Source of the DNA: Verrucomicrobiota bacterium
GTDB taxonomy: Bacteria > Verrucomicrobiota > Kiritimatiellia > RFP12 > UBA1067
Direction of reading: 5' to 3'
Assembly (NCBI GenBank): GCA_023269675.1
Contig: JAHFSX010000023.1
Span: 1 to 64,000, forward strand
DNA length: 64,000 nucleotides
Shown here: piece by piece, positions 1-64,000 of the stretch
How the letters are laid out: each line of letters opens with the position of its first letter
Position numbering within the stretch: the first letter of the stretch is position 1
Notes under the pieces: generated by a model
Told to the model about the DNA's origin: nothing
Seen by the model: the letters and a program-made list of their open reading frames with translations, nothing else
The model's database searches: none
Program-made: the position numbers and the translations under genes

Positions 1-1
1 G

Positions 2-628
2 CTGCGCGAGGGCGCGGTGGCGGTGGCCGAGGTCGCCGCGCTGGCCCACGAGAAGAGCGTGATCGACGCGGCCATGGTCGCGGCGGGCGCGGGCACGGGC
101 AAGGTGTGGGGCGCGTCGGCCGACCCGGTGGCGGACATTGACGCGGTGATCATGGACGTGATCAGGGCGGCGAAGTACGGAAGCCTCATGGGCGTGGGCG
201 TGCTGTTCGGGGCGTCGGCGTGGTGCCTGTTCAAGAACCAGGACAAGGTGCGCGGCCGGTTTGTGGTGGGCAACGGGCCCAAGGGCGGCAACCTCGCGGT
301 GCCGACCGAGGCCACGGCGGGAAGCCTGTTCGTCGGTTCCCCCGACGTACGGACCTCCTACATGGTGTTCGACAACGCCGCGCCGGGCATCGCGGAGGAC
401 GTGAAGTTCCTCCTCGACAGCACGGTGCTGGTGTTCGCGCGCCGGCCGAACCCGACGCGGCGCGACCCGAGCTTCATGAAGACCTTCCGTCTCATGGGCA
501 AGTACATGGTGCCGTCGAGCTACGTGCGCGACGACGGCCGTGTCGAGGTGGCGAAGTTCGACTGGAGCGAGGACGTGCGCGTCACGAACTCGGCGGCGGT
601 CAAGCGTCTCAACGTCAGCGCGACGTAA
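2..628 (+). CDS. Phage major capsid protein, C-terminal part (5' end outside window)
   Basis: The reading frame is open from base 2, so the gene begins upstream; about 208 residues are visible. The segment reads like the C-terminal half of a phage head protein: a hydrophobic stretch (VGVLFGASAWCLFKN), then a beta-rich tail with a 'VRGRF' strand and 'VLVFARRPNPTRRDPSFMKT', and it ends just before a small connector-like gene. The layout resembles HK97-fold or Mu-like capsid proteins, in which a similar 'fGasaW.lf...kV.g' segment occurs; that match is from memory and not from an alignment. The role would be forming the prophage shell. The alternative is another virion structural protein. The family is moderately supported; its being phage-derived is also supported by the neighbours. 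Confidence 0.5.
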   Translation: MREGAVAVAEVAALAHEKSVIDAAMVAAGAGTGKVWGASADPVADIDAVIMDVIRAAKYGSLMGVGVLFGASAWCLFKNQDKVRGRFVVGNGPKGGNLAVPTEATAGSLFVGSPDVRTSYMVFDNAAPGIAEDVKFLLDSTVLVFARRPNPTRRDPSFMKTFRLMGKYMVPSSYVRDDGRVEVAKFDWSEDVRVTNSAAVKRLNVSAT

Positions 629-644
629 GCGCGGGGGGGCGGGA

Positions 645-1112
645 ATGGCCGAGTGGGTCATTTACGACACGGGGGCGGCGGCGGAGACGCTGCCGCCCCT
701 TCTTGCGACGGCCTACGCGGCGTGGCTGACCGAAGAGGTCCGGGCGCAGCGGTTGGGGCTGATCGTGTCCGGCGTGGTCGAGGACTTCCGCAAGGCGGTC
801 GCGGCGGACGCGGACCCGGCGGGCAAGCTTGACGCCGGCAGCGTGCCGCTCTCCTGTCTGCGGCACGTCTCGGCGGTCACCTGGTACATGCTGGCGCACG
901 AGATGGGGGCGGAGGCGGAGCCGTACCGCTCGGCGTGGCTGGATTCGGAGATCTACCTGCGGCGGTTGTATCTGGAGCTCAAGTCCGGCGGCGCGGCCGG
1001 CGGGGCCACGGGCACGCCGCTTTACGCGGCCGGATCGGCAACAACTGTCGGCGGCAGTCTGCCGGCCGGTGCCGACGGCGACGGGCTGGGCGGCATCAAC
1101 TACAAGAACTAG
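645..1112 (+). CDS. Phage head-tail connector-like protein (gp36/DUF1320-like)
   Basis: A 155-residue protein starting at ATG 645, 17 bases after the capsid stop, behind a G-rich stretch that can act as ribosome binding site. It is mostly helical, with a central 'LRHVSAVTWYMLAHEMG' helix followed by a basic-aromatic 'YLRRLYLELKSGG' segment and a Gly/Ala-rich low-complexity tail ending 'GGINYKN'. Size, position directly after the capsid gene and the helical core followed by a flexible tail match Mu-like gp36 proteins that complete the head-tail joint. The family call is inferred from layout and pattern, not from a conserved catalytic motif. It could instead be an unrelated small virion protein. 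Confidence 0.42.
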   Translation: MAEWVIYDTGAAAETLPPLLATAYAAWLTEEVRAQRLGLIVSGVVEDFRKAVAADADPAGKLDAGSVPLSCLRHVSAVTWYMLAHEMGAEAEPYRSAWLDSEIYLRRLYLELKSGGAAGGATGTPLYAAGSATTVGGSLPAGADGDGLGGINYKN

Positions 1113-1138
1113 GCGCCCGCGGGTAAGGGGGTGATGTG

Positions 1139-1381
1139 ATGAACGGATGCGTGACGAAAGAGGAGTGCGCGAAGCAGCATGCGGCGGTGCTCGAGAAGTT
1201 GGAGAGCATCGAGTCCCGCCTGTTCGTAGACAACGGCCACACGTCGATCCAGACGCGGCTGGCCCGGCACGAGATGGTGATCCACGCGCTGTTGTGGGTG
1301 GTGTCGGTCGTCGCCGGCACCGCGATCGCCGGGGCGGTGTCGGCCTGCGTGGTGCTGGTGAAGTTGTTGGCCAAGGCTTGA
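1139..1381 (+). CDS. Small phage membrane protein (holin or spanin-like)
   Basis: An 80-residue protein. ATG 1139 is preferred over the overlapping GTG at 1136 because GGTAAGGGGG lies just upstream. The first half is a charged helix (KEECAKQHAAVLEKLESIESRLF) that may form a coiled coil. The second half is a single hydrophobic span (ALLWVVSVVAGTAIAGAVSACVVLV) ending in a short basic tail. Small one-span proteins with an N-terminal coiled coil are common in phage lysis or tail-chaperone regions. Nothing in the sequence fixes the exact role; lysis is inferred from the next gene, which also looks lysis-related. Confidence 0.5.
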   Translation: MNGCVTKEECAKQHAAVLEKLESIESRLFVDNGHTSIQTRLARHEMVIHALLWVVSVVAGTAIAGAVSACVVLVKLLAKA

Positions 1382-1440
1382 ACGTGTGATTTCCGGGCCC
1401 TGCCGGTGCGGGAGTCCGGGATAGAAAAAGGGAGGGCGTC

Positions 1441-2028
1441 ATGGATAAGGGAAACCTGTTGGCATACATGGGCGGCATCGTCCGGATCGTGACGACGCTG
1501 CTGGGCGGTTATCTGGCCCAGAAGGGGCTTGCCACCGAGGCCGAGACCGAGGGCCTCGTCGGTGCGGGCGTGGTGGTGGCGACGGGCATCTGGTCGATCT
1601 GGGCGAAGCGCAAGGCGCTGGCCAAGGTGCCGGCGGCGGCCGCGGCGGGGTGCGTCCTGCTCTGCGCGCTGATGCTGGGCGCGTCCGGGTGCGTGACCCG
1701 CACGCGTTGCCAGGCGCTGACGTTCGACGCTTGCACCTTCAACGTCAACGAGCCGGTCGGGGCCGACGATCCGAAGTACCCGCGCAGTCTCCAGATCGGC
1801 GTCAACGATCAGCAGATCGAGGGCGGGACCGACACGATTGCCAGCGGCAACAAGACCGACCCGAGCCTGACCGTGCCGATGGGAGACTCGGCATTGGGCG
1901 CCCTCGGCACGTTCTTCACCGGTCTGGTCAAAGGCGGCACGGCGGCGTCGAAGGCGTCCGCCGCGACTCCTTCAGGGGAGACGGCCGCCGGCGCGGCCTG
2001 TGCGGACGGCGCGTGCGCGGTGAAGTAG
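1441..2028 (+). CDS. Holin-like membrane domain joined to a lipoprotein-like tail
   Basis: A 195-residue protein with a good ribosome binding site (AAAAAGGGAGGGCGTC) before ATG 1441. Residues 1-55 hold two hydrophobic segments separated by a short polar stretch, as in small phage holins. After a basic linker (WAKRKALAKVP), residues 62-80 form a third hydrophobic segment ending 'LMLGASGC', a plausible lipobox with Cys at about residue 80. The rest is polar, Gly/Thr/Ala-rich and looks extracytoplasmic. The combination suggests a fused holin and Rz1-like lipoprotein, or a two-gene junction that merged. No enzyme motif is present. It is the last gene of the phage-like segment. Confidence 0.45.
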   Translation: MDKGNLLAYMGGIVRIVTTLLGGYLAQKGLATEAETEGLVGAGVVVATGIWSIWAKRKALAKVPAAAAAGCVLLCALMLGASGCVTRTRCQALTFDACTFNVNEPVGADDPKYPRSLQIGVNDQQIEGGTDTIASGNKTDPSLTVPMGDSALGALGTFFTGLVKGGTAASKASAATPSGETAAGAACADGACAVK

Positions 2029-2049
2029 TTCAAGTACTCAAAATATGCG

Positions 2050-2086
2050 AACCGGACGGCGGGACTGCCATTCCCGTCGCCCGGTT
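2050..2086 (+). terminator. Rho-independent terminator after the phage-like genes
   Basis: A 15-base arm (AACCGGACGGCGGGA) faces an almost perfect complement after a 7-base loop, followed by a T-rich run (TTCATTTT). It lies 22 bases after the preceding stop codon and would end the phage-like transcript. Confidence 0.75.
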
Positions 2087-2464
2087 TTCATTTTCGGATG
2101 CCGCGTGCACTGTCCGCCCCTTTGCATTTCAGACCCCAAGAAGGCCCACCTCGGCGGGCTGAATGTGCTGGGAGTGTCAGGGGCCGGGTTCCGGTGGCGA
2201 GGGGTGACCCCGGGTCGGTTCGGCTGTTTCAAGTGGAGGAACCTGCTCCGGAAGGGCTTGTAAGGCTGTTTTTCCGGCATTTCGCCCAACACACACATTT
2301 CGGTCGCTTTTCGGGGGCGCGAGAAGCTATAATATCCACGTCTGCTTGAAGAAGGACCCTTTTGAGGGTGCTTTTTGTGTGTGGGCTTGTGTGTGTTAAT
2401 CACACCGTGTTTCAGGGCATTGCAGGCGATTGCCGCGACGTGCGCGGTTCGCCCGTGAAAAACG
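2087..2464. other. Non-coding spacer between phage-like genes and tRNA-Pro
   Basis: No supported gene. It has a TATAAT box at 2329-2334 without a convincing -35 partner, followed about 20 bases later by a short hairpin (ACCCT/AGGGT) and a T-run. This could be a very short transcript or nothing. A phage attachment site would be expected somewhere between here and the tRNA gene. Confidence 0.4.
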
Positions 2465-2500
2465 AAAAACCCCGAAAACATTGGCGTTTTCGAGGTTTTT
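2465..2500. terminator. Bidirectional terminator beside tRNA-Pro
   Basis: AAAAACCCCGAAAAC pairs with GTTTTCGAGGTTTTT. The A-run on one side and T-run on the other make it usable in both directions. On the minus strand it lies 12 bases after the tRNA 3' end and would terminate the tRNA transcript. Confidence 0.75.
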
Positions 2501-2512
2501 TCTTGAAAAAGA

Positions 2513-2589
2513 TGGTCGGAGCGGAGGGAATTGAACCCTCGACCTTCTGGTCCCGAACCAGACGCGCTACCAGGCTGCGCTACGCTCCG
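2513..2589 (-). tRNA. tRNA-Pro (anticodon CGG), CCA encoded
   Basis: A full cloverleaf on the minus strand: acceptor CGGAGCG/CGCTCCG (2583-2589 with 2517-2523), D arm GCGC...GCGC, anticodon stem TCTGG/CCAGA with loop TTCGGGA (anticodon CGG), T stem GAGGG/CCCTC with TTCAATT loop, discriminator A, and a genomically encoded CCA at 2513-2515. It is 77 bases long. The 3' end points towards the phage-like genes, the usual geometry for an integration site. Confidence 0.97.
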
Positions 2590-2616
2590 AAAAGGGGTGT
2601 CAAAAAACAGGGGCCT

Positions 2617-2644
2617 AGAATAGCGGATCTGTGGCCAAAGTCAA
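2617..2644 (-). promoter_or_regulatory. Sigma-70 promoter for tRNA-Pro
   Basis: On the minus strand TTGACT (2639-2644), a 16-base spacer and TATTCT (2617-2622), placed about 28 bases before the mature tRNA 5' end. Consensus match is good; the start point has not been measured. Confidence 0.65.
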
Positions 2645-2668
2645 AACCAAAGATGCGCTTTCTGAAAA

Positions 2669-2890
2669 TTACATGACGCGCTCGACCACGATCTCAGGAT
2701 CGATCGATTCGCGCAGGATGCGCTCGATGCCCTGCTTCAGGGTCATGGTGGCGTGGGGGCAGCTGCCGCACGCGCCGCGCAGACGCAGTTTGACGGTCTT
2801 GTCCGCGATCTCAATCAGTTCCATGTCGCCGCCGTCGGCCTGCAACATCCCGCGCAACTCTTCCAGTTTAGCTTTGACCTGTTCGTCCAT
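2669..2890 (-). CDS. NifU C-terminal-domain (Nfu-type) Fe-S scaffold protein
   Basis: A 73-residue single-domain protein. After an N-terminal helix it has the family core 'LQADGGDMELIEI', then 'LRGACGSCPHATMTLKQGIE', with the conserved CxxC pair at Cys41 and Cys44 that binds a transient Fe-S cluster between two subunits. This is the stand-alone Nfu module, which passes clusters to target enzymes in the cytoplasm. It begins with a clear ribosome binding site (AAAGGAGCCCC) before ATG 2890. It is monocistronic, with tRNA-Pro downstream on the same strand. BioB in this window is one plausible cluster client, by inference only. Identification is secure from the motif and length. Confidence 0.93.
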   Translation of the reverse strand: MDEQVKAKLEELRGMLQADGGDMELIEIADKTVKLRLRGACGSCPHATMTLKQGIERILRESIDPEIVVERVM

Positions 2891-2916
2891 GATGGGGCTC
2901 CTTTACGAAAAGCGAT

Positions 2917-2945
2917 ATATTGCCCGAAACTGTGCGCCGCGTCAA
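2917..2945 (-). promoter_or_regulatory. Possible promoter of the Nfu gene
   Basis: TTGACG (2940-2945), 17 bases, CAATAT (2917-2922) on the minus strand, about 30 bases before the start codon. The -10 match is only fair; the TATATC overlapping it is an alternative. Confidence 0.4.
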
Positions 2946-3045
2946 GAGGCGGAAGCACGTTTGCTGCGGCGATTTGGACGGGGTGTTAGATAGGCGCGTT
3001 TTCCGAACGCGACACGGGAATGGAGGGGCGATAGCAGCAGTGCCA

Positions 3046-3120
3046 GGCGGCGGTCTCGGGGAAACCGTCCTACCGGGAGACCGGGGGACGGACCGGCGGC
3101 GGTTTCGGGGAAACCGCCCT
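3046..3120 (+). repeat. Two extragenic palindromes with CCTAC tails
   Basis: Two related hairpins: GGCGGTCTC-GGGG-AAACCGTCC at about 3049-3070 and GGCGGTTTC-GGGG-AAACCGCCC at 3098-3120, each followed by TAC. They belong to a family found in at least eight other places in the window. Confidence 0.7.
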
Positions 3121-3203
3121 ACTTGAGGGAGCGTCCGAACGGAGACGGGGAGCGAATCATCAAGCTTCTGCGACAAGCGCTTATCGGTTTGACGGAAGGT
3201 CGG

Positions 3204-3860
3204 ATGCCGGTGTACGCTTTGGGCATGAATCTGTTTTCCTCCAAGACGGTCATTGTCGCGAACGGGCAGTTCCCGACCCACGCGAACCCGCTGGCCGCGT
3301 TGCACAGCGCGTCACGCATCGTCTGCTGCGACGGCGCGGTGGACAAACTCGCCGCGGCCGGACTGGCGCCGAACTGGGTCGTGGGGGATCTCGACAGCCT
3401 CTCGGAGGCGGCCCGCACCCGCTGCCGGGACAAGCTGGTCTGCCTGCGCGAGCAGGAGACCAACGACCTGACCAAGGCGTTCCGCTTCTGCCTTTCGCAC
3501 GGGTGGAATGACCTGGTGATCCTGGGCGCGACGGGTCTGCGCGAGGACCATACCCTGGGCAACCTGTCGCTGCTGGTCGACTTCGCGCTGGAGGCGACCG
3601 TGCTGCTGCTGACCGACACCGGCTGGTTCACGCCGCTGACGGTCTCCGGCCGGCTGCCCGCGTGCGCGGGCCAGCAGGTCTCGGTCTTTTCGTTCGACCC
3701 GGTGACCGCGGTGCACGCCGAAGGTCTGAAATATCCGCTCGACGGGCTGCGGCTGGCGCGCTGGTGGCAGGCGGCGCTGAACGAGGCGTGCGGCGAGAGC
3801 GTGTCGCTGGTCTTCAAAGGCGGGCCGCTGCTGGTGTTTCAGACGTATCACGTGAAGTGA
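3204..3860 (+). CDS. thiN: Thiamine pyrophosphokinase
   Basis: Converts thiamine to thiamine diphosphate using ATP, in the cytoplasm. About 218 residues from ATG 3204, which has GGAAGG four bases upstream; ATG 3225 (211 residues) is also possible because family homology starts at 'TVIVANG'. Family signatures are all present: 'CCDGAVDKL', the metal-binding 'VVGDLDSL', 'ETNDLTKA' and the 'GATGLREDHTLGNLSLL' motif, followed by a beta-rich C-terminal domain ending 'GGPLLVFQ'. Length matches bacterial ThiN. No TPP riboswitch or other thiamine gene is next to it, so it probably serves salvage or the last step of synthesis. Both flanking spacers are full of repeats. Confidence 0.92.
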   Translation: MPVYALGMNLFSSKTVIVANGQFPTHANPLAALHSASRIVCCDGAVDKLAAAGLAPNWVVGDLDSLSEAARTRCRDKLVCLREQETNDLTKAFRFCLSHGWNDLVILGATGLREDHTLGNLSLLVDFALEATVLLLTDTGWFTPLTVSGRLPACAGQQVSVFSFDPVTAVHAEGLKYPLDGLRLARWWQAALNEACGESVSLVFKGGPLLVFQTYHVK

Positions 3861-3873
3861 AGATGCGGTGAGG

Positions 3874-4068
3874 GACCGGCGCGTCAGGCCGCGCCGTGAA
3901 AAGCGCCCGGAGCCGGGCGCACTCAACATGAGAACGTGAGAGAGAGAGCCTGCCCAGCGACCGGCGCGTCAGCCGCGCCGTGGAAAGCGCCCGGAGCCGG
4001 GCGCACTCAACATGAGAGGGAGACGCGCAACGGCGGGCGCGTCAGGCCGCGCCGCGGAAAGCGCCCGC
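3874..4068 (+). repeat. Three-copy direct repeat of about 58 bases
   Basis: Copies at 3874-3932, 3959-4016 and a truncated one at 4031-4068. Each has an internal palindrome (GGCGCG...CGCGCC) and a second one (GCGCCCGGAGCCGGGCGC), ending ACTCAACATGAG. No open frame is preserved, so this is an intergenic repeat cluster downstream of thiN. Confidence 0.75.
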
Positions 4069-4078
4069 AATCCAACTG

Positions 4079-4197
4079 AACCGCAGATTGCCGAATACTG
4101 AACCGCAGAATGTCGAAGTGAATCCCGCCCACGCGAAGTTAAGACTCTTTCCTTCATGATTCGCAACTCATCATTCGTTAATCTGCGGTTCGTTCAG
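4079..4197 (-). repeat. 120-bp intergenic element with inverted ends (copy 1)
   Basis: The ends read TGAACCGCAGA and TCTGCGGTTCGTTCA, inverted relative to each other. The inside contains an ATGAAGGAAAGAG-type core seen on the minus strand. Two more copies lie at 9174-9297 and 9536-9657 in the other orientation. Size, inverted ends and dispersal resemble a miniature transposable element. Confidence 0.65.
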
Positions 4198-4267
4198 GTT
4201 CTGAAACAACTTGTTATTTTTGTCAATGTTGGGCCGTAAGGCGCTAAGACGGACGCGCCAGACCGGC

Positions 4268-4293
4268 GGACGGGCCAGCGGTCCGTCCCTACC
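4268..4293 (+). repeat. Extragenic palindrome with CCCTACC tail
   Basis: GGACGG and GTCCGTCC flank a short loop and are followed by CTACC, the same design as at 3098-3120 and 39179-39204. Confidence 0.6.
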
Positions 4294-4373
4294 TTGAGAC
4301 GGATGCGATACAGCGCCGAGTGCGCGGAGTTTTTCAGATGCCGGTGACGGGGGGCATCTGATATGATTCCGGC

Positions 4374-6914
4374 ATGATCAAACGGACCTGGATGCTTTCC
4401 GGAATGATGGCCCTAACGTGTGCGGTCACGGCGTGGGGACAACGCGAGAGTGTGCTGTTCAACGACGGCTGGAAGTTCGCGCGTTTCGGTGAGCAGGCGG
4501 ACGGGACGGTTGTGGACGAGCCCGCGGCGCAGGCGGAGGCGTTCGACGACGCGGCCTGGCGCAGCGTGCGGCTGCCGCACGACTGGGGCGTGGAGTCGCC
4601 CTTCAGCATGCAGGTGAACGGCTCGCAGGGCCGCCTGCCCTATTTCGGCATCGGCTGGTACCGCAAGAGCTTTACGCTGCCGGAGGAGGAGCAGGGACGC
4701 TGCGTGTTCCTGGACATCGACGGCGCGATGTCGGACGCCACGGTCTGGCTGAACGGCGTGAAGGTCGGCGGCCGGCCTTACGGCTACGCCTCCTTCCGCG
4801 TGAACCTGACCCCGCACCTGCACGAGGCCGGGAAGCCGAACGCGCTGGCGGTGCGGTTGGACAACAAGCGGCTCAGCGCGCGCTGGTATCCGGGCGGAGG
4901 AATTTACCGCAACGTCTGGCTAGTCAAGACCACGCCCGTGCACGTCGGCCAGTGGGGCGTCTGCGTACGCGCCGAAACCAACGGTCCGGGCGCGCGCGTC
5001 ACGGCGGAGGTGACGGTCGAGAGCTGCGTGACCGGCGACGTGCCGGTGGAGGTCTCGGGCGTCATTTACGAGCTGGGTGTTGGCGGGTCTGCCGCGGCCG
5101 GCAGGCGCGTGGCGGTGACGCGTCCGGTCGCGCTGGATCTGCGGGGGACGGGCCGAGTGACGCTCGGGGCGGAGATCACCCGCGCGCGCCTGTGGGATAC
5201 CGACGCGCCCAACCTGTACCGCATCGACGTGACGGTGCGCTCGGGCGGTAAGACGCTCGACTTCTATCCGCAGACCTTCGGCATCCGCACGCTGGAGTTC
5301 AATCCCCAGAGGGGATTCTTCCTGAACGGCAAGCACCGCCAGCTGAAGGGCGTGTGCCAGCACCACGATCTCGGCGCGCTGGGCGCGGCCGTGCACCGGC
5401 GCGCGCTGGAGCGCCAGCTGGAGATCCTGCGCTCGATGGGGTGCGACGCGATCCGCACCTCGCACAACCCGCCCGCGCCGGAGCTGCTGGAGCTGGCCGA
5501 CCGCATGGGGTTCCTCGTGCTGGACGAGGCGTTCGACATGTGGGAGAAGGCCAAGACGCGCGACGACTATTCGCGGTTCTTCAAAGAGTGGCACGAGCGG
5601 GACCTGACCGATCTGATCCGCCGCGACCGCAACCATCCGAGCGTCTGCATGTGGTCGATCGGCAACGAGGTCAACGAGCAGACCGATCCCGCCAACGGCG
5701 TGCGCATCGGCACGCGGCTGACGGAGATCGCGCACCGCGAGGATCCGACGCGGCCGACGGTGGTGGGCAATTGGCGCGCGGAGACCCTGACCAACGGGAT
5801 GCAGACGGTGACCGACGTGTTCGGTGCGAACTACCTGCCGCAGCTTTACGGCGCGTTTTCGAAAGACAATCCCGGCCGGGGGATTCTGGGCAGCGAGACG
5901 GTCTCGATGGTCAGCTCGCGCGGCGAGTATTTCTTTCCGGTGCCCGCGGGCTTCGCGCAGCCGCCGGTGCCTTTTCAGGAGGGCTACTACAACTTCCAGG
6001 TGAGCGGCTACGACGTGTTCTCGCAGCGCCCGAACAACTGCGCGCCGGACGTGGAGTTCGCGTGGCAGGCGCGCAATCCGCAGGTGTTCGGCGAGTTCGT
6101 CTGGACGGGCTTCGACTATCTGGGCGAGCCCTCGCCCTATGAGAAGCTGCCGAAGACGATGCGGTGGCAGAGCGAGGCCGATCAGGCGCGCTGGTCAGAG
6201 TTCCTCAAGAAATATCCGGGGCAGTCGCCGGCGCGTAGCTCGTACTACGGCATCGTGGACCTGTGCGGCTTTCCCAAGGACCGCTTTTACGCCTATCAGG
6301 CGCAGTGGCGTTCGGAGCTGAAGATGGCGCATATCCTGCCGCACTGGAGCTGGCCCGGGATGAGCGGGCAGAAGATCCCGGTGCATGTCTACACGAGCGG
6401 TGACGAGGCCGAGCTGTTCGTGAACGGGCGCTCGCAGGGGCGCAAGAAAAAGGGGGCTTACGAGTACCGCCTGCAGTGGAACAGCGTGGTGTACGAGCCG
6501 GGCGAGGTGCGCGTGACGGCCTACAAGAAGGGGCAGAAGTGGGCCGAGGATGTGCAGCGGACGGCGGGCGAGCCGTCGCGACTGGAGGTGCGGGCGGACC
6601 GCGACCCGATCGCGGGCGACGGAGCCGACTTGAGCTATGTCACGGTCCGCGTGCTGGACGCGCGCGAAACCTTGGTGCCGCGCGCGGACACGATGCTGCG
6701 CTTCAGCGTGTCGGGCCCGTTGGAGATCGCGGGCGTGTGCAACGGCGACGCCACGGACCTGACGGGATTCCAGATGCCGTATCAGCGGGCGTACAACGGG
6801 CTGTGCCAGGTGATTTTGCGCGGCCGCGCGGGGGGACAGGGGACGGGAATCCTCACGGTCCGCTGCGACGACGCGCGCCTGCCCGAGGCGACGCTGCGGC
6901 TCCGCGTGCGGTAA
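4374..6914 (+). CDS. Secreted glycoside hydrolase family 2 beta-galactosidase-like enzyme
   Basis: An exported retaining glycosidase of 846 residues with a signal peptide (residues 1 to about 22, cut near TAWG/QRE). GH2 order is seen: sugar-binding jelly-roll (W32 to about 190, with 'LPHDWGVESPF', 'GGGIYRNVWL'), an Ig-like domain, then the TIM barrel from 'GFFLNGKHRQLKGVCQHHD'. The acid/base is Glu432 in 'WSIGNEVNEQ'. The nucleophile is probably Glu508 in 'GSETVSMVSSRGEY'. The barrel ends near 'GEFVWTGFDYLGEP', followed by DUF4982-like and Ig-like C-terminal domains. Substrate specificity (beta-galactoside or beta-mannoside) cannot be fixed from sequence. The neighbouring sulfatases suggest a sulfated galactan-type substrate, by inference only. 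Confidence 0.93.
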   Translation: MIKRTWMLSGMMALTCAVTAWGQRESVLFNDGWKFARFGEQADGTVVDEPAAQAEAFDDAAWRSVRLPHDWGVESPFSMQVNGSQGRLPYFGIGWYRKSFTLPEEEQGRCVFLDIDGAMSDATVWLNGVKVGGRPYGYASFRVNLTPHLHEAGKPNALAVRLDNKRLSARWYPGGGIYRNVWLVKTTPVHVGQWGVCVRAETNGPGARVTAEVTVESCVTGDVPVEVSGVIYELGVGGSAAAGRRVAVTRPVALDLRGTGRVTLGAEITRARLWDTDAPNLYRIDVTVRSGGKTLDFYPQTFGIRTLEFNPQRGFFLNGKHRQLKGVCQHHDLGALGAAVHRRALERQLEILRSMGCDAIRTSHNPPAPELLELADRMGFLVLDEAFDMWEKAKTRDDYSRFFKEWHERDLTDLIRRDRNHPSVCMWSIGNEVNEQTDPANGVRIGTRLTEIAHREDPTRPTVVGNWRAETLTNGMQTVTDVFGANYLPQLYGAFSKDNPGRGILGSETVSMVSSRGEYFFPVPAGFAQPPVPFQEGYYNFQVSGYDVFSQRPNNCAPDVEFAWQARNPQVFGEFVWTGFDYLGEPSPYEKLPKTMRWQSEADQARWSEFLKKYPGQSPARSSYYGIVDLCGFPKDRFYAYQAQWRSELKMAHILPHWSWPGMSGQKIPVHVYTSGDEAELFVNGRSQGRKKKGAYEYRLQWNSVVYEPGEVRVTAYKKGQKWAEDVQRTAGEPSRLEVRADRDPIAGDGADLSYVTVRVLDARETLVPRADTMLRFSVSGPLEIAGVCNGDATDLTGFQMPYQRAYNGLCQVILRGRAGGQGTGILTVRCDDARLPEATLRLRVR

Positions 6915-6945
6915 ACGCGCTTAGAGCGCTGTGAGACCGGAACAT

Positions 6946-7316
6946 TTTTCACCACCAAGGCGCCAAGAACACCAAGAACACAAAGGTTGATCTGGGTGAA
7001 AGCTGGAGAAGTAGCTCACCACAAAGACACAAAGTACGCGAAAAACACAAAGTTTAATGTTGGCGAACTGCGGAAAATAGCTAACCACAAAGACACAAAG
7101 TATGCGAAGAACACAAAGTTTAAGTTTGGTGAACTTTGTAAAAGGGGTCACCACCAAGTCACCGAGTGCACCAAGAACACCAAGTTTAAGTGTGGGTGAA
7201 CGCTGGAAAAAAAGCTAACCACAAAGACACAAAGTACGCGAAAAACACAAAGTTTAATGTTGGCGAACTGCGGAAAATAGCTAACCACCAAGAGCACTAA
7301 GAAAACAAGGATGGCG
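6946..7316. repeat. Tandem imperfect repeat of about 68 bp (ACCACAAAGACACAAAG type)
   Basis: Six degenerate units begin near 6950, 7018, 7083, 7149, 7218 and 7283, each starting ACCACAAAGACACAAAG or ACCACCAAG and running into AACACAAAGTTTAA and GGCGAACTGCGG. The unit at 7083 and that at 7283 share the same upstream sequence. There is no spacer-repeat regularity as in CRISPR and no conserved protein frame. AAAG/ACC-rich intergenic repeats of this kind are widespread in environmental bacteria. Confidence 0.8.
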
Positions 7317-7365
7317 CGTGGGGGCGCACTGCTTTGAGTTAGCGGGCTTCCGGCAGCTACGGCGG

Positions 7366-7520
7366 GATGAATCCCGCCGGAGAAAACGGCACTGAAGTGC
7401 CGCACTCCAAAAAATGTACCGAACCGCAGATGCACCCCTGGTGAAATCCGTGTTCTTCGAGGCTTGGTAGTAATATTTATCGAACTTACGCGCGAGGCGG
7501 GTTGGAAAACCCGCCCTCCT
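7366..7520 (+). repeat. Cluster of extragenic palindromes
   Basis: GGCGGGATGAATCCCGCC, CGGCACTGAAGTGCCG followed by CACTCC, and GGCGGGTT-GGAA-AACCCGCC followed by CTCC (7496-7520). The last lies against the stop codon of the sulfatase on the other strand and could act as its 3' stabiliser or terminator. Confidence 0.55.
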
Positions 7521-7525
7521 GTGCG

Positions 7526-8962
7526 TTAGTAACCGAATTGCTGCCAGTAGGCGGTTTTGTAGGGGTTTTGCGCGGGAACGTTCTGCGGGTTTTCGTTCTC
7601 CAGGCAGGGGCGGGCCTCGGCCCACCAGGCGTCGTAGGCTGCGCGCAGGCGGGCGACCTCGTCGGGATACTTCGCGGCGAGGTCCTGCTTCTCCATGGGG
7701 TCGGCCGCGATGTCGTAAAGCGCGGTGTTGTTCACGAAGCGGAAGCGGGGTGTGCGGACGGCGCACTCTTTATACTTCGACGCGTCGGGGTCGGTGCCGG
7801 GCTTCCAGCGCCCGACGTGCGTGAAGAGCAGTCGGTCCTCCCACGGGGACTGCGGGTTCTGCATCAGCGGCAGCAGCGAGCGGCCGTCGAGTTTCTTTTC
7901 GGCGGGAGGTTTGGCGCCGGCGAGGGCGCAGAGCGTGGGGAAAAGGTCGATGTGCGCGGTGAGCGCGGGACAGGTCGCGCCTTCCGGCAGCACGCCCGTC
8001 CAGCGCGCGAGCAGGCCGACGCGCGTGCCTCCCTGATAGGGTGTGCCCTTGGCGCCGCGCATGCCGCCGTCGAAGAGTTTCGGCTGGCAGGTGCCGTTGT
8101 CGCCCAGGAAGATGACGAGCGTGTTTTCGGCGAGGCCCCACTCGTCCAGCTTGGCGAGCAGGCGGCCGACGTTCCAGTCGATGTTCTCCACCATGCCGCA
8201 GAAGTTCGCGGGACCCTCTTTCAGGCCCTGCTCGAAATGCCGTTTGCTCCACTCGGCCGGCGCGGCATAGGGGCCGTGCGGCGCGTTGGGCGTGAGATAA
8301 CAGAAAAAGGGCTCAGCCGTTTTGCGGCGGGCGTCGATCCACTGCAGGGCCCGGTCGAAGAAGATGTCGGTGCAGTACCCCTTGGTGCGCTCGAAGGTGC
8401 CGTTGTGGCGGATCACCGGGTCGAAGTAGGTGTTGTTTGGCGCGTCGCCGCACGAGCCGGGGTAGGTCTGGCCGATGCCGCCGCCGCCGTGGATGAAGGT
8501 CTCGTCGAAGCCGCGCCGTCCGGGCTGGTAGGGCTCCTCGTCGCCGAGGTGCCACTTGCCGAAGATGCCGGTGGCGTAGCCCGCGGACTTGAGCGCCTGG
8601 GGCAGGGTGAAGGCCTTGAGGCTCATGCGTTCGCGCTCGAAGATGGTGTGGGTGACGCCGGAGAAGAACTCGTGGCGGCCGGTCAGGAGCGCGCAGCGCG
8701 TGGGCGCGCAGGTCGGGCTGGCGTGGAACTCGGAGAGCCAGAGCGACTGCCGGCGCAGGGCGTCGAGGTTGGGCGTGCGGATGTGTGGGTGGCCGGTCCA
8801 GCCCATGTCGCCTAGTCCCTGATCGTCGGTCATGATGAAGACGATGTTGGGGCGGCGTCCGGCGAGCGGAAGGGACGCGGGCTGAGCAGCGGCGGTGGAG
8901 CGGCTGGAGGTGACCGCGGCGGCCGCGAGGGTGAATGAGCGAAGAAAATCTCGGCGATTCAT
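7526..8962 (-). CDS. Tat-exported sulfatase (formylglycine type)
   Basis: Hydrolyses sulfate esters outside the cytoplasm. 478 residues from ATG 8962; the frame extends upstream but only this start gives the Tat signal 'NRRDFLRSFTLAAAA'. The alkaline-phosphatase-fold sulfatase domain begins 'RPNIVFIMTDDQGLGDMGW', giving the Asp pair for calcium. The modification motif is Cys85-Ala-Pro-Thr-Arg89 followed by 'CALLTGRH'; the Cys becomes formylglycine, normally with a maturase that is not in this window. Other core parts seen are 'GKWHLGD', 'HGPYAAP', 'FLGDNGTC' and 'GGMRGAKGTPYQGG'. The SulfAtlas S1 subfamily and sugar substrate cannot be read directly. It is separated from the next sulfatase by duplicated repeat sequence. 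Confidence 0.93.
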   Translation of the reverse strand: MNRRDFLRSFTLAAAAVTSSRSTAAAQPASLPLAGRRPNIVFIMTDDQGLGDMGWTGHPHIRTPNLDALRRQSLWLSEFHASPTCAPTRCALLTGRHEFFSGVTHTIFERERMSLKAFTLPQALKSAGYATGIFGKWHLGDEEPYQPGRRGFDETFIHGGGGIGQTYPGSCGDAPNNTYFDPVIRHNGTFERTKGYCTDIFFDRALQWIDARRKTAEPFFCYLTPNAPHGPYAAPAEWSKRHFEQGLKEGPANFCGMVENIDWNVGRLLAKLDEWGLAENTLVIFLGDNGTCQPKLFDGGMRGAKGTPYQGGTRVGLLARWTGVLPEGATCPALTAHIDLFPTLCALAGAKPPAEKKLDGRSLLPLMQNPQSPWEDRLLFTHVGRWKPGTDPDASKYKECAVRTPRFRFVNNTALYDIAADPMEKQDLAAKYPDEVARLRAAYDAWWAEARPCLENENPQNVPAQNPYKTAYWQQFGY

Positions 8963-9173
8963 AAGTGTGTTTCTCTTTCTGCTATGCGTGCTCGGAGAGC
9001 CCGCGCCACCTTTTTCGAGCGCGGCAGACGGCCCAGGCGGTTCGCGTGTCCGGTATTTCTGGAGGGCTCGCGTCCTTGCGAACCGCGGACGGCGGGGACG
9101 CCGTCCCTCCAGATGATGTGTGAGTGCCTTACAAACTAACAACGACAAAAAGAAAGAAGCTGTTTCATGACTT

Positions 9174-9297
9174 GAACGAACCGCAGAGTGACGAATGATG
9201 AGTTTCGAATCATGAAGGAAAGAGCTTCAACTGCGAAAAAGCGGGATTCACTTCGACATTCTGCGGTTCAGTATTCGACGATCTACGGCTCAATTGG
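9174..9297 (+). repeat. 120-bp intergenic element with inverted ends (copy 2)
   Basis: Begins AACGAACCGCAGAGTGACG and includes ATGATGAGTTTCGAATCATGA, an internal near-palindrome, and CGACATTCTGCGGTTCA. Nearly identical to copy 3 and inverted relative to copy 1 at 4079-4197. Confidence 0.7.
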
Positions 9298-9535
9298 GTT
9301 GTGGGCTGGACCCACGTTAGAACAATCCTACTCTAGCGATACCGGCGCAAGCGGTTCGCGTGTCCGGTATTTCTGGAGGGCTCGCGTCCTCGCGAACCGC
9401 GGACGGCGGGGACGCCGTCCCTCCATGTGATGCTGCAGATGATGCTGCGGACGGCGTGGACGCCGTCCCTCCAGGTGATATGTGAGTGCCTTACAAACTA
9501 ACAACGACAAAAAGAAAGAAGCTGTTTCATGACTT

Positions 9536-9657
9536 GAACGAACCGCAGAGTGACGAATGATGAGTTTCGAATCATGAAGGAGGATGGTCAACGGTGAAAG
9601 AGCGGGATTCACTTCGACATTCTGCGGTTCAGTATTCGGCGATCTGCGGTTCAATCA
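9536..9657 (+). repeat. 120-bp intergenic element with inverted ends (copy 3)
   Basis: Same ends and core as copy 2, differing by a few substitutions and the GAGGATGGTCAACGG stretch. It sits immediately downstream of the second sulfatase gene. Confidence 0.7.
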
Positions 9658-9689
9658 GGTTGTGGGCTGAAAAACACGTTAGAACAATC

Positions 9690-11117
9690 CTACTCAAGCG
9701 ATACCGGAGCAAGCGGGTCGTGCATCTGCTGCTGAATCTCTGCGAGTTTGCGCTTCAATTTAGCGAGGGTCTCCTTGTGCGAGGGATCGTCGGCGAGGTT
9801 GTGCATCTCGTGCGGGTCGTGCGCGAGGTCGAAGAGCAGGAAAACATGGGCCTCCGGGTACCAGATGAGCTTCAGGTCGCCGACACGCACCATGCGCTGC
9901 AGCTTCATGTAGGCGCCGTAGATGGCGTCGTACTGTGTGGTGCGTTCGCCGCGGACGAGGGGCAGCAGGCTCTTGAAGCGCACGTGCGCGGGGACCGCGG
10001 CGCCGGCCAGCTCCAGCGCGGTGGGCATGATGTCCTGCAGGTAGACCGGCGCGTCGATGCGTTTGTCTTTGGGGAAGCCTGGCCCTGAGGCGAGCAGGGG
10101 GACCTTCATGCTGTGCTCGAACATGTTCTGCTTGCCCATGAAGCCGTGCTGCCCGACCGAGAGGCCGTTGTCGCCGGTGAGGAAGACCACGGTGTTCGCC
10201 GCCTGGCCCGATTTGTCCAGCGCGTCCAGCACGCGGCCGATCTGCTGGTCGAGGTAGGTGATCAGCGCGTAGTACTCCGAGCGGTGGAGCTGCACCGCGT
10301 GCGGCGTGCGCGGGTCGGGCGCGAGCCGTTCGTCGCGCAGCGAATGCTGACAGCCGATGGCGTCCTTATAGGGGTTGGAGGGCAGGAAATTGGGCGGCAG
10401 GGCGATCTTCTCAGGCGGGTAGAGGTCCACGAACTCCTTGGGGCTCTGGCGGGGGTCGTGCGGCGCGTTGAAGGCGGCGTAGATGAAGAAAGGTTTGTTG
10501 TCGGTGCGGGGTTGCTGGAGGAAGGCGATGGCATCGTCGGCGGTCACGGCGCTCCAGTGTTGGCCGCCCTGCCAGTGGCCGCCGCGCGACGCGTCCCACG
10601 GCTGCCACAGGTCGGGCTGGCCCTCCTTGGGGCGTTCGTAGGCGGCTTCGCAGCTGCCGGCCATGCCGGGGCGGACATGGCGCGCCTCGTCGAAGAGGTC
10701 GGCGGGCTGGATGCCGGTGATGTGCCACTTGCCGGTCATGGCGGTGCGGTAGCCGGCCTGGCGCATGAGCTGGGGCCAGAGACGCTTCTGCTCGGCTTCC
10801 TCCTTGAGGTGCTGCTCGACGGCGCAGGCCTCCCAGAGGAAGCGGCCGGTGTTGAGCATGGTGCGGCTGGCGACGCAGACCGCGCCGTGCCAGCCGCCCT
10901 GGTTGTAGCAGTTCCTGAAGACAGTGCCGGAGGTGGCGAGGCGGTCGAGGTTGGGGGTCCGGATCTCGGAATTGCCCAGCGCGCGGATCGAGTCGAAGGT
11001 CTGGTCGTCGGTGTACAGCAGCAGGATGTTGGGCTGGCCGCGGGGCTCCCCGGCGCGGGCCGTGAGGCAGGCTGCGCCGGCGAGGGTCAGGGAGCGGAGG
11101 AAGTCGCGTCGGTTCAT
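9690..11117 (-). CDS. Tat-exported sulfatase (formylglycine type, CVASR motif)
   Basis: 475 residues with Tat signal 'NRRDFLRSLTLAGAACLTARA'. The sulfatase domain starts 'QPNILLLYTDDQTFDSI'. The formylglycine motif is Cys81-Val-Ala-Ser-Arg85 followed by 'TMLNTGR', that is C-x-A-S-R and not C-x-P-x-R, so it belongs to a different S1 subfamily from its neighbour and likely has a different substrate. 'GKWHITG', 'NAPHDPRQSP' and 'LTGDNGLSVGQHGFMGKQNM' complete the active-site region. Its ATG overlaps the TGA of the DUF2851 gene by four bases (ATGA), so the two are translationally coupled. The short tail PLAPVSLE is repeated in the downstream remnant. Confidence 0.93.
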   Translation of the reverse strand: MNRRDFLRSLTLAGAACLTARAGEPRGQPNILLLYTDDQTFDSIRALGNSEIRTPNLDRLATSGTVFRNCYNQGGWHGAVCVASRTMLNTGRFLWEACAVEQHLKEEAEQKRLWPQLMRQAGYRTAMTGKWHITGIQPADLFDEARHVRPGMAGSCEAAYERPKEGQPDLWQPWDASRGGHWQGGQHWSAVTADDAIAFLQQPRTDNKPFFIYAAFNAPHDPRQSPKEFVDLYPPEKIALPPNFLPSNPYKDAIGCQHSLRDERLAPDPRTPHAVQLHRSEYYALITYLDQQIGRVLDALDKSGQAANTVVFLTGDNGLSVGQHGFMGKQNMFEHSMKVPLLASGPGFPKDKRIDAPVYLQDIMPTALELAGAAVPAHVRFKSLLPLVRGERTTQYDAIYGAYMKLQRMVRVGDLKLIWYPEAHVFLLFDLAHDPHEMHNLADDPSHKETLAKLKRKLAEIQQQMHDPLAPVSLE

Positions 11118-12556
11118 CGGTTCTCCTGAGGGGCGGCGAGGGCCGCGCAGAACGCGCAGGCGTCACAGCCGGGTTTGGTATTGAGGCAGAAGTCGAGGTG
11201 GAGCTGGAGCAGGCCCTGCTGCAGCAGGCCGCTGTCGGCGTAGAGGGCGGGATTGTGGTCGCGTCCGAACAGGTGCAGGGCGGTGAGGCGCATGGGAGCG
11301 GAGAGATCCTCGGGTGGCAGGTGGTCGAGCACGCCTTGCGGCAACGCCTCTTCCGCCGCGTAGAAGGGGATCACGACATTGGTCAGGATGGCGGCCGTGC
11401 GCGATTCGCCGAGCAGGGCGAGATCCTGCGCGGCGTCGGGCGCGGAAGAGAAGGCCAGCCGGTGGTTCCAGAAGGGCCAGCGGCAGCGCGCCTCGAAACA
11501 GTCCTGCGCCTGCGAATACCAGCGCAGGCCGGTTTCGGCGGAGAGACGGTCGAGGTCGTTCAGCACGGTGGCGAGGCCGCTGAAAAGACAGGCGGCCGAG
11601 GCCAGGCGGCGCACCGGCGCGTTTTGCGGCCGGAGGTTGTGGAGCGTCCAGGTGACGCTCTCGGGCAGGGTCTCGGCCGAGTCGCGCCACCAGAGGTCCC
11701 AGAGGGAGCGGATGAACCGCTGGCCCTCGGCGTCGGGCGCGGCCTCGGGCTGGGGCAGCAGGCGCGCGCTGCCGAGCAGGCGGGCGAGGGCGGCGTCGCG
11801 CGGCGCGCCGAGGGTCGCGGCGGGCAGGAGGCGGGCGAGGGCGCGGAAGGGGGTCTGGTTGTGCTTGTAACCCAGCGCCGCCATGACCTCCTCGTAAAAG
11901 AGCTGGGCGCGGTCAGCCGTCTGCTCAAGGCGCGCGCGCAGGCGGGCCGCCTTGGCGCGCAGGCGGTAGTGGCCGGCGGACGCGAGAACGGCGCGGGCGC
12001 GGTCGGGATCGTTCTTCAGGAGGGCTTCGCACGGGCGCGGGGTGGCGGGCAGCACCGCGTGCGGGTAGGCTTTGAGGTCGATGTCGTCGAGCGAGAGGCC
12101 GGGCTGGGCCAGCACGGGCTCGGCCAGGGAGAGCGCGCAGACGCCGGGCGGCAGGGTGCGCGGCGCCGGGCCGGGGAACCAGGTGACGTGCGCGACGACG
12201 TGGGCGTAGGCGGGGTCGGCGTGGTGGTCGTGCGCGTCCCAGTCTGACGGGTGGACGTGGAGCTCCACGTCGCCGCGCAGCTGGCGCGCGCCGGGCTGGA
12301 CGAGGAGCGTGGCGTTCAGGAAGTCGGGCCCGGCCTCGAGGTTCCACTGGCCGGGCTCGAGCACCGTGACGGTTTCGCCGCCGGGCAGCGGAAACGAGGC
12401 GGGACGGTAGCGCGCGTCGAACCAGAGGCACTGCAGGTGGCGCTCGCTCCAGTGGAAGCCGGAGCGGTAGCGCGCGGGCGATTCACGCACGGCCGGGGAA
12501 TGCGCGGCCAAGAGCCGCGCATGGTCGTCCGCCAGTTGGAAAGGAGCGTCGTTCAT
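11114..12556 (-). CDS. DUF2851 family protein
   Basis: 480 residues, with AGGAAG seven bases before ATG 12556. It matches the DUF2851 layout: an N-terminal 'FHWSERHLQCLWFD' segment, then the hallmark 'GQWNLEAGPDFLNATLLV' and 'GDVELHVHPSDWDAHDHHADPAY', a helical middle, and a cysteine-rich end 'CLNTKPGCDACAFC' that could bind a metal. The His/Asp/Glu-rich core suggests a metal-dependent hydrolase-like or nuclease-like fold, but no function is established for this family, which is common in Bacteroidota and PVC bacteria. It has no signal peptide. Four-base overlap with the sulfatase gene suggests one transcript, though a functional link is not obvious. Confidence 0.88.
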   Translation of the reverse strand: MNDAPFQLADDHARLLAAHSPAVRESPARYRSGFHWSERHLQCLWFDARYRPASFPLPGGETVTVLEPGQWNLEAGPDFLNATLLVQPGARQLRGDVELHVHPSDWDAHDHHADPAYAHVVAHVTWFPGPAPRTLPPGVCALSLAEPVLAQPGLSLDDIDLKAYPHAVLPATPRPCEALLKNDPDRARAVLASAGHYRLRAKAARLRARLEQTADRAQLFYEEVMAALGYKHNQTPFRALARLLPAATLGAPRDAALARLLGSARLLPQPEAAPDAEGQRFIRSLWDLWWRDSAETLPESVTWTLHNLRPQNAPVRRLASAACLFSGLATVLNDLDRLSAETGLRWYSQAQDCFEARCRWPFWNHRLAFSSAPDAAQDLALLGESRTAAILTNVVIPFYAAEEALPQGVLDHLPPEDLSAPMRLTALHLFGRDHNPALYADSGLLQQGLLQLHLDFCLNTKPGCDACAFCAALAAPQENR

Positions 12557-12583
12557 GCGAGCTTCCTTTTAACGCTCACCGCT

Positions 12584-12757
12584 GAACATTGAACGCTGAA
12601 CGCCGAAGTAAACGCGGGTTTCTCCCGTTCTGAGTTCGATGTTCAGCGTTCGGCGTTAAACAACTCAATTCGAACACTCAACATCGAACACTGAACATTG
12701 AACATCGAACGTTCAACATCGAACGCTGAACGTCCAACATCGAACGCCGAGCGAAAT
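12584..12757. repeat. Degenerate short tandem repeat (AACATCGAAC type)
   Basis: Many near-copies of AACATTGAAC / AACATCGAAC / AACGCTGAAC, about 9-10 bases apart, in both orientations around a central GGGTTTCTCCCG. The same motif family appears inside a gene at 29751-29789 and in decayed form at 61228-61290. No gene is seen here. Confidence 0.75.
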
Positions 12758-12760
12758 CAG

Positions 12761-13636
12761 TCAATCGCCGAGCTGCGTGCGCAGGGTGGCGAGAGCCTTT
12801 TTCCAGGCCTCCTCGACGTTCTCTTTGGGCCAGCCGCACTCGCACGAGACGCCGCCGGTGTAGCCGATGTCCGTGAGCGCCTTGAGAAAACCGCTCAGGT
12901 CCTCGCCCTTGGTGCCGGGAGCCTTGCGGCCTTCCAGCTCGGCGACGTGGCAGTGGCGGATACGGGCACCGGCCTTGCGGATGGATTCCGGGCTCTCGTT
13001 TTCCTTCATCATGTGATAGAAGTCGGCGAGCAGCTGGATGCGCGGGCTCTGGATGGCGTCCACATACTCGATGCCTTCGAGGACCGAGTTGAGCAAGTTC
13101 GTCTCGCCCTTGTTGAGAGGCTCCAGCACGATGGTGACTTTCAGGTCCTTGATGCGCTCGCCGAGCTTCCGGCAAAAATCGATGAACTGGGCTTTGCCTT
13201 GGGCCAGGTCGAAACCCTCGGGCACTTTGCGCGCGCCTCCGCTGCCGAACACGATGTGGGGGACGCCGGCCGCATCGGCGTGCCGGCAGGCCTTGACCGC
13301 ATAGTCCAGCGCGTCGTCGTGGGTCGTTTCCGGGCCTGTGAGGTGAAACTTGCCCGGGATGAAGCCGTTGCACGACCGGGTCGGAAGCACGCAGGCTTTG
13401 ATCTTTTCGGCTTCCGGCGCGAACTCGGCGTCGGGCATTTCGGGCTTCAAGGTCCCGGCGACGCCGCCTTCGATGAAGTCGTAGCCGATGGCCTTGAGCT
13501 TCTCGGCCTTGTCCGGACCGGCGCAAATGCCCAAAAGGATTTTCGGGGAGGTCTTCTTCGCGTAGGCCATGCCGGCGGCTCCGGCCACGCCGGCCGCGGC
13601 CAGCGCCTGCATAAAGGTTCTGCGTTTGAGATGCAT
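12761..13636 (-). CDS. Tat-exported sugar phosphate isomerase/epimerase-like TIM-barrel protein
   Basis: 291 residues beginning with a Tat-type signal 'LKRRTFMQALAAAG' and cut near 'AYA/KKT'. The mature part is an AP-endonuclease-2-like TIM barrel as in hydroxypyruvate or sugar isomerases: 'LLGICAGPDKAEKLKAIGYDFIEGG', 'HIVFGSGGARKVPEGFDLAQG', metal-site Glu in 'VTIVLEPLNKGETNLLNS', 'QLLADFYHMMKE' (Asp and His ligands), 'RHCHVAEL' and a final 'VSCECGWP' (Glu). All four usual metal ligands look present, so it is probably active. Export is unusual for the general family but common for paralogs in PVC bacteria beside Gfo/Idh/MocA proteins, where they are thought to act on oxidised sugars in the periplasm. 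Confidence 0.85.
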   Translation of the reverse strand: MHLKRRTFMQALAAAGVAGAAGMAYAKKTSPKILLGICAGPDKAEKLKAIGYDFIEGGVAGTLKPEMPDAEFAPEAEKIKACVLPTRSCNGFIPGKFHLTGPETTHDDALDYAVKACRHADAAGVPHIVFGSGGARKVPEGFDLAQGKAQFIDFCRKLGERIKDLKVTIVLEPLNKGETNLLNSVLEGIEYVDAIQSPRIQLLADFYHMMKENESPESIRKAGARIRHCHVAELEGRKAPGTKGEDLSGFLKALTDIGYTGGVSCECGWPKENVEEAWKKALATLRTQLGD

Positions 13637-13651
13637 GATGGGAGTCCTCGA

Positions 13652-13800
13652 GACTGTTAGGCTGTTAGACTGTTGGGCTGTTAGGCTGTTAGGTAGGCAG
13701 GTTGTCAGGCAGTGAGGGAGAGGCGGTCAAGATGTCAGGACGTGCGGCGTCTCTTGCCCGCGGGCCTAACAGTCTGACCGCCTAAACCGCTAACAGGCGC
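13652..13800. repeat. 8-bp tandem repeat with an inverted partner
   Basis: Five units of G/ACTGTTAG/G (13652-13692) are followed about 70 bases later by inverted relatives (CCTAACAGTCTGACC, CGCTAACAGG). It fills the space between two codirectional genes and may fold as a weak stem. No coding potential is seen. Confidence 0.7.
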
Positions 13801-13804
13801 TCTC

Positions 13805-15175
13805 TCAATACCCTTTGAACACTTTGCCGCCGGCCATGACCTGGCGCTTGGCCCGGTCGAAGGTGGCCTTCATGCCGGTGCGCAGCGAGGCGTTGGACAT
13901 GATGAGCGCGACGGCGTGGCTGTAGCCCGCCTCGACGGGGGCGTTCGGCTGCTTGCGCGAGCGGACGCACTCCATCCAGTTGCGCATGTGGGCGACCTCC
14001 ATGTTGCCCGCGCCGGTGTTGGCGGCGGTGACGGCGACTTCGGTCTCGCCGAGCTTCTTGGTCTCTTCCTTGGCCTTCTCGACGCCCTCGTTGGAGACGG
14101 TGCCCTTGATCAGGTCGATCGTGCCGATGGTCGAGTGGTACTTCTCGACGTTGCCGCGCGCGGCGTTGGTCTGGCGCGAGCTGAAGACCGCCTGGAAGCC
14201 CTTGGTGGGGTCGTTCTCGGGTCCGTATTCGAGGATCGTGGTGAAGGTGTCGCAGTTTTCGCGGCCGTCTTTCCACGCGTAGGTGCCGCCGCCGGCCATG
14301 GCCGAGCGGGGGAACTCGAAGCCGGTGAACCAGGCGACGGTGTCGATCTGGTGGCACATCCACTGGCCGGGGATGCCGGAGGAGTAGGGCCAGAAGAGGC
14401 GGAACTCGAGATATTTGCGCGGGTCGAAAGCCACTTTGGGCCGGTCGAGCAGCCACTTGTTCCAGTCGGTGTCGGCCTCCTTCAGTTTGGAGGGCAGGTC
14501 GCCGCGGCGCCAGCGCTGGGGCTGGTTGACGTTCCAGCAGAGGTCGACGTAGGTGATGTCGCCGAACTTGCCGGAGCGGATGTAGTCGTTGGCGATCTGG
14601 TAGGCCGGGCCGCTGCGGCGCTGCGAGCCGATCTGGATGACGGCGCCGCCGCGGTTGTTGGCCTTGCGCGCCTCGTTGACGGCGTCGAGCACGGCGTTGG
14701 CGGCGTGCATGTCTTCCGCGCAGGGCTTTTCAGAGTAAGAGTCCTTGCCGGCCTTGACGGCGTGGACGGTGTGCATGGCGTGCTGGAAGTCGGCGGTGGA
14801 GATGATCACGGCGTCGACGTTCTTGGCCTTCTCGTAGAGCTCCTCGTCGCTCTTGTAGAGGTCGACGGAGTGGCCGAGCTCCTTTTCAAGCTTGGCTTTG
14901 CCTTCCTCGCGGCGCACGCTCCAGAGGTCGGCCAGCGCGACCATCTCGAAGTTCAGCTCGGTCTTGGACTTGAGGAAGGAGGGGAGCAGCGCGTCCTGGA
15001 AGCGGTTCGAGAAGCCGACGCAGGCGACGTTGATGCGGCTGTTGGCGCCGACGACGTTCAGGGAAGGCGCCTGCTGGGCCTTGAGGATGCCGGGCAGGGC
15101 GGCGAGAGAGGCTCCCGCGGCGGCGGTTTTCACAAAATTGCGGCGTGTCAACTGGGTCAGCTGGCTCAACTTCAT
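13805..15175 (-). CDS. Tat-exported Gfo/Idh/MocA family oxidoreductase
   Basis: 456 residues from ATG 15175, chosen because GGGAG lies seven bases upstream; an in-frame extension to 15217 lacks one. Tat signal 'TRRNFVKTAAAGASLAALPGI', then an NAD(P)-binding Rossmann domain ('INVACVGFSNRFQDALLP', 'MVALADLW', 'VDAVIISTADFQHAMHTVHA') and the family's 'SEKPCAEDM' motif, where Lys is catalytic. The C-terminal half is the alpha/beta oxidoreductase domain with 'QWMCHQIDTVAWFTGFE'. Likely a periplasmic sugar or sugar-acid dehydrogenase with tightly bound cofactor, like glucose-fructose oxidoreductase. Lies downstream of no other gene on its strand; the isomerase-like gene follows it after a repeat spacer. 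Confidence 0.9.
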   Translation of the reverse strand: MKLSQLTQLTRRNFVKTAAAGASLAALPGILKAQQAPSLNVVGANSRINVACVGFSNRFQDALLPSFLKSKTELNFEMVALADLWSVRREEGKAKLEKELGHSVDLYKSDEELYEKAKNVDAVIISTADFQHAMHTVHAVKAGKDSYSEKPCAEDMHAANAVLDAVNEARKANNRGGAVIQIGSQRRSGPAYQIANDYIRSGKFGDITYVDLCWNVNQPQRWRRGDLPSKLKEADTDWNKWLLDRPKVAFDPRKYLEFRLFWPYSSGIPGQWMCHQIDTVAWFTGFEFPRSAMAGGGTYAWKDGRENCDTFTTILEYGPENDPTKGFQAVFSSRQTNAARGNVEKYHSTIGTIDLIKGTVSNEGVEKAKEETKKLGETEVAVTAANTGAGNMEVAHMRNWMECVRSRKQPNAPVEAGYSHAVALIMSNASLRTGMKATFDRAKRQVMAGGKVFKGY

Positions 15176-15314
15176 ACGTTCTCCCTTGTGCTTGGACCGG
15201 CCCGGAAGAGCGTGCAAAGAAACGCCCGACCCCCGCCGGAAGTCGCACTTTTTTAGTGTTGCATGGCAGTATAACAGGAATCAGAAACACCTCAAGCCAA
15301 ACTGCTGCGTTAGA

Positions 15315-15587
15315 GGGTGTGATTCAACTTTGTTGAATCCACGCCCTAAGGAGGAGTTAGAATTTAGGAGTTAGGAATTGCAATGCCATGAAAGTGAACG
15401 TGGTCGCGCGATGCGCGCGAGGCCGTGTTTGTGTCTTTGAGATGAAGTCAAACGGACGGCTCCAAAAATCGGTTCTTCGCGGAAGGGTTCCTCCCTGTCA
15501 AACGCCTCTTTTTCACGGCCTTTTTGCGCTGCCAACTTCTAACTTCTTCTCGGTGCGACTCAGTTTCAACGAAACTGAATCGCACCC
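15315..15587 (+). repeat. 270-290 bp palindrome-bounded intergenic element, copy A
   Basis: Starts with the palindrome GGGTGTGATTCAAC-ttt-GTTGAATCCACGCCC and ends with a related one (15552-15587; GGTGCGACTCAG...CTGAATCGCACCC). Inside the ends are inverted purine- and pyrimidine-rich tracts (GGAGGAGTTAG; CCAACTTCTAACTTC). A conserved core has CGGTTCTTCGCGG and AAGGGTTCCTCC. No protein frame is kept between copies. Its right palindrome lies four bases from the stop of the next gene and may double as terminator. Confidence 0.8.
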
Positions 15588-15591
15588 TCCG

Positions 15592-16788
15592 TTAGAGTTC
15601 GGGCACGGGCGGCACGACGAAGGGCATCCACTTGGCGGGGGGCGGCAAGCCGTCCTCGGGCGCGGCGGTGTTTTTGAGGACCGCGTCCACGAAGGCCACG
15701 GTGCGCAGGCCCTCTTCGACCCGGACGAAGCCGGCGGCGGCGTCCTCGGCGGCGGAGGTCTTGGACTTCGGCGAGGCGAGGCGTTCGGCAAAGGCGCGGT
15801 ACGTGGCGGCCAGGGCGGCGACGTAGGCCGCGTTGTCGCCGAAGGGGGTCGGCTGGACCACCGGTGCGGGCGCCGCGGCCACGCCGCCGGTGAAGAGCTG
15901 CTGGGCGCCGTCCAGGCCGCGCAGGACCAGGCGGTCGGGCTCGCTCTGCGACCAGGTGAGCGCGCCTTTGTCGCCGTAGACCTCGAGGGACAGGCCGCCG
16001 TTGCGGCCGGTGGCGATCTGGCTGGGCAGGAAGACGCCGCGGGCACCGGTCGAGAAGCGGATCAGCATGCTGCAGTCGTCGTCCAGGATGCGGCCGGCCA
16101 CGGTGGGGCGCAGGTCGGCGCACACCTCGCTGACGGTCAGGCCGGTGACCCACTCCGTCAGGTGCAGGCAGTGGATGCCGAGGTCGATGAGGCAGCCGGC
16201 GGGGCCGCAGCGGCGCGGGTCGGCCCGCCAGCCGGCCTGCTTGTTGCCGGCGGTTTCGAGGCGCTGGGCCATCCAGCCGAGCGGGTAGGCGGTGACCACT
16301 TTGCGGACGGTGCCGAGCGCCTTGTCGGTCTGGATCAGGGTACGGGCCTGCCGGAGCATCGGGTAGCCGGCGTGCACGATGGCGATGCCGTAGGCGAGGC
16401 CGCTGTTCTGGTGCTTGCGCGTCAGGTTGAGCGCCTCGTCCATGTTGCAGGTGAAGGGTTTCTCGCTGAACACGGGGAAGCCCGCGTCGATGGAGGACAT
16501 GGCGACCGGATAGTGCATGGCGTTGGGCGCGAGGATCACGACGAAATCCATGCGCTCGTCCGCCGGCAAGGTGGCCTCGCGGCGGAACATGTCGCGGTAG
16601 GTGCCGTAGGCGCGGCGCGTGGGCAACTTCAGCGCCTTGCCGGTCTCGAAGGAGCTTTGGCGCGTGGAGCCGAAAGCGCCGCAGACCAGTTCGACGCAGC
16701 CGCTTTGCTCGATCGCGGCACGGTGGATGCTTCCCATGAACGAATCGTTACCGCCACCGACCATGCCGACACGTGTTTTTTTACTCAT
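15592..16788 (-). CDS. Cytoplasmic Gfo/Idh/MocA family oxidoreductase
   Basis: 398 residues without signal peptide, unlike the other family members here, so it should act in the cytoplasm. ATG 16788 is chosen because homology starts at 'KTRVGMVGGGNDSFMGSIHR'; a GTG at 16803 is possible. Features: glycine-rich NAD(P) loop, 'MDFVVILAPNAMHYPVA', catalytic-lysine motif 'FSEKPFTCNMDEA', and 'CLIDLGIHCLHLTEWVTG' where Asp and His fit the active-site DxGxH pattern. This subclass resembles inositol or scyllo-inositol-type dehydrogenases, but the substrate is open. A 95-base gap separates it from the next gene upstream, so it may be transcribed alone. Confidence 0.9.
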   Translation of the reverse strand: MSKKTRVGMVGGGNDSFMGSIHRAAIEQSGCVELVCGAFGSTRQSSFETGKALKLPTRRAYGTYRDMFRREATLPADERMDFVVILAPNAMHYPVAMSSIDAGFPVFSEKPFTCNMDEALNLTRKHQNSGLAYGIAIVHAGYPMLRQARTLIQTDKALGTVRKVVTAYPLGWMAQRLETAGNKQAGWRADPRRCGPAGCLIDLGIHCLHLTEWVTGLTVSEVCADLRPTVAGRILDDDCSMLIRFSTGARGVFLPSQIATGRNGGLSLEVYGDKGALTWSQSEPDRLVLRGLDGAQQLFTGGVAAAPAPVVQPTPFGDNAAYVAALAATYRAFAERLASPKSKTSAAEDAAAGFVRVEEGLRTVAFVDAVLKNTAAPEDGLPPPAKWMPFVVPPVPEL

Positions 16789-16882
16789 TAGCGTACCCGC
16801 CACCTTCCTGCAACCCGATAGACCCGAGACATTATGTTATGATAGTAACGAATTGTGAGAAAAAGAGGCAACAAGAAAGTTT

Positions 16883-17680
16883 TTAAAGTTCAAGCAGGGC
16901 CAGGAGCCCGAAGGCGGTCGCGGCGAGCCGCGCGTCGGCGCCGGGAGCGTCCCAGTAGCCGCCGCCCGAGGGGGCGCTGCGCTGGGTATTGACCAGGCGC
17001 TGCGCGAGGTCGCGCCGCCAGTCGAGGGGCGCGTTGCCGCGCAGGAGCTGGCCGTTGCCCGCGGTGTTGATGAGGTGCGCGATCTGCCACGCGGCGGCGT
17101 TTCCGGCGGCCGCGGGCGGCCACTCGTCGGCCAGGCCGGCCAGACGGTCGGGCGCGTCGGCCGGCGCGGCCCCCAGTCCGGCGGCCGCCAGGGCCTCGTC
17201 CCATAAACGGCGGGCATCGGCGGGCGCGCCGGCCACGGACGGCCGCGCCGCCTCGGAAAAGCGGCGCAGCAGGGCGGTCCGGGCGGGCGTGTCGGGCAGG
17301 GACTGGGCCAGGGCCAGCAGGCGCCAGGCGTGGGTTTCGAGGTCGCCGACGGGGTTGGTGCTGGCGTGCGCGTCCAGCCAGAGCGCCGCGCGGGCGGAAT
17401 TTTCGGAGAGGCCCGGCTGGCGGGAGCCGTTCAGGGCGAGCAGGGTGAGCGAGGTGAGGCGGACGCGGTTGGAGGCGCCCCAGGAGCCGTCCGGGTTCTG
17501 GCCTGCGGCGAGCCAGACCGCGGCCTGCCGCACGGAGCGGTCGGCCTCGTTCCGGAGCGAGGTGTCGAGCGAGGCTCCGGGCTGGCGGATGGAGGTCACG
17601 CCGATCCCTGCGCACAGACCGAGCGCGGCTGAGAAAGTCAGCGCGGCCAGCAGGTTCGGCATGGACAGACGGCGGCTCAT
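16883..17680 (-). CDS. Signal-bearing toroid-repeat (prenyltransferase/squalene-oxidase-like) protein
   Basis: 265 residues with an N-terminal hydrophobic segment (residues 9-27) acting as signal or anchor. The mature part shows helical repeats of the alpha/alpha-toroid type: 'AAVWLAAGQNPDGSWG', 'LTLLALNGSRQ', 'AALWLDAH', and a last 'GGGYWDAPGAD...TAFGLLALLEL'. The QNPDGSWG and GGYWD elements resemble the QW-type repeats of terpene cyclases and related non-catalytic domains. No DXDD or metal motif is present, so it is probably a binding or structural protein and not a cyclase. Function unknown. Good ribosome binding site GGAG before ATG 17680. Confidence 0.65.
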   Translation of the reverse strand: MSRRLSMPNLLAALTFSAALGLCAGIGVTSIRQPGASLDTSLRNEADRSVRQAAVWLAAGQNPDGSWGASNRVRLTSLTLLALNGSRQPGLSENSARAALWLDAHASTNPVGDLETHAWRLLALAQSLPDTPARTALLRRFSEAARPSVAGAPADARRLWDEALAAAGLGAAPADAPDRLAGLADEWPPAAAGNAAAWQIAHLINTAGNGQLLRGNAPLDWRRDLAQRLVNTQRSAPSGGGYWDAPGADARLAATAFGLLALLEL

Positions 17681-17748
17681 GTTCTATTCTCCTTCACTTT
17701 GTTTCGGACAGTTTACCCGATGGGCGGGCGAAAGGAAAGCGGATCACA

Positions 17749-18282
17749 ATGAGTGTGTTCATGGCGGTTATCTGGTTGGCTCTTTTGACGTTTGTGCCCG
17801 GCCTTGAGGCGCGCGCGTCGATCCCGCTGGCTTTTTTCAACAAGGGTTTGCGGGAGGCCCTGGGGTTGCCCGGCGGGATCGCGGTCTGTTTCGCGGCCAA
17901 TCTGGCGGTCGGCGTGGTGACCTACTGGCTGATGGGTCCGGTGGTGCAGGCGCTGCGGCGGTGGGGCTGGTTCGAGCGCGCCGTCTGGCCGCGGTTCGCG
18001 CGCACCCAGCACAAGCTGCATCCGTATGTCGAGAAGTACGGCGAGTGGGGTCTGGCGGTTTTCATCGGCGTGCCGTTGCCGGGAACGGGGGCCTACACCG
18101 GCGCGTTCGGCGCGTTCCTGCTGGGTATGGACAAACGGAAGTTCCTGATCGCGAATTTTCTGGGCGTGCTGATCGCCTGCGTGGCGGTCACGGTGATCTG
18201 CCTGCTGATTGACCAAGGGGCTGTTGCGGACGACAGCCTGATCCGCAAACTTTTTTTGAAAAGCGTGAAGATTGATGAGTGA
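17749..18282 (+). CDS. Small multi-drug export-like membrane protein (COG2426)
   Basis: 177 residues, four to five hydrophobic segments. Family marks are 'LLTFVPGLEARASIPLAF' near the N-terminus and 'YGEWGLAVFIGVPLPGTGAYTGAFGAFLLGM' in the middle, typical of the Sm_multidrug_ex family of inner-membrane proteins. Transport substrate is not known for most members; the drug-export name is historical. Its stop codon overlaps the start of the next gene by eight bases, so both are probably made from one message, though no functional link to RNA thiolation is known. Confidence 0.85.
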   Translation: MSVFMAVIWLALLTFVPGLEARASIPLAFFNKGLREALGLPGGIAVCFAANLAVGVVTYWLMGPVVQALRRWGWFERAVWPRFARTQHKLHPYVEKYGEWGLAVFIGVPLPGTGAYTGAFGAFLLGMDKRKFLIANFLGVLIACVAVTVICLLIDQGAVADDSLIRKLFLKSVKIDE

Positions 18283-19294
18283 CGCTCCCTCTCCTGTTGA
18301 ACCGGCGGCCGCTCCCAGGCAGGGACGCGGGCTGTGCCTGCTGTCGGGCGGCTTGGACAGCCAGCTCGCGATCTGCCTGCTGCGCGAGCAGGGGCTGCAT
18401 GTCGAGGCGGTGGTGTTCGCGAGCCCGTTCTTCAAGATCTCGGCGGCCCGGCAGGCGGCGGAGAACCTGAAGGTGAAGCTGCACGTCGTCACCTTCACGC
18501 ACGATATTCTGGAGCTGGTCAAGGATCCGCCGCACGGGTTCGGCGGCGCGCTCAACCCGTGCATCGACTGCCACGCCCGGATGATCAGGCGGGCCGGCGA
18601 GCTGATGACCGAAGGGGGGTTCGATTTCGTGGCGACGGGCGAGGTGCTCAACCAGCGGCCCATGTCGCAGAACCGGCGTTCGCTGGGCATCGTCGAGCAC
18701 GACGCGGCCTTGGACGGGCGGCTCCTGCGGCCGCTGAGCGCGCTGCTGCTGGACCCGACGCGGGTGGAGACCGAGGGGATCGTGGACCGCAGCCGGCTGC
18801 TGGGGCTGAGCGGCCGGTCGCGCAAGCCGCAGATGGAGCTGGCGGAGAAATACGGGATGAAGGAGTATCCCTCGCCGGCGGGCGGATGCCTGCTGACCGA
18901 GCCGGGCTTCTGCCGCAAGCTGGCGGACCTGCGTGACCACGAGGGGCTGGACAGCGAGCGGCTGGTGTGGCTGTTGCTCTTCGGTCGGCAGTTCCGGCTG
19001 CCGGGCGGGGCGAAGTGCCTGGCCGGCCGCGACGCGCGCGACAACGCCGCGCTCAAGAAGGAGCTGGGCGAGGGCGATGTGCTGCTGTACACCGTGAACG
19101 TGCCGGGGCCGACGCTGCTGATCCCGTGCGGGGCGGGCGAGGAGGACCTCGCGCTCGCGGCGGGGATCTGCGCGGCTTACGGCGACCATGGCGCGCGGAC
19201 CGAGGTGAACGTCAGGATCGTGCGCAAGGACGGGGCGGAGGAGCGCCTGGTGGCGCCGCTGCCGAAAGAGCTGTTTCTCGGCTGGATGCTGTAA
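18275..19294 (+). CDS. PP-loop thiouridylase-like ATPase with C-terminal NFACT-R-like domain (paralog 1)
   Basis: 339 residues from ATG 18275. The N-terminal adenylating domain has the PP-loop 'LLSGGLDSQLAI', a region 'NPCIDCHARM' with a CxxC pair and 'FVATGEVLNQRPMSQNRRSL', typical of ThiI/MnmA/TtuA-like tRNA thiolases, and 'YPSPAGGCLLTEPGFCRKL'. The C-terminal 100 residues ('GRQFRLPGGAKCLAGRDARDN...EGDVLLYTVNVPGPTLLIPC') look like an NFACT-R-type RNA-binding domain. Predicted role: activates a tRNA base with ATP and inserts sulfur. It lacks the extra Cys cluster of paralog 2 (27008-28003), which suggests different sulfur donors or targets. Target base unknown. Confidence 0.8.
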   Translation: MSDAPSPVEPAAAPRQGRGLCLLSGGLDSQLAICLLREQGLHVEAVVFASPFFKISAARQAAENLKVKLHVVTFTHDILELVKDPPHGFGGALNPCIDCHARMIRRAGELMTEGGFDFVATGEVLNQRPMSQNRRSLGIVEHDAALDGRLLRPLSALLLDPTRVETEGIVDRSRLLGLSGRSRKPQMELAEKYGMKEYPSPAGGCLLTEPGFCRKLADLRDHEGLDSERLVWLLLFGRQFRLPGGAKCLAGRDARDNAALKKELGEGDVLLYTVNVPGPTLLIPCGAGEEDLALAAGICAAYGDHGARTEVNVRIVRKDGAEERLVAPLPKELFLGWML

Positions 19295-19301
19295 GAAAGA
19301 A

Positions 19302-19332
19302 AAAGCGCGCCGCGGTTGCCGCGGCGCGCTTT
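19302..19332. terminator. Bidirectional terminator between convergent genes
   Basis: AAAGCGCGCCGCGG-ttg-CCGCGGCGCGCTTT, a perfect 14-bp stem with A and T ends, between the stop codons of the thiolase (+) and the FHA gene (-). Confidence 0.9.
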
Positions 19333-19354
19333 CTGACAAGGGTGTGCGTGCGCC

Positions 19355-19849
19355 TCAGGGCGCAACAACGGCAGAGCTTTTGAAGAACAGCACCAGCAGC
19401 CCGACGATCACCAGCAGGAGCAGGACGATCACGGCGACCCAGATCCTGTTGGAGCTGGACTTCTTGCTGAACTCCTTAGGCGGCTCGATGTTGCGCTTCT
19501 GCTGAATGACGATCGTCGTCCGCGGAATCGAATAGGGCTCGGGCTTGTCCGTCTGCGGGACGTCGTCGCCTTCGATCATCACCGGGATTTCGCCCATCAG
19601 GATGATGTCGTTACGGAAAAGGGACTTCTCTTTGATCGTGTCGTTGTTGACTTTGGTGCCGTTCGTCGAGCCCAGGTCGCGGATCAGGAACCCGGTGTCG
19701 CTCTTTTCGATCTCGCAATGGGTGCCGGAGACGGAACCGTCCTGAAGGACCCAGTCGTTTCCCTCTCTCCGCCCGACCCGGGTGACCGGTTGATCCAGTG
19801 CCACACGTTGTCCCTTGAGGGGACCGTCCATCACAAGCAAGCAAGCCAT
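19355..19849 (-). CDS. FHA domain protein with C-terminal membrane anchor
   Basis: 164 residues. Residues 1-90 form a forkhead-associated domain that binds phosphothreonine peptides: 'VTRVGRREGNDWVLQDGSVSGTHCEI' and 'RDLGSTNGTKVNND', including the Arg, Ser-x-x-His and Asn residues used in binding. A proline-rich linker leads to one transmembrane helix near the C-terminus ('IWVAVIVLLLLVIVGLLVLFF'), so the domain faces the cytoplasm as a tail-anchored protein. No Ser/Thr kinase is encoded in the window; its partner must lie elsewhere. Conserved FHA core makes the call firm; the pathway is unknown. Confidence 0.9.
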   Translation of the reverse strand: MACLLVMDGPLKGQRVALDQPVTRVGRREGNDWVLQDGSVSGTHCEIEKSDTGFLIRDLGSTNGTKVNNDTIKEKSLFRNDIILMGEIPVMIEGDDVPQTDKPEPYSIPRTTIVIQQKRNIEPPKEFSKKSSSNRIWVAVIVLLLLVIVGLLVLFFKSSAVVAP

Positions 19850-19940
19850 TTTAAAGCACCTTTACTAGGAAAAGAATAAACATAGCTTAGTCAACGAGTG
19901 CGTATAAGTCAATGCCGGGCTTAAACAGTTGCGTAATAAA

Positions 19941-20870
19941 TCACATCCCGCCGACGTAGCCCATTTGCTGCAGGAGCCAGAAGTTCTTCATCCAGTCTTT
20001 TTCGACTTTCACCCACAGTTCGAGGGTGACCTTCACGCCGAAGATTTCGGAGAGTTCCGGTTCCGCGCACTGCCGGACATACTTGAGGTTCCGGCCCTTG
20101 GGCCCGATGACGATGCCCTTCTGCGAGGTGCGGTTGACGAAGAGGGTGGCGGAGACGCTCCAGGCCGTGGGTGTCTCGTCGATCTTGTCCACTTTGACGG
20201 CCAGCTCGTGCGGCAGCTCGTCGTGCAGGCGGGCGAGGAACTTTTCGCGGATGACGTCGGCGATCGCCAGCTTGCGCGGGTAGTCGGTGACGATGTCTTC
20301 GGGGAAGAGGTACTCCTCCGCCGGCTTGGCCAGCGTGTAGAGCAGGTCCACCAGCTCCACCGCGCCGGCCGGGTGGATGGCCGAGGTCTTCACCCAGGAG
20401 ACCTCATGCTGCAGCTGCTTCTCGGTCTGGACGGTTTGCCACAGCTCCTTGAAGGCCGCCTCATAGAAAGGCGTCGCGTCGCTTTTGTTGAGGACAAACA
20501 CCACCGGCTGATCGGCGTGCAGGGCGCGGCGCATCCAGCCGTCGTCTTCCAGGTGCGGCCGGTGGCTGCCGTCGAACACGATGAGCAGGATGTCCACGCC
20601 GGCCGAGGCCTGGCGCGCCATGCGGTTCATGAGCGTGCCCAGCGCGCTCTCCGACTTGTGCAGGCCGGGCGTGTCGAGGAAAACGAGCTGGCCCTTGTCG
20701 TCGGTGAGGATGCCGCGGACCGTGTTGCGCGTGGTCTGCACGATGGGGCTGACGATGCTGACCTTTTCGCCCACCATGCGGTTCAGCAGGGTTGACTTGC
20801 CCGAGTTGGTGCGCCCGACGATGCCGACCACCGCGCAGCGTTTCGTGTGAGAGGGGTTCGAATCGCTCAT
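19941..20870 (-). CDS. era: GTPase Era
   Basis: 309 residues. Binds 16S rRNA 3' end and checks 30S maturation. G1 is 'GIVGRTNSGKSTLLN' (Asn-Ser where most Era have Asn-Val), G2 region 'TTRNTVRGI', G3 'LDTPGLHKSE', G4 'LNKSD'. The C-terminal KH domain carries 'VNRTSQKGIVIGPKGRNLKYV' and ends in the Era-typical 'LELWVKVEKDW'. The start at ATG 20870 overlaps the TGA of the phosphofructokinase gene by four bases, so the two are co-translated. Length and domain order match the family. Confidence 0.95.
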   Translation of the reverse strand: MSDSNPSHTKRCAVVGIVGRTNSGKSTLLNRMVGEKVSIVSPIVQTTRNTVRGILTDDKGQLVFLDTPGLHKSESALGTLMNRMARQASAGVDILLIVFDGSHRPHLEDDGWMRRALHADQPVVFVLNKSDATPFYEAAFKELWQTVQTEKQLQHEVSWVKTSAIHPAGAVELVDLLYTLAKPAEEYLFPEDIVTDYPRKLAIADVIREKFLARLHDELPHELAVKVDKIDETPTAWSVSATLFVNRTSQKGIVIGPKGRNLKYVRQCAEPELSEIFGVKVTLELWVKVEKDWMKNFWLLQQMGYVGGM

Positions 20871-22255
20871 GGTGTTGCTCCGTTGCTTGTGCCGTTGTTG
20901 TTGATGACGCCGTTGTTGCGCGTGGCGCCCGTGAAGTAGAGGGTCTGTCCGGTCGCGTCCAGCACCGCGCGCCACAGGTCGCTGTTGAGGTTGACCTTCT
21001 GGCGCTCGATGGTGGCCAGGCGGATCGGCACCAGCGTGTACCAGTCGTCCTGGTTGCCGACCACGCAGTTGGTGCGGCCCGCCATGGCGGCGTGCACGGC
21101 GTTGCGGGCGAGCATGTAGCAGCGGATGGCGTCCGTGCCTTTGGCCGGCACGCTGCGGATGGTGTAGCTCGGGTCGAAGTACTTGACCGAGGCCTCGCGC
21201 TTGATGCTTTTGAAGTGTTCGGTGATGCGCTGTTTCAGATACTCGCCGATATCCTTCTTGAGGATGTTGCCGGAGGCGTCCCTGCGCTCGGGCTCGCCCG
21301 CGATGTGACGCTGCCCGGCACCTTCGGCGACCACGATGACGGCGTGGTCCTTGTACCGGTCGAAGCGGCAGTCGAGTGCCGCCAGCAGGCCGTGGGGCCC
21401 GTCCATTTCGAAATCGAGCTCGGGGATGAGGCAGAAGTTCACGACCGGGTTGGCCAGCGAGGCGTAGGCGGTGATGAAGCCCGAATCGCGCCCCATGAGT
21501 TTGACCAGGCCGATGCCGTTGAAGGTGCCCTTGGCTTCGGTGTGCGCGGCCTGGATGATCTGCGTGGCCTCGCCGACCGCGGTCTCGAAGCCGAAGCTGC
21601 GCCCCACGAAATGCAGGTCGTTGTCGATCGTCTTCGGGATGCCGATCACGCTGACCGCCAGCCGGCGGCGCTTGCACTCGTCGGCGATGTCGCGGCCGCA
21701 GCGCAGCGAGCCGTCGCCGCCGATGCAGAAGAGCAGGTTGATGTTCATGCGCGCGAGCGTGTCGACGATCTCGCCGGTGTCCTGCTGGCCGCGCGAGGAG
21801 CCCAGCATCGTGCCGCCCTGCTCGTGGATGGTGTCGACGTTGTCGGTGTCGAGCATGATCGGCTCGTAGCCGAAGCGCGGGATGAGCCCCGCGTAGCCGT
21901 AGCGGATGCCGTAGATGGTCTTGATGCCGTAATCGAACATCAGGATCTCGACCAGCCCCTTGATCACGTGGTTCAGGCCGGGGCAGAGGCCGCCGGCGGT
22001 GACGATGCCGACGCGGCTCCAGGCCGGATCGTGGAAGATCTTGTGGTGCGGGCCCGCGCGCTCGAACGAGGGCGTGAGGCCGAGCCGCTCCGTGGCGTGC
22101 TGGAGGTCCTTGACGTTTTCCGTCACGAGGATGCGCTCGTCGTCCTCGATGAAGTCGCGGTTGCGGACGGGGGATTCGATTTTACACGGGCCCAGGGTCT
22201 CGACGTTGAGGGAATATTCAGTGGGATTTGAAATGATTTTTTCGATGATGCTCAT
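20867..22255 (-). CDS. pfkA: 6-phosphofructokinase of the long, PPi-PFK-like clade (predicted ATP-dependent)
   Basis: 462 residues; ATG 22255 has AGGCGGTG upstream, and the longer frame lacks a site. Phosphorylates fructose 6-phosphate in glycolysis. Core motifs: 'VGIVTAGGLCPGLNHVI', 'CIGGDGSLRCGRDIADE', 'IPKTIDNDL', 'VKLMGRDSGFITAYASLANP'. In the phosphoryl-donor site it reads GGDG (Gly, as in ATP enzymes, where PPi enzymes have Asp) while PKTIDND has Lys (as in PPi enzymes). This Gly/Lys combination is known from long ATP-using PFKs such as those of trypanosomes and spirochaetes. An N-terminal extension of about 80 residues fits that clade. Donor choice is a prediction from these two positions. 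Confidence 0.88.
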   Translation of the reverse strand: MSIIEKIISNPTEYSLNVETLGPCKIESPVRNRDFIEDDERILVTENVKDLQHATERLGLTPSFERAGPHHKIFHDPAWSRVGIVTAGGLCPGLNHVIKGLVEILMFDYGIKTIYGIRYGYAGLIPRFGYEPIMLDTDNVDTIHEQGGTMLGSSRGQQDTGEIVDTLARMNINLLFCIGGDGSLRCGRDIADECKRRRLAVSVIGIPKTIDNDLHFVGRSFGFETAVGEATQIIQAAHTEAKGTFNGIGLVKLMGRDSGFITAYASLANPVVNFCLIPELDFEMDGPHGLLAALDCRFDRYKDHAVIVVAEGAGQRHIAGEPERRDASGNILKKDIGEYLKQRITEHFKSIKREASVKYFDPSYTIRSVPAKGTDAIRCYMLARNAVHAAMAGRTNCVVGNQDDWYTLVPIRLATIERQKVNLNSDLWRAVLDATGQTLYFTGATRNNGVINNNGTSNGATP

Positions 22256-22289
22256 CGCTGCACCGCCTTTCGTCTGCGCATGCGAAAGA

Positions 22290-22318
22290 AGTATACGTTG
22301 ATTTACCAAGGAGGTCAA
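22290..22318 (-). promoter_or_regulatory. Promoter of pfkA-era
   Basis: TTGACC (22313-22318), 17 bases, TATACT (22290-22295) on the minus strand, 35 bases before the start codon. Its -35 box touches the -35 of the divergent tRNA-Lys promoter. Confidence 0.75.
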
Positions 22319-22347
22319 TTGACACACGCCTCATTTTTTGGTTTAAT
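22319..22347 (+). promoter_or_regulatory. Promoter of tRNA-Lys
   Basis: TTGACA (22319-22324), exactly 17 bases, TTTAAT (22342-22347), about 22 bases before the mature tRNA 5' end. Confidence 0.75.
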
Positions 22348-22369
22348 TCACAGACGTTTTACGAATCAT

Positions 22370-22445
22370 TGGACCATAGCTCAGTTGGTAGAGCACGACA
22401 CTTTTAATGTTGGGGTCGTGGGTTCGAGTCCCACTGGTCCAACCA
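22370..22445 (+). tRNA. tRNA-Lys (anticodon TTT), CCA encoded
   Basis: Acceptor TGGACCA/TGGTCCA, D arm GCTC...GAGC, anticodon stem CGACA/TGTTG with loop CTTTTAA (anticodon TTT), T stem GTGGG/CCCAC with TTCGAGT, discriminator A and encoded CCA at 22443-22445. 76 bases. The first base pair is U-A, less usual than G-C. Confidence 0.96.
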
Positions 22446-22463
22446 TCTCAGGTTGATGAGAAA

Positions 22464-22495
22464 GCCGCAGAAACACTAGGTTCTGTGGTTTTTTT
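22464..22495 (+). terminator. Terminator after tRNA-Lys
   Basis: CCGCAGAA pairs with TTCTGTGG around a seven-base loop, followed by a run of at least seven T, 19 bases after the tRNA. Confidence 0.85.
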
Positions 22496-22781
22496 GTTTT
22501 TGTGACGGTGCGCCGACGGTCTGCGCATCCGGGACAGGATGATCCGCTGCCGGCCGTCAGTGAAGGGCGAAACTGAAGGACGAGAGGAGCTTTTCATGGC
22601 GCTGCTCAAACGCCCCGGGTCGCAATGGCGGTGGTATTCGGTTGGCCGGGGAGGGGGGGTGCCTCGCGGCCGCGGCACGCTTCGGCTCTGCCGAGCGCGG
22701 GGATGAGTTGAGGGCGGCGGTGGACTTGACCGGCTGATTCGGTGCGTCAGGCCGGCCGCGCGGAGCGCGTCAGGGGGCGGT

Positions 22782-23186
22782 CTAGCCGGCCTCCCATGCG
22801 TCTTCAACCGCTCCATTGAAAAAGTCGGCGTAGATGGTCGAGCCGTCGACCGCGTTGTTCACGGAGAGCGTCCAGGTCTCGTGATTGCCGGCCGTCAGCA
22901 GAAGCGAGATGTCGGCCATGGCCGAGCCGGGCCACAGCAGGTCTTCGGGGTGCTGTAGATCCCTGAGCAGCGCGACGATTCCGTCCACATGATCCATGAG
23001 GACAAGCAGGCAATGACGGGCGTATTCGCGGTCTGCGCTCAGGAAGGGTCGGCCCTCGCAGACCACCGTCACGGTGAGGCAGCCGCGCGCGGGGTGCGCG
23101 GGATCGAACGGCACGGAGGCGGTGTACTCCTCGCCCCAGCGGTCGGTTTGCCACGCCTGATCGATACTCGCGTTGAGGCTAGGCAT
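22782..23186 (-). CDS. Unrecognised small acidic protein
   Basis: 134 residues; GAGGG about ten bases before ATG 23186 supports translation. No signal peptide or membrane span. The first half is beta-like ('EEYTASVPFDPAHPARGCLTVTVVCEGRPFLS'), the second mixes a helix ('YARHCLLVLMDHVDGIVALLRDL') with strands. Overall acidic with few lysines, so presumably cytoplasmic. I do not recognise the family. It stands alone between tRNA-Lys and a 480-base empty stretch; size and isolation would fit an immunity or accessory protein but nothing proves that. The 335 bases between the tRNA and this gene hold only the terminator. Confidence 0.6.
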   Translation of the reverse strand: MPSLNASIDQAWQTDRWGEEYTASVPFDPAHPARGCLTVTVVCEGRPFLSADREYARHCLLVLMDHVDGIVALLRDLQHPEDLLWPGSAMADISLLLTAGNHETWTLSVNNAVDGSTIYADFFNGAVEDAWEAG

Positions 23187-23667
23187 AGATTAACCCTCAG
23201 CATCTAGATATCACTTCCAGCGCAATAGGTATAAAATCCCACGTCGAAGATTAATCCAAAATAGCAGAAATGAATGAACGCCGAAATCGGGTACCGGTCT
23301 TAAATGAAACTCAGCGGTTCACCTAGCGGCGGCGGGCGTTGCCAGACAGGCTGCCCCAGGTCTCTCTGCCGCTTGACTGGGCGCGTTGGCCGCAAACCGT
23401 GGGTGCGGGGTGCCGTGCCGCAAACCGCATCAGTGTTGCTGCTATGCCAGCTGTAAGATTAAGTGCCCTGTGTCTCGGCATCTAAAATATGAGGCCGAAA
23501 TCAGGTGGCCGCCCGATTGTCTTTGCCGCGTGAAAAGCATTAAATAAGCGGTAAAGACGTGTTGTTCAGACGGGCCGCGACAAGGCCCGCCTGCGTCCGG
23601 CCAGAAGCCGGCGCGCGAACCGCATAAAGGCAGCCGGCGGGGCTACGAAACTTAAAGTGAGGATATC
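23187..23667. other. Spacer without recognisable features
   Basis: About 480 bases with lower GC than its surroundings. A TATAAA at about 23231-23236 could be a -10 box but has no good partner. No gene, tRNA or clear repeat is seen. The last 15 bases hold the ribosome binding site GAGGATATC of the next gene. Confidence 0.4.
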
Positions 23668-24744
23668 ATGCATACCAGAAACGACAGGCAAAAGGGCTCG
23701 GCCATTGTCACCGTGCTCGGGGTGATCAGCGTTGTGGTGATCATGTGCGGCTTGCTGGGCTTCACGGCGGCCCAACAGATGCGGAACTCTCAGGTCACGC
23801 GGGACCTGCTTAAAGCGCGAGTCATCGCGGAGTCGGGAATCAACGCGGCATATCATGCGGTGAAGACCGATTTCGCCAAGGCCAAAGGGTACTCGGCGCA
23901 GGCCGCTTTCGGGGACGGGACCTACGCGGTCAGGTCGGTTCCGTTGGCAAACGACGGGGGGGGGACCCGGGCCCTGTTCGTGTCCCAAGGGTTGTGCGGA
24001 CTGGGACGTTCGGTGGTTTCCGCGGATCTCACGAACCGCAACAAGAATGGCAGCGGCTATTTGGATCTGGGCTACGACATTCTGGCGGGGAGCACGTTGA
24101 CGATGTCAGGCTATTTAGGCGCGGGCCTGACAAAAATCCACGCCAACGGCACCTTGAAGAAGTCGGGCCCCTACGCTTGCGTCGGGACGACGGCTACAAG
24201 CACGGGCCTGGTGACGTGGGACAGTGCCGTGGGGCTGACGCTCTTGTCCTACCAGCCGGCTGTGCCGGTTTTCACCGACGCGCTGAAGAAGGCCATCGAC
24301 GCCCTGATCGCGGAGGCCGTCAAGAACGGCGCGGTCTACGCCACCAGCGCGGCCATTCCCGCGGCTCCGCCCGGAGGGGTGGCCTACTGCACGGAGACCC
24401 TCGCCAAGAACTGGATCAGGACGGGAACCGGCTGCTTCATCTTTGCGGGCACTGTGGACTTGGGCGGAAAGGGGGTTAACATCGCATCGGCGAACGGTTA
24501 CCCGGCCCTCATCGTAACGAGCGCGAGCGAGTTCAAGAGCACCCAGGTCTCGGTCTTCCACGGCGCGGTCCTCATCCCGAACGGGAAGCTCACTTTAAGC
24601 AACAACAACTCGATCTACGGGCCGGTCGTGGTCGGGCAGGCCATGACCTGCAGCGGTGCGGCGGTGTACGCGGGGGATAACGGCCTGGGGTTCAACGTGC
24701 CCGGCGGAGGGCCGGACAACGTGGTGGTTTCCGCCTGGCATTAG
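23668..24744 (+). CDS. PilX-like type IV pilus-associated surface protein
   Basis: 358 residues. The N-terminus 'RNDRQKGSAIVTVLGVISVVVIMCGLLGF' is a short basic leader followed by Gly and a long hydrophobic helix, as in prepilin-like proteins of the PilX type, which also share 'ARVIAESGINAAYHAV' right after the helix. The rest is a Gly/Ser/Thr/Ala-rich beta-type domain ('LTMSGYLGAGLTKIHANGTLKKSGPYA', 'FHGAVLIPNGKLTLSNNNSIYGPVVVG') resembling a parallel beta-helix or bactofilin-like solenoid. Glu at position 5 of the mature helix is absent, as in many minor pilins. No other pilus gene is near, so it is an orphan relying on a distant machine. Moderately sure. Confidence 0.65.
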   Translation: MHTRNDRQKGSAIVTVLGVISVVVIMCGLLGFTAAQQMRNSQVTRDLLKARVIAESGINAAYHAVKTDFAKAKGYSAQAAFGDGTYAVRSVPLANDGGGTRALFVSQGLCGLGRSVVSADLTNRNKNGSGYLDLGYDILAGSTLTMSGYLGAGLTKIHANGTLKKSGPYACVGTTATSTGLVTWDSAVGLTLLSYQPAVPVFTDALKKAIDALIAEAVKNGAVYATSAAIPAAPPGGVAYCTETLAKNWIRTGTGCFIFAGTVDLGGKGVNIASANGYPALIVTSASEFKSTQVSVFHGAVLIPNGKLTLSNNNSIYGPVVVGQAMTCSGAAVYAGDNGLGFNVPGGGPDNVVVSAWH

Positions 24745-24782
24745 CCCTGTGCGGAAACGGTGGAGGACGGAAACAGGCATGA

Positions 24783-24808
24783 GGGCGGGCCGGTGAGTCC
24801 CGCCCTTA
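24783..24808 (+). terminator. Possible terminator after the PilX-like gene
   Basis: GGGCGGG and CCCGCCC form a 7-bp stem with a nine-base loop, followed by a weak T-rich stretch, 38 bases after the stop. The 200 bases up to 25004 contain nothing else supported. Confidence 0.5.
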
Positions 24809-25004
24809 TCGTTTCCCATTCGGACATCGCACCGGTCTTGGCGCGGCAGTGCTTGGCGATGGCGACCGCCTCTCGGTTGCGGAAGGCGGCGGGTTCAGGC
24901 GGGCCGGAAGGCGGCGCGGGCCGTCGGGCACACGTTCAAGAGGGCGTTCGCCGGCACGGCTTCGCGACGTACCCTGCCGTGCGTGCTTCGGCCGATTCTC
25001 TGAA

Positions 25005-25550
25005 TCAAGGCCGCTTCTTCAGCATGACGCCCCCGACACGCATCGTGAGATCGAAGACGTAATTGCTCTTCAGGTGGAAATTGGCGTCACTCATCAGCAC
25101 GCCGTCCTTGTCCTTTACCGGGGTGACCAGCAAAAGGATCAGGTGGTCTTTCTTTTCGGCCTTGTTCTTCCTAATCCTGGAATCAAGGATCCCATGGATT
25201 TCAAAGCCGTAGCCTGCCTTTTTAATACTCGTCTGCGTCAGCCTGGCATCGCCGATTCCGACGGCAACGGTGCTGTCGCTGTTGATCTCGACCTCAAGGG
25301 GCACCTTGCCGAGGTCTTTATCCAGCGCGGCATCCAAGAACCTTCCTTCTCCCGTCCATGTGCCAATCAGAGCCGGATTGGCGGCAACGACGCCTTCCTT
25401 GTCGGCCGCCTGCCCGGTGCATGACAGGACCATTACCGTGAGAAGAAGGATTGAGCTTCTCAACTTGGACTGACGGCGAATCGCTTTCCCGAGGCGCTCC
25501 GCCTGGGCGCCGGCAGGCGGATTGAGAATTCCGACGATTATTTTCTTCAT
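25005..25550 (-). CDS. Unrecognised secreted lipocalin-like protein
   Basis: 181 residues from ATG 25550, which has GGAGATC in front. The N-terminus is unusual: a polar, basic stretch of about 30 residues precedes the hydrophobic segment 'SSILLLTVMVLSCTGQAA', giving a long signal peptide or a lipoprotein signal with a poor lipobox (VLSC). The mature part is beta-rich: 'NPALIGTWTGEGRFLDAALD', 'VPLEVEINSDSTVAVGIGDARLTQTSIKKAGYGFEIHG', ending basic 'MLKKRP', and reads like a small beta-barrel such as a lipocalin-type fold. I do not recognise the family. It follows, 131 bases later and on the same strand, a small membrane-protein gene. Confidence 0.6.
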   Translation of the reverse strand: MKKIIVGILNPPAGAQAERLGKAIRRQSKLRSSILLLTVMVLSCTGQAADKEGVVAANPALIGTWTGEGRFLDAALDKDLGKVPLEVEINSDSTVAVGIGDARLTQTSIKKAGYGFEIHGILDSRIRKNKAEKKDHLILLLVTPVKDKDGVLMSDANFHLKSNYVFDLTMRVGGVMLKKRP

Positions 25551-25681
25551 CTGCTGATCTCCTTTAGGGTTTGGCCGAGCGTCGCTAGTCACCGGACGAC
25601 TGATACATGGTCTTGCTTGATGTCGCTCGGGATTTCAAGCGGCCGGTCTTCATTGCGGTTATTTCCTCTTTCCAGCGGACG

Positions 25682-26131
25682 TCACTCCTGAGGCGTTCCG
25701 AGACCCGCGTTCGCGCGGGTTGAGGAATCGCCTCCGGGAGTTGGTTGGAGCTCCATTTCTCTTCTTGCATCTTGCGGGATCTCGTCCCTCATCACGGCGC
25801 GAGTCGTGGTCTTTATCTGGAGTTGCCACGGCAGAATCGCCAACACGACCAAGACAATCAGAAGGATATCTTTCTTCTTCCGTTCAATCTGCATCATCCG
25901 TGGTTCGATGGCGCGTGCTATCAACACTGCCAGCGCGACGGCCATGACTGGCGCAAGCACCGAAGCGGCGACCCTGACGTGCTGGCTGAAAAGGAACGGC
26001 ACACGCCCGAGAATGACACTCAGGGTTGAGGTGACCATTTCCACCAAAAGGATCAGTACCCGGAAGATCACAACAGTTGCAGCGACTGGCAACCACAGAT
26101 CGGTTCGGTTTCCTCCTGTCTCATTCATCAT
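25682..26131 (-). CDS. Unrecognised membrane protein with three hydrophobic segments
   Basis: 149 residues from ATG 26131 (GGAG seven bases upstream; the frame extends further without a site). Hydrophobic segments: 'LPVAATVVIFRVLILLVEMV', 'VAASVLAPVMAVALAVLIARAI' and 'ILLIVLVVLAILPWQL', with an intervening basic stretch 'EPRMMQIERKKK'. The tail is polar and Gly/Thr/Ala-rich. No family motif is recognised; it may be a small inner-membrane protein. It may share a transcript with the secreted protein gene that follows. Confidence 0.55.
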   Translation of the reverse strand: MMNETGGNRTDLWLPVAATVVIFRVLILLVEMVTSTLSVILGRVPFLFSQHVRVAASVLAPVMAVALAVLIARAIEPRMMQIERKKKDILLIVLVVLAILPWQLQIKTTTRAVMRDEIPQDARREMELQPTPGGDSSTRANAGLGTPQE

Positions 26132-26270
26132 CTGTGCTCCAACATAATTTCTGCGCCCCATCGCAAATCTCGGGCAGTGTGCCCGTCCGCGACATCCGCC
26201 CATGTTCAGTCAGAACTTTGACAAGTCCCGCGCGGTCCGTCAAGCGCGGATGCGTGGGGCGCACGCACGA

Positions 26271-26541
26271 GGGTGTGATTCAACTTGGTTGAATCCACAC
26301 CCGAAGGAGGAGTTAGGAGTTGCAATGCCCTGAAAGTGAACGCGTTCGCGTGATGACGAGAGTCCGTGTCCGTGTCTTTAAAATGAAGTCACACGTATGG
26401 CTCCAAGAAACGGTTCTTCGCGGAAGGGTTCCTCCTTGTCTAACGCCCTGTTCTCAAGGTTTTGTGCGCTTCCAACTCCTCAATCCTAACTCCTAAATTC
26501 TCCTTGGTGCGACTCCGTTTCAACGAAACTGAAGCGCACCC
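26271..26541 (+). repeat. 270-290 bp palindrome-bounded intergenic element, copy B
   Basis: Starts GGGTGTGATTCAAC-ttg-GTTGAATCCACACCC and ends with the palindrome GGTGCGACTCCG...GAAGCGCACC. Same inner AGGAGTTAGGAGTTGCAATG, CCAAGAAACGGTTCTTCGCG and CCTAACTCCTAAATTC tracts as copy A, same orientation. It shares no open frame with the other copies. Confidence 0.8.
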
Positions 26542-26675
26542 CACGCACGATCCGTTTGCGGATGCCCTTCCGGGCGCACAACAAACCGGCTTTGTGCGGC
26601 AAACTTCTTTTCAGGCATGAGGGTGCACTGTTCGTTGTGGCGCCGTGAGGCGCCTACAGAGGAAGCGCGCGTGCG

Positions 26676-26890
26676 CCCTTTGCGAACAGGGCGAGCCCCC
26701 GTTTCATTGACCTCAACGGGGCAGGGGCGCCTCAGCACCCCGCTCGTGCGCGGTCCGGGACGTCCCGCGCTACGGCTGCCGCAGCACCGGTAGGGGCGGA
26801 CGTCTCGGACGCCCCACAAGCGTCGATAGTCTAACGGTCAATGGAACGGGGATGCGCCCCTTGCGAACAGGGCGAGCCCCGCATCCTTTA
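26676..26890. repeat. Two-copy repeat with an extragenic palindrome between
   Basis: GTGCGCCCTTTGCGAACAGG (26676 on) recurs as ATGCGCCCCTTGCGAACAGG (from about 26851), each running on into GCGAGCCCC and flanked by complementary bases, so each can fold. Between them at 26789-26815 is a minus-strand palindrome with the CCCTACC tail. Nothing else is supported between copy B and the gene at 27008. Confidence 0.6.
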
Positions 26891-27007
26891 CAGGTGAGGG
26901 TCGATTCTGTAATATAGCGCGTCAATAGACGAAGTTCAGTAACGGTCAGCCGTGACCGCATCGGCGCTCCGCGATGAAGCGGACCGGATGACGCAAAGGA
27001 TGTATTT

Positions 27008-28003
27008 ATGAAGGCCATCGGATTGCTCTCGGGCGGGTTGGATTCGACGCTCGCGGTGCGGTTGATTTCGGAAATGGGCATCGAGGTGATCGCCGTCAAG
27101 TTCACGTCGCCGTTCTGCCAGTGCGATTCGGGCGGGTGCTGCCATGCGGCGGAGGTTGCGCGCCAGATGGGGCTGGCGCTCACGACGTTCAGCAAGGGCG
27201 ACGACTACCTCGACGTGGTGCGGCACCCCAGGCACGGGCACGGGGTCGGCATGAACCCGTGCATCGACTGCCGGATCTTCATGCTCCGGAAGACGAAGGC
27301 CTACATGGAGGAGATCGGCGCCGCCTTCCTGTTCACGGGCGAGGTCCTCGGACAGCGGCCCATGAGCCAGCACCGCCACGCCATGGAAATCATCGAGCGG
27401 GAGTCCGGGCTGGAGGGGCAGATCGTGCGGCCGCTCTCGGCGCAGCACCTGGCGCCGACCGAGGCCGAGGTGAAGGGCTGGATCGACCGCGACAAGCTGC
27501 TGGGCATGAACGGTCGCAGCCGTAAACCGCAGCTCGCCCTGGCCGAGGAGTACGGGATCAAGGGCTTCGCCTGTCCGGCCGGGGGCTGCCTGCTGACGGA
27601 CCCGAGCTTCTCGGCCAAGCTGCGCGACCTGTTCGCCCACCGGGAGAAGACGGGCATGCGGGACATCGCGCTGCTCAAGATCGGCCGCCATTTCCGCTCC
27701 GGAGAGAGCAAGGTCATTTGCGCGCGCAACGGGGCCGAGAGCGACGCGCTGCGGCAGCGGGCAGGCGAAGGCGACCTCCTGTTCGAGGCGGCCGAGTGCA
27801 TGGGGCCGGTGGTGCTGCTGGAGGGCGAGGCCGAAGAGGCGGCGGTCCGGTTGGCGGCGGAGGCCGCGGCGGCCTATGCGGACGGTGACGCGCCGGAGGT
27901 CTCCGTCAAGTGCTGGTCGCGCCAGTCTGAACGCCTGCTCCGCGTGGCGCGTCCGGACCGGTCCGCTTTGCAGCCTTATTGCGTTCATTCCGCGAAAGCC
28001 TGA
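27008..28003 (+). CDS. PP-loop thiouridylase-like ATPase with C-terminal NFACT-R-like domain (paralog 2)
   Basis: 331 residues; AAGGA before ATG 27008. PP-loop 'LLSGGLDSTLAVRL' at residues 6-19, then a Cys-rich insert 'SPFCQCDSGGCCHAAEVA' absent from paralog 1, 'GMNPCIDCRIFML', 'FTGEVLGQRPMSQHRHAM' and 'FACPAGGCLLTDPSF'. The C-terminal third ('GRHFRSGESKVICARNGAES...AGEGDLLF...GPVVLLEG') matches the same NFACT-R-like RNA-binding module. Predicted to adenylate a tRNA uridine and receive sulfur. The gene directly downstream is a cysteine desulfurase, the usual sulfur source, which strengthens this. The extra cysteines may hold an Fe-S cluster or relay persulfide. Confidence 0.82.
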   Translation: MKAIGLLSGGLDSTLAVRLISEMGIEVIAVKFTSPFCQCDSGGCCHAAEVARQMGLALTTFSKGDDYLDVVRHPRHGHGVGMNPCIDCRIFMLRKTKAYMEEIGAAFLFTGEVLGQRPMSQHRHAMEIIERESGLEGQIVRPLSAQHLAPTEAEVKGWIDRDKLLGMNGRSRKPQLALAEEYGIKGFACPAGGCLLTDPSFSAKLRDLFAHREKTGMRDIALLKIGRHFRSGESKVICARNGAESDALRQRAGEGDLLFEAAECMGPVVLLEGEAEEAAVRLAAEAAAAYADGDAPEVSVKCWSRQSERLLRVARPDRSALQPYCVHSAKA

Positions 28004-28030
28004 GGCAGGCGTCGACACGAGGTGCGGCGA

Positions 28031-29170
28031 ATGAGAGCTGGTGCGGACGGTGAAAGGCGTTACCTCGACTACGCGGCCTCCGCGCCGCCGTATCCCGAGG
28101 CGCTGGACGCGCAGGCGGAAGCGGCGCGGCGCTGGTTCGGCAACCCTTCGGCCGGGCACGCGGCGGGGCGGTCGGCGGCGCTTGAACTGCGGCGTCTGAA
28201 AACGGCGTTCGCGCGCGCGCTGGATTTCCCGGACGGACGCGTGGTGCTGATGTCCGGCGCGACCGAAGCGAACAACTGGGTGATCCGCAGCGTCATGGCG
28301 CGTTTTCCCCAAGGCCGGGTTCTGGTGGCGGCGGATGTCCACGCCTCGGTGTGGCAGGCCGCCCGCCTGTTTGAGGCGCGCATGGACGTGCTCGCGCCGG
28401 ACCGGACCGGCCGCGTCACGCCGGCCGCCTTGGCGGACGCGCTGAGACCGGACACGCGGCTCTTCTGCTGTTCGCACGCGGTCAACGAGACCGGGGTGGT
28501 CCACGACGTGGCGGCGCTGTCGGCCCTCTGCGCGCGGCGCGGCGTCTTGTGCCACGCGGACGGAGCGCAGGCGGTGGGGCATGTGCCGGTGCGGCTCTCG
28601 GAGCTGTGCTGCGAGTTCTACGTGTTCGCGGCTCACAAGTTCGGGGGGCCGCGCGGGTGCGGCGGCGTCTGCCTGAGGTGGGCCGGCGGAGCGGGCTGGC
28701 TGGCGGGCGGGGAGCAGGAGGACGGTCTGCGCGCGGGCACCGAGAATCTGCCGGGACTGGCGGGAGCGGCGGTCGCGCTCGGCCGGTCGTTGGCCACGCT
28801 GCCGCGGGAAGCGGAGCGCCTGCGTGCGCTGGCCTGCCGCCTCGCGGCGGCCGCGCGCGGCGCGGATGCGGCGTGCCGCTTGAACGGCGATCCGGCGGCG
28901 GGGCTGCCGGGACTGGTGTCGCTCTCGTTCGCGGGACTCGACGGCCACGCGCTGGCGGCGGATCTCGACCACCAGGGCTTTGAGGTGGGCACGGGCTCGG
29001 CCTGTGCCGGGTCGCGGCCCGCGCCGTCGCGGGCGCTGCTGGCGGCGGGGCTCTCGCCCGAGGAGGCGCTGGGCACCGTGCGCGTGTCCATGGGGCGGCT
29101 GACGGGCGAAATCGACGTTGATGCGGTGATTGCGGCGCTGACGGCGACGGTGCGCCGCCACAGGGGATGA
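28031..29170 (+). CDS. Cysteine desulfurase-like aminotransferase class V (NifS/IscS type)
   Basis: 379 residues from ATG 28031 (GAGGTG upstream; an in-frame GTG at 28022 is less likely). PLP enzyme that takes sulfur from cysteine as a persulfide. Seen: 'RYLDYAASAPPYPEAL', 'GNPSAGHAAGRSA', 'MSGATEANNWVI', 'CHADGAQAVGHVPV', PLP-lysine Lys203 in 'VFAAHKFGGPRGCGG', 'LRAGTENLPGLAGAAVA' and the sulfur-carrying Cys325 in 'TGSACAGSRPAPS'. Rather short loop around Cys suggests the NifS/IscS class. It starts 27 bases after the PP-loop gene, so sulfur handoff to that enzyme is the natural inference. Confidence 0.9.
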   Translation: MRAGADGERRYLDYAASAPPYPEALDAQAEAARRWFGNPSAGHAAGRSAALELRRLKTAFARALDFPDGRVVLMSGATEANNWVIRSVMARFPQGRVLVAADVHASVWQAARLFEARMDVLAPDRTGRVTPAALADALRPDTRLFCCSHAVNETGVVHDVAALSALCARRGVLCHADGAQAVGHVPVRLSELCCEFYVFAAHKFGGPRGCGGVCLRWAGGAGWLAGGEQEDGLRAGTENLPGLAGAAVALGRSLATLPREAERLRALACRLAAAARGADAACRLNGDPAAGLPGLVSLSFAGLDGHALAADLDHQGFEVGTGSACAGSRPAPSRALLAAGLSPEEALGTVRVSMGRLTGEIDVDAVIAALTATVRRHRG

Positions 29171-29252
29171 TCAGACCGGGCGGACGCTGCGGCCTGTCTT
29201 TGCGGACGGCTCGTGGCGCCGTCCCTGCCAAAGGATACGGGCGAGGTTCGAT

Positions 29253-30386
29253 ATGGCGGACAACGACGCGGTTTTTAAGGCGCATGCGGTGCAGGTACAC
29301 GGACCCTCGGCGGACGAGGCGCGCGAAGCTTTTCTGCGGTTGCCGCGCCAGGGCTGCCTGGCGGCGGTGTGCCCGTGGGAAAGCCGTCTGGAGCTGCTGG
29401 CCGCGCTCGAAGAGTCGGGCGCGTTCGCGATCCTCTTCTCGGTGACCGACGGGTTCACGGCGGTGCGCATCGAAGCGCTCAAAGGCAAGGCCGGGCCGTG
29501 CTATGACACGGGGCGCAGCGCGGTCTACCGCGGCGGTGCGGCGGCGCTGGATGATGACCGCCATCTGATCGTCGGCAAGCTCCGCGTGTGCGAGAAGACC
29601 GGCGGGCTCTACACGCTGTGGCCGTATCGCGACGTGCTGACCGTGACGGAAGCCGACCCGGCCTTGCGGGCGCGGCTGGACAGCGACCCGGCGCCGTTCG
29701 ACTGCAACACCTTGGATGCGGACTGCCGGCGGTTGGCGGCGATGCTGGAGAACGTTCAACGCCCAACGCCCAACGTTCAACTTTCAGCGTACGTCTATCC
29801 GGGGCCTTTCCGCGCGCTGGTGCTGCAGGACGGGCGCGTGGTGCGGCGCGGCGCGGCGGTTCTCGTGGAGGAGTGCGTGGCCGCGCAGAACGGAATGGTG
29901 CGGTTGCCGCTCGCCCGGGCGCACGAGGCGCGCCCGTGCGAGACCTATGCGGCGGCCTGCCGCGAGCGGGGTGCGGCGTTCATCTTGGAGCCGCTCGGCA
30001 GCGGAGGCGCGCGCGTGGCGGCGCTTGCCGATACGGCAGCCGGACTGGAAGGTCCGGCGCTGGACGCTTTGCGTGCGGCGCCCCGCGATTTCAAACAGCG
30101 GCTGCTGCAGCTCATCGAGGCGCGCGAGCCGTATCTGGTGCTGACGGGCAGCGATCCGGGGGCGGCGGGCGGGTGCTGTCCGAGCACGCAGGTGGGCGCG
30201 GTCAACCGGCTGGTCAGGGCCGGGGCGCTGCAGGCGTACGCGCCGCCCGCGCCGCCTGAGTCCTGCACGGCGACGTTCTACGCTTTTCCCTCCGAGATCT
30301 GCGCCGGGAAGAAGCACGGTCCGGAATTCCGCCTGTGCGAGCGGGTCCGCGCGCAGGCCGCGGCGGCGCTGCGCGAGGGCTGTTAG
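29253..30386 (+). CDS. Protein of unknown function in the thiolase-desulfurase operon, with an in-frame repeat insert
   Basis: 377 residues; GAGG seven bases before ATG 29253, 82 bases after the desulfurase. No signal peptide or membrane span. Cys appears in conserved-looking contexts near the end: 'GAAGGCCPSTQVGAVNRLV', 'PPESCTATFYAFPSEICAGKKHGPEF' and 'RLCERVRAQAAAALREGC'. The middle has several beta-strand/helix repeats ('EECVAAQNGMVRLPLARAHEARPCETYAAACRERGAAFILEP' region). I do not recognise the family. Residues 167-179 (NVQRPTPNVQLSA) come from a short repeat otherwise found between genes. The Cys-rich end and operon suggest a role in sulfur handling, by inference only. Confidence 0.6.
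   Translation: MADNDAVFKAHAVQVHGPSADEAREAFLRLPRQGCLAAVCPWESRLELLAALEESGAFAILFSVTDGFTAVRIEALKGKAGPCYDTGRSAVYRGGAAALDDDRHLIVGKLRVCEKTGGLYTLWPYRDVLTVTEADPALRARLDSDPAPFDCNTLDADCRRLAAMLENVQRPTPNVQLSAYVYPGPFRALVLQDGRVVRRGAAVLVEECVAAQNGMVRLPLARAHEARPCETYAAACRERGAAFILEPLGSGGARVAALADTAAGLEGPALDALRAAPRDFKQRLLQLIEAREPYLVLTGSDPGAAGGCCPSTQVGAVNRLVRAGALQAYAPPAPPESCTATFYAFPSEICAGKKHGPEFRLCERVRAQAAAALREGC
29751..29789 (+). repeat. Intergenic-type repeat inside a coding region
   Basis: AACGTTCAACGCCCAACGCC and the following AACGTTCAACTTTCAG match the AACATCGAACGTTCAAC family of the spacer at 12584-12757. Its 39 bases are 13 codons, so the frame is kept. Confidence 0.65.
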
Positions 30387-30448
30387 GTTCGCATGAACCG
30401 CGCGGCCCGCGGCGGCTTGCCCATGGGTGCCCCGCGTGACGCTCGACC

Positions 30449-30477
30449 GGCCCGCAGGGAACTGCGGGCCTTTTTTT
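30449..30477 (+). terminator. Strong Rho-independent terminator
   Basis: GGCCCGCAG-ggaa-CTGCGGGCC followed by seven T, about 60 bases after the stop of the unknown gene; it would end the 27-30.4 kb operon. Confidence 0.92.
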
Positions 30478-30599
30478 GCAGTTTTTCGGTCGACGGTCAG
30501 GTTCTGCGGGTGGCTGAAGGCCTCGCGGAACGTAAAAAAACGATGAAATAGGCTATAAAACCTTTAAATATGCGCTTAATAAATACTCTCTCTTGTCTA

Positions 30600-30628
30600 T
30601 TGACATGCTTGGTCATGATTGGTAATCT
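30600..30628 (+). promoter_or_regulatory. Promoter of the sulfate-binding protein gene
   Basis: TTGACA (30600-30605), exactly 17 bases, TAATCT (30623-30628), in a locally AT-rich stretch about 80 bases before the start codon. The upstream A/T tracts (30535-30595) could serve as an UP element. Confidence 0.8.
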
Positions 30629-30709
30629 GTCGCCCAATTCAAGCCGCTGAAGGCTGCAGAAACCTTAAACGATGAACCCGGCAGCGATGCCAGATGAAAA
30701 GGAGCCGAC

Positions 30710-31780
30710 ATGAACACCATACGCAAAACAGTCAGAACCGCAGGAATCCTCGCCTTGGCCGCGACAGGTCTTCTGGCGGTAGAAGTCACTGAACTTCTGA
30801 ACGTCTCGTATGACCCGACCCGCGAACTTTACAAGGATTACAATCAGGCCTTCGGCCAATGGTACGAGAAGGAGCACGGGGGCAAGAAGATCACGGTCAA
30901 GCAGTCGCACGGCGGATCGGGCAAGCAGGCCCGCGCCGTGATCGACGGGCTGGAGGCGGACGTGCTGACCCTGGCCCTGGCCTACGACATCGACGAGGTG
31001 GCCGCCAAGGCGGGGCTGCTGGGGGCGGACTGGCAGGCGAAGCTGCCGCACAACAGCGCCCCGTACACGTCGACGATCGTCTTCCTGGTCCGCAAGGGGA
31101 ATCCCAAGCAGATCAGGAACTGGGACGATCTGGTCAAACCGGGCGTCGCGGTGATCACCCCCAACCCCAAGACCTCGGGGGGCGCGCGCTGGAACCATCT
31201 GGCGGCCTGGGGCTATGTCCTGGACCGTGAGCTGGGCGGCGACCTCAGCAAGCTGAGCAAGCCCGAGTTCGCGCCGCAGGCCGCGGCCGCGCAGGCCAAG
31301 GCGCGGACCTTTATCGCCGACCTCTACAAACACGTGCCGGTGCTCGACTCCGGGGCGCGCGGGTCGACCACGACCTTTGTGCAGCGCGGCATCGGCGACG
31401 TGCTGCTGGCCTGGGAGAACGAGGCGTTTCTCGCGGTCAACGAGTTGGGCAAGGACAAATTCGACATCGTGGTGCCGCCCATCAGCATCCTGGCCGAGCC
31501 GGCCGTGGCGGTGGTGGACAAGGTGGCGGACAGGCGCGGGTCGCGCGCGCTGGCCGAGGCCTACCTCACGCACCTCTACAGCGCGGAAGGGCAGCGGATC
31601 GCGGCCCGGCACTACTACCGTCCGCGCACGCCGGAGCTGGCCGATCCAGCCGATATCGCCCGCTTCCCGGCGGTCAAGCTGATCACCATCGACGGTGTTT
31701 TCGGCGGCTGGCAGAAGGCGCAGAAGGAGCACTTCGCCGACGGCGGCGTCTTTGACCAGATCTACCTGCCGGTCAAGTGA
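30710..31780 (+). CDS. Periplasmic sulfate-binding protein (Sbp/CysP type)
   Basis: 356 residues with AAAAGGAG before the ATG. Signal peptide of about 23 residues. The mature protein follows the sulfate/thiosulfate receptor family: '[20 protein letters not shown]', '[27 protein letters not shown]', '[21 protein letters not shown]', '[21 protein letters not shown]', '[22 protein letters not shown]' and 'YRPRTPE'. These are the segments that bind the oxyanion through backbone NH and Ser/Thr groups. No CysT/CysW/CysA genes follow; the next gene is a porin, so the ABC parts must be elsewhere. Likely role: capture of sulfate, perhaps released by the sulfatases in this region. Confidence 0.93.
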
Positions 31781-31834
31781 TACACATGCTTCCCCCCGTC
31801 CACTCACGAACCTAACCTTTAAGGAGACCCACAC

Positions 31835-33205
31835 ATGAAGATCACTCTCACCACGTTTCTTTTTGCCGCGGCCGCTCTGGCCGTCACCGCTCAGACACCT
31901 CAGCCCGCGCAGCCCGCGCCGGACGCGGCGTCGCTGCCGGTCACCGCGACACCGTCGAAACTGAAACTCGACGGCGGAGCGGACCTCCGCTTCCGCTACG
32001 ATTACAAGGACAACGCGCCGGCTTCGGGCGGCAAGATCAACACGACGTATCAGGACTACTACCGCCTGCGCTCCCGCGTGTGGGGTGAGGCGCGCTACGA
32101 GAACGTCACGCTGTTCAGCCGTCTGGCGGACGAGTTCCGCGGCTACCACAACGCCCCGCAGCAGTATCAGTTTCCGGACGAGCTCTTCATCGACGCCCTC
32201 TATCTGGATGTCAAGGGGCTGCTCGACGACAAGGTCGATCTGCGCGTCGGACGGCAGGACCTGAAATACGGCGAGGGGCGCATCATCAGCGACGGCAGCG
32301 CGGGCGACGGCAGCCGCTCGGCGTATTTCGATGCCGCCAAAGCCAGCGTTCACCTGAGTGAAAACACCACGCTCGACGCCTTCGGCGTGTACCAGCGTCC
32401 GGAAGATGAATGGACCGCGGGCAATGAACAGTATGACCTCACCAGCCTGACCGGCGGCGAGAACAACGACCTGACCGAGTCGGCCGCCGGACTCTACCTG
32501 ACGATGGCCGAAAACAAGGAGTTCCCGGTGGAGCTCTACTACATCTGGAAGGACGAAAGCCGTTACTTCAACAAGGGCGACCGCAAGAAACGCGTGCCGG
32601 GCCGGGACTTCAGCACCGTGGGAACGCGCCTGACGCCCTCGCTCAATGACCGGTTCTCGGCCGAGTTCGAGGGAGCCTCGCAGTTCGGCGAGACCGACGA
32701 CGGGCGCGACATCCTCGCCTATCTGGGATATGCCGGCGTGCTATACAAGGTCGCCCCCGACCACGCCTGGAAGCCGACCCTCAAAGGCGGGCTGCTGTAT
32801 CTTTCGGGCGACGAGAACGCGAAGGCGGGGGACGACAACAACTGGAATCCGGTCTTCAACCGGACGACCTGGTTCAGCGAACTGGCGTCCGGCCAGTACT
32901 CCAAGTATTACTGGACTAACCTGCTCTATCCGCATCTGGAGGTCGCGGCCGCGCCCGCCAAGGCGCAGAAGGTGAGCCTGGAGGCGGGCCCGATGTTCGC
33001 GGACTCGAACGACACGGCGCAGGATGACAGTTACCGCGGCCTGCTCGGCGTCGCCAAGTACCAGTTCCCGCTGCTGAAGGGCTTCTTCCGCAAGGAGAGC
33101 GAGGTCAAGGGCACGGTCCTGGCCGAAGTCTTCGACGCGGGTGACTACTACGCGGATGCGGAAACCGGCTACTATCTGCGCTTCGAACTGGCCGCAAAGT
33201 TCTAG
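31835..33205 (+). CDS. Outer-membrane beta-barrel porin (alginate-export-like)
   Basis: 456 residues, AAGGAGA before ATG 31835, signal peptide to about residue 19 (VTA/QTP). A Pro/Ala-rich linker precedes a barrel with alternating aromatic strands: 'LDGGADLRFRYDYKDN', 'YRLRSRVWGEARYENVTLFSRLADEFRGY', 'VDLRVGRQDLKYGEGRI' (the conserved alginate_exp hallmark), and many 'Y.W.'-type strands, ending in Phe as outer-membrane proteins do. 'GRQDL.YGEGR' is typical of AlgE-like and phosphate/organic-anion porins. Its place 54 bases after a sulfate-binding protein gene suggests sulfate or sulfated-sugar passage; that is inference. It is direct evidence for a diderm cell. Confidence 0.88.
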   Translation: MKITLTTFLFAAAALAVTAQTPQPAQPAPDAASLPVTATPSKLKLDGGADLRFRYDYKDNAPASGGKINTTYQDYYRLRSRVWGEARYENVTLFSRLADEFRGYHNAPQQYQFPDELFIDALYLDVKGLLDDKVDLRVGRQDLKYGEGRIISDGSAGDGSRSAYFDAAKASVHLSENTTLDAFGVYQRPEDEWTAGNEQYDLTSLTGGENNDLTESAAGLYLTMAENKEFPVELYYIWKDESRYFNKGDRKKRVPGRDFSTVGTRLTPSLNDRFSAEFEGASQFGETDDGRDILAYLGYAGVLYKVAPDHAWKPTLKGGLLYLSGDENAKAGDDNNWNPVFNRTTWFSELASGQYSKYYWTNLLYPHLEVAAAPAKAQKVSLEAGPMFADSNDTAQDDSYRGLLGVAKYQFPLLKGFFRKESEVKGTVLAEVFDAGDYYADAETGYYLRFELAAKF

Positions 33206-33237
33206 TAGTCTGTACAGTCAAAAGCTTCGGTTTTTTT

Positions 33238-33298
33238 TGACATGATTACATGATTATAATGATTGTCTCTGGTGACTCATAATCATGTAATCATGTCA
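33238..33298. terminator. Long inverted repeat with AT-rich arms
   Basis: TGACATGATTACATGATTAT pairs with ATAATCATGTAATCATGTCA across a loop of about 20 bases, preceded by a T-run on the + strand. It separates the porin gene from the convergent bio operon and probably ends both transcripts. Confidence 0.7.
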
Positions 33299-33383
33299 GA
33301 TGTTTTAGGGTTTACAGTGTACTAGGTTTTCAAGCGGGGCAGCCCGTCCGCAAGGGGCATTCGCCTTTGACGTGTTCGGCCGG

Positions 33384-34664
33384 TTAGACGAGCGGCAGCG
33401 CGCTGCGGACGGCATCGGTCAGGCGGGTCAGGTCCCCGGGCGCGATGATGTAGGGGGGCATGAGGTAGATCAGCCGGCCGAACGGCCGGATCCAGACGCC
33501 GCGGCCGACGAAGTGGCGCTGCAGCGCGGCCATGTCCACGGGACGGCGGGTCTCGACCACGCCGATGGCGCCGAGCACGCGCACGTCGGCTACGGCGGGA
33601 TGGGCGCGGCAGGGCTCGAGCTCGGCGCGCAGCTGGTCCTCGATCCGGGTGACGGACGCCTGCCACGGCGTCTCGTTCAGCAGGTCGAGGCTGGCCGCGG
33701 CGACGGCGCAGGCGAGCGGGTTGGCCATGAAGGTCGGGCCGTGCATGAACGGCAGGCCGTCGGCCGAGATCGCCCGCGCGACGGCGTCGGTGCAGACCAC
33801 GGCCGCCAGCGTCAGCGTGCCGCCGGTCAGGGCCTTGCCCACGCAGAGGATGTCCGGCACGACCTCGGCATGGTTCATGGCGAACAGCTTGCCGGTCCGG
33901 CCGAAGCCCGTCGCGATCTCGTCGAAGATCAGGGGGACCCCGTAGTGCGTGCAGAGCGCGCGCACCCGGCGCAGGTACTCGGGATGGTAGAACCACATGC
34001 CGCCCGCGCCCTGGACGACCGGTTCGAGGATGACGCCGGCCAGCTCGGCGTGGTGTTCGCCGATCAGACGCTCGAACGACGCGGTGTCGGCCGGATCCCA
34101 GGTGGCGCCGAAGCGGCAGGCCGGGCGGTCGGCGAAAAGCTGTTGGGCCAGCACGCCCTGGAACAGGCCGTGCATGCCGGTGACCGGATCGCAGACCGAC
34201 ATGGCCATGAAGGTGTCGCCGTGGTAGCCGCCGCGCAGGGTGAGGAAGCGCGTGCGGCCTGTGCCGCCGGGACGGGAGCGGGCCGCCTGCAGCGCCATCT
34301 TCAGCGCGACTTCCACGCTGACCGAGCCGCTGTCGGCATAGAAGATCCGGCAGAGCGCGGGCGGCAGCAGGGCGAGCAGGCGGCGGCCCAGCGCGACGGC
34401 CGGCTCGTGGGTGAGGCCGCCGAACATGACGTGCGCGAGGCGGTCGGCCTGAGCGCGCAGCGCAGCCATCAGCCTGGGGTGGCGGTAGCCGTGGATGGCG
34501 GCCCACCAGGAGGACATGCCGTCGATCAGCTCGCGGCCGTCCTGCAGACGCAGCCGCACGCCCTCGGCCGATTCGGCCACGAAGCAGGGCAGCGGCTCGG
34601 TCAGCGAGGTGTAGGGGTGCCAGAGGTGGTCGCGGTCGAAGGCGGAGAGGTCGTTTGCGGTCAT
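33384..34664 (-). CDS. bioA: Adenosylmethionine-8-amino-7-oxononanoate aminotransferase
   Basis: 426 residues. Transfers the amino group from S-adenosylmethionine to KAPA, giving DAPA, in biotin synthesis. Begins '[20 protein letters not shown]', includes '[20 protein letters not shown]', '[16 protein letters not shown]', '[17 protein letters not shown]', '[18 protein letters not shown]', '[16 protein letters not shown]', '[18 protein letters not shown]' and PLP-lysine Lys277 in 'CVGKALTGG'. All are BioA hallmarks, including the Trp and Tyr that bind SAM. It is the last gene of the operon, 30 bases after bioD. Confidence 0.97.
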
Positions 34665-34694
34665 GGGGAGCCTTGGGCGTTGAGGGGACCGGGA

Positions 34695-35441
34695 TTACGG
34701 AAAGATTTTTTCGAGTGCCTGCGCGAGCGCGGGCGCTTCCCGGGCGAGGGTGCGCCAGACCGGTGGGGTGGCGGAAGGGGGGAGATAGGGGATTTCGCCG
34801 AGCAGCGGCACACGGCCGAAGCGGCTGATGGCCTGCGGGTTGTCGCGCCGGATGGCGGCGGCCAGGGGGTCGGCGGACGGCGGCGCGGTCTGGGCCATCA
34901 GCACGCCGGCGACGGGCAGGCTCGCGTCGGCAAGGACACGCAGGGTGAGCAGGGCGTGGTTGATGCAGCCGAGGCGGTTGGCGGCAACCACGAGCACCGG
35001 CCACCCGAGCAGGCGGGCGAGGTCGAGCATGGTTTCGCCCCGCAGGTTCAGCGGCGCCAGCAGGCCGCCGGCCGTTTCGGCGACCACGCCGTCGCAGGCT
35101 GCGGCGAGCTCCGCCAGCGCGTCGCGGATCGCGGCGGGCTCGATGGTCACGCCCGCCTGGGCCGCCGCCAGATGCGGCGAGCAGGGCGGCTCGAAACAGT
35201 AGGGCGCCATCAGGCGGAGCAGGGCAGGCGCCGGAGCGGCGAGACCGGCCGCGGCCAGATGGGCGTCGAGGTCCGGCGCGGCCAGTGAGCCGTCCGTGCG
35301 GCGCGTGCAGCCGGTCTGCACCGGCTTGGCCGGCAGGATGTTCAGGCCGCAGTCGAGCCGCAGATGGGCGACCAGGCTGCAGGCGGCGACGGTTTTTCCG
35401 GCATCGGTGTCGGTGCCGACGATGAGCAGGCCGGGTTTCAT
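34695..35441 (-). CDS. bioD: Dethiobiotin synthase
   Basis: 248 residues. ATP-dependent ring closure of DAPA with CO2. P-loop 'IVGTDTDAGKTVAAC' near the N-terminus, 'LPAKPVQTGCTR' for substrate binding, 'MAPYCFEPPCSPHLAA', 'VVAETAGGLLAPLNLRGETMLDLA' and 'VLVVAANRLGCINHALLTL'. Length is near the upper end for BioD. ATG overlaps the bioC stop by four bases, so translation is coupled. Confidence 0.96.
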   Translation of the reverse strand: MKPGLLIVGTDTDAGKTVAACSLVAHLRLDCGLNILPAKPVQTGCTRRTDGSLAAPDLDAHLAAAGLAAPAPALLRLMAPYCFEPPCSPHLAAAQAGVTIEPAAIRDALAELAAACDGVVAETAGGLLAPLNLRGETMLDLARLLGWPVLVVAANRLGCINHALLTLRVLADASLPVAGVLMAQTAPPSADPLAAAIRRDNPQAISRFGRVPLLGEIPYLPPSATPPVWRTLAREAPALAQALEKIFP

Positions 35442-36214
35442 GGCGGGCTCCCGTTGGGGGTGGCGACGACAAGCAGCACGCGGTAGGTCAGCGTGATCCG
35501 GCCGGCGCAGACATCCGAGAGCGCGGCCATCAGCCGGCGCGTCTGGCCGGGCGCGAGCGCGGACTTTCCGGGCAGGGCACCGATGCCGCTGAAGGAGCGC
35601 AGCGCGCAGCGCGCGTCAGGATAGGCTACGGGAAAATCGCGGACCTGCGCGGCGGCCGTGCGGAAACCGGACTCCTCCAGCGCGGCCAGGCAGGTTTCCG
35701 CGGGGCGGCAGGCGAGGCCGAGTCCGGCCAGTCCCGCGCGCTCGCAGGCCGCCGTGAATTCCGGCAGGGTGCCGTCCACCGGCTCGGCAAAGGCCAGCAC
35801 GCCCGTCCGGGGTGTGAGCGCGGCATGCAAGCGGCGCAAGGTCGGCGCGTAGTCGGTCAGCCACTGGAAGACGCAGCTGGAGACGATCAGGTCGAGATCC
35901 GACGGCAAAGGAACCCGCTGGACGTCACCGGCTATCCGCTCCGCGCGCGGGAAGCGGCGCGCGTAAGCCTCCAGCATCGCCGGCGACTGGTCCAGGCCGG
36001 TCAGCGCGGCCTGCGGATAGCGCTGCCGGGCGCGGAGCGTGACGAGGCCTGTGCCGCAGCCGACGTCCAGCAGGCGGAGGGGCGCGGCCGGCAGCTTCGG
36101 CAGCTCGAACAGCGCATCGGCGATGGCCCGGTGGTGGTCGGCCCAGGCATCGTAGGTCTCCGCGGCGCGGTCGAAGCGTGCGGCTGCAAGCGGTGTGTCG
36201 GGATCAACAGACAT
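35438..36214 (-). CDS. bioC: Malonyl-ACP O-methyltransferase
   Basis: 258 residues. Methylates malonyl-ACP so that fatty-acid enzymes can build pimeloyl-ACP methyl ester. SAM site 'LRLLDVGCGTGLVTLRA', then 'ALTGLDQSPAMLEAYARRFP', 'ERIAGDVQRVPLPSDLDLIVSSCVFQWL', the family-typical 'FQWLTDYAPTLRRLHAALTP' and 'VLAFAEPVDGTLPEF'. The C-terminal part includes 'LRSFSGIGALP', as in E. coli BioC. It overlaps the 3' end of bioH by 11 bases and bioD by four. Confidence 0.95.
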   Translation of the reverse strand: MSVDPDTPLAAARFDRAAETYDAWADHHRAIADALFELPKLPAAPLRLLDVGCGTGLVTLRARQRYPQAALTGLDQSPAMLEAYARRFPRAERIAGDVQRVPLPSDLDLIVSSCVFQWLTDYAPTLRRLHAALTPRTGVLAFAEPVDGTLPEFTAACERAGLAGLGLACRPAETCLAALEESGFRTAAAQVRDFPVAYPDARCALRSFSGIGALPGKSALAPGQTRRLMAALSDVCAGRITLTYRVLLVVATPNGSPP

Positions 36215-36902
36215 GGCCGAGCCCCGAAAGGAAGGCGAGGATCAGCTCCGCGACCGGTTGGGGATGGGTGGCCGGCAGCATGTGGCCCGCGTCCGGCAGG
36301 ACGGCCAGGCGGGCGCGGCCGGAGAGCGCGGCTTCAAGCGCGGCGGCGCTCGCCAGGGGGACAACGGCATCCTGCGCGCCGTGGATCAGCAGGGTCGGCG
36401 GCAGGGGGGCGGAACGGCAGGCCGCCCGCAGGTCGGTTTCCTGGAGCCGGGCGAGTCAGGCGGCGAACTGCGGCCGGGTCTGCTCCGTCGGCAGGGCGAA
36501 GAGCTCCGGCCGGGCCGGCGCGGGCGCGCAGGCGAGGGCGGTGAAGTCGCGCATCAGGCCGGACGGATCGCGCCGCAGCCGCACGCGCATCGCCTGGCAC
36601 GCCCGCGGGTCTGCGCCCGGATAGCCGGTGTCGGCCGGCAGGCGCGCCGTCGCGGCGAGCAGGATCAGCGCGTCGAAGCGCGCCGGCTGTTCCAGGGCGG
36701 CGGAGAGGGCCGCGAGCGCGCCGAGGGAGTGGGCCAGGGCGATGCGCGGGCCGCCCGGTCGCGGCCGGCGCGCGGCCGTCTCCGTTTCCGCCCAGGGCGT
36801 GTGTTCGAAGCGGTCGGGGGGCGTGCCCAGCGCGCGGAGCAGCGCCGTCCAGACGGCGTCGTTACAGGCCCAGCCGGGCAGCAGGAGGAGGGCTGGCGTC
36901 AT
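36204..36902 (-). pseudogene. bioH: Pimeloyl-ACP methyl ester esterase gene interrupted by an in-frame TGA
   Basis: The full frame would encode 232 residues, normal for BioH, which frees pimeloyl-ACP from its methyl ester. Codon 149 is TGA (36456-36458) while the frame continues cleanly to a TGA at 36204-36206. N-terminal part: 'LLLPGWACNDAVWTALL' and nucleophile Ser59 in 'IALAHSLGALAAL'. After the TGA come 'LARLQETDLRAA', catalytic Asp178 in 'LIHGAQDAVVPL' and His207 in 'PDAGHMLPATHPQP'. The shortened 148-residue product would lack Asp and His. TGG (Trp) to TGA is one base change, and Trp fits 'FAA-x-LARLQETDLR'. It may be a true mutation, an assembly error or a read-through case. ATG overlaps the bioF stop by four bases. 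Confidence 0.85.
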
Positions 36903-38065
36903 GGCTGCACCTCGTGTTGGCAGCGGGCCAGGACCTCGGCCGCGTGGTCGAGATCCGCGTCGGCGTGGGCCAGCGTGACCGAGAGCCGCAGCCGCGCCGT
37001 GCCCGGCGGCACCGTCGGCGGACGGATGGCGGTGACCAGCAGGTCGTGGCCGCGCAGCTTTTCGGCAAGCGCGACCGCGCGGACGTTGTCGCCGACGGCG
37101 ATCGGCAGGATCTGCGAGGCGGCCTCGGCCGGGACCGGCAGGCCGGCGGCGCGGAGCGCGGCGTGGAAACGGCTGGCGCGCCGCAGCAGCTCGCGCCCCG
37201 GCTCGTCGCGTCGGCAGAGGCGCAGGGCCTGCAGGGCCGCGCCGGCCGAAGCCGGCGGCAGGGCGGTCGAGAAGATGAAGGTGCGGGCGGTGTTGATCAG
37301 GTAGTCGCGCAGCTTCGCGGAGCAGGCGCAGAAGCCGCCGTAGCTGCCCAGGGCCTTGCCGAGCGTGCCGACCGTCAGGTCCGGGCGCAGCGACTCCGGC
37401 AGCAGGCGGCAGAGTCCGCCGCCCTCCGGGCCGAAGACGCCCAGCGCGTGGGCCTCGTCCACCATGAACAGGGCCCCGTGGCGCCGGCAGGCTTCGGCCA
37501 GCGCGGCCAGCGGGGCCTGGTCGCCGTCCATGCTGAAGACCGATTCCGTGACGACGAGCCGCAGGCCCGCGGCGTCGGCGTCCTCGGTCAGCAGCCGCGC
37601 GAGGTGGCCGGCGTCGTTGTGCCGGAAGCGCTTGAACGGCACGTCGGCCAGTCGCAAACCTTCGATGACGCTGGCGTGCACCAGCTTGTCGGCGTAGACC
37701 CGGTCGCCGGGGCGCAGCAGGGCCGGGAGGATCCCCGCGTTCGCCAGAAACCCGCTGCCGAAGAGCAGGGCGGCCTCGTGGCCGCACCAGCCCGCCAGCT
37801 CCGCCTCCAACTCCGCGTGGAGCGGCAGGTGTCCCGACATCAGCCGCGAGGCGGTCGCGCCGGCGCCGTACTCGTCCACCGCGCGCCGGGCTGCGGCTCG
37901 CACCTCGGGGTGGTGGGAGAGGTCGAGGTAGTCGTTCGACGAGAAGTTCAGGACCGTGCGGCCGTGTTCGACGAAGCGGCCGGCCGCCGAGGGCAGGCAG
38001 CGGAGCCGGCGGTGGAGGCCCGCGGCGCGCAGGGCTTCGAGACGTTCCTGTAGAAGGGCATGCAT
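36899..38065 (-). CDS. bioF: 8-amino-7-oxononanoate synthase
   Basis: 388 residues from ATG 38065, five bases after the bioB stop; a longer frame to 38494 runs through bioB and is rejected. PLP enzyme that joins pimeloyl-ACP to alanine. Seen: 'LNFSSNDYLDLSHHPEVRAAA', 'GAGATASRLMSGHLPLHAELEAELA', 'FGSGFLANAGILPAL', 'DKLVHASVIEGL', 'ESVFSMDGDQAPL', 'FMVDEAHALGVFGPEGGG' and PLP-lysine Lys237 in 'GTLGKALGSYGG'. Complete. Confidence 0.96.
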   Translation of the reverse strand: MHALLQERLEALRAAGLHRRLRCLPSAAGRFVEHGRTVLNFSSNDYLDLSHHPEVRAAARRAVDEYGAGATASRLMSGHLPLHAELEAELAGWCGHEAALLFGSGFLANAGILPALLRPGDRVYADKLVHASVIEGLRLADVPFKRFRHNDAGHLARLLTEDADAAGLRLVVTESVFSMDGDQAPLAALAEACRRHGALFMVDEAHALGVFGPEGGGLCRLLPESLRPDLTVGTLGKALGSYGGFCACSAKLRDYLINTARTFIFSTALPPASAGAALQALRLCRRDEPGRELLRRASRFHAALRAAGLPVPAEAASQILPIAVGDNVRAVALAEKLRGHDLLVTAIRPPTVPPGTARLRLSVTLAHADADLDHAAEVLARCQHEVQP

Positions 38066-38070
38066 GGCGG

Positions 38071-39030
38071 TTAACGCAGCTCGAAGCCGAGGCGCGTGAA
38101 GAGCGCGATGTCCGTGGCGGTCGACGAGCCCGACGTGGTCAGGAAATCGCCGGTCAGCGCGGCGTTGATCCCGCCCTGCAGCGCGGCTTCGGCCTTGCCG
38201 CCCAGGACGGCGCGGCCGCCGGCGAAGCGGATGTCGGCCTCCGGCAGGACAAAGCGGTAGAGCGCCATCGACCGCAGGATCTCGTCGTGCGGCAGGGTCG
38301 GCTGGTGCTCCAGCGGCGTGCCGGGGATCGGCATCAGGATGTTCAGCGGGATCGAGCGGACGTTCAGGTCGCGCAGTTCGAACGCCATGTCGATGCGGTG
38401 CGCCAGCGTTTCGCCGAGGCCGAAGATGCCGCCGGAGCAGACCGTCAGGCCGGCGGACTGGGCGACCCGGATCGTGTCGCGGCGGTCCTCCCACGTGTGG
38501 GTCGTGCAGGTTTTCGGAAAGAACGCGCGGCAGGCTTCGAGGTTGTGGTGGTAGAACGTGACGCCTGCCTCGCGCAGCGCGCCGGCCTGATCCGGCGTGA
38601 GCAGGCCGAACGAGGCGCAGAGCGTCAGCTTGGTTTCGGCGGACAGGAGCCGGTAGATCGTCAGCGCCGTCTCGAAGTCGGCCTCGGGCAGCGAGCGGCC
38701 GCTGGTCACCAGCGAGAAGCGCTGCACGCCGGAGGCCTCGTTGCGGCGCGCGGTTTCCAGCGCCTTTTCCGGCGTGACCATGGGATAGCTCTCGGCGGGC
38801 GTGTGGTAATGGGCGGACTGGGCGCAGTAGCGGCAGTTTTCGGAGCAGACCCCGGATTTGGCGTTCAGGATCGTGCAGAGATTCGCGCGGGAGCCGATGG
38901 TGCGGCGGCGGAGGTCGTCGGCCGCGGCGAGCAGGTCGTCCAGCGGCATCTGGGCGAGATCGTCGATCTCCTCACGGGTGGCCGGCCGGCCGGCGGGGAG
39001 CGAGGAAGCGGGTTTTTGCGGGTTGTGCAT
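38071..39030 (-). CDS. bioB: Biotin synthase
   Basis: 319 residues from ATG 39030 (AGGAAAG upstream; the in-frame extension to 39084 would run through the promoter). Radical-SAM enzyme that inserts sulfur into dethiobiotin. Cys62, Cys66 and Cys69 in 'SGVCSENCRYCAQSA' bind the [4Fe-4S] cluster; later 'TLCASFGLL', 'YHHNLEACRAFF', 'CSGGIFGLGET' and 'NILMPIPGTPLE' complete the [2Fe-2S] and substrate regions, including the conserved Arg in 'IRFAGGRAVLG'. First gene of the operon; it ends in TAA just before bioF. Confidence 0.97.
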   Translation of the reverse strand: MHNPQKPASSLPAGRPATREEIDDLAQMPLDDLLAAADDLRRRTIGSRANLCTILNAKSGVCSENCRYCAQSAHYHTPAESYPMVTPEKALETARRNEASGVQRFSLVTSGRSLPEADFETALTIYRLLSAETKLTLCASFGLLTPDQAGALREAGVTFYHHNLEACRAFFPKTCTTHTWEDRRDTIRVAQSAGLTVCSGGIFGLGETLAHRIDMAFELRDLNVRSIPLNILMPIPGTPLEHQPTLPHDEILRSMALYRFVLPEADIRFAGGRAVLGGKAEAALQGGINAALTGDFLTTSGSSTATDIALFTRLGFELR

Positions 39031-39055
39031 GGGGCTTTCCTTTTGAAAAGCCGCC

Positions 39056-39084
39056 AGTATACGATTGTAAACCCCGTTTTTCAA
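39056..39084 (-). promoter_or_regulatory. Promoter of the bio operon
   Basis: On the minus strand TTGAAA (39079-39084), 17 bases, TATACT (39056-39061), about 26 bases before the bioB start. The -35 box and spacer lie inside the BirA operator. Confidence 0.8.
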
Positions 39085-39096
39085 GACGCTTTACAA
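39065..39096. promoter_or_regulatory. BirA operator (biotin repressor binding site)
   Basis: TTGTAAACC (39065-39073), 14 bases, GCTTTACAA (39088-39096): an inverted repeat with one mismatch and exactly the layout TTGTAAACC-N14/15-GGTTTACAA known for bifunctional BirA. It overlaps the -35 box, so bound BirA-biotinyl-AMP would block transcription when biotin is plentiful. birA itself is not in the window. Confidence 0.85.
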
Positions 39097-39178
39097 TGGG
39101 CGTTTCAAAAGGGGCATCCGGGAACCGGCGGGCGCGGGAATGAGGGGGAGACGCGCACGATCCGGGACAGGGGCCGGC

Positions 39179-39204
39179 GGACGGCTCGGGGAGCCGTCCC
39201 TACC
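39179..39204 (+). repeat. Extragenic palindrome with CCCTACC tail
   Basis: GGACGGCTC-GGG-GAGCCGTCCCTACC; same family as at 3098-3120 and 4268-4293, just downstream of the esterase stop. Confidence 0.7.
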
Positions 39205-39236
39205 GGGAGTCCTGCCCAGATGGAGGGGCGCCGGGA

Positions 39237-40568
39237 TTACGGCTTGGCGACCGGGGCGGGTCCGCCCTTCACCAGGGCGTTCAGCCAGGCCTGCGAGCGG
39301 CGGCCCCATTCGGCCTGCGAGTTGTTCTTGTTCTGGTGCGGGGAGTTGATCATCACGACCGCCTCCTTCGGGCCCTGGATCTGGTTGAAGGCCGCGAAGA
39401 CGCCGGCGGGGCACGAGGTCTGGTCGATCAGCCCCAGCGCGACCAGGGACGGACAGCGGATGTGCGCGGCGAAGTTGACGGCGTCGAAATAGCGGCTGGT
39501 CTCCATGACCTTCTTCTCGTCCTTGCCTTGGGTCGAGCGGTACCAGTAGGGCCAGCCGACCGAACGTCCGGCCCACGGTGCGGTGGTGTCGCACCCGGCG
39601 GGCACGCAGACGAGCACGGCCGTGACCTTGGGGTGCAGGCCGGCGGTGGCCAGGCCTTGCAGGCCGCCCTGGCTGGTGCCGGTGACCGCGAACACGCGGC
39701 CGTCCCAGTCGGGGCGCCCCGTCAGGTAGTCGGCGGCGCGGTAGCAGCCCAGCAGCATGCGCAGGAAGTAGCTGGTCTCGCGGTCGTCGTTGCCGATCGA
39801 GGTGTAGTTGTTCAGCGTGGTGGCGCTGGCCTGCTTGTAGAAATCGTCGGGCTGGTCGAGCGGCAGGTCGTGCGCCATGATGTTCAGCGCGAGCCAGCCG
39901 TTTTTGGCGGGGTTCACGACATTGCCCTTCGGCAGGCCGTAGACGCCGGCCCACTGCACGATCAGCAGGGCGGGGAACTTGCCCGCGCGCTTCGGGCGCG
40001 CGAGCTGGCCGTAGACGCGCGTGCCCTTGATGTTGTCGAGCGTCAGCTTGACGTACTCGACCGCCGGGTCACCGCTGTCGCCGGGCGTGAGCGCCGGGTT
40101 GGCGGGAATGGCCTGCAGCGCCTGGATCTTGGCCTGCCAGAACGCGTCGAAGTCCGCGGGGCGCGGGGCCGAGGGCGGGATCTTGAACGGCGCCGCGGCG
40201 GCGCCCACGAGGGTTTTCGCGCGCTTGTCCTGCGGCTTCGCCGTGAGGGTGACCAGCACCGTCCCGGGCTCGGCCAGCGAGGTCTCCAGCCGGCCGCTGC
40301 CGGCGTCCAGTTTGACGTCGCCCTCCCACAGCACCTTCGTGTCGAACAGCTTCACGACGGCGCGCACGTTGGTCGCGCCCGGCGCCGCGATGTCCCAGGC
40401 GATCTTCTCGCCCGTGGCGTAGATGCCGCTGGCGTTGCGCGGCGTGGCGGTGACCTCTTGGGTGCTGGCGGTCCCGGCCCATAGCAGGGAGAACGAACAG
40501 GCGACCGCGCGGGCGAACGCTCGGTACGGAAGAACATGCGCGGTGAAGGTCGGTGAACAGGTGTTCAT
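39237..40568 (-). CDS. Secreted acetyl-xylan-esterase-like (AXE1 / cephalosporin-C deacetylase family) hydrolase
   Basis: 443 residues from ATG 40568; signal peptide about 36 residues ending 'TAS/TQEV'. Residues 40-150 form an Ig-like domain ('ASGIYATGEKIAWDIAAPGA'). The alpha/beta hydrolase domain starts near 'RPADFDAFWQAKIQALQ', has 'FPALLIVQWAGVYGLPKG', nucleophile Ser299 in 'AVTGTSQGGLQGLA', 'IRCPSLVALGLIDQTSCPAG' (Asp) and a closing His in 'MINSPHQNKNN'. These are AXE1-family marks; enzymes deacetylate xylan or acetylated sugars. Probably removes acetyl groups from glycans together with the GH1 gene upstream on the same strand, which ends 111 bases before this start. Confidence 0.87.
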   Translation of the reverse strand: MNTCSPTFTAHVLPYRAFARAVACSFSLLWAGTASTQEVTATPRNASGIYATGEKIAWDIAAPGATNVRAVVKLFDTKVLWEGDVKLDAGSGRLETSLAEPGTVLVTLTAKPQDKRAKTLVGAAAAPFKIPPSAPRPADFDAFWQAKIQALQAIPANPALTPGDSGDPAVEYVKLTLDNIKGTRVYGQLARPKRAGKFPALLIVQWAGVYGLPKGNVVNPAKNGWLALNIMAHDLPLDQPDDFYKQASATTLNNYTSIGNDDRETSYFLRMLLGCYRAADYLTGRPDWDGRVFAVTGTSQGGLQGLATAGLHPKVTAVLVCVPAGCDTTAPWAGRSVGWPYWYRSTQGKDEKKVMETSRYFDAVNFAAHIRCPSLVALGLIDQTSCPAGVFAAFNQIQGPKEAVVMINSPHQNKNNSQAEWGRRSQAWLNALVKGGPAPVAKP

Positions 40569-40602
40569 GGGGATCTCTTTGAGGGTAGTGCTGACAGAAA
40601 CG

Positions 40603-40659
40603 CACGCCCAGGGATGGGCGTGCCACATTCGGATGTGCCATGCGCATCCTTGCGCATGG
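40603..40659. repeat. Stem-loops between the GH1 and esterase genes
   Basis: CACGCCCA-GGGA-TGGGCGTG (40603-40622) and CCATGCGCA-TCCT-TGCGCATGG (40638-40659), both perfect. They lie between two codirectional genes and have no T-run, so they may stabilise the upstream message or reduce read-through. Confidence 0.6.
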
Positions 40660-40678
40660 GGGGTGTCGTTGCAAACGA

Positions 40679-42199
40679 TTACATCACGCTGTTGTTGCGG
40701 ATGACCTGCTGGTACCAGCTGTAGCTCAGCTTGGGCGTGCGCTTCTGCGTGGCAAAGTCCACATAGGTCATGCCGAAGCGCTTGGAATAGCCGCAGGCCC
40801 ACTCGAAGTTGTCCATCAGGCTCCACGGGAAGTAGCCGATCACCGGGTAGCCCTCGGTCACGGCGCGCTGCACGTTGCGCAGGTACTGGCGGTAATACAT
40901 GATGCGGTCGATGTCCGCGACGAAGCCCTGGGCGTCCGGCTTGGCGCCGTCGGCCACGCCGTTCTCGCTGACGAAGACGGGCAGGTCCTTGCGGCCGAGG
41001 GCGTCGGTCACCATGCGCAGGCCCCAGTAGATCGCCTCGGGCACGATGTTCAGCCACGGCATGCTGCCTTTGGGGTAGGCGTCGAAGCAGGGGAAGGTCT
41101 CGAAGCCCTTGGGGTTGCCGGCGGCGCGGACGTAGGTGCCCGAGTAGCAGTTGAAGCCGAGCGCGTCCAGCGGCTGGGCGATGAGCTTCAGGTCGCCGTC
41201 CTTGATGTCGGGGGCGCTGTCGCCGAACTGGGCCATCCACTGCTCCGAGTAGCGTCCGGTCAGCATGGGGGTCAGGATGCTGCCGTTGGCCGCGTCGCTC
41301 AGGAAGGCGAGGCGCGCGGCCTCGATGTTCTCCGGCGTCTCGCAGACGGGCACGTAGGCGTTGTAGTTTTCGGCGGCGCCCACGTTGGGTTTGGCCGAGC
41401 AGGTGGCGCGCAGAGCCAGGCAGCCCGTGCCGTGCGCGAGCAGCGCGTGGTGCGAGATGTTGCTGCGCTCTTTGATGGTCGCGAGCTGGATGCCGGGCGC
41501 GTGCGAGGGCTTGTGCCCGACGGCATAGCCGACCCCGAAGGCGAAGCACGAGATCTCGTTCATGATCATCCAGTGCGTGATGCGGTCGCCCAGGCCCTTG
41601 CCCACGGCCTCGGCATACGCGCCGAAATCCTTGACCACCTCGCGGCTCTGCCAGCCCAGGTAGCGGTCCTGCAGGGCCTGCGGCAGGTCCCAGTGGAAGA
41701 GCGTGGCGTGCGGCGCGATGCCGTGCTTGAGCAGGCAGTCGGCCAGGCGCTTGTAGAAGTCCAGGCCCTTCTGGTTCACCGCGCCGCGGCCGTCGGGGAT
41801 GATGCGCGGCCAGGCGATGCTGAAGCGGTAGTGCTTGACCCCGAGGTCGGCCATGAGCTTCACGTCCTCCTCGTAGCGGTGGTAGTGGTCGCAGGCCACG
41901 TCGCCGGTGTCGCCGTTCTCGACCTTGCCGGGGGTTTTGCTGAAGGTGTCCCAGATGCTCGGCTTGCGGCCGTCTTCAGCGGCGGCGCCCTCGATCTGGT
42001 AGGAGGCGGTGGCGGCGCCCCACCAGAAATCCTTGGGGAAACCCATGCCGCCGGCGGCCGCCGTCCGTTTCGCCGCGGCCGCCGCGCCGCCGGACATCCC
42101 GGCCCGCGCGTGCGGTGCAGCCAAGAGGGCGGTCGCGCCTGCCGCACCCGCCAAGAATGAACGCCGTTTGAGTCCTTCGCCCGCCTGCATGTGTTGCAT
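40679..42199 (-). CDS. Tat-exported glycoside hydrolase family 1 beta-glucosidase-like enzyme
   Basis: 506 residues; GAGGTG before ATG 42199. Tat signal 'LKRRSFLAGAAGATALLAA', then an Ala/Gly-rich linker. The GH1 barrel starts 'GFPKDFWWGAATASYQIEG', has 'KHYRFSIAWPRIIPDGRG', 'TLFHWDLPQAL', acid/base Glu215 in 'HWMIMNEISCFA' (Asn-Glu-Ile where most GH1 have Asn-Glu-Pro), nucleophile Glu412 in 'LPVFVSENGVADG' and 'GYFPWSLMDNFEWACGYSKRFGMTYVDF'. Retaining beta-glycosidase; substrate probably beta-glucosides or beta-galactosides. Export by Tat implies folding in the cytoplasm. It may share its transcript with the deacetylase gene that follows. Confidence 0.94.
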   Translation of the reverse strand: MQHMQAGEGLKRRSFLAGAAGATALLAAPHARAGMSGGAAAAAKRTAAAGGMGFPKDFWWGAATASYQIEGAAAEDGRKPSIWDTFSKTPGKVENGDTGDVACDHYHRYEEDVKLMADLGVKHYRFSIAWPRIIPDGRGAVNQKGLDFYKRLADCLLKHGIAPHATLFHWDLPQALQDRYLGWQSREVVKDFGAYAEAVGKGLGDRITHWMIMNEISCFAFGVGYAVGHKPSHAPGIQLATIKERSNISHHALLAHGTGCLALRATCSAKPNVGAAENYNAYVPVCETPENIEAARLAFLSDAANGSILTPMLTGRYSEQWMAQFGDSAPDIKDGDLKLIAQPLDALGFNCYSGTYVRAAGNPKGFETFPCFDAYPKGSMPWLNIVPEAIYWGLRMVTDALGRKDLPVFVSENGVADGAKPDAQGFVADIDRIMYYRQYLRNVQRAVTEGYPVIGYFPWSLMDNFEWACGYSKRFGMTYVDFATQKRTPKLSYSWYQQVIRNNSVM

Positions 42200-42293
42200 C
42201 TCGCACCTCGTGATGAATGGTTAGGAGAATCAATGTTCTGTTAGTATACACGCTCGGAGCGCCGAGGCCAGACGAAAAAGGGAGCCCTCAATG

Positions 42294-44372
42294 TTACGGG
42301 TTGTCCTCGCGACAGCGCCCCGCCAAACACCGGGCGACCGTCGCCACCAGCGTCTCGCCCGCATCGACCTTGTCGAGGAGCTCAACCGCGCCGGCCAGCA
42401 ACATCTCGGATCTGAAGCCCGCTTCGTTGAAGGCGGAGATGCCGACCACCACGGTGTCCGGAAATTCCGCTTTGATCAGACGCGTCGCTTCGATCCCGTC
42501 CATCTCGGGCATGCGGACGTCCATGACGATGACGTCAGGCCGGAGCTCCCGCGCCAGCGCCAGCGCCTCCCGGCCGTTGGCCGCCTCGCCGACCACGTCA
42601 AAGGCGGAGTCCTGGGACAGCAACTGGGTCACGCCGTGCCGCACAAGCTCGTGGTCGTCCGCCACCAGGACGCGTGCGCGCACGCCCGTCCCGCAGGTAC
42701 GATCCTTCTTCACGGTTTCGCGTGGCCGCGCGCGTGGCGCGGCTTTTGTCTCTGCCGGAAGAGGAACGCTGATCGTGATGCGTGTGCCGCAACCGGGAGC
42801 CGAATCGATCCGCATCGCTCCTCCGACGGACCCCAAGCGTTCGCTGATGCTGAACAACCCGTAGCCGCAGTCCGCAGGGTCGTCCGGTTTGACCTTGCCG
42901 GGATCGAAGCCTTTGCCCGCGTCGGCAACCGTGATTTCGACCTGCCCATCCAGCCTCTTGAGCCGCACGGAGGCGGTGTGGGTGTCGGCATGTTTGGCGA
43001 CATTGAACAGCAGTTCCCGAACCGCGTGAAAGAGTTGGACTTTGATGTCCTCCGGAAAAAGATCCGGCACATCCTGCGTATCCATGTCCACGCGCAGGCT
43101 GTGGCGTTCCCGCATCTGCTCGGCCAGCTGGTGCAAGGCCGGCCCGAACCCCACCACGTAAAGCAGCGGCGTGACGAGCTCATGGCCGATCGAGCGGGTT
43201 TTGTGGAGGGCCTCCAGCACCAGGTCGTGAAGCATCAAGGCCTCTTTCTTGAGCGGGGCCGTCTTTTGGTCCAGCGCCAGTTTCTCGGCCCTGAATTTGG
43301 CCGCGACCAGCACCTGCTGCAGGTCGTCGTGCAGAAAGTCGGAGAGGCGTCTCCGTTCGCGCTGCTCGGCAAGCGTCAGCTCGGTGGCCAGCCGCCTGAG
43401 GCGGGCGGTCCGTTCGGCCACCGTTTTTTCGAGCCTTTCGTTGCTTTCAAGCAACGCGTCCTCCATCTGCTTGCGTTCGGTGACGTCGCGGGCGACCCCG
43501 ACGTGATAGAGCGGGTTGCCGTCGGTGTCGGTGATCAGGACGCCGCTGTCGGAAATCCATCGGTATGCGCCGTCTTTGCGCCTGATCCGGAACTCGAAAA
43601 GGTCCTGTATTTTAAACCCGTGGCGGCTCCGTTCGAACTGCTCGAACCTTCTCAGGATCACCGGGTGATCATCGGGATGGATCTGCTCGAGCAGGGCGGC
43701 GGAGCTCAGCCGGCTGAACTCTTCAACCGAGAAACCGGTGATCCCTTCGATCGCCGGGCTCAAATAGTCATAGCGGTCGGTCTTGAGATTCCGGCGGTAG
43801 GCCACATCGATCGATTGCTCAAGAACCGTCCGGAAGCGTTCCTCGCTCTCCCTCAGCTCCGACTCGGCGCGCCTGCGCGCGGTGATGTCGCGCACGATGG
43901 CCCACATCGAGGCGGGCTGTCCGGCGTCGTCCCGGACCAGATGGACGCACAGCTCGATCGGGAAGACGGTGCCGTCTTTGCGCCGGTACTCCTTTTCGTA
44001 CACGCATGAGTGGCCGTGCGGCAGCACCTGCTCCCGCACGATGTCGCGTTCGAGGACGTGCCATTTCAAAGGGGTCAGGTCCATGTAGGTCAGGCGCTGG
44101 AGCTCGTCGGCGGAATATCCCAGCATGGCCTGGAGCGCGGGGTTGAACTCGAGCACGTGACCGTCCATGGCCGTGGCGATGAAGGCGTCCGCCATGTTGC
44201 TGTACAGGCGCCGGTACTTCAACTCGGAGGAGTGTTGCGACGACACCGCCTGGCGGCATGCGGCCCGCGCGGCGCACAGGCACACGTTGTCAGCGTCACT
44301 CGCCGCGGCGACCTCATCCGGGGCGCGCTGGCTGGGCGCCTCGGATCCCGATACGTCTGTGTGCTTATGCAT
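42294..44372 (-). CDS. PAS-domain hybrid histidine kinase with C-terminal receiver
   Basis: 692 residues from ATG 44372 (GAGGG nine bases upstream). No membrane span, so cytoplasmic. Order: N-terminal linker, PAS 1 (about 55-175, 'LYSNMADAFIATAMDGHVLEFNPALQAMLG'), PAS 2 (about 180-310, 'TDRYDYLSPAIEGITGFSVEEF'), coiled linker, HisKA_3-type dimerisation helix with His348 in 'RRRLSDFLHDDLQQVL', ATPase 'HAVRELLFNVAKHADTHTA' and 'DAGKGFDPGKVK', and a receiver (about 565-690) with phospho-acceptor Asp618 in 'VIVMDVRMPEMDG'. The HisKA_3 class normally pairs with NarL-like regulators, but here the receiver lacks a DNA-binding domain. Its output partner must be elsewhere. Ligand unknown. Confidence 0.9.
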   Translation of the reverse strand: MHKHTDVSGSEAPSQRAPDEVAAASDADNVCLCAARAACRQAVSSQHSSELKYRRLYSNMADAFIATAMDGHVLEFNPALQAMLGYSADELQRLTYMDLTPLKWHVLERDIVREQVLPHGHSCVYEKEYRRKDGTVFPIELCVHLVRDDAGQPASMWAIVRDITARRRAESELRESEERFRTVLEQSIDVAYRRNLKTDRYDYLSPAIEGITGFSVEEFSRLSSAALLEQIHPDDHPVILRRFEQFERSRHGFKIQDLFEFRIRRKDGAYRWISDSGVLITDTDGNPLYHVGVARDVTERKQMEDALLESNERLEKTVAERTARLRRLATELTLAEQRERRRLSDFLHDDLQQVLVAAKFRAEKLALDQKTAPLKKEALMLHDLVLEALHKTRSIGHELVTPLLYVVGFGPALHQLAEQMRERHSLRVDMDTQDVPDLFPEDIKVQLFHAVRELLFNVAKHADTHTASVRLKRLDGQVEITVADAGKGFDPGKVKPDDPADCGYGLFSISERLGSVGGAMRIDSAPGCGTRITISVPLPAETKAAPRARPRETVKKDRTCGTGVRARVLVADDHELVRHGVTQLLSQDSAFDVVGEAANGREALALARELRPDVIVMDVRMPEMDGIEATRLIKAEFPDTVVVGISAFNEAGFRSEMLLAGAVELLDKVDAGETLVATVARCLAGRCREDNP

Positions 44373-44570
44373 GGCGAGCAACCCTCGCGGTTCACGGAGT
44401 TTTGATGTCTTGCGTCAGTCCTTTGAAAATAGGCGCTTGCGGTCCGGGCGTCTGCCTGTTCTTGGCACACGCGGAGGGCCCGAAAAGCACGTGCCCTGAT
44501 CCCATCTATAGGGGCGGATTCTAAAGTAAGCCCTTTACGGAATCAAGGCACAAACGCGACGCGACCCGGG

Positions 44571-44856
44571 GGGTGCGATTCAGTTTCGTTGAAACTGAGC
44601 CGCACCAAGGAGAATTCAGGAGTTGGGAGTTAGAAGTTGGTAACGCAAAAATGCCGCGCAAAAGAGGCGTTCGGCAAGGAGGAACCCTTCCGCGAACAAC
44701 GTTTCTTGAGGCCATACGTTTGACCTCATTTTGAAGACGCGAACACGGACGATCGAGCATGGTACGAACACGTTCGTTGCCATGGCATTGCAACTCCTAA
44801 CTCCTAAATCCTAACTCCTCCTTCGGGTGTGGATTCAACAAAGTTGAATCACACCC
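44571..44856 (-). repeat. 270-290 bp palindrome-bounded intergenic element, copy C (inverted)
   Basis: Same element on the minus strand: palindrome GGGTGCGATTCAG...CTGAGCCGCACC at 44571-44606 and GGGTGTGGATTCAAC-aaa-GTTGAATCACACCC at 44825-44856. The core reads, in reverse complement, CAAGAAACGTTGTTCGCGG and AAGGGTTCCTCC. It lies between divergent genes and about 40 bases before the coding region's leader begins. Confidence 0.8.
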
Positions 44857-45010
44857 GGGCGGAGGGCGCGCGAAACAACGGGCTTGTTGGCGGGGGCGGG
44901 GGAGGTGTATGCTGTCCGCCATGATCAGTGATCGGTTTCGGGGTGGCTCTCACGTGGGCCGGCGCGTCGGGGGGACGTGCGGAACCGGATCGCAAACGAA
45001 GGGGGAGAAG

Positions 45011-46372
45011 ATGAAGCAGGTCTCACGGCGGGAGTTTTTGCGTACCGGTGCGGCGGTCGCGGGCGCGGTGTCTTTGGCGGGTTGTTCCAGCGTTCCGATC
45101 GCGCGGGCATCGCGGCTTCGCAAGACGGGCGACAAGCTGAACATGGCGTTCATCGGTTCCGGCGGGCGCGGCGGTTCGAACCTCAAGGAGTTCTACGAGC
45201 TGGGCGAGCAGGTCGTGGCGCTGTGCGACGTCGACCGCGGGCGCCTCGACCATGCCGCGGGCGCGGTCAAGGCGCGCTGCCCGGACGTGCGGAAGTATCA
45301 GGATTTCCGCGAGCTGCTGGCCCAGGAGAAGGACCTCGACGCGGTGGTCGTCTCGACGCCGGACCACATGCACGCGGCGGCGGCCATCGCGGCCATGAAG
45401 CAGGGGTGCCACGTGTACGTCGAGAAGCCGCTGGTGCGGACCGTGTGGGAGGTGCGCCGCTTCGAGGAGGTCGCCAAACGTTGCGGCGTGGTGACCCAGA
45501 TGGGCAACAACGGCAACGGCACGGACGCGCAGCGCCGCAAGATCGAAGTCGTGCAGTCGGGCGTGCTGGGCGAGGTGTCGGAGATCCATGTCGCCACCGA
45601 CCGGCCGATCTGGCCGCAGGGGCTCGTCCGGCCCGCGGGCAGCGACCCGGTGCCTCCGGAACTGGCCTGGGAGTGCTGGCTCGGCGTCGCGCCGGAGCGG
45701 CCCTTCAAAAAGGACGTCTACCACGCCTTCAAGTGGCGCGGGTGGTTCGATTTCGGCACGGGCGCGATGGGCGACATCGCCTGCCACAGCATGAGCTTCT
45801 TCTTCCGCGCGCTGAAGCTGCGCGAGGTGCTGACCGCGGAGACGGTGAAGACGACCGAGAAGTTTTCCGAGACCTATCCGGCCGCGACGACCGTCAAGCT
45901 GACGGTGCGCTCCGACGGCCAAAGCAAGCCCATCGCCGTGTACTGGTATGACGGCAACACCAAGCCCGGCGCCGAGGTGTGCCCCAAGGCGGTGGCCACG
46001 TGGGGCAGCATGCCGGGCGGCGTGATGATCATCGGGGAGCGGGGGACGCTCAGCAACGACGCGGTCTGCATGAAGGACGACGCGAAGTTCCGCGGGATCG
46101 CCCAGCACGACGCGACCAAGGATGTTCCGGTGACGCTGCCGCGCGTCAAGAGCCACCACTGGGAGTTCGCCGAGGCGGTCCGCGGCGGGGCCAAGCCGTA
46201 TTCGCACATCGACCACTCCGTGCCGCTGACCGAGCTGGTGCTGCTGGGGTGCATCTCGCAGCGGGTCGCCGGCGAGCTGAAATGGGATGCGGCGGCCTGC
46301 CGCTTCACCAACAGCGCCGAGGCGAACCGGCTGCTCAAGCCGTATGTCCGCGACGGCTGGCAGATCGGATAA
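45011..46372 (+). CDS. Tat lipoprotein Gfo/Idh/MocA family oxidoreductase
   Basis: 453 residues; GGGGGAG before ATG 45011. The signal has the twin Arg ('SRREFLRTGAAVAGAVSLAGC'), and 'SLAGC' is a good lipobox, so the protein should be exported folded and then lipidated at Cys. The Rossmann domain begins 'LNMAFIGSGGRGGSNLKEFY' with 'VVALCDVDRGRL' and 'DAVVVSTPDHMHAAAAIAA', catalytic-lysine motif 'YVEKPLVRTVWE' and 'QMGNNGNGTDAQRRKIEVV'. The C-terminal domain has 'WFDFGTGAMGDIACHSMSFFF' (His). Periplasmic membrane-anchored sugar or sugar-acid dehydrogenase, substrate unknown. Upstream lies element copy C. Confidence 0.91.
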   Translation: MKQVSRREFLRTGAAVAGAVSLAGCSSVPIARASRLRKTGDKLNMAFIGSGGRGGSNLKEFYELGEQVVALCDVDRGRLDHAAGAVKARCPDVRKYQDFRELLAQEKDLDAVVVSTPDHMHAAAAIAAMKQGCHVYVEKPLVRTVWEVRRFEEVAKRCGVVTQMGNNGNGTDAQRRKIEVVQSGVLGEVSEIHVATDRPIWPQGLVRPAGSDPVPPELAWECWLGVAPERPFKKDVYHAFKWRGWFDFGTGAMGDIACHSMSFFFRALKLREVLTAETVKTTEKFSETYPAATTVKLTVRSDGQSKPIAVYWYDGNTKPGAEVCPKAVATWGSMPGGVMIIGERGTLSNDAVCMKDDAKFRGIAQHDATKDVPVTLPRVKSHHWEFAEAVRGGAKPYSHIDHSVPLTELVLLGCISQRVAGELKWDAAACRFTNSAEANRLLKPYVRDGWQIG

Positions 46373-46382
46373 AGGGAGCTCT

Positions 46383-47290
46383 GGCATGCGGGCGAGGGAC
46401 GCTCGGGCATGCGGGCGAGGGACGCTCGGGCATGCGGGCGATGCGGACGAGCTTTTTGCCGCCTGCGGCGGACGGCGGATACGCCTCAAAAATCTAAGTC
46501 CGCCCTGCCCGCATGCGCTTCGCTTTTTGTGTGGGGAGAGAAGACAGACGGTTACGGGACGCGGTCGACATGCGCTGCGCTTTTTGTGTGGGGAGAGAAG
46601 ACAGACGGTTACGGGACGCGGTCGACATGCGCTGCGCTTTTTGTGTGGGGAGAGAAGACAGACGGTTACGGGACGCTCGGGAATGCGGGCGATGCGGACG
46701 AGCTTTTTGCCGCCTGCGGCGGACGGCGGGTACGCCTCAAAAATCTAAGTCCGCCCTGCCCGCATGCGCTTCGCTTTTTGTGTGGGGGAGAGAAGACAGA
46801 CGGTTACGGAACGCTCGGACATGCGGGCGATGCGGACGAGCTTTCTGCCGCCTGCGGCGGACGGCGGATACGCCTCAAAAATCTAAGTCCGCCCTGCCCG
46901 CATGCGCTTCGCTTTTTGTGTGGGGGAGAGAAGACAGACGGTTACGGGACGCTCAGACATGCGGGCGATGCGGACGAGCTTTTTGCCGCCTGCGGCGGAC
47001 GGCGGATACGCCTCAAAAATCTAAGTCCGCCCTGCCCGCATGCGCTTCGCTTTTTGTGTGGGGAGAGAAGACAGACGGTTACGGGACGCGGTCGACATGC
47101 GCTGCGCTTTTTGTGTGGGGAGAGAAGACGGACGGTTACGGGAGGCTCGGGCATGCGGGCGATGCGGACGAGCTTTTTGCCTCCTGCGGCGGACGGCGGA
47201 TACGCCTCAAAAATCTAAGTCCGCCCTGCCCGCATGCGCTTCGCTTTTTTGTGGGAGGGGGACGGGGGCGGGACGCACGCGCTTCGCGTT
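46383..47290 (+). repeat. Composite tandem-repeat array
   Basis: It opens with two 23-bp units (GGCATGCGGGCGAGGGACG...) at 46383 and 46406. Then come five long units of about 137 bp starting near 46429, 46682, 46819, 46956 and 47152, containing GCCGCCTGCGGCGGACGGCGG, CTCAAAAATCTAAGTCCGCC and CGCTTCGCTTTTTGTGTGGGG. Between some of them are 57-bp units (GCGGTCGACATGCGCTGCGC...) at 46561, 46618 and once near 47086. Open frames run through in several phases because the units are GC-rich and one has a 1-base length change; I do not regard them as genes. Confidence 0.85.
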
Positions 47291-47474
47291 TTAGTGCCTT
47301 ACGACCAGAGAGCAGCGACAATAGCAAGTTGTTTTCCCGCCAAGACGTCAAGGGGCAAAGGGTTTCAGGATGACTTTGCATCTTTGCGCCTTTGCGGAAG
47401 AAGATATTCGGTTTTGGTGTCACGTTAGGGAGAGGGATGATTGAAGGCTAAAGGCTGAAACGAAAGGGACCCAG

Positions 47475-48317
47475 ATGAACACACGGCGGCAGTTTATGTT
47501 CAAGGCGGGGTGCGCGTGCGCGGCCCTCGCGGCGGTGCGCGGCCAGGCCGCGACGGAGATCGGCTCGAAGCGGATCCCGGTCGGGCTGCAACTCTACTCG
47601 TTCCGCAAGCAGGGCGAGAAGGACTTCGCGGGGATCATCAGGAAGGCGGCGGAGATCGGCTTTTCGGGCGTGGAGTTCGCAGGCTACGGGCCGTACGGCG
47701 ACAAGCCGGCGGAGCTGCGCAAGCTGCTCGACGGCGCGGGGCTCAAGGCGTTCGGCACGCACACGGGCTACAATCTGGTGATGCCGGAGCAGATCCGGAA
47801 GACGATCGACTTCCACCAGACGATCGGCTGCGCGTACATCATCGTGCCGTGGATCGACCCCAAGCAGCTTGAGAGCCGGGAGGGCTGCCTCAAGGTCGCG
47901 GAGATCCTGACGCGCGCGAGCGAGACCGCGCAGGCCGCGGGCATGAATCTCGGGTACCACGCGCACGGCGGGGACTTCAAGAAGATTGACGGCGACCTCA
48001 CGGCCTGGGAGCTGCTGTTCGACCATACGCCCCAGGCGTTCATCCACCAGATCGACTTCGGCAACTGTCTGGGAGGCGGGGGCGATCCCTACAAGCTGGT
48101 CGAGCGCTATCCCGGACGTTCCCTCAGCGTGCATCTGAAGGAGCACGGCGGTCCGCAGGGAGCGGTGTTCGGCCAGGGCGTGGTGGACTTCAGGCGGGCG
48201 CTGGCGCTCTGCGAGACGGTCGGCGGCACGACCCGCTACATCGTCGAGCACGAGAGCGACCCCGAGCACGCCTTTGAGACGGCGAAGAAGTGCCTCGACT
48301 ACCTCAAGGCGCTCTGA
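47475..48317 (+). CDS. Tat-exported sugar phosphate isomerase/epimerase-like TIM-barrel protein
   Basis: 280 residues with signal 'NTRRQFMFKAGCACAALAAVRG', twin Arg included. The barrel resembles hydroxypyruvate/xylose-isomerase-like enzymes: 'IPVGLQLYSFRKQGEKDFAGIIRKAAEIGFSGVEFAGY', 'FGTHTGYNLVMPEQIRKTI', 'GCAYIIVPWIDPKQLESREG', 'GMNLGYHAHGGDFKKI' (His pair), 'FIHQIDFGNCLGGGGDPYKLVERYPGR', 'SVHLKEHGG' and final 'YIVEHESDPEHAFETAKK' (Glu). Metal ligands look intact. It follows a Gfo/Idh/MocA gene on the same strand beyond the repeat array, the same pairing as at 12.8-15.2 kb. Confidence 0.86.
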   Translation: MNTRRQFMFKAGCACAALAAVRGQAATEIGSKRIPVGLQLYSFRKQGEKDFAGIIRKAAEIGFSGVEFAGYGPYGDKPAELRKLLDGAGLKAFGTHTGYNLVMPEQIRKTIDFHQTIGCAYIIVPWIDPKQLESREGCLKVAEILTRASETAQAAGMNLGYHAHGGDFKKIDGDLTAWELLFDHTPQAFIHQIDFGNCLGGGGDPYKLVERYPGRSLSVHLKEHGGPQGAVFGQGVVDFRRALALCETVGGTTRYIVEHESDPEHAFETAKKCLDYLKAL

Positions 48318-48321
48318 AAAA

Positions 48322-48437
48322 TTTAGGAGTTAGGAGTTAGGAGTTAGGAGTTAGGAGTTAGCCCGCAGCCCGCGGAGCGGGGGCAAACGGCGGGGTGCCT
48401 TTTTGAACGATTAAGATTAAGATTAGGATTAAGATTA
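48322..48437 (+). repeat. 7-bp (TTAGGAG) and 6-bp (ATTAAG) tandem repeats
   Basis: About five units of TTAGGAG at 48322-48360, then GATTAAGATTAAGATTAGG at 48409 on. The TTAGGAG tract resembles the inner tract of the palindrome-bounded element. Confidence 0.75.
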
Positions 48438-48537
48438 CGAAGGGTTCCAGATCCCTCCTAATCGTAATCAGGTTGAAGTGATCGCCAGGGAGCGGGGAGC
48501 CCGGAGGCGGGCTCCTCCAAAACTCCCGGCTTCGAAC

Positions 48538-48574
48538 GGGTGCGATTCAAGTCAAACGGAACTGAATCGCATCC
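48538..48574. repeat. Solo palindrome of the 270-290 bp element
   Basis: GGGTGCGATTCAAGTC-aaac-GGAACTGAATCGCATCC, a degenerate copy of the end palindrome at 15552-15587, four to five bases beyond the citrate synthase stop codon. It may be a remnant of a fourth copy and may work as terminator. Confidence 0.6.
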
Positions 48575-48579
48575 GTCGC

Positions 48580-49908
<1,329 letters not shown>

Positions 49909-49945
49909 CAAGGGTTCTTCCTTCTAAGGGGTAAGGGTCACGACG

Positions 49946-50725
49946 TCAGAGCGGGGGCGGCAGCCGGCGCTGCGCGAAAAACCAGGTCAGCACCGACGGA
50001 TCGCTATAGGTGCGCGTCCAGACATCGTGTCCGGCCTCGGGATACTCGCGGTATTGGACCGCGCCGCCGCAGGCTTGCAGCGCCTTGAACATCTCGCGTG
50101 AGCGCGTGACCGGCACGGCGGTGTCCTTGTCGCCGTGGAACGTCCAGATGGGGATGCCCTTGATGTCCTGCGCGCGGGCGGCGTCGCCGCCGCCGCAGAT
50201 CGGCAGGGCGGCCGCGAAGAGCGCGGGCTCGCGCTGGATCGCGTCCCAGGTGCCGTAGCCGCCCATCGAGACCCCGGTCACGTAGACGCGTGCGGTGTCG
50301 ACCGGCAGGGAGGCCATCTTTTCCCGGAGCAGGGCCAGCGCCAGACGCATGGACGGCGAGGGCTGGGCGGGCATGGAGTGGCTCGGGGCGGCCCAGGGCA
50401 CGTCCACCCACTGCTGGCCGGCGGGGCACTGGGGCACGAGGATGATGGCGGGGTCGCCGGCGGCGGCGCCGTGCCGGATCAGGGCGAGCACGCCGTGCTT
50501 GAGCTGGCTGACGTTGTTGGTGCCGCGTTCGCCCGCGCCGTGGAGGAAGATCACGAGCGGCAGTTTTTTATCCGCCGGGAGGTTCCCGGGCAGGAAGAGG
50601 CGGTAGTTGAGCGTTTCTCCGGCTGGCGTGGTAAACACTTCCGGGGTCGTGAGTTCCAGAGCGGTTTCAGCGCAGAGGGTGGCGCAAAACGTGCCGGCGC
50701 AGAGGGCGGTCGCGATCAGTTTCAT
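49946..50725 (-). CDS. Secreted alpha/beta-hydrolase esterase (feruloyl/acetyl esterase-like)
   Basis: 259 residues from ATG 50725; signal peptide about 18 residues. Mature enzyme: 'LNYRLFLPGNLPADKKLPLVIFLHGAGERGTNN' (oxyanion hole), nucleophile Ser153 in 'VYVTGVSMGGYGTWDAI', Asp in 'FHGDKDTAVPVTRSREMFKAL' and His in 'YPEAGHDVWTRTYSDPSVLTWFFAQ'. This pattern fits prolyl-oligopeptidase-like and CE1-type esterases, which remove acetyl or feruloyl groups from plant or algal glycans. Fits the glycan-degradation theme. It precedes gltA, but a shared role is not obvious. Confidence 0.85.
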   Translation of the reverse strand: MKLIATALCAGTFCATLCAETALELTTPEVFTTPAGETLNYRLFLPGNLPADKKLPLVIFLHGAGERGTNNVSQLKHGVLALIRHGAAAGDPAIILVPQCPAGQQWVDVPWAAPSHSMPAQPSPSMRLALALLREKMASLPVDTARVYVTGVSMGGYGTWDAIQREPALFAAALPICGGGDAARAQDIKGIPIWTFHGDKDTAVPVTRSREMFKALQACGGAVQYREYPEAGHDVWTRTYSDPSVLTWFFAQRRLPPPL

Positions 50726-50926
50726 AGCGGCTCCTGGGTGGGGAAGCGGGGGGGGCAGACCGTCGCACCGGCGGCGGTCCCACGGCTTCCGAAGCGTGTA
50801 AGCATAGCAACGCGGCCGCCCCCCTGTCAAACGCGGGCCTGTTTGGCCGTTTGTTTTTAGCGTCCGACGGTCAATAGACTGGCCTTTTTACACCGGAATC
50901 CTCTATACTGGACAGGCAAACACGTC

Positions 50927-52603
50927 ATGGAAAGAAAAACCTATGTTATCGGCCATCGAAATCCCGACACGGATTCGATCGTGTCCGCCATCGCCTATGC
51001 GGAACTCAAGAGGCAGCAGGGATTGCAGAACTGTTTTCCCGCCCGTGCCGGCAAGCTGACGCCGCAGACGGAATACATCCTGGAGCGGTTCCGCATTCCG
51101 ACGCCGGTGTACATCCCCGACCTGGTTCCCAAAGTCGGCTACTTCCTGTCCCAACCGCCCGTCACGGTCACCGAATCGACCTCGCTGTGGGACGCGCTGG
51201 ATAAGATGGACCGTGAGGACGTGAACATCCTGCCGGTGGTGGACGAGGCCGGGCGCTACAAGGCGTTGCTCAACCATAACGCTTTCGCGCGCAACATCAT
51301 GCGCAAGATCAACCCCCACCGCAAGGCGATCATCCCGACCAGCATCAACCTGCTGGTCCAGACGCTCAAGGCGCAGCCGCTGGTGACCTTTGGCGGCGAC
51401 GACGTGGTGAAGTCCCGGATCCTGGTGGCGGGCTCGTCGACGGAGTCGTTCATTCAGCATCTGGACGCGGAGATCCCGGCCAACGCGCTGGTGCTGACGG
51501 GCGACCGCGAGGACATCCAGCGCTACAGCATCGAGCGCGGCGCGCGGGCGGTGATCGTCACCAACGGCATGCCGCTGGCCAAGGGGCTGCGCGAGCTGGC
51601 CGAGCAGCGCAAGGTGTCGGTCATCATTTCGCCGTACGACACCTCCTCGACGGCCTTCCTGATCCTCTATTCCACGCCGGTGCGGACCATGACCGACGAG
51701 ACCGCCAAACCGGTGAATGCGGGCAGCTACGTGCGCACGATCCGCGAGGCGCTCGCCGCGACCCCGTCCCGCTGTTTGCCGGTGGTGGACGACAACGACG
51801 TGGTCATCGGCGTCTTTTCCGAGAGCGACCTGATCAAGGAACCCAACATCGACATCATCATGGTCGATCACAACGAGCTGGGGCAGGCGGTCGAGGGCAT
51901 GGAGCATTACCGCATTCTCGAAATTCTGGACCACCACCGCCTCGGCAATTTCTCGACGCGCTACCCGATCACCTTCATCAACCGCGTGGTGGGCGCGACC
52001 TCGACGATCGTGGCGGGCATGTACGTCGAGCAGAAAGCGGTGCTCACCCCCGGCGTCGCGGCGCTGCTCTTGGCGGGCATCCTGACCGACACCCTGATGC
52101 TGCGCTCCGCGACCACGACGGACACCGACCGGGAGACGGCGGAACACCTGGCCGGACTGGTGGATTTGGACATCGAAACGTTCGGCCGCGACATTTTCAA
52201 CAGCGCCCGCCATCTGACCGACGTCCCGGCGCACGATATCCTGGGAATGGACGCCAAACCCTACGGGGCCTGCGGCAAGAAGTTCGTCGTGAGCCAGGTG
52301 GAGGTGAACTCGACCGAGGAGCTGGTGGGGCGCAAAGGCGAGCTCTTGGCCGCCCTGGCCCGCAAGCGCGAGGCCGAGGGGCTTTATTTCGTGGCGCTCA
52401 TGATCACCGACATCACGGCGCTGAGCTCGGTGCTCCTGATCGACGGGGTGCCGGAATTCATCCGGCGCATCGCTTTCCCGCGGGTGGATGACCGGATCTT
52501 CATGTGCCGGGATATCCTTTCGCGCAAGAAACAGCTGATCCCGTTGCTGATCGAGCAGATGGAGGCCGTGTTGGGCCAGAGCGACCGGGCGAGCGTGCGG
52601 TAG
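50927..52603 (+). CDS. ppaC: CBS-domain-regulated manganese-dependent inorganic pyrophosphatase (family II)
   Basis: 558 residues. Hydrolyses PPi with Mn. DHH-type half: '[22 protein letters not shown]' (His9, Asp13, Asp15), '[12 protein letters not shown]', '[13 protein letters not shown]' and a C-terminal DHHA2 domain ending '[12 protein letters not shown]'. Inserted from about residue 70 to 300 are two CBS domains ('[33 protein letters not shown]', '[20 protein letters not shown]') separated by a DRTGG domain ('[28 protein letters not shown]'). Such CBS-PPases are known to be inhibited by AMP/ADP and activated by ATP or diadenosine polyphosphates. Length matches. Identification is secure. 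Confidence 0.95.
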
Positions 52604-52659
52604 CCCGGCGATTTTTCGCATTGCCCGCATGGGCTCAGAAAAAGTATCATACAAAACTT

Positions 52660-54732
52660 ATGGCAAATGAGAATAACAACAAGAGCGAGCTGCCGAAAAC
52701 GCCGCCCGTGATGCCCGCCCCGGGCGAGAAGCAGGAGGGCGGCGCGACAGCGGGCGCCCTGCCGCCGAAAAGGGTCTTCGGAGCCTGGCTGGCCGTCGGC
52801 ATGGTGCTGCTCTTCATGGTGGGAATGCTTTACTACAAGCCCGAGAGCGAACTCAAGCCGATGGATCAACTGGAGTTCCGCCGCCTGGCGAACACGAACA
52901 TGATCGAGAAGGTCGAGTGGGTGCGCGAGGCCAACGGCATGACCTACCTGCGCGGCACGAAGAAGGGCGAGTCCAAGGAGCGTTTCCGCGTGAACGTGCT
53001 CCCCTCGGAAAACCTGGAGCAGTTTCTGCTGGACCGGAAGATTGCTTGCCCCCTGGTCTACAACAACAACGTGTTCGGCTCGCTGCTGCGCGAGATGCTG
53101 CCGGTCGTCGTGATTCTCGTCATCCTGTATTTCGTCTTCATGCGGCAGATCAAGTCCGCCAACATGGGCGCGATGAGCTTCGGCAAGAGCCGGGCGAAGA
53201 TGCTGAACCAGGACAAGAAGAAGCTCACCTTCGCGAACGTGGCCGGCATCAAGGAGGCCAAGGAGGAGGTGCAGGAGATCGTGGAGTTCCTGAAGGAGCC
53301 GCAGAAGTTCCAGAAGCTGGGCGGGCGCATCCCCAAGGGCGTGCTGCTGATGGGGCCTCCAGGCACCGGCAAGACCCTGCTGGCCAAGGCGATCGCGGGC
53401 GAGGCGGGCGTGCCGTTCTTCAACATCAGCGGGTCGGACTTCGTGGAGATGTTCGTGGGCGTGGGCGCGTCGCGCGTGCGCGACATGTTCGAGCAGGGCA
53501 AGAAGCACGCGCCCTGCCTGATCTTCATCGACGAGATCGACGCCGTGGGACGCAGCCGCTTCTCCGGCATCGGCGGCGGGCATGACGAGCGCGAGCAGAC
53601 GCTCAACGCGCTGCTGGTGGAGATGGACGGGTTCGAGACCTCGGAGGGCGTGATCATCATCGCGGCGACCAACCGCGCGGACGTGCTGGATTCCGCGCTG
53701 CTGCGGCCGGGCCGGTTCGACCGCCAGATCATCATCGACCTGCCGACGCTGACGGGGCGCGAGGAGATCCTGCGGATGCACGCCGAGAAGGTCAAGCTGG
53801 CGGAGAACGCCGATCTGTCCCGGATCGCGCGCGGCACGCCGGGCTTCTCCGGCGCGGACCTCGCCAACCTGCTGAACGAGGCCGCGCTGCTGGCGGCGCG
53901 CCTGGGCAAATCGGCGATCGAACACATCGACCTCGAAGAGGCCCGCGACAAGGTGCTGTGGGGCCGCGAGCGCCGCAGCCGCGCGATGGAAGACCGCGAG
54001 CGGCGGATCACCGCCTGGCATGAGGCGGGACACGCGCTGCTGCAGGTGCTGTGCGAGCACACCGAGCCCTTGCACAAGGTGACGATCATCCCGCGCGGCC
54101 AGGCCCTGGGTGCCACCATGTCGCTGCCGGAGCGCGACGTGCTCAACCGCTCCAAGCGCGAGCTGCTGGATCAGCTGGTGGTGCTGATGGGCGGCCGGAT
54201 CGCGGAGCACCTCTTCACGGGCGACGTCTCGACCGGCGCGCGCATGGACATCAAGATGGCTAGCGACACCGCCCGCAAGATGATCTGCGCCTTCGGCATG
54301 AGCGACGTGTTCGGCTTCCAGTCGTTCGGCGACTCGAGCCTGGAGCCGCTCTTCGTCGGGCGCGAGGCGGCGCGCAGCCCGACCTACAGCGAAGACACGG
54401 CCAAGAAGATCGACGAAGAGGTCGCGCGCCTGGTGTCCGAGGCCTATGCGCGGGCGGACAAGATCATTACGGCGAACCGTGAGCAGCTCGAAAAGCTGGT
54501 CGAGCATCTGCTGGAGGCCGAGACGATGGACGGTCGCGATGTGGAAGAGCTGCTGAAGCAGGGACGCATCCTGAGCGAGGCGGAGCGTGCCGCGCAGAAA
54601 CGCGAGACCGAGGGGCCGGCGCAGCCCGACGCGCAGCCTGCGGCGCAGCCGACGGCGGAGCCGGACCCGGCCGCCGTGGCCGCCGCCGGGGAGCCGCCGC
54701 AACCGCCGCCCTTGCCCAAGGAGCCGTGTTAA
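52660..54732 (+). CDS. ftsH: ATP-dependent zinc metalloprotease FtsH
   Basis: 690 residues from ATG 52660. Inner-membrane AAA+ protease that removes misfolded membrane proteins and regulators. A polar N-terminal tail precedes TM1 (about 46-58) and TM2 ('[17 protein letters not shown]', about 148-164). AAA domain: Walker A GPPGTGKT at 232-239, Walker B '[12 protein letters not shown]', SRH '[20 protein letters not shown]'. The zinc site is HEAGH at 454-458. The tail ends in a Pro/Ala-rich low-complexity stretch. It heads a cluster of envelope genes; the ribosome binding site is weak. Confidence 0.97.
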
Positions 54733-54792
54733 CCGAGTGTGGCGTGTGTCGACGGGCCGGACGTGTATCCGGTGCGGGAGAGAGACGGACCC

Positions 54793-55665
54793 ATGTGTGC
54801 CGAAACGCAAGAGCGCGTGTGGCGTTGCTGTGACCGGCTGATCCCGCTCGGGCGGACGCTGGTCATGGGGATCGTCAATGTGACGCCGGACTCGTTCTCC
54901 GACGGCGGGCGGTGGCCCGATGCCGGCGGCGCCGTGGCGCACGGGCTGCGGCTGGCGGCCGAGGGCGCGGACCTGCTGGACGTCGGAGGCGAGTCGACGC
55001 GGCCGGGCGCGGCCGAGGTCGACGAGGCGGAGGAGCTGCGGCGGGTGGTGCCGGTGGTCCGGGCGCTGGCGGCGCAGGGCGGCGTGCCGGTTTCGGTGGA
55101 CACGCGGCGGCCGGCGGTGGCGCGGGCGGCGGTCGCGGCCGGGGCCTGCATCGTCAACGACATCCTGCCGTTCGCGGGGGATGCGGCCATGGCGGCGGCG
55201 GTGCGCGAGACCCGGGCGGGTGTGGTGCTGATGCACATGCGGGGCACGCCGCAGACCATGGCGGGGCTCGCCGCGTATGACGATGTGGTGGCGGAGGTCT
55301 GCGCGGCGCTGCAGGCGGCGCTGGCTTACGCGGAGGCGCAGGGGATCGCGCGCGACCGGGTGGTGATCGACCCGGGGATCGGGTTCGCGAAAACGACGGC
55401 GCACAATGTGGCGTTGCTGGCGGCGACCGCGCGGCTGGCGCGGCTGGCGCCGGTGCTGGTGGGCGCGTCGCGCAAGCGGTTCATCGGCGAGCTGTGCGGC
55501 GAGGCGTGCGCGGCCGAGCGGGTCGGCGGCAGCGTGGGAGCGGCGATCTGGTGCGCGCTGCAGGGCGCGGCGGTGGTCCGCGTGCACGATGTGCGGGCCA
55601 CCCGTCAGGCGTTGACGGTGGCGCGGGCGTTGGCGGATAAGGAAAGTTTTGGCGCGCATGTTTGA
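54793..55665 (+). CDS. folP: Dihydropteroate synthase
   Basis: 290 residues from ATG 54793 (GGAGAGAG upstream). Joins p-aminobenzoate to dihydropterin pyrophosphate in folate synthesis; the sulfonamide target. 'VMGIVNVTPDSFSDGGR', 'GADLLDVGGESTRPGA', 'VPVSVDTRRPAVARAA', 'IVNDILPF', 'LMHMRGTPQTM', 'VVIDPGIGFAKT', 'VLVGASRKRFIG' and 'RVHDVRATRQAL' cover all conserved loops. FolP next to cdaA is a common arrangement in several phyla. Overlaps cdaA by eight bases. Confidence 0.96.
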   Translation: MCAETQERVWRCCDRLIPLGRTLVMGIVNVTPDSFSDGGRWPDAGGAVAHGLRLAAEGADLLDVGGESTRPGAAEVDEAEELRRVVPVVRALAAQGGVPVSVDTRRPAVARAAVAAGACIVNDILPFAGDAAMAAAVRETRAGVVLMHMRGTPQTMAGLAAYDDVVAEVCAALQAALAYAEAQGIARDRVVIDPGIGFAKTTAHNVALLAATARLARLAPVLVGASRKRFIGELCGEACAAERVGGSVGAAIWCALQGAAVVRVHDVRATRQALTVARALADKESFGAHV

Positions 55666-56518
55666 AGGGTTACAGATAGGTTTCACCGATGTGGTTCAGA
55701 TCCTGATCCTGTACTTCGGGGTCTATGCGCTGATCCGCTACGTCAAAGGCACGCGCAGCGCGCAGGTGCTGCTGGGCTTCTGCGTGCTGGTGGTCTCGCT
55801 GCTGGTGTTCACCAGCCTGTTCCGGTTCGACGTGTTGGCGCGCGTCGTCTACTTCCTCCTGATTTATCTGGCCTTGAGCATGGTGGTGGTGTTCCAGCAG
55901 GAGATCCGCCGCGTGCTGGCGTTCGTCGGCGGGCAGCACCTGTTCAGCCGGCAGTACGCGCTGCGGCAGGAGTCTGTGCCGGAGGCGCTCTGCCGCTGCG
56001 TGCTCAACCTCTCGCAGGCGCGCATCGGGGCGCTGATCGCGGTGGAGCGCGGCATTTCGCTGTGCAGCTACGAAGACTCGGGCATCAAACTCGGCGCGCT
56101 GGTCAGCAACGAGCTGCTGTTCTCGATTTTCACCCCGCCGCTGCCGCTGCACGACGGAGGCATCATCATGCGCGACGGGCGGATCGCGGCGGCGCACTGC
56201 CTTTTCCCGGTCTCGAACCAGAGCGAGCTGATCTCCTCCGGCATGCGGCACCGGGCGGCGGTGGGGCTGAGCGAGGAGACCGATGCGGTCGTCATCGTGG
56301 TTTCGGAGGAGACCGGCCGGATCTCGGCGGCCTACAACGGCCGGCTGCACCAGTACGGCGAGGACAAGGTCGACAAGCTGATCCTGCGGTGGCTCCGGGT
56401 GGCGATGCCGCACGACAGGCGGCGCGCGCTGACGCTGCTGGACTGGGTGATGAAGCAGGCCGCGAAACTGGTGCGGCGGCGGACGGACGCGGCGAGGAGG
56501 GACACCCATGCCAGCTGA
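55658..56518 (+). CDS. cdaA: Diadenylate cyclase CdaA
   Basis: 286 residues from ATG 55658. Makes cyclic di-AMP from two ATP, controlling osmolyte transport and envelope balance. Three N-terminal hydrophobic segments ('VVQILILYFGVYALI', 'VLLGFCVLVVSLLVF', 'YFLLIYLALSMVVVF') precede the DAC domain: 'IGALIAVERGISLCSY', the catalytic 'PLHDGGIIM' (DGG where many have DGA) and 'SGMRHRAAVGLSEETDAVVIVVSEETG' (RHR motif). The C-terminal helix is basic. The next gene is its partner cdaR, overlapping by 11 bases. Confidence 0.96.
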   Translation: MFEGLQIGFTDVVQILILYFGVYALIRYVKGTRSAQVLLGFCVLVVSLLVFTSLFRFDVLARVVYFLLIYLALSMVVVFQQEIRRVLAFVGGQHLFSRQYALRQESVPEALCRCVLNLSQARIGALIAVERGISLCSYEDSGIKLGALVSNELLFSIFTPPLPLHDGGIIMRDGRIAAAHCLFPVSNQSELISSGMRHRAAVGLSEETDAVVIVVSEETGRISAAYNGRLHQYGEDKVDKLILRWLRVAMPHDRRRALTLLDWVMKQAAKLVRRRTDAARRDTHAS

Positions 56519-57521
56519 GAAAAGGTTGCCGTTCCTGCGCATGGCCTTTGTGAACAACGGCTATTGGAAGTTGCTTTCCCTGGTGATCGCGGTGTTGATC
56601 TATTTCACCATCCGCGCGGACATCAGCCACGTGCGCATGATCACGATTCCGGTGGAGACGGAGTTCGAGTCGGGAGCGGGCGGCGCGGCCATCGAGTCGG
56701 TCGAGCCCCGCTCGCTGCAGGTCACGCTGCGCGGCTCTTACTCCGAGGTGAGCCAGCTCGTGGCCGCGACGGTGCGGTGCGTGGTGCGGCCCAAGCAGAA
56801 GAAGAACACGCCGGTGGACACGGTGGAGGTCAAGCTCGGCAACTCCAACCTGCGCGGCGTCGGCGGCGTCCGCGTGGCGAAGATCGAGCCGGCGGTCGTG
56901 GTGGTCAAGTTCGACGTGCCGATGTCGCTCCGGCTGACGGTGGCGCCTCCGTCGATGACGGGCAAGGCGCGCGGGCGGGTCGAGCTGGTGTGCGATCAGA
57001 CCAACGCGGTCGTCAAGGGCTCGCGCCGGCTGCTGAGCCCGCTGGATGCGGGGAAGGTCCAGATCCAGACCGAGCCGATCGACGTGGACGGGCGCTCGCA
57101 GACGTTTTCGACGCGCGTGAAGCTCCTGCCGCCCGGCGATGCCGTGAACGCCTTGGTCGAGCCGCCTGAGATGGCGGTGAATGTGGTGATCATCAACGAG
57201 AAGGCGACCGCCAAGATCGAGCGCGTGCCGGTCATCGTGTCCCAGCCGTTCGCCGCGCCCAACCGCTGGCGGACCGAGCCCGAGTGGGTGGACGTTGAAT
57301 TGACCGGACGCTCCGAAGTTGTCAAAGCCGCGAGCTTCGGGCAGGTCATGGCCTCGGTCAACGGGAACATCCCGCTCACGCCGAATGCGACCAACGAGGT
57401 CCCCGTGGTGGTGCATGTCCAGCAAGGGCTGGCCGTCGACGAGGTCACCGCCCTGCCGGCGACGGTTAAACTGATTCCGCTAACACCGAAGCCTGCCGAA
57501 GCGCAGCAAAAAGGGCCGTGA
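56508..57521 (+). CDS. cdaR: YbbR-domain protein CdaR
   Basis: 337 residues. Membrane-anchored partner of CdaA that modulates its cyclase. One N-terminal transmembrane helix ('LLSLVIAVLIYFTI', about residues 22-36) followed by repeated YbbR domains outside the membrane: 'SVEPRSLQVTLRGSYSEVSQL', 'VRVAKIEPAVVVVKFD', 'LVEPPEMAVNVVI', 'EWVDVELTGRSEVV'. Gene order cdaA-cdaR is the classic one. The stop codon shares a base with the ftsK start (TGATG). Confidence 0.92.
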   Translation: MPAEKRLPFLRMAFVNNGYWKLLSLVIAVLIYFTIRADISHVRMITIPVETEFESGAGGAAIESVEPRSLQVTLRGSYSEVSQLVAATVRCVVRPKQKKNTPVDTVEVKLGNSNLRGVGGVRVAKIEPAVVVVKFDVPMSLRLTVAPPSMTGKARGRVELVCDQTNAVVKGSRRLLSPLDAGKVQIQTEPIDVDGRSQTFSTRVKLLPPGDAVNALVEPPEMAVNVVIINEKATAKIERVPVIVSQPFAAPNRWRTEPEWVDVELTGRSEVVKAASFGQVMASVNGNIPLTPNATNEVPVVVHVQQGLAVDEVTALPATVKLIPLTPKPAEAQQKGP

Positions 57522-60163
57522 TGGGTTTCGCTATGGATGAGATCTCTACTGAAAATTCGCAAGACCGGCTCGAGCTGGAACGCCGGTCACATCGCCGCCT
57601 GGTGGGCTGGCTGCTGTTCCCGATCGCGTGGTTCCCGCTCCTGAGCCTGCTCACCTACAACTGGCGCGACATCTGCTGGCTGAATTCTCCGCCGCTGGAC
57701 CCGCCCGCGAACCTGATCGGGGTGGTGGGCGCGTGGTCGGCGTTCATCGGCTACAGCCTGATGGGGTTGGCCCTGTGGCTGGTGCCTTTCTTCGTGCTGA
57801 TCTTCAGCGGCCTGCTCATTTACGGGAAGATCGTGCGCGTCGGCCGGCGCGTGGTGTGGGCCATGCTGTTCATGATCGCGCTCTGCTGCCTCCTGCAGCT
57901 GGGCAGCGCGACGGTGTTTGACGGCATTCTGGAGTGCCTGAACCTCAAGCCCAACGCGGGCGGCGCCATCGGCTACGGTCTGATGACCTGCCTGCTGGCG
58001 CGCTGGTTCAGTCCGGTGGGCGGGGGCCTGCTGATGCTCAGCATCATGCTGTTCGCGCTGGTCATGGCGGTCGGGCTGCGGAACCTCTTTGCGGCGCTGG
58101 GCCGGCTCACGGGCTGGTGGGAGGCGCGCCAGGCCGCCGACGGCGGCGCGGCGGAGGACGACCCCGCAGCCGCGGCGGATGCGGAGCCCGATGACGGCCT
58201 GACCGCCCGCGAGCGCGAGCGGCAGCAGCGGCAGGCGATCAAAGAGGCGGCGCGGCTCGCCAAAGAGCAGGCGCGCGAAGCCCGCGAGGAGGAGCGCCAG
58301 CGGGACGAGGAGGCGCGCGAGACCGCCCGGCGGCAGAGGACCGAGGAGCAGACGGCGGTCCGGCGCGAGGGCGACGACATCCGGCGGCGCGCGGAGGAGG
58401 CCCGCCAGGCGGCGGCCGCCGAGCGCGAGCGTGAACGCGAGCGCACCCCGCCGGCCGCGGCGCCGGTGGCGGTCCGTGTCGAGGAGCCGGCCGCACGCAA
58501 GCGCGCCGAAGCGCCGGTCCGCAGCGCGGCGCCGGCCGCGGAGCAAGCGCCCCGCCCCGACGATTATCCCTTGCCGCCGGCCACCCTGCTCAACCCGATT
58601 CCGAAAGGGACGGCGGACCACGGCAATATCGAGGAGACTTCGGCGGTGCTGGTCGAAACCCTGCGGCAGTTCAATGTGCCGGTGGAGGTGATCGGCACGA
58701 CCCCCGGGCCGGTGGTGACGCAGTACGAGCTGCGCCCCGCGCCGAACATCAAGGTGGAGCGCATCGCGAGCCTGACGGCCAACCTGCAGATGGCCTTGGA
58801 GGCCAACAGCCTGCGCGTGCAGGCCCCGATCCCGGGCAAGAACGCGGTGGGCATCGAAGTCCCCAACCGCCGCGCCCGGCCGGTCACGTTCCGCGAAGTG
58901 CTGGAGGGCGAGGCCTGGCGGAACAATACCTGCGAGGTGCCGCTGCTGCTGGGCAAGGACGTGGCGGGCAATGATCTGGTGTTCGACCTGACCAAGGCCC
59001 CGCACCTGCTGGTGGCGGGAGCCACCGGCTCGGGCAAGAGCGTCTGCCTGAACGCGATCCTCTGCGGTTTCCTCATGAGCCGCACGCCGGACCAGCTCCG
59101 GCTGATCCTGGTGGATCCGAAGCGGGTGGAGTTCACCTGCTTCAACGACCTGCCGCACCTGCTGGTGCCGGTGATCAACGACCCCAAGAAAGTGGCCTTC
59201 GGACTGCGCTGGGCGATCATGGAGATGGAGCGGCGCTACCGCATGCTGCAGAAGGTCGGCTGCCGCAACATCGTGGCGTTCAACAGCCGCCAGGTCGCGC
59301 AGCAGGAGGAGCTTTTCGGCGAGAGCGCGCCCGCCGCGCCCGCGCCCGCGGCCGCGGAGGACATGCCCGCGCGCCTGCCGTATATCGTGATCGTGGTCGA
59401 TGAGGTCGCGGACATCATGTCGGCGGTGGGCAAGGAGGTCGAGCCGGCGATCGCCCGGCTCACCTCGCTTTCGCGCGCGGTCGGCATCCACCTGATCCTC
59501 GCCACGCAGCGCCCCTCGGTGGATGTGATCACGGGCACGATCAAGTCCAATATCCCCGGGCGCATCGCGTTCAAGGTGTCGCAGGCGAACGACAGCCGCA
59601 CGATTCTCGACAACCCGGGCGCGGAGGAGCTGATCGGCAAGGGCGACCTGCTTTTCCTGAAGGAGGGCTCGCAGCTGATGCGCGCGCAGGGCGCGTGGGT
59701 CGGCGATGACGAGATCGCGCGGGTGGTGGCCTTTGTCAAGGAGCACTGCCGGCCCTGCTACGACCAGGCGCTGATCGGGCGCCTCGAGAAGATCAAGGAG
59801 AGCGATCCCGACGCCGCGATGAGCGAGGGGGATGACGAGGCCGAGGAGGTCGAGGGCGAGGAGACGGAGGTCTGCGACGACGACGTCCTGTTGCCGAAAG
59901 CGCTGGAGGTGATCCGCCTCACGCGCCGCGCCTCCACGACCATGCTGCAGCGCCGGCTGCGCATCGGGTACACGCGCGCGGCGCGGCTGATGGATTTGCT
60001 GGAGGAGCGCGGGATTGTCGGCCAGCAGGTCGGCTCCGGCACGCGCGAGATCCTGGTCGATCTGGACAATGAGGTGCCGGGGCACCCGGCCCGTCTCGGC
60101 GCGGCCGCGCAGGCCGATGAGGCGCCGGCGGAAGAGGGATTTGCAGAGAATGCTACGGTGTAG
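57521..60163 (+). CDS. ftsK: DNA translocase FtsK/SpoIIIE
   Basis: 880 residues from ATG 57521. Pumps chromosome ends at the division septum and triggers dimer resolution. Four to five transmembrane helices in residues 25-200, then a long linker rich in Arg, Glu and Ala (residues about 205-335, coiled-coil-like 'EAREEERQRDEEARETARRQ'). Motor: alpha/beta part from 'TSAVLVETLRQFNVPVEV', Walker A GATGSGKS at 500-507, 'LILVDPKRVEFTCFNDLPHLL', Walker B 'YIVIVVDEVADIM' and 'ATQRPSVDVITGTIKSNIPGRIAFKV'. The C-terminal gamma winged helix ('RRASTTMLQRRLRIGYTRAARLMDLLEE') reads KOPS. Complete. Confidence 0.96.
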   Translation: MGFAMDEISTENSQDRLELERRSHRRLVGWLLFPIAWFPLLSLLTYNWRDICWLNSPPLDPPANLIGVVGAWSAFIGYSLMGLALWLVPFFVLIFSGLLIYGKIVRVGRRVVWAMLFMIALCCLLQLGSATVFDGILECLNLKPNAGGAIGYGLMTCLLARWFSPVGGGLLMLSIMLFALVMAVGLRNLFAALGRLTGWWEARQAADGGAAEDDPAAAADAEPDDGLTARERERQQRQAIKEAARLAKEQAREAREEERQRDEEARETARRQRTEEQTAVRREGDDIRRRAEEARQAAAAERERERERTPPAAAPVAVRVEEPAARKRAEAPVRSAAPAAEQAPRPDDYPLPPATLLNPIPKGTADHGNIEETSAVLVETLRQFNVPVEVIGTTPGPVVTQYELRPAPNIKVERIASLTANLQMALEANSLRVQAPIPGKNAVGIEVPNRRARPVTFREVLEGEAWRNNTCEVPLLLGKDVAGNDLVFDLTKAPHLLVAGATGSGKSVCLNAILCGFLMSRTPDQLRLILVDPKRVEFTCFNDLPHLLVPVINDPKKVAFGLRWAIMEMERRYRMLQKVGCRNIVAFNSRQVAQQEELFGESAPAAPAPAAAEDMPARLPYIVIVVDEVADIMSAVGKEVEPAIARLTSLSRAVGIHLILATQRPSVDVITGTIKSNIPGRIAFKVSQANDSRTILDNPGAEELIGKGDLLFLKEGSQLMRAQGAWVGDDEIARVVAFVKEHCRPCYDQALIGRLEKIKESDPDAAMSEGDDEAEEVEGEETEVCDDDVLLPKALEVIRLTRRASTTMLQRRLRIGYTRAARLMDLLEERGIVGQQVGSGTREILVDLDNEVPGHPARLGAAAQADEAPAEEGFAENATV

Positions 60164-60182
60164 CGGAAATGTGGGGTGAGCG

Positions 60183-61202
60183 ATGGCACTGGGAGAGATA
60201 CTGAAAAACGCGCGGGTGCAGCGGGGGCTGACGCCTTCCGACGTGGCCGAAAACACGCACCTGATGGTTCAGATCGTGGAAGATCTGGAGCGCGAGGATT
60301 TCAGGCGCGTGGCGGCGCCGATCTACGGGCGCGGCTTCATCAAACTGTACGCCGAGCTGCTGGAGCTTGACCCCGAACCGCTGGTCCGCGATTTCATGGA
60401 CCTGTATGCGGGGTCGCGCGCGCCCGCCGTGCGCACCAAGAAAGTGGAGACGCAGGGCGAGCCCGCGCCGGAGCCCGTGACGCGTACGGTCTCGGGGCCC
60501 GCACCGATGTCGCCGCAACGGCAGGCGGTGCAGCCGCGTCCCGCCGTGCGCCCGTTGAGCGTGCCGCAACCGGCAGCGGCCGAGGAGACGGCGCGGCCCG
60601 AGTTCATACGCGAGCCGCTCGTCGTCGGCGTGACCGCGCCTGTCGCGGTTCCCCAGGCTGAACACGAGGCGGAGCCGCCGGAGCCGGAGCCGCTGCCGCA
60701 GGCGCAGGCGCCGGAAAGTGGCTTAGGGCTGGTGGTGGCGTCCGAGACGGAGTTTGCGGAGTCGGATGAGCCGGACCTGTTCCGGCCCCAGCCGCCGCGG
60801 CGCAAGTCGTACGCGGATGTTTCAGCCGATGAAGAGGGCCAGGCGGAGGACGCGCCCCGCGCGGCACGCAAGCCGCGGCTGCCGATCTTCAAGATCGGCG
60901 GGCGCATGGACGAGACCCGCGAGCCGGCGGAGCAGGACGAGGCGTCCCACGCGCGGCGGAGGGCGCGGATCCAGGCGTTCGTGGACGGCGTGACGAAGCT
61001 CAAGGAGGGTGTGGAGAGCAAGCTGCCCTCCACGCTGCCCCAAAAACAGATGGTGGCCCTGGGCGGCGCGGGGGTGGCCGCGCTGGTGTTCATGGCCGTC
61101 GGCATCCACTTCCTGTTCAAGATGACGGGGACGAACGTCAAAGAGTCGCCCGGCGCCATCGTGCGGGCCGTGGCGCCTGTGCCGGACCTGTACGTGGACT
61201 AG
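60183..61202 (+). CDS. RodZ-like helix-turn-helix membrane protein
   Basis: 339 residues, 19 bases after ftsK. N-terminal Cro/C1-type HTH as in RodZ ('LGEILKNARVQRGLTPSDVAENTHLMVQIVEDLERED' then 'APIYGRGFIKLYAELLELDPEPLVRDFMDLY'). A long Pro/Ala/Glu-rich linker (residues about 80-280) leads to one transmembrane helix ('GGAGVAALVFMAVGIHFLFKM', about 299-319) and a short periplasmic tail. RodZ couples MreB to the wall-elongation machine; here the usual C-terminal DUF4115 beta domain is missing, so it is a shortened form. Family call good, name tentative. Confidence 0.85.
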   Translation: MALGEILKNARVQRGLTPSDVAENTHLMVQIVEDLEREDFRRVAAPIYGRGFIKLYAELLELDPEPLVRDFMDLYAGSRAPAVRTKKVETQGEPAPEPVTRTVSGPAPMSPQRQAVQPRPAVRPLSVPQPAAAEETARPEFIREPLVVGVTAPVAVPQAEHEAEPPEPEPLPQAQAPESGLGLVVASETEFAESDEPDLFRPQPPRRKSYADVSADEEGQAEDAPRAARKPRLPIFKIGGRMDETREPAEQDEASHARRRARIQAFVDGVTKLKEGVESKLPSTLPQKQMVALGGAGVAALVFMAVGIHFLFKMTGTNVKESPGAIVRAVAPVPDLYVD

Positions 61203-61290
61203 TGAATAAGCGCGCGCAACGTCGCACGTTTAACTCTCACGTGTTTTCTTTCAGAGGTGAGCGTTGCATGTTGGAGGTTGAGCGTTTCGC

Positions 61291-62736
61291 TCAGGTCCGG
61301 CGGCGTTCGTGCGACGGCGGGATCTTGAGGATGCCGCGGTATTTGGCGATGGTGCGGCGCGCGACCGTGATGCCCTGCGCCGTCAGTTTCTCTTCGATGG
61401 CCTGGTCGGAGAGCGGCGTGGCGGGGTTTTCCGCATCCACCAGCCGCTTGATCTGGTCCTGCACCGACTTGTTCGAGATCGAGGCGCCGTCCTTGCCCTT
61501 CAGTCCCGGCGTGAAGAAATACTTCATTTCGAAGAGGCCGAGCGGGGTGCGCATATACTTGTTGGCCACGGTGCGGCTGACGGTGGTCTCGTGCACGCCG
61601 ACTTTCAGGGCGACCTCCGCCATGGTCATGGGGTGGAGCGCCTCCACGCCCTGGGTCAGGAAATCGGTCTGCGCGTCCACGATCTCCTGAGCGATCTTGC
61701 GGATGGTCTCCTGGCGCTGGTAAATGCTGCGGATCAGGAACGCGCCGGCGCGGATGCGCTCGCGGATGTAGGACTTGGTTTCGCCGGAGACGCCCTTGTC
61801 CTCGAGCAGCTTGCGGTAGTGCTTGCTGATGCGGATGTGCGGCAGCTGGTCGTTGTCCACTTTGGCGACGAAGCGCCCCTTTTCCTTCGTGACGAATACC
61901 TCGGGCTCCACGTATTCGGTGCTGGCGCTCTCGAACGAGCGGCCGGGGCGCGGGTTGAGGCAGCGGATGAGGGCGGTCACGTGGTCGAGTTCCGCGCGCG
62001 TCAGGTCCAGCACTTTGCACAGGAACTTCTCGTCGTGCGCGCCGAGTTTCTCCAGATACTTGTCGATGACCAGACGGGCCTCGTCCTCCCACGGCGAGTC
62101 CTCGACGAGGTCGAGCTGCTGCAGCAGGCACTCGCGCAGCGTCCGCGAGCCGACGCCCGGCGGGTCGAACGACTGGATCACCTTGAGGACGTTGACCACG
62201 TCGCGTTCGCTGCGCCCGGAGATCATGATGATGTCCGGCAGGCTGCCGGTGAAATAGCCGTCGTCGTTGACGTTGCCGATCAGGTTGATGGCGAGTTCGC
62301 GGTCTTCGGGCGAGAGGTCGGTGAGGGTGAGCTGCTCGACCAGGTGGTCCTGCAGCGAGACGTGCTGCTTGACCGAGTCGAACATGTACTGGCGCTTCTC
62401 CTCGGCGTCGTCGTTCGAGGGCGCGTTCTCCATGCCCTGCATGAAGTAGTCCCGCCACTCGTCGTCCTGCTTGAGGATGGCGTCCACGTCGGGGCTGAAG
62501 TCCAGCCCCTTGTCGGTGACGTGCTGCGGCGGCACCACCGGCATGGCGTCGGAAAGCATCACCTCGACAGGGTCCTTCAGGTCCTCGATCGTGGGGTTGA
62601 CCGCCATCTCCTTCAGAATCGCCGCGCGCAGTTCCAGCACCGGCATCTGGAGCATCTCCAGCGACTGGCGCAACTGCGGCGCGAGCGTCATCACCTGACG
62701 CTGCTGCTGACTCAGACTTAGATAGGGACCTGCCAT
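61291..62736 (-). CDS. rpoN: RNA polymerase sigma-54 factor
   Basis: 481 residues from ATG 62736. Directs RNA polymerase to -24/-12 promoters that need an AAA+ activator. N-terminal activator region is Gln/Leu-rich ('LSLSQQQRQVMTLAPQLRQSLEMLQMPVLELRAAI'), then an acidic region ('VNPTIEDLKDPVEVMLSD'), the core-binding domain ('VIQSFDPPGVGSRTLRECLLQQLDL'), a DNA-binding HTH ('MTMAEVALKVGVHETTVSRTVANKYM') and the RpoN box ARRTIAKYR at 459-467. Complete. Convergent to rodZ. No enhancer-binding activator is in the window. The 88 bases beyond its stop hold a decayed AACATTGAAC-type repeat. Confidence 0.97.
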   Translation of the reverse strand: MAGPYLSLSQQQRQVMTLAPQLRQSLEMLQMPVLELRAAILKEMAVNPTIEDLKDPVEVMLSDAMPVVPPQHVTDKGLDFSPDVDAILKQDDEWRDYFMQGMENAPSNDDAEEKRQYMFDSVKQHVSLQDHLVEQLTLTDLSPEDRELAINLIGNVNDDGYFTGSLPDIIMISGRSERDVVNVLKVIQSFDPPGVGSRTLRECLLQQLDLVEDSPWEDEARLVIDKYLEKLGAHDEKFLCKVLDLTRAELDHVTALIRCLNPRPGRSFESASTEYVEPEVFVTKEKGRFVAKVDNDQLPHIRISKHYRKLLEDKGVSGETKSYIRERIRAGAFLIRSIYQRQETIRKIAQEIVDAQTDFLTQGVEALHPMTMAEVALKVGVHETTVSRTVANKYMRTPLGLFEMKYFFTPGLKGKDGASISNKSVQDQIKRLVDAENPATPLSDQAIEEKLTAQGITVARRTIAKYRGILKIPPSHERRRT

Positions 62737-62807
62737 GCGTGCACCCAAACGAACCGGTGAGCCAACCCATTGTTAGCAACATTCGTACCATCCGGTTTTG
62801 TGAGCTA

Positions 62808-62836
62808 ATCATAGTGCAAGAGACCGGTCGCGGCAA
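62808..62836 (-). promoter_or_regulatory. Possible rpoN promoter
   Basis: TTGCCG (62831-62836), exactly 17 bases, TATGAT (62808-62813) on the minus strand, about 70 bases before the start codon. Confidence 0.5.
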
Positions 62837-62932
62837 GTGCCGTTTGCAACAAATTTTCCCGTTTTCAGCCATGGCCGCGGGGCCGTTTTTTTGGTTTAAT
62901 AGACAGTCAAATTTGACAAGGGGGATTTCAGC

Positions 62933-64000
62933 ATGTGCAGCACTTCGCGCAGGCATTTCCTGCAGGCCGCCCTGGCGGCGTCCGCGTTCCCGTACATTGT
63001 GCCTTCGGCGGCCTTCGGCGCCAACGCCCGGCTCACCCTGGCGATGGTCGGCACGGGCGGCCGCGGCCGCCATCTGGCGCGCCAGTTCACCAAACTGGGC
63101 GATGTGCGCGTGGTCGCGGCGTGCGACGCGGATGCGCGCGAGCTGAAGAAGTGCGTCGACGAGACCAACAAGCAGTACGGCGACACGGCGTGCCAGGCCT
63201 ACAGTGACTTCCGCGAGCTGCTGGCCCGCAAGGATGTCGACGCCGTCACGGTCGCCACGCCGGACCACTGGCACGCGCTCGTCAGCATCGCCGCCGCGCG
63301 CGCGGGCAAGCACATCTTCTGCGAGAAGCCGCTGGCCAACTCGATCGGCGAAAGCAAGGCCCTGCGCGACGCGGTGCGCGCCAGCGGCGTGGTGCTGCAG
63401 ACCGGCAGCTGCGAACGCTCGCGCGCCAACGCGCGCTACTGCTGCGAAGTGGTGCGCAACGGCTACATCGGCAAGCTGCACACGATGGTCATCCACCTGC
63501 CGACCGACCAGGGCCACCACGACAACGTCCGCAAGCAGACCGCGATGCCGGCGGCGGCCGGGGCCCCCGCGGAACTGAACTACGACCTGTGGCTGGGCCA
63601 CACGCCCAAGATCCCTTACTACCCGGGACTCCATCCCGGCAGCTGGCGCTTCAACCTGAGCTTCGGGTGCGGCGAGATGTCCGACCGCGGCGCGCACGTG
63701 ATCGACCTCGCCCAGCTCGGCAACGACAGCGACCACACCGGGCCGGTCTCGGTCGAGGCCAAGGGGTGGGACGACCGGCACGGCATCTACAACGCGCCGA
63801 TGTCGTTCGAGTTTGAGAACACCTACGCCAACGGCGTCAGGATGATCGGCGGCACCACGCGCAGCCCGCGCGGCGTCCGCTTCGAAGGCGACCAGGGCTG
63901 GATCTTCCTGCGCGTCCACGAGGGCACGCTGGAGGCCTCCGACGGGAAGCTGCTCACGCTGGACCCCGAGACGTTCGCGGTGAAGCTCGGCCGCACGGCG
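62933..64000 (+). CDS. Tat-exported Gfo/Idh/MocA family oxidoreductase (3' end outside window)
   Basis: Open to the window end; 356 residues visible. AAGGGGG lies about eight bases before ATG 62933. Tat signal 'TSRRHFLQAALAASAFPYI', cut near 'AFG/ANA'. Rossmann domain 'LTLAMVGTGGRGRHLARQFT', 'VRVVAACDADARELKKCV', 'VDAVTVATPDHWHALVSIAAA', catalytic-lysine motif 'FCEKPLANSIGESKAL', then 'YDLWLGHTPKIPYYPGLHPGSWRF' and 'EMSDRGAHVIDLAQLG' (Asp and His). Fourth member of this family here and third exported one; substrate unknown, likely a sugar acid or inositol-like compound. Confidence 0.9.
   Translation, partial: MCSTSRRHFLQAALAASAFPYIVPSAAFGANARLTLAMVGTGGRGRHLARQFTKLGDVRVVAACDADARELKKCVDETNKQYGDTACQAYSDFRELLARKDVDAVTVATPDHWHALVSIAAARAGKHIFCEKPLANSIGESKALRDAVRASGVVLQTGSCERSRANARYCCEVVRNGYIGKLHTMVIHLPTDQGHHDNVRKQTAMPAAAGAPAELNYDLWLGHTPKIPYYPGLHPGSWRFNLSFGCGEMSDRGAHVIDLAQLGNDSDHTGPVSVEAKGWDDRHGIYNAPMSFEFENTYANGVRMIGGTTRSPRGVRFEGDQGWIFLRVHEGTLEASDGKLLTLDPETFAVKLGRTA

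Follow-up and report, generated by a model that had tools for sequence, protein, structure and literature searches.

A hairpin-ended MITE of an uncultured Kiritimatiellae bacterium that probably inserts at a defined distance upstream of sigma70 promoters

Results

Structure of the repeat in the window

The window, meaning the whole 64,000-nt stretch of DNA analysed here, contains three copies of a non-coding repeat and a composite block that ends in one of its palindromes (Table 1). The three copies lie at the positions given in the initial annotation and align end to end with a mean column identity of 87%. Its description of the unit was accurate as well. The ends are palindromes, of 32 bp on the left (GGGTGTGATTCAACTTTGTTGAATCCACACCC) and 36 bp on the right (GGTGCGACTCAGTTTCAACGAAACTGAATCGCACCC); the inner purine/pyrimidine tracts are inverted to each other, and the unit folds back on itself (z −4.4 and −8.7); no reading frame is kept, the copies differing by 7- and 14-bp indels. 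In order, the unit comprises the left hairpin, a purine tract, a variable core, an inverted tract and the right hairpin. In each end hairpin the terminal repeat is followed, on its inner side, by an inverted copy of itself, and the purine tract is built of 7-bp units (AGGAGTT AGGATTT...). The tract lengths step mostly by 7 bp, with the two sides varying independently of each other (Spearman 0.004).

Table 1. Coordinates of the repeat copies and of associated features in the 64,000-nt window.
Feature	Position	Strand	Remark
MITE copy 1	15315..15587	+	273 bp, GGGTG...CACCC
Left target-site duplication of copy 1, TGCGTTAGA	15306..15314	.	8/9 match to the right one
Right target-site duplication of copy 1, TCCGTTAGA	15588..15596	.	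overlaps the stop of a Gfo/Idh-type gene (15592-16803, -)
Left end palindrome of copy 1	15315..15346	+	outer terminal repeat and inner inverted copy
Right end palindrome of copy 1	15552..15587	+	
MITE copy 2	26271..26541	+	271 bp
Left target-site duplication of copy 2, CACGCACGA	26262..26270	.	perfect
Right target-site duplication of copy 2, CACGCACGA	26542..26550	.	perfect
Predicted -35 box TTGACG	26238..26243	-	exactly 27 bp beyond the copy 2 left end; weak -10
MITE copy 3, inverted	44571..44856	-	286 bp; no recognisable 9-bp duplication (4/9)
Predicted -35 box TTGTTG	44884..44889	+	exactly 27 bp beyond the copy 3 left end
Predicted -10 TATGCT for the copy 3 -35 box	44908-44913		upstream of a Gfo/Idh-type gene
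(TTAGGAG)n purine tract	48318..48359	+	directly 3' of the stop of ORF 47475-48317; start of the composite fragment
Module B, second dispersed repeat	48360..48484	+	match 48362-48469; also inside 420-450-bp MITE variants
End-type palindrome	48538..48574	+	without 9-bp duplication; closes the composite block

The last palindrome of Table 1 had been taken for a solo end. It actually closes the composite block, which also comprises the (TTAGGAG)n tract and a second dispersed repeat that we call module B, and has no 9-bp duplication. Module B is about 150 bp long (CCCGCCGCCCGCGGAGCGGG...GATTAAGATTAGGATTACG...TCGTAATCCTAATC...TTGAAGTTATAGGCAAG); 97 first-look candidates were collected, and about 40 places in the genome were scored (loci L156-L175). 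Many stand-alone copies of module B follow closely on a stop codon, with the next start codon a short way downstream, and the pairing of its purine/pyrimidine stem is slightly above that of shuffles. Long MITE forms of about 420–450 bp carry module B in the left tract (L063, L064, L139, L140, L144, L051, L055 and L127), while in L155, also a long form, module B is inverted and located in the right tract. It looks as if the MITE and module B families recombine at their shared TTAGGAG tracts.

Several other repeats were seen. One MITE copy (L065, ~690-868) is interrupted by another short element, whose inverted arms are GC-rich (GTAGGGACGCCTCCC...) and which may have a 4-bp TCTA duplication around it. 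The window also holds six 211-nt units within a coding stretch (46318-47249), three 101-nt units (6993-7293), and another dispersed repeat of ~135–160 bp in direct and inverted orientation (4063-4221, 9085-9219 and 9447-9581; 84–98% alike).

Copies across the genome and in other genomes

The Kiritimatiellae genome containing the window is a 6.33-Mb draft assembly of 85 contigs with a completeness of 94.8%. Among the matches listed for this genome, the end pattern has 147 hits and the reversed pattern, used as a control, has 0; for the core the corresponding figures are 55 and 0. The occurrence of the repeat is far beyond chance. After the flanks were collected, 85 elements or fragments were delineated, one of which is the block of the window at 48288-48574. 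This leaves at least 84, where three copies plus a fragment had been counted from the window, and 55 of them run end to end. The complete copies are 177–451 bp long (most of them 259–293 bp, five 428–451 bp and three 177–245 bp). They are short and non-coding, recur many times in unrelated surroundings, and are bounded by the terminal inverted repeats GGGTGTGATTCAAC and GGGTGCGATTCAGT.

In a species-level genome collection the exact end pattern was found in 37 stretches, all of them from Kiritimatiellae/'Lentisphaerae' MAGs except for one contig filed under Armatimonadota. When up to one mismatch is allowed, 14 of the 288 genomes of the class carry the pattern, its own genome included. Beyond that genome, the core was found only in a 277-bp element on the Armatimonadota-filed contig (L085, 6101-6377), which is 70% identical to the consensus and has a perfect 9-bp duplication; its presence there could be due to horizontal transfer or to a mis-binned contig. 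In G034 and other genomes, the same ends enclose unrelated cores and other tracts (AGAATCC), in elements of 213–233 bp that also have 9-bp duplications. Some forms are very short, with lengths of 55 and 96 bp. Searches of a plasmid collection and of viral contigs gave no match.

Target-site duplications

The element ends were fixed by alignment at GGGTG...CACCC before the flanks were scored. The 9-mers that flank the element have a mean identity of 78% and are perfect repeats in 25 of the 55 complete copies; duplication lengths of 5–8 and 10–13 stay at the level of the permuted-flank control. In the copies with at least six of nine duplication matches, the left and right 9-mers disagree at 5.4% of positions; the mean divergence of the elements themselves is 9.7% when measured against the consensus and 6.9% against the nearest neighbour. 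Apart from these direct repeats, the flanks of the copies are mutually unrelated. The repeat is a transposable element, a MITE with a target-site duplication of fixed length. The initial annotation had offered a MITE with long complex ends as one possible reading and target-site duplications as a way of checking it, and the 9-bp duplications bear it out.

The sole genome of the same genus (G001) does not contain the family, and no clean empty site was found there. The PPDK and AsnRS genes flanking one copy stand on different contigs in G001, and ten joined sites gave homologous genes and no alignable junction.

Position relative to predicted promoters

A total of 135 element–genome junctions, belonging to 82 elements (74 left and 61 right ends), were tested with a sigma70-like promoter score, the threshold being the top 1% from distances 60–114. 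The promoters are predicted from an E. coli-like consensus and are not mapped start sites. At 39 of the 135 junctions, compared with 1.35 expected, a −35 box begins exactly 27 bp away from the element (P = 5e-45); at 26 bp it is found in 16/135 and at 15 bp in 13/135 (P = 1e-9). A comb of 13–17 and 26–28 bp takes in 73/135 ends, versus a mean of 11.5 (maximum 23) for the shifted comb, and at least one end is phased in 67 of the 82 elements. The same register emerges from a check that is free of any promoter model, with the trinucleotide TTG standing at offset 27 in 25/135 ends (P = 1.5e-21). Copies 2 and 3 of the window have their predicted −35 boxes at this distance, and for copy 1 the sigma70-like scoring gave an unambiguous call at neither 15 nor 27 bp. 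Other MITEs of relatives are phased as well (21/52 ends, versus 2–6 in shifted controls).

The 27-bp spacing is commoner at the left end (28/74) than at the right (11/61; P = 0.013). Between co-directional genes the phased end mostly faces the promoter of the downstream gene, the left end being the phased one at 14/16 '--' sites and the right end at 6/7 '++' sites, which provides an independent check. Moreover, it is true genome-wide that the copies abut gene ends or divergent promoters, as had been noticed in the window: among the 55 complete copies, 28 have divergent neighbouring genes and 23 co-directional ones, and none stands between convergent genes (0/51, versus 21% of the intergenic length as measured in the window; P = 8e-6). 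Promoter-directed insertion would account for this location at gene edges.

Transposase candidates

Neither an ISKra4 transposase nor an autonomous relative with the same ends was found in the genome of the MITE, a draft that is 94.8% complete. Two candidates were examined and rejected. A 5.4-kb end pair on contig C85, regarded as a possible autonomous copy, turned out to be two half-copies around ordinary genes, namely those for an oxidoreductase and a repeat-rich protein. The only transposase of the genome with a DDE_Tnp_1 domain (PF01609) is IS1182-like, and the ends of this copy are unrelated to those of the MITE.

Among 162 genomes of the order, 44 have ISKra4-family transposases, and the flanks of these genes were searched for inverted ends and 9-bp repeats; the family assignment was verified against NCBIfam for three loci (L110, L114 and L124). 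Six complete ISKra4 insertion sequences of 1.8–2.0 kb were obtained from relatives, all with perfect 9-bp duplications. The predicted −35 box lies 27 bp away in four of them, and 13 and 17 bp away in the other two. GGGTG ends, a partial match to those of the MITE, are present in two of the six, and the remaining four begin with GGGCGC. Over 25 positions, the inverted repeats of the two with GGGTG ends, L124 and L114, agree with the MITE ends at 16–17 and 15–16 positions, respectively (shuffle P <0.0002 to 0.008). In a genome of the same family, an ISKra4 relic (L199) has an end that starts with GGGTGTGATTCAA, which is the first 13 bases of the MITE left end; this end is without duplication. 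In another genome (G022; L110, 909-3526), an ISKra4 transposase unit ending in CACCC is followed by exactly 9 bp and then by an 825-bp element with no obvious gene, which starts with GGGTGTGATTTTATTTCGTTGATTC and matches the MITE left end at 21/25 positions.

Discussion

Proposed mechanism

We propose, with a probability of roughly 0.87, that the MITE is moved in trans by an ISKra4-type transposase and is inserted at a defined distance upstream of sigma70 promoters. The transposase would recognise the terminal repeat of ~25 bp (GGGTGYGATTCARYTTNGTTGAAWC); in the MITE, an inner inverted copy follows this repeat and extends it to an end hairpin. Guided by promoter-bound polymerase, it would insert the element with a 9-bp stagger, mainly 27 bp and less often 13–17 bp from the −35 box on its upstream side, and preferentially with the left end turned toward the promoter. 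Contact with RNA polymerase as the targeting cue is an idea proposed for TnGBS (PMC3942029), and we infer that it may apply here as well. The partner transposase, presumed to act in trans and absent from the assembly, may have been lost from the genome or may be missing in the draft. Because the promoter itself is left intact, an element upstream of it would do limited harm, and its effect on the host gene is probably near neutral.

The two modes of insertion are ~12 bp apart, near one helical turn, and, to judge from the spacing, this fits a complex held on one face of the DNA. It is conceivable, though we would put it somewhat below even odds, that the transposase reads the promoter-bound holoenzyme and uses registers of 15 and 27 bp (with 27 dominant) on a single helical face, and that in addition any two end hairpins could serve as transposon ends and capture unrelated DNA. 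Each hairpin contains two inverted copies of the terminal repeat, and therefore any two hairpins could act as ends; such capture would explain why the same ends surround different cores in different species.

Alternative explanations

Duplications of 8–9 bp are also made by other transposase families, and the MITE might be moved by one of them, for instance ISLre2, IS5/IS903, IS1 or an IS256-like family. ISLre2-type enzymes have the same promoter preference (PMC3942029), and this assembly yielded no ISKra4 gene. However, the six ISKra4 insertion sequences of relatives share both the 27-bp and the 13–17-bp spacings, ISKra4 ends resemble the MITE ends, and the sole PF01609 transposase of the genome is the IS1182-like one with unrelated ends. 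Mobilisation by another family is thus improbable.

It is very unlikely that the repeat is a useful structured RNA or a bidirectional terminator with a hairpin–stem–hairpin fold under selection, as the initial annotation had also allowed. A strong single-strand fold is indeed predicted (z −4.4 to −9.5), both for the MITE and for elements of relatives that have the same plan and another sequence, and the plan recurs with unrelated cores. The pairing is conserved, but covariation does not clearly support it: the RNAalifold covariation term is almost zero (0.04), and compensatory changes are weak, with 6 pairs being only slightly above the 2.8 in shuffles. The tract lengths of the two sides are also uncorrelated. 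The fold may be a mere by-product of the inverted repeats, because the ends and the tracts are inverted. When the window was compared with Rfam at gathering thresholds, two tRNAs were the only hits, and the repeat matched no known family. Finally, the element is placed ahead of predicted promoters, and none of its intergenic copies stands between convergent genes, the proper place of a bidirectional terminator. Apart from the fold, such a role finds no support.

Ordinary segmental duplication of one intergenic region had been the expectation if the repeat were confined to one genome, showed no compensating base changes and had no empty sites; the core is essentially confined to one genome and no clean empty site was found, but the 9-bp target duplications in mutually unrelated flanks rule it out.

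Significance

The usual view is that MITEs are intergenic because insertions elsewhere are lost. Most copies in this genome can be read as targeted, given their single-base spacing from predicted promoters and a side consistent with gene direction. If moved by an ISKra4-type transposase, the MITE gives a sequence-only, genome-wide readout of the integration sites of a Mutator-like transposase, helps to tell targeting from selection, and in effect marks the promoters of an uncultured bacterium. It would also tie hairpin-ended repeats with different cores across Kiritimatiellae to one transposase group.

Comparison with known systems

REP/BIME sequences and their RAYT transposases likewise involve palindromes in intergenic DNA. 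To our knowledge, RAYT-type mobilisation makes no target duplications, unlike the present element with its 9-bp duplications. Bacterial MITEs such as Nezha, Chunjie, QMITE2 and MITEAba12 are similarly short, non-coding and intergenic, with a stable fold, inverted ends and direct repeats (PMC10969869); unlike them, the element described here has end hairpins of 32–36 bp and inverted heptamer tracts. The papers searched contained no case of a MITE with promoter-phased insertion.

Such insertion is known from other elements. The TnGBS conjugative elements and the ISLre2 family (p-MULT 3) resemble the MITE in their oriented insertion at a fixed distance upstream of −35 boxes; they differ from it in a spacing of 15–17 bp, a stricter orientation, their autonomy and a different transposase family. 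According to Guerillot et al. (PMC3942029), p-MULT elements make 8–9-bp direct repeats, and TnGBS, ISLre2 and several ISKra4-group elements insert ~16 bp (13–17) upstream of the sigmaA −35 box; only promoters within 30 bp were counted, and a dominant 27-bp register was not reported for ISKra4 or TnGBS targeting in that study. The ISKra4 group (p-MULT 4, Mutator-like DDE; PMC3942029) shares with the MITE the terminal repeats starting with GGG, the 9-bp direct repeats (six members tested) and insertion at a fixed spacing upstream of sigma70/sigmaA promoters. In contrast to this group, the MITE is without a transposase, its ends are hairpins, and its main spacing is 27 bp rather than about 16 bp.

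Follow-up and report, generated by a model that had tools for sequence, protein, structure and literature searches.

The closest described systems and the layout of the locus

Among the closest described systems, LarETm, which bears a CXXC-C motif, carries a [4Fe-4S] cluster and uses L-cysteine with IscS (accessible part of PMC9283937). NcsA has three Cys ligands, as does LarETm (accessible part of PMC10067955), and a trmU-iscS operon has been proposed in M. tuberculosis (accessible part of PMC8300815).

The window, a 64,000-nucleotide stretch of a Verrucomicrobiota contig, codes on its plus strand for three consecutive proteins. T2 (27008..28003; 331 aa) is a PP-loop plus NFACT-R_2 protein characterized by Pfam, alignments, Cys counts and a tree; CD (28022..29170; 382 aa) is a cysteine desulfurase-like PLP enzyme, as seen from Pfam/NCBIfam, an alignment and a tree; and U (29253..30386; 377 aa) was studied through hhalign, alignments and models. 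A second PP-loop plus NFACT-R_2 protein, T1 (18275..19294, plus strand; 339 aa from its ATG), was placed by Pfam, tree and alignment. All the open reading frames of the preliminary description are present as it gave them; its 27-base gap between T2 and CD is obtained when CD starts at the alternative ATG at 28031 rather than at the GTG at 28022. The name “thiolase” that it used is a misnomer for a thiouridylase-like PP-loop sulfurtransferase. In the open-licence literature we found nothing on CD-U or T2-type genes, and no assigned substrate for PP-loop/NFACT-R proteins.

A promoter-like site lies 5' of T2 (26887..26915, plus strand; one found versus 0.2 expected in a consensus scan, which does not show function), and a terminator-like hairpin followed by seven Ts lies 3' of U (30449..30470, plus strand; four such sites found versus 2.6 expected, all consensus matches only). 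The first gene beyond the latter specifies a sulfate/thiosulfate ABC transporter substrate-binding protein (30710..31780, plus strand; 496 bits against NF008022, cut-off 288). T2, CD and U look like a small sulfur-handling operon, and the evidence supports sulfur transfer as their common theme. More specifically, our preferred reading, held at somewhat less than even odds (about 0.45), is that 27008-30386 is a sulfur-mobilization operon of two units, CD-U and T2.

Two clades of PP-loop proteins

The two-domain plan reported for T2 and T1 holds, as both exceed the Pfam cut-offs for NFACT-R_2 (54.5 and 57.5 bits, respectively; cut-off 26.9) and the ThiI PP-loop (32.2 and 37 bits; cut-off 20.5). 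The models of ThiI and MnmA proper yield 24-34 bits, against equivalog cut-offs of 264.5 and 284, respectively. T2 possesses an SGGLDS loop, of which S8-G-G-L-D-S13 is invariant (alignment A6), and its tail matches the C-terminal region of RqcH (2.1e-5). A CXXC...C triad, C85/C88/C194 in T2 and C96/C99/C205 in T1, occurs in all 41 aligned PP-loop proteins of both types, and the CXXC of T2 aligns with that of the MnmA chain 9hln. Judged by sequence, this triad is the pattern of the [4Fe-4S] PP-loop sulfurtransferases, and together with the PP-loop it bears out the earlier view of T2 as a predicted sulfurtransferase-type protein. The cluster FCQCDSGGCC is, as had been noticed, found in T2 and missing from T1. 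T2 has four extra cysteines in total (C37/C39/C44/C189), all absent from T1 and present in 10 of 11 T2-type proteins; the sole exception, L095, has lost all four together. They could bind another metal, which counts against the two-unit reading.

In the tree, T1 and T2 fall into two separate clades (100/100), which, on this phylogeny, are old; hence T2 is not a recent duplicate of T1, and we discarded that origin. The T2 label was assigned from the best T2 matches before the tree was built, and the tree confirmed it. Since the tree took in only part of the 101 matching genomes (the single 44% match of G402 being left out), the counts of T2-type proteins over the phylum are minimums.

The T2-type genes are often adjoined by sulfate-assimilation genes. 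In locus L091 the neighbors are CysK, LarE, MnmA, CysH, CysD, CysN and OAH sulfhydrylase, with similar sets in L086, L088, L090 and L092. The “CysD” matches partly repeat those of CysH, the two being one family. In a neighborhood control, whose query proteins came from the T2-type loci L086, L090 and L091, no such neighbors were found at 30 T1-type loci, many of which are cut at one flank; when those three source loci are set aside, 4 of 8 T2-type loci match (one through the window's own CD, one only through Rrf2, and with L089 short at one end) versus 0 of 30. A desulfurase next to a T2-type gene, as first seen in the window, recurs in genome G285 (L086), where the CD is of another lineage. 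Given this association of T2-type genes with sulfate/cysteine assimilation, T2 may act in sulfur metabolism instead of on a second RNA. The association speaks against an alternative along the lines of the preliminary description, in which T2, CD and U would form a single complex that thiolates another RNA than the target of T1, as does the co-occurrence of U with CD rather than T2 (see below). Such a complex would suit the fusion of the PP-loop to NFACT-R_2 with CD adjoining, the MnmA gene beside the T2-type gene in L091 and the proposed M. tuberculosis operon (PMC8300815, accessible part), and we consider it quite improbable.

CD and U form a conserved pair

CD belongs to the Aminotran_5 fold family (171 bits, Pfam). 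Its best NCBIfam models are NifS/IscS, every one of them below the equivalog cut-off (234.5 versus 530.75 and 166.4 versus 643.2 bits). Lys206 and Cys328, which we take from the family motif to be the PLP lysine and the catalytic cysteine, are invariant in all seven CD sequences (alignment A4). With this fold family and both residues CD has the hallmarks of a cysteine desulfurase, and by these predicted catalytic residues its earlier identification as one stands. The U-paired desulfurases group together on a single branch (100/100) that excludes the other two CDs in this genome; a third sequence from this genome, L131, had no match at the threshold and was left out of the tree.

CD lies directly 5' of U in all six readable loci (the window, L023, L024, L026, L027 and L073) and also directly 5' of an ArsM-less variant of U in L029. 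T2 is found in three of the six genomes with a full U and adjoins CD-U only in this window, which counts against the two-unit reading. Going by these gene arrangements, the conserved pair is CD and U, and U is the tied partner of CD, not of T2. The suggestion that U is the missing partner of T2 is therefore not supported: joint occurrence of the three genes, by which the preliminary description proposed to judge it, holds for CD and U (6/6) and fails for T2.

U resembles half of a membrane redox protein

U matches no Pfam family at E<=1 and no PDB sequence by phmmer, a profile giving only chance matches to gas-vesicle proteins. Plasmids yielded no copy of U. Residues ~46-153 are homologous to the C-terminus of the arsenite methyltransferase ArsM (hhalign 98.2%), starting from ArsM residue 234, and their cysteines C83, C113 and C151 are shared with ArsM; the sole weak match to an ArsM model, NF038099 at E 0.0098, is confined to the C-terminal part. 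A SAM-binding domain finds no match in U. We take C72, C174 and C224 of CmArsM to be the As-binding cysteines; all three fall outside the region of homology, and C174 and C224 map to residues 174 and 226 of the ArsM L030, before the part matched by U, which has no equivalent of either. Lacking the SAM domain and these positions, U was ruled out as an arsenite methyltransferase. Residues 9-78 match TsuB, SirA and TusA at Z 4.8, 4.6 and 3.5, respectively, and also methyltransferase halves (Z 2.8-4.2). Because of the latter matches, the partial overlap with the ArsM homology and the absence from residues 9-78 of a CPxP, presumably the motif expected of a TusA-like protein, we rejected a TusA-like carrier and make no claim for it. 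The GCCP domain (~266-377), with C308, C309 and C338, has as its best fold match a weak one to Orc1 (Z 6.1, rmsd 3.5, 85 residues), which counts against the two-unit reading; the C-terminus, a candidate winged-helix or ArsR-like domain, also weakly matches CodY (Z 6.0, rmsd 4.0, 84 residues) and CadC (Z 5.1, rmsd 2.9, 73 residues), and Foldseek gave no match with E under 0.1.

In the relatives of U, the protein extends through a membrane helix to an ArsF-like thioredoxin domain, and an ArsG-like membrane protein (45-159 bits versus a family cut-off of 200) comes next. The window copy ends before all of these, again counting against the two-unit reading, and tblastn with two ArsG-like queries found no ArsG-like protein in the window. 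U thus looks like the cut-down half of an uncharacterized membrane redox protein, and its domains, with the ArsF/ArsG context of its relatives, point by homology to probable thiol-redox or metalloid chemistry. In the sister genome G206, U reads in frame into an ArsG-like domain, and DNA similarity to the window stops 24 bases past the stop codon of the window's U. Both observations would agree with U being a decaying remnant in an accidental T2-CD-U order, as would its higher dN/dS (~0.32 versus 0.17 for T1); that value is, however, still well under 1, indicating constraint, the conserved cysteines are all kept and the terminator-like site stands right behind the shortened gene, so that we regard decay as markedly unlikely.

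A different alternative assigns CD-U(-ArsF-ArsG) to the handling of arsenic, perhaps selenium: U would bind the metalloid through its ArsM-derived and GCCP cysteines, sulfur from CD would thiolate it and ArsF/ArsG would reduce or export it, with T2 a bystander. It draws on the ArsM homology with its three common cysteines, the ArsF/ArsG-like parts, the GCC that with one further Cys could form a three-thiolate site, and a MIP channel and PhaQ/PadR-like regulator 5' of CD-U in L073, with similar ORFs in L024. We judge it somewhat unlikely: U is without the SAM domain and the As-binding positions known from ArsM, the ArsG-like proteins fall under their cut-off, six of the seven genomes that carry U or a GCCP domain have no NF040538-type ArsM or only a marginal one, and neither CD nor U turned up near the 30 canonical ArsG loci listed.

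A proposed two-unit model

In the preferred sulfur-mobilization operon, unit one would couple a desulfurase of its own lineage to a multi-cysteine acceptor: CD would free cysteine sulfur as a persulfide on Cys328 and pass it to the cysteine sites of U. In the relatives, U would be membrane-anchored and electrons would run from the ArsG-like (CcdA-type) protein to the ArsF-like thioredoxin domain; in this genome only the presumably cytosolic part of U would remain. Unit two, T2, would be a [4Fe-4S]-type ATP-dependent sulfurtransferase, whose PP-loop activates its substrate, be it RNA or a metabolite, and whose CXXC...C holds the putative cluster; it would be tied to sulfate/cysteine assimilation, and the neighboring desulfurase could load it. 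The model builds on the observed gene order, domains, invariant catalytic residues, Cys patterns, neighborhoods and trees, and from these predicts persulfide transfer, the cluster, the topology and the coupling of T2 to CD-U. A bolder version, which we think unlikely, makes CD-U-ArsF-ArsG a transmembrane sulfur/redox relay, with persulfide or metalloid-bound sulfur on a membrane-anchored ArsM-C-terminus/GCCP acceptor and CcdA-type electrons, whose cytosolic half is here freed and wired to a PP-loop sulfurtransferase with two metal sites.

Comparison with known systems

T2 resembles TtuA/NcsA, the cluster-type MnmA and Thermotoga maritima LarE in its SGGxDS PP-loop, CXXC and distant third Cys; it differs from them in having an NFACT-R_2 tail instead of Zn-finger or other domains, in the four cysteines added in the T2-type and in that its cluster is only predicted. 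The split between an FHA-linked clade (T1) and a clade linked to sulfate assimilation with four extra cysteines (T2) offers a concrete test of a role in cysteine metabolism versus one in RNA. CD shares with the NifS/IscS desulfurases the fold family, the PLP Lys and a catalytic Cys in a GSAC loop, whereas it sits on its own branch, far below their equivalog cut-offs, and is paired with U. Residues 46-153 of U are akin to the C-terminal region of the long bacterial ArsM, but U has no SAM domain, and the matched part includes none of the As-binding cysteines of CmArsM. The relatives of U recall the ArsF/ArsG systems (NF040494/NF040495) in their ArsF-like domain and ArsG-like neighbor, unlike the window copy, which is without both; conversely, none of the 30 canonical ArsG loci listed has CD or U within ~1.5 kb. 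The CD-U-ArsF-ArsG cassette, combining a desulfurase, a transmembrane thiol-redox pair and an ArsM-derived domain, appears to be uncharacterized; its study could bring to light a novel acceptor of sulfur or a pathway linking sulfur to metalloids.

CD and U form the conserved unit

The window encodes the four ORFs named in the preliminary description, all on the + strand: T2 (27008-28003), the cysteine desulfurase-like PLP enzyme CD (28022-29170), the 377-residue protein U (29253-30386) and the T2 paralog T1 (18275-19294). The two-domain plan ascribed to T1 and T2 is borne out, with a ThiI-type PP-loop and an NFACT-R_2 domain both above Pfam cut-offs. CD is an Aminotran_5 enzyme nearest to NifS/IscS, the type named in the preliminary description, though it scores well under the equivalog cut-offs; U matches no Pfam family. 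A single T2-CD-U transcript is plausible because a promoter-like site lies 5' of T2 and a terminator-like hairpin 3' of U. The gene after U codes for a sulfate/thiosulfate-binding protein.

The proposal that all three genes make up one sulfur-transfer operon does not extend to other genomes: T2 occurs in three of the six genomes with a full U and adjoins CD-U only in the window. The tied unit is CD-U, to which the thioredoxin-type ArsF and membrane-protein ArsG partners are added in relatives. U matches are found in 10 of 387 genomes of the phylum, four of which (G313, G099, G172, G330) have the ArsM-like part only, the frames of three reading as ArsM-like proteins, and one (G177) the C-terminal domain alone. 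Profile searching across the class (345 genomes) adds G402 and, with a weak match, G590; further loci come from a named Planctomycetota record (L023) and a sister-genus contig (L022). Contig ends cut L022, L025, L028 and one side of L024, its far end; in all six loci with a readable upstream region, CD is the gene directly before U. The two mostly overlap or lie no more than 4 bases apart, with wider gaps of 82 bases in the window and 49 in L023. At L029, CD precedes a single protein that combines the C-terminal domain of U (GCCP) with an ArsF-like part and lacks the ArsM part. Seven CDs share one branch, apart from the window genome's two other desulfurases and one of G285 (support 100/100), and the alignment shows Lys206 and Cys328 retained in all seven.

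In six relatives, the U protein also has a hydrophobic stretch and, after it, a thioredoxin domain resembling ArsF, which scored 50.6, 57.0 and 65.2 bits against a cut-off of 60 in the three relatives examined. Wherever the following gene is visible, it encodes an ArsG-like protein that falls under its family cut-off. The sister-genus U (L022:3-2015) has no ArsF part and continues in frame as an ArsG-like membrane domain. The window U ends ahead of both parts, and 24 bases beyond its stop codon DNA similarity to the sister genome stops; a distant ArsG-like gene lies elsewhere in the window genome (C72, 53.5 bits).

U combines an ArsM-like region with a cysteine-bearing domain

In a profile comparison, U 46-153 matches the C-terminal part of long arsenite methyltransferases (ArsM; probability 98.2, E 3.8e-14), and U C83, C113 and C151 pair with ArsM cysteines; the SAM domain and the equivalents of CmArsM C174/C224 lie outside the match. 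The AF2 model of U (pLDDT 81.7) likewise has ArsM 4fs8 as its best Foldseek PDB match (E 4.6e-4). The second domain (~266-377) has a GCC and one more cysteine invariant in 10/10 rows, and its confident model (pLDDT 90.7) matched winged-helix structures weakly. Purifying selection on U persists (dN/dS 0.32). Metalloid chemistry is a serious rival reading of U because of this ArsM homology and because a MIP channel and a regulator lie upstream in L073, although ArsM itself is nearly absent from the U genomes. At L030:7867-13264, an ArsM has the Cys-containing C-terminus that it shares with U; it lies a few genes ahead of CofC-like and radical-SAM-like ORFs, as in arsenosugar clusters.

T2 belongs to a separate, sulfur-assimilation-linked clade

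T2 is a separate predicted sulfurtransferase linked to sulfur assimilation, joined to CD-U in the window genome. NFACT-R_2 is present in 28 of 31 close genomes, and only the window's genome has two copies. A tree of 41 proteins separates T1-type (30) from T2-type (11) members with 100/100 support. The nearest T2 relative (G321, 65%) has the FCQCDSGGCC motif in common with it, and others come from G285 (two), G247 (two), G177, G365, G294, G148 and G142. A CXXC and a distant cysteine (T2 C85, C88, C194) are invariant in all 41 PP-loop proteins; by profile alignment, the CXXC of T2 pairs with one in MnmA chain 9hln, at a site with a single cysteine in E. coli MnmA (2der), and the T2 tail pairs with RqcH. 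Three such cysteines hold a [4Fe-4S] cluster in LarE of T. maritima, which is stimulated by L-cysteine plus IscS (PMC9283937), and in NcsA (PMC10067955); from this likeness T2, too, likely carries a cluster. C37, C39, C44 and C189 are extra in 10 of the 11 T2-type proteins. G247 encodes two of these proteins, of which L095:6696-7730 has lost all four residues and L087:2823-3830 retains them, a joint loss that suggests one shared site.

The Fusobacteriota T2-like proteins of NZ_CP077186.1 and NZ_AP027060.1 (L132, L133) are annotated 'MnmA/TRMU family protein' and '7-cyano-7-deazaguanine synthase', names that look unreliable. One in-frame TGA or TAG lies inside PP-loop matches in G044:C40, G026:C9, G209:C68, G383:C8 and G353:C18, perhaps merely from alignment past the stop.

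Sulfur-assimilation proteins lie within 1.5 kb of 7/11 T2-type versus 0/30 T1 loci, a comparison biased toward T2-type as the query proteins were drawn from T2-type loci themselves (L086, L090, L091). With those three set aside, 4 of 8 T2-type loci retain a hit, one of them through the window's CD and one through Rrf2 alone, versus 0/30 T1 loci. The L091 order is CysK, LarE, MnmA, T2-type, CysH, CysD, CysN and OAH sulfhydrylase; at L086 the T2-type gene is followed by a NifS-like desulfurase and ThiF, with transsulfuration genes nearby; and L088, L090 and L092 have Rrf2 together with CysH, CysK or CysD/N. No such neighbours were found at T2-type loci L087, L089, L094 and L095. Within the same distance, an FHA-domain protein like that beside T1 (19358-19849, - strand) occurs at 16/30 T1 versus 0/11 T2 loci and is thus a conserved neighbour of T1-type genes.

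Relation to known systems

Among the papers listed by searches of the open-licence literature, none describes CD-U or the gene surroundings of T2-type members. Operons pairing a desulfurase with a PP-loop sulfurtransferase are already known, as in trmU-iscS (PMC8300815); the new element is U.
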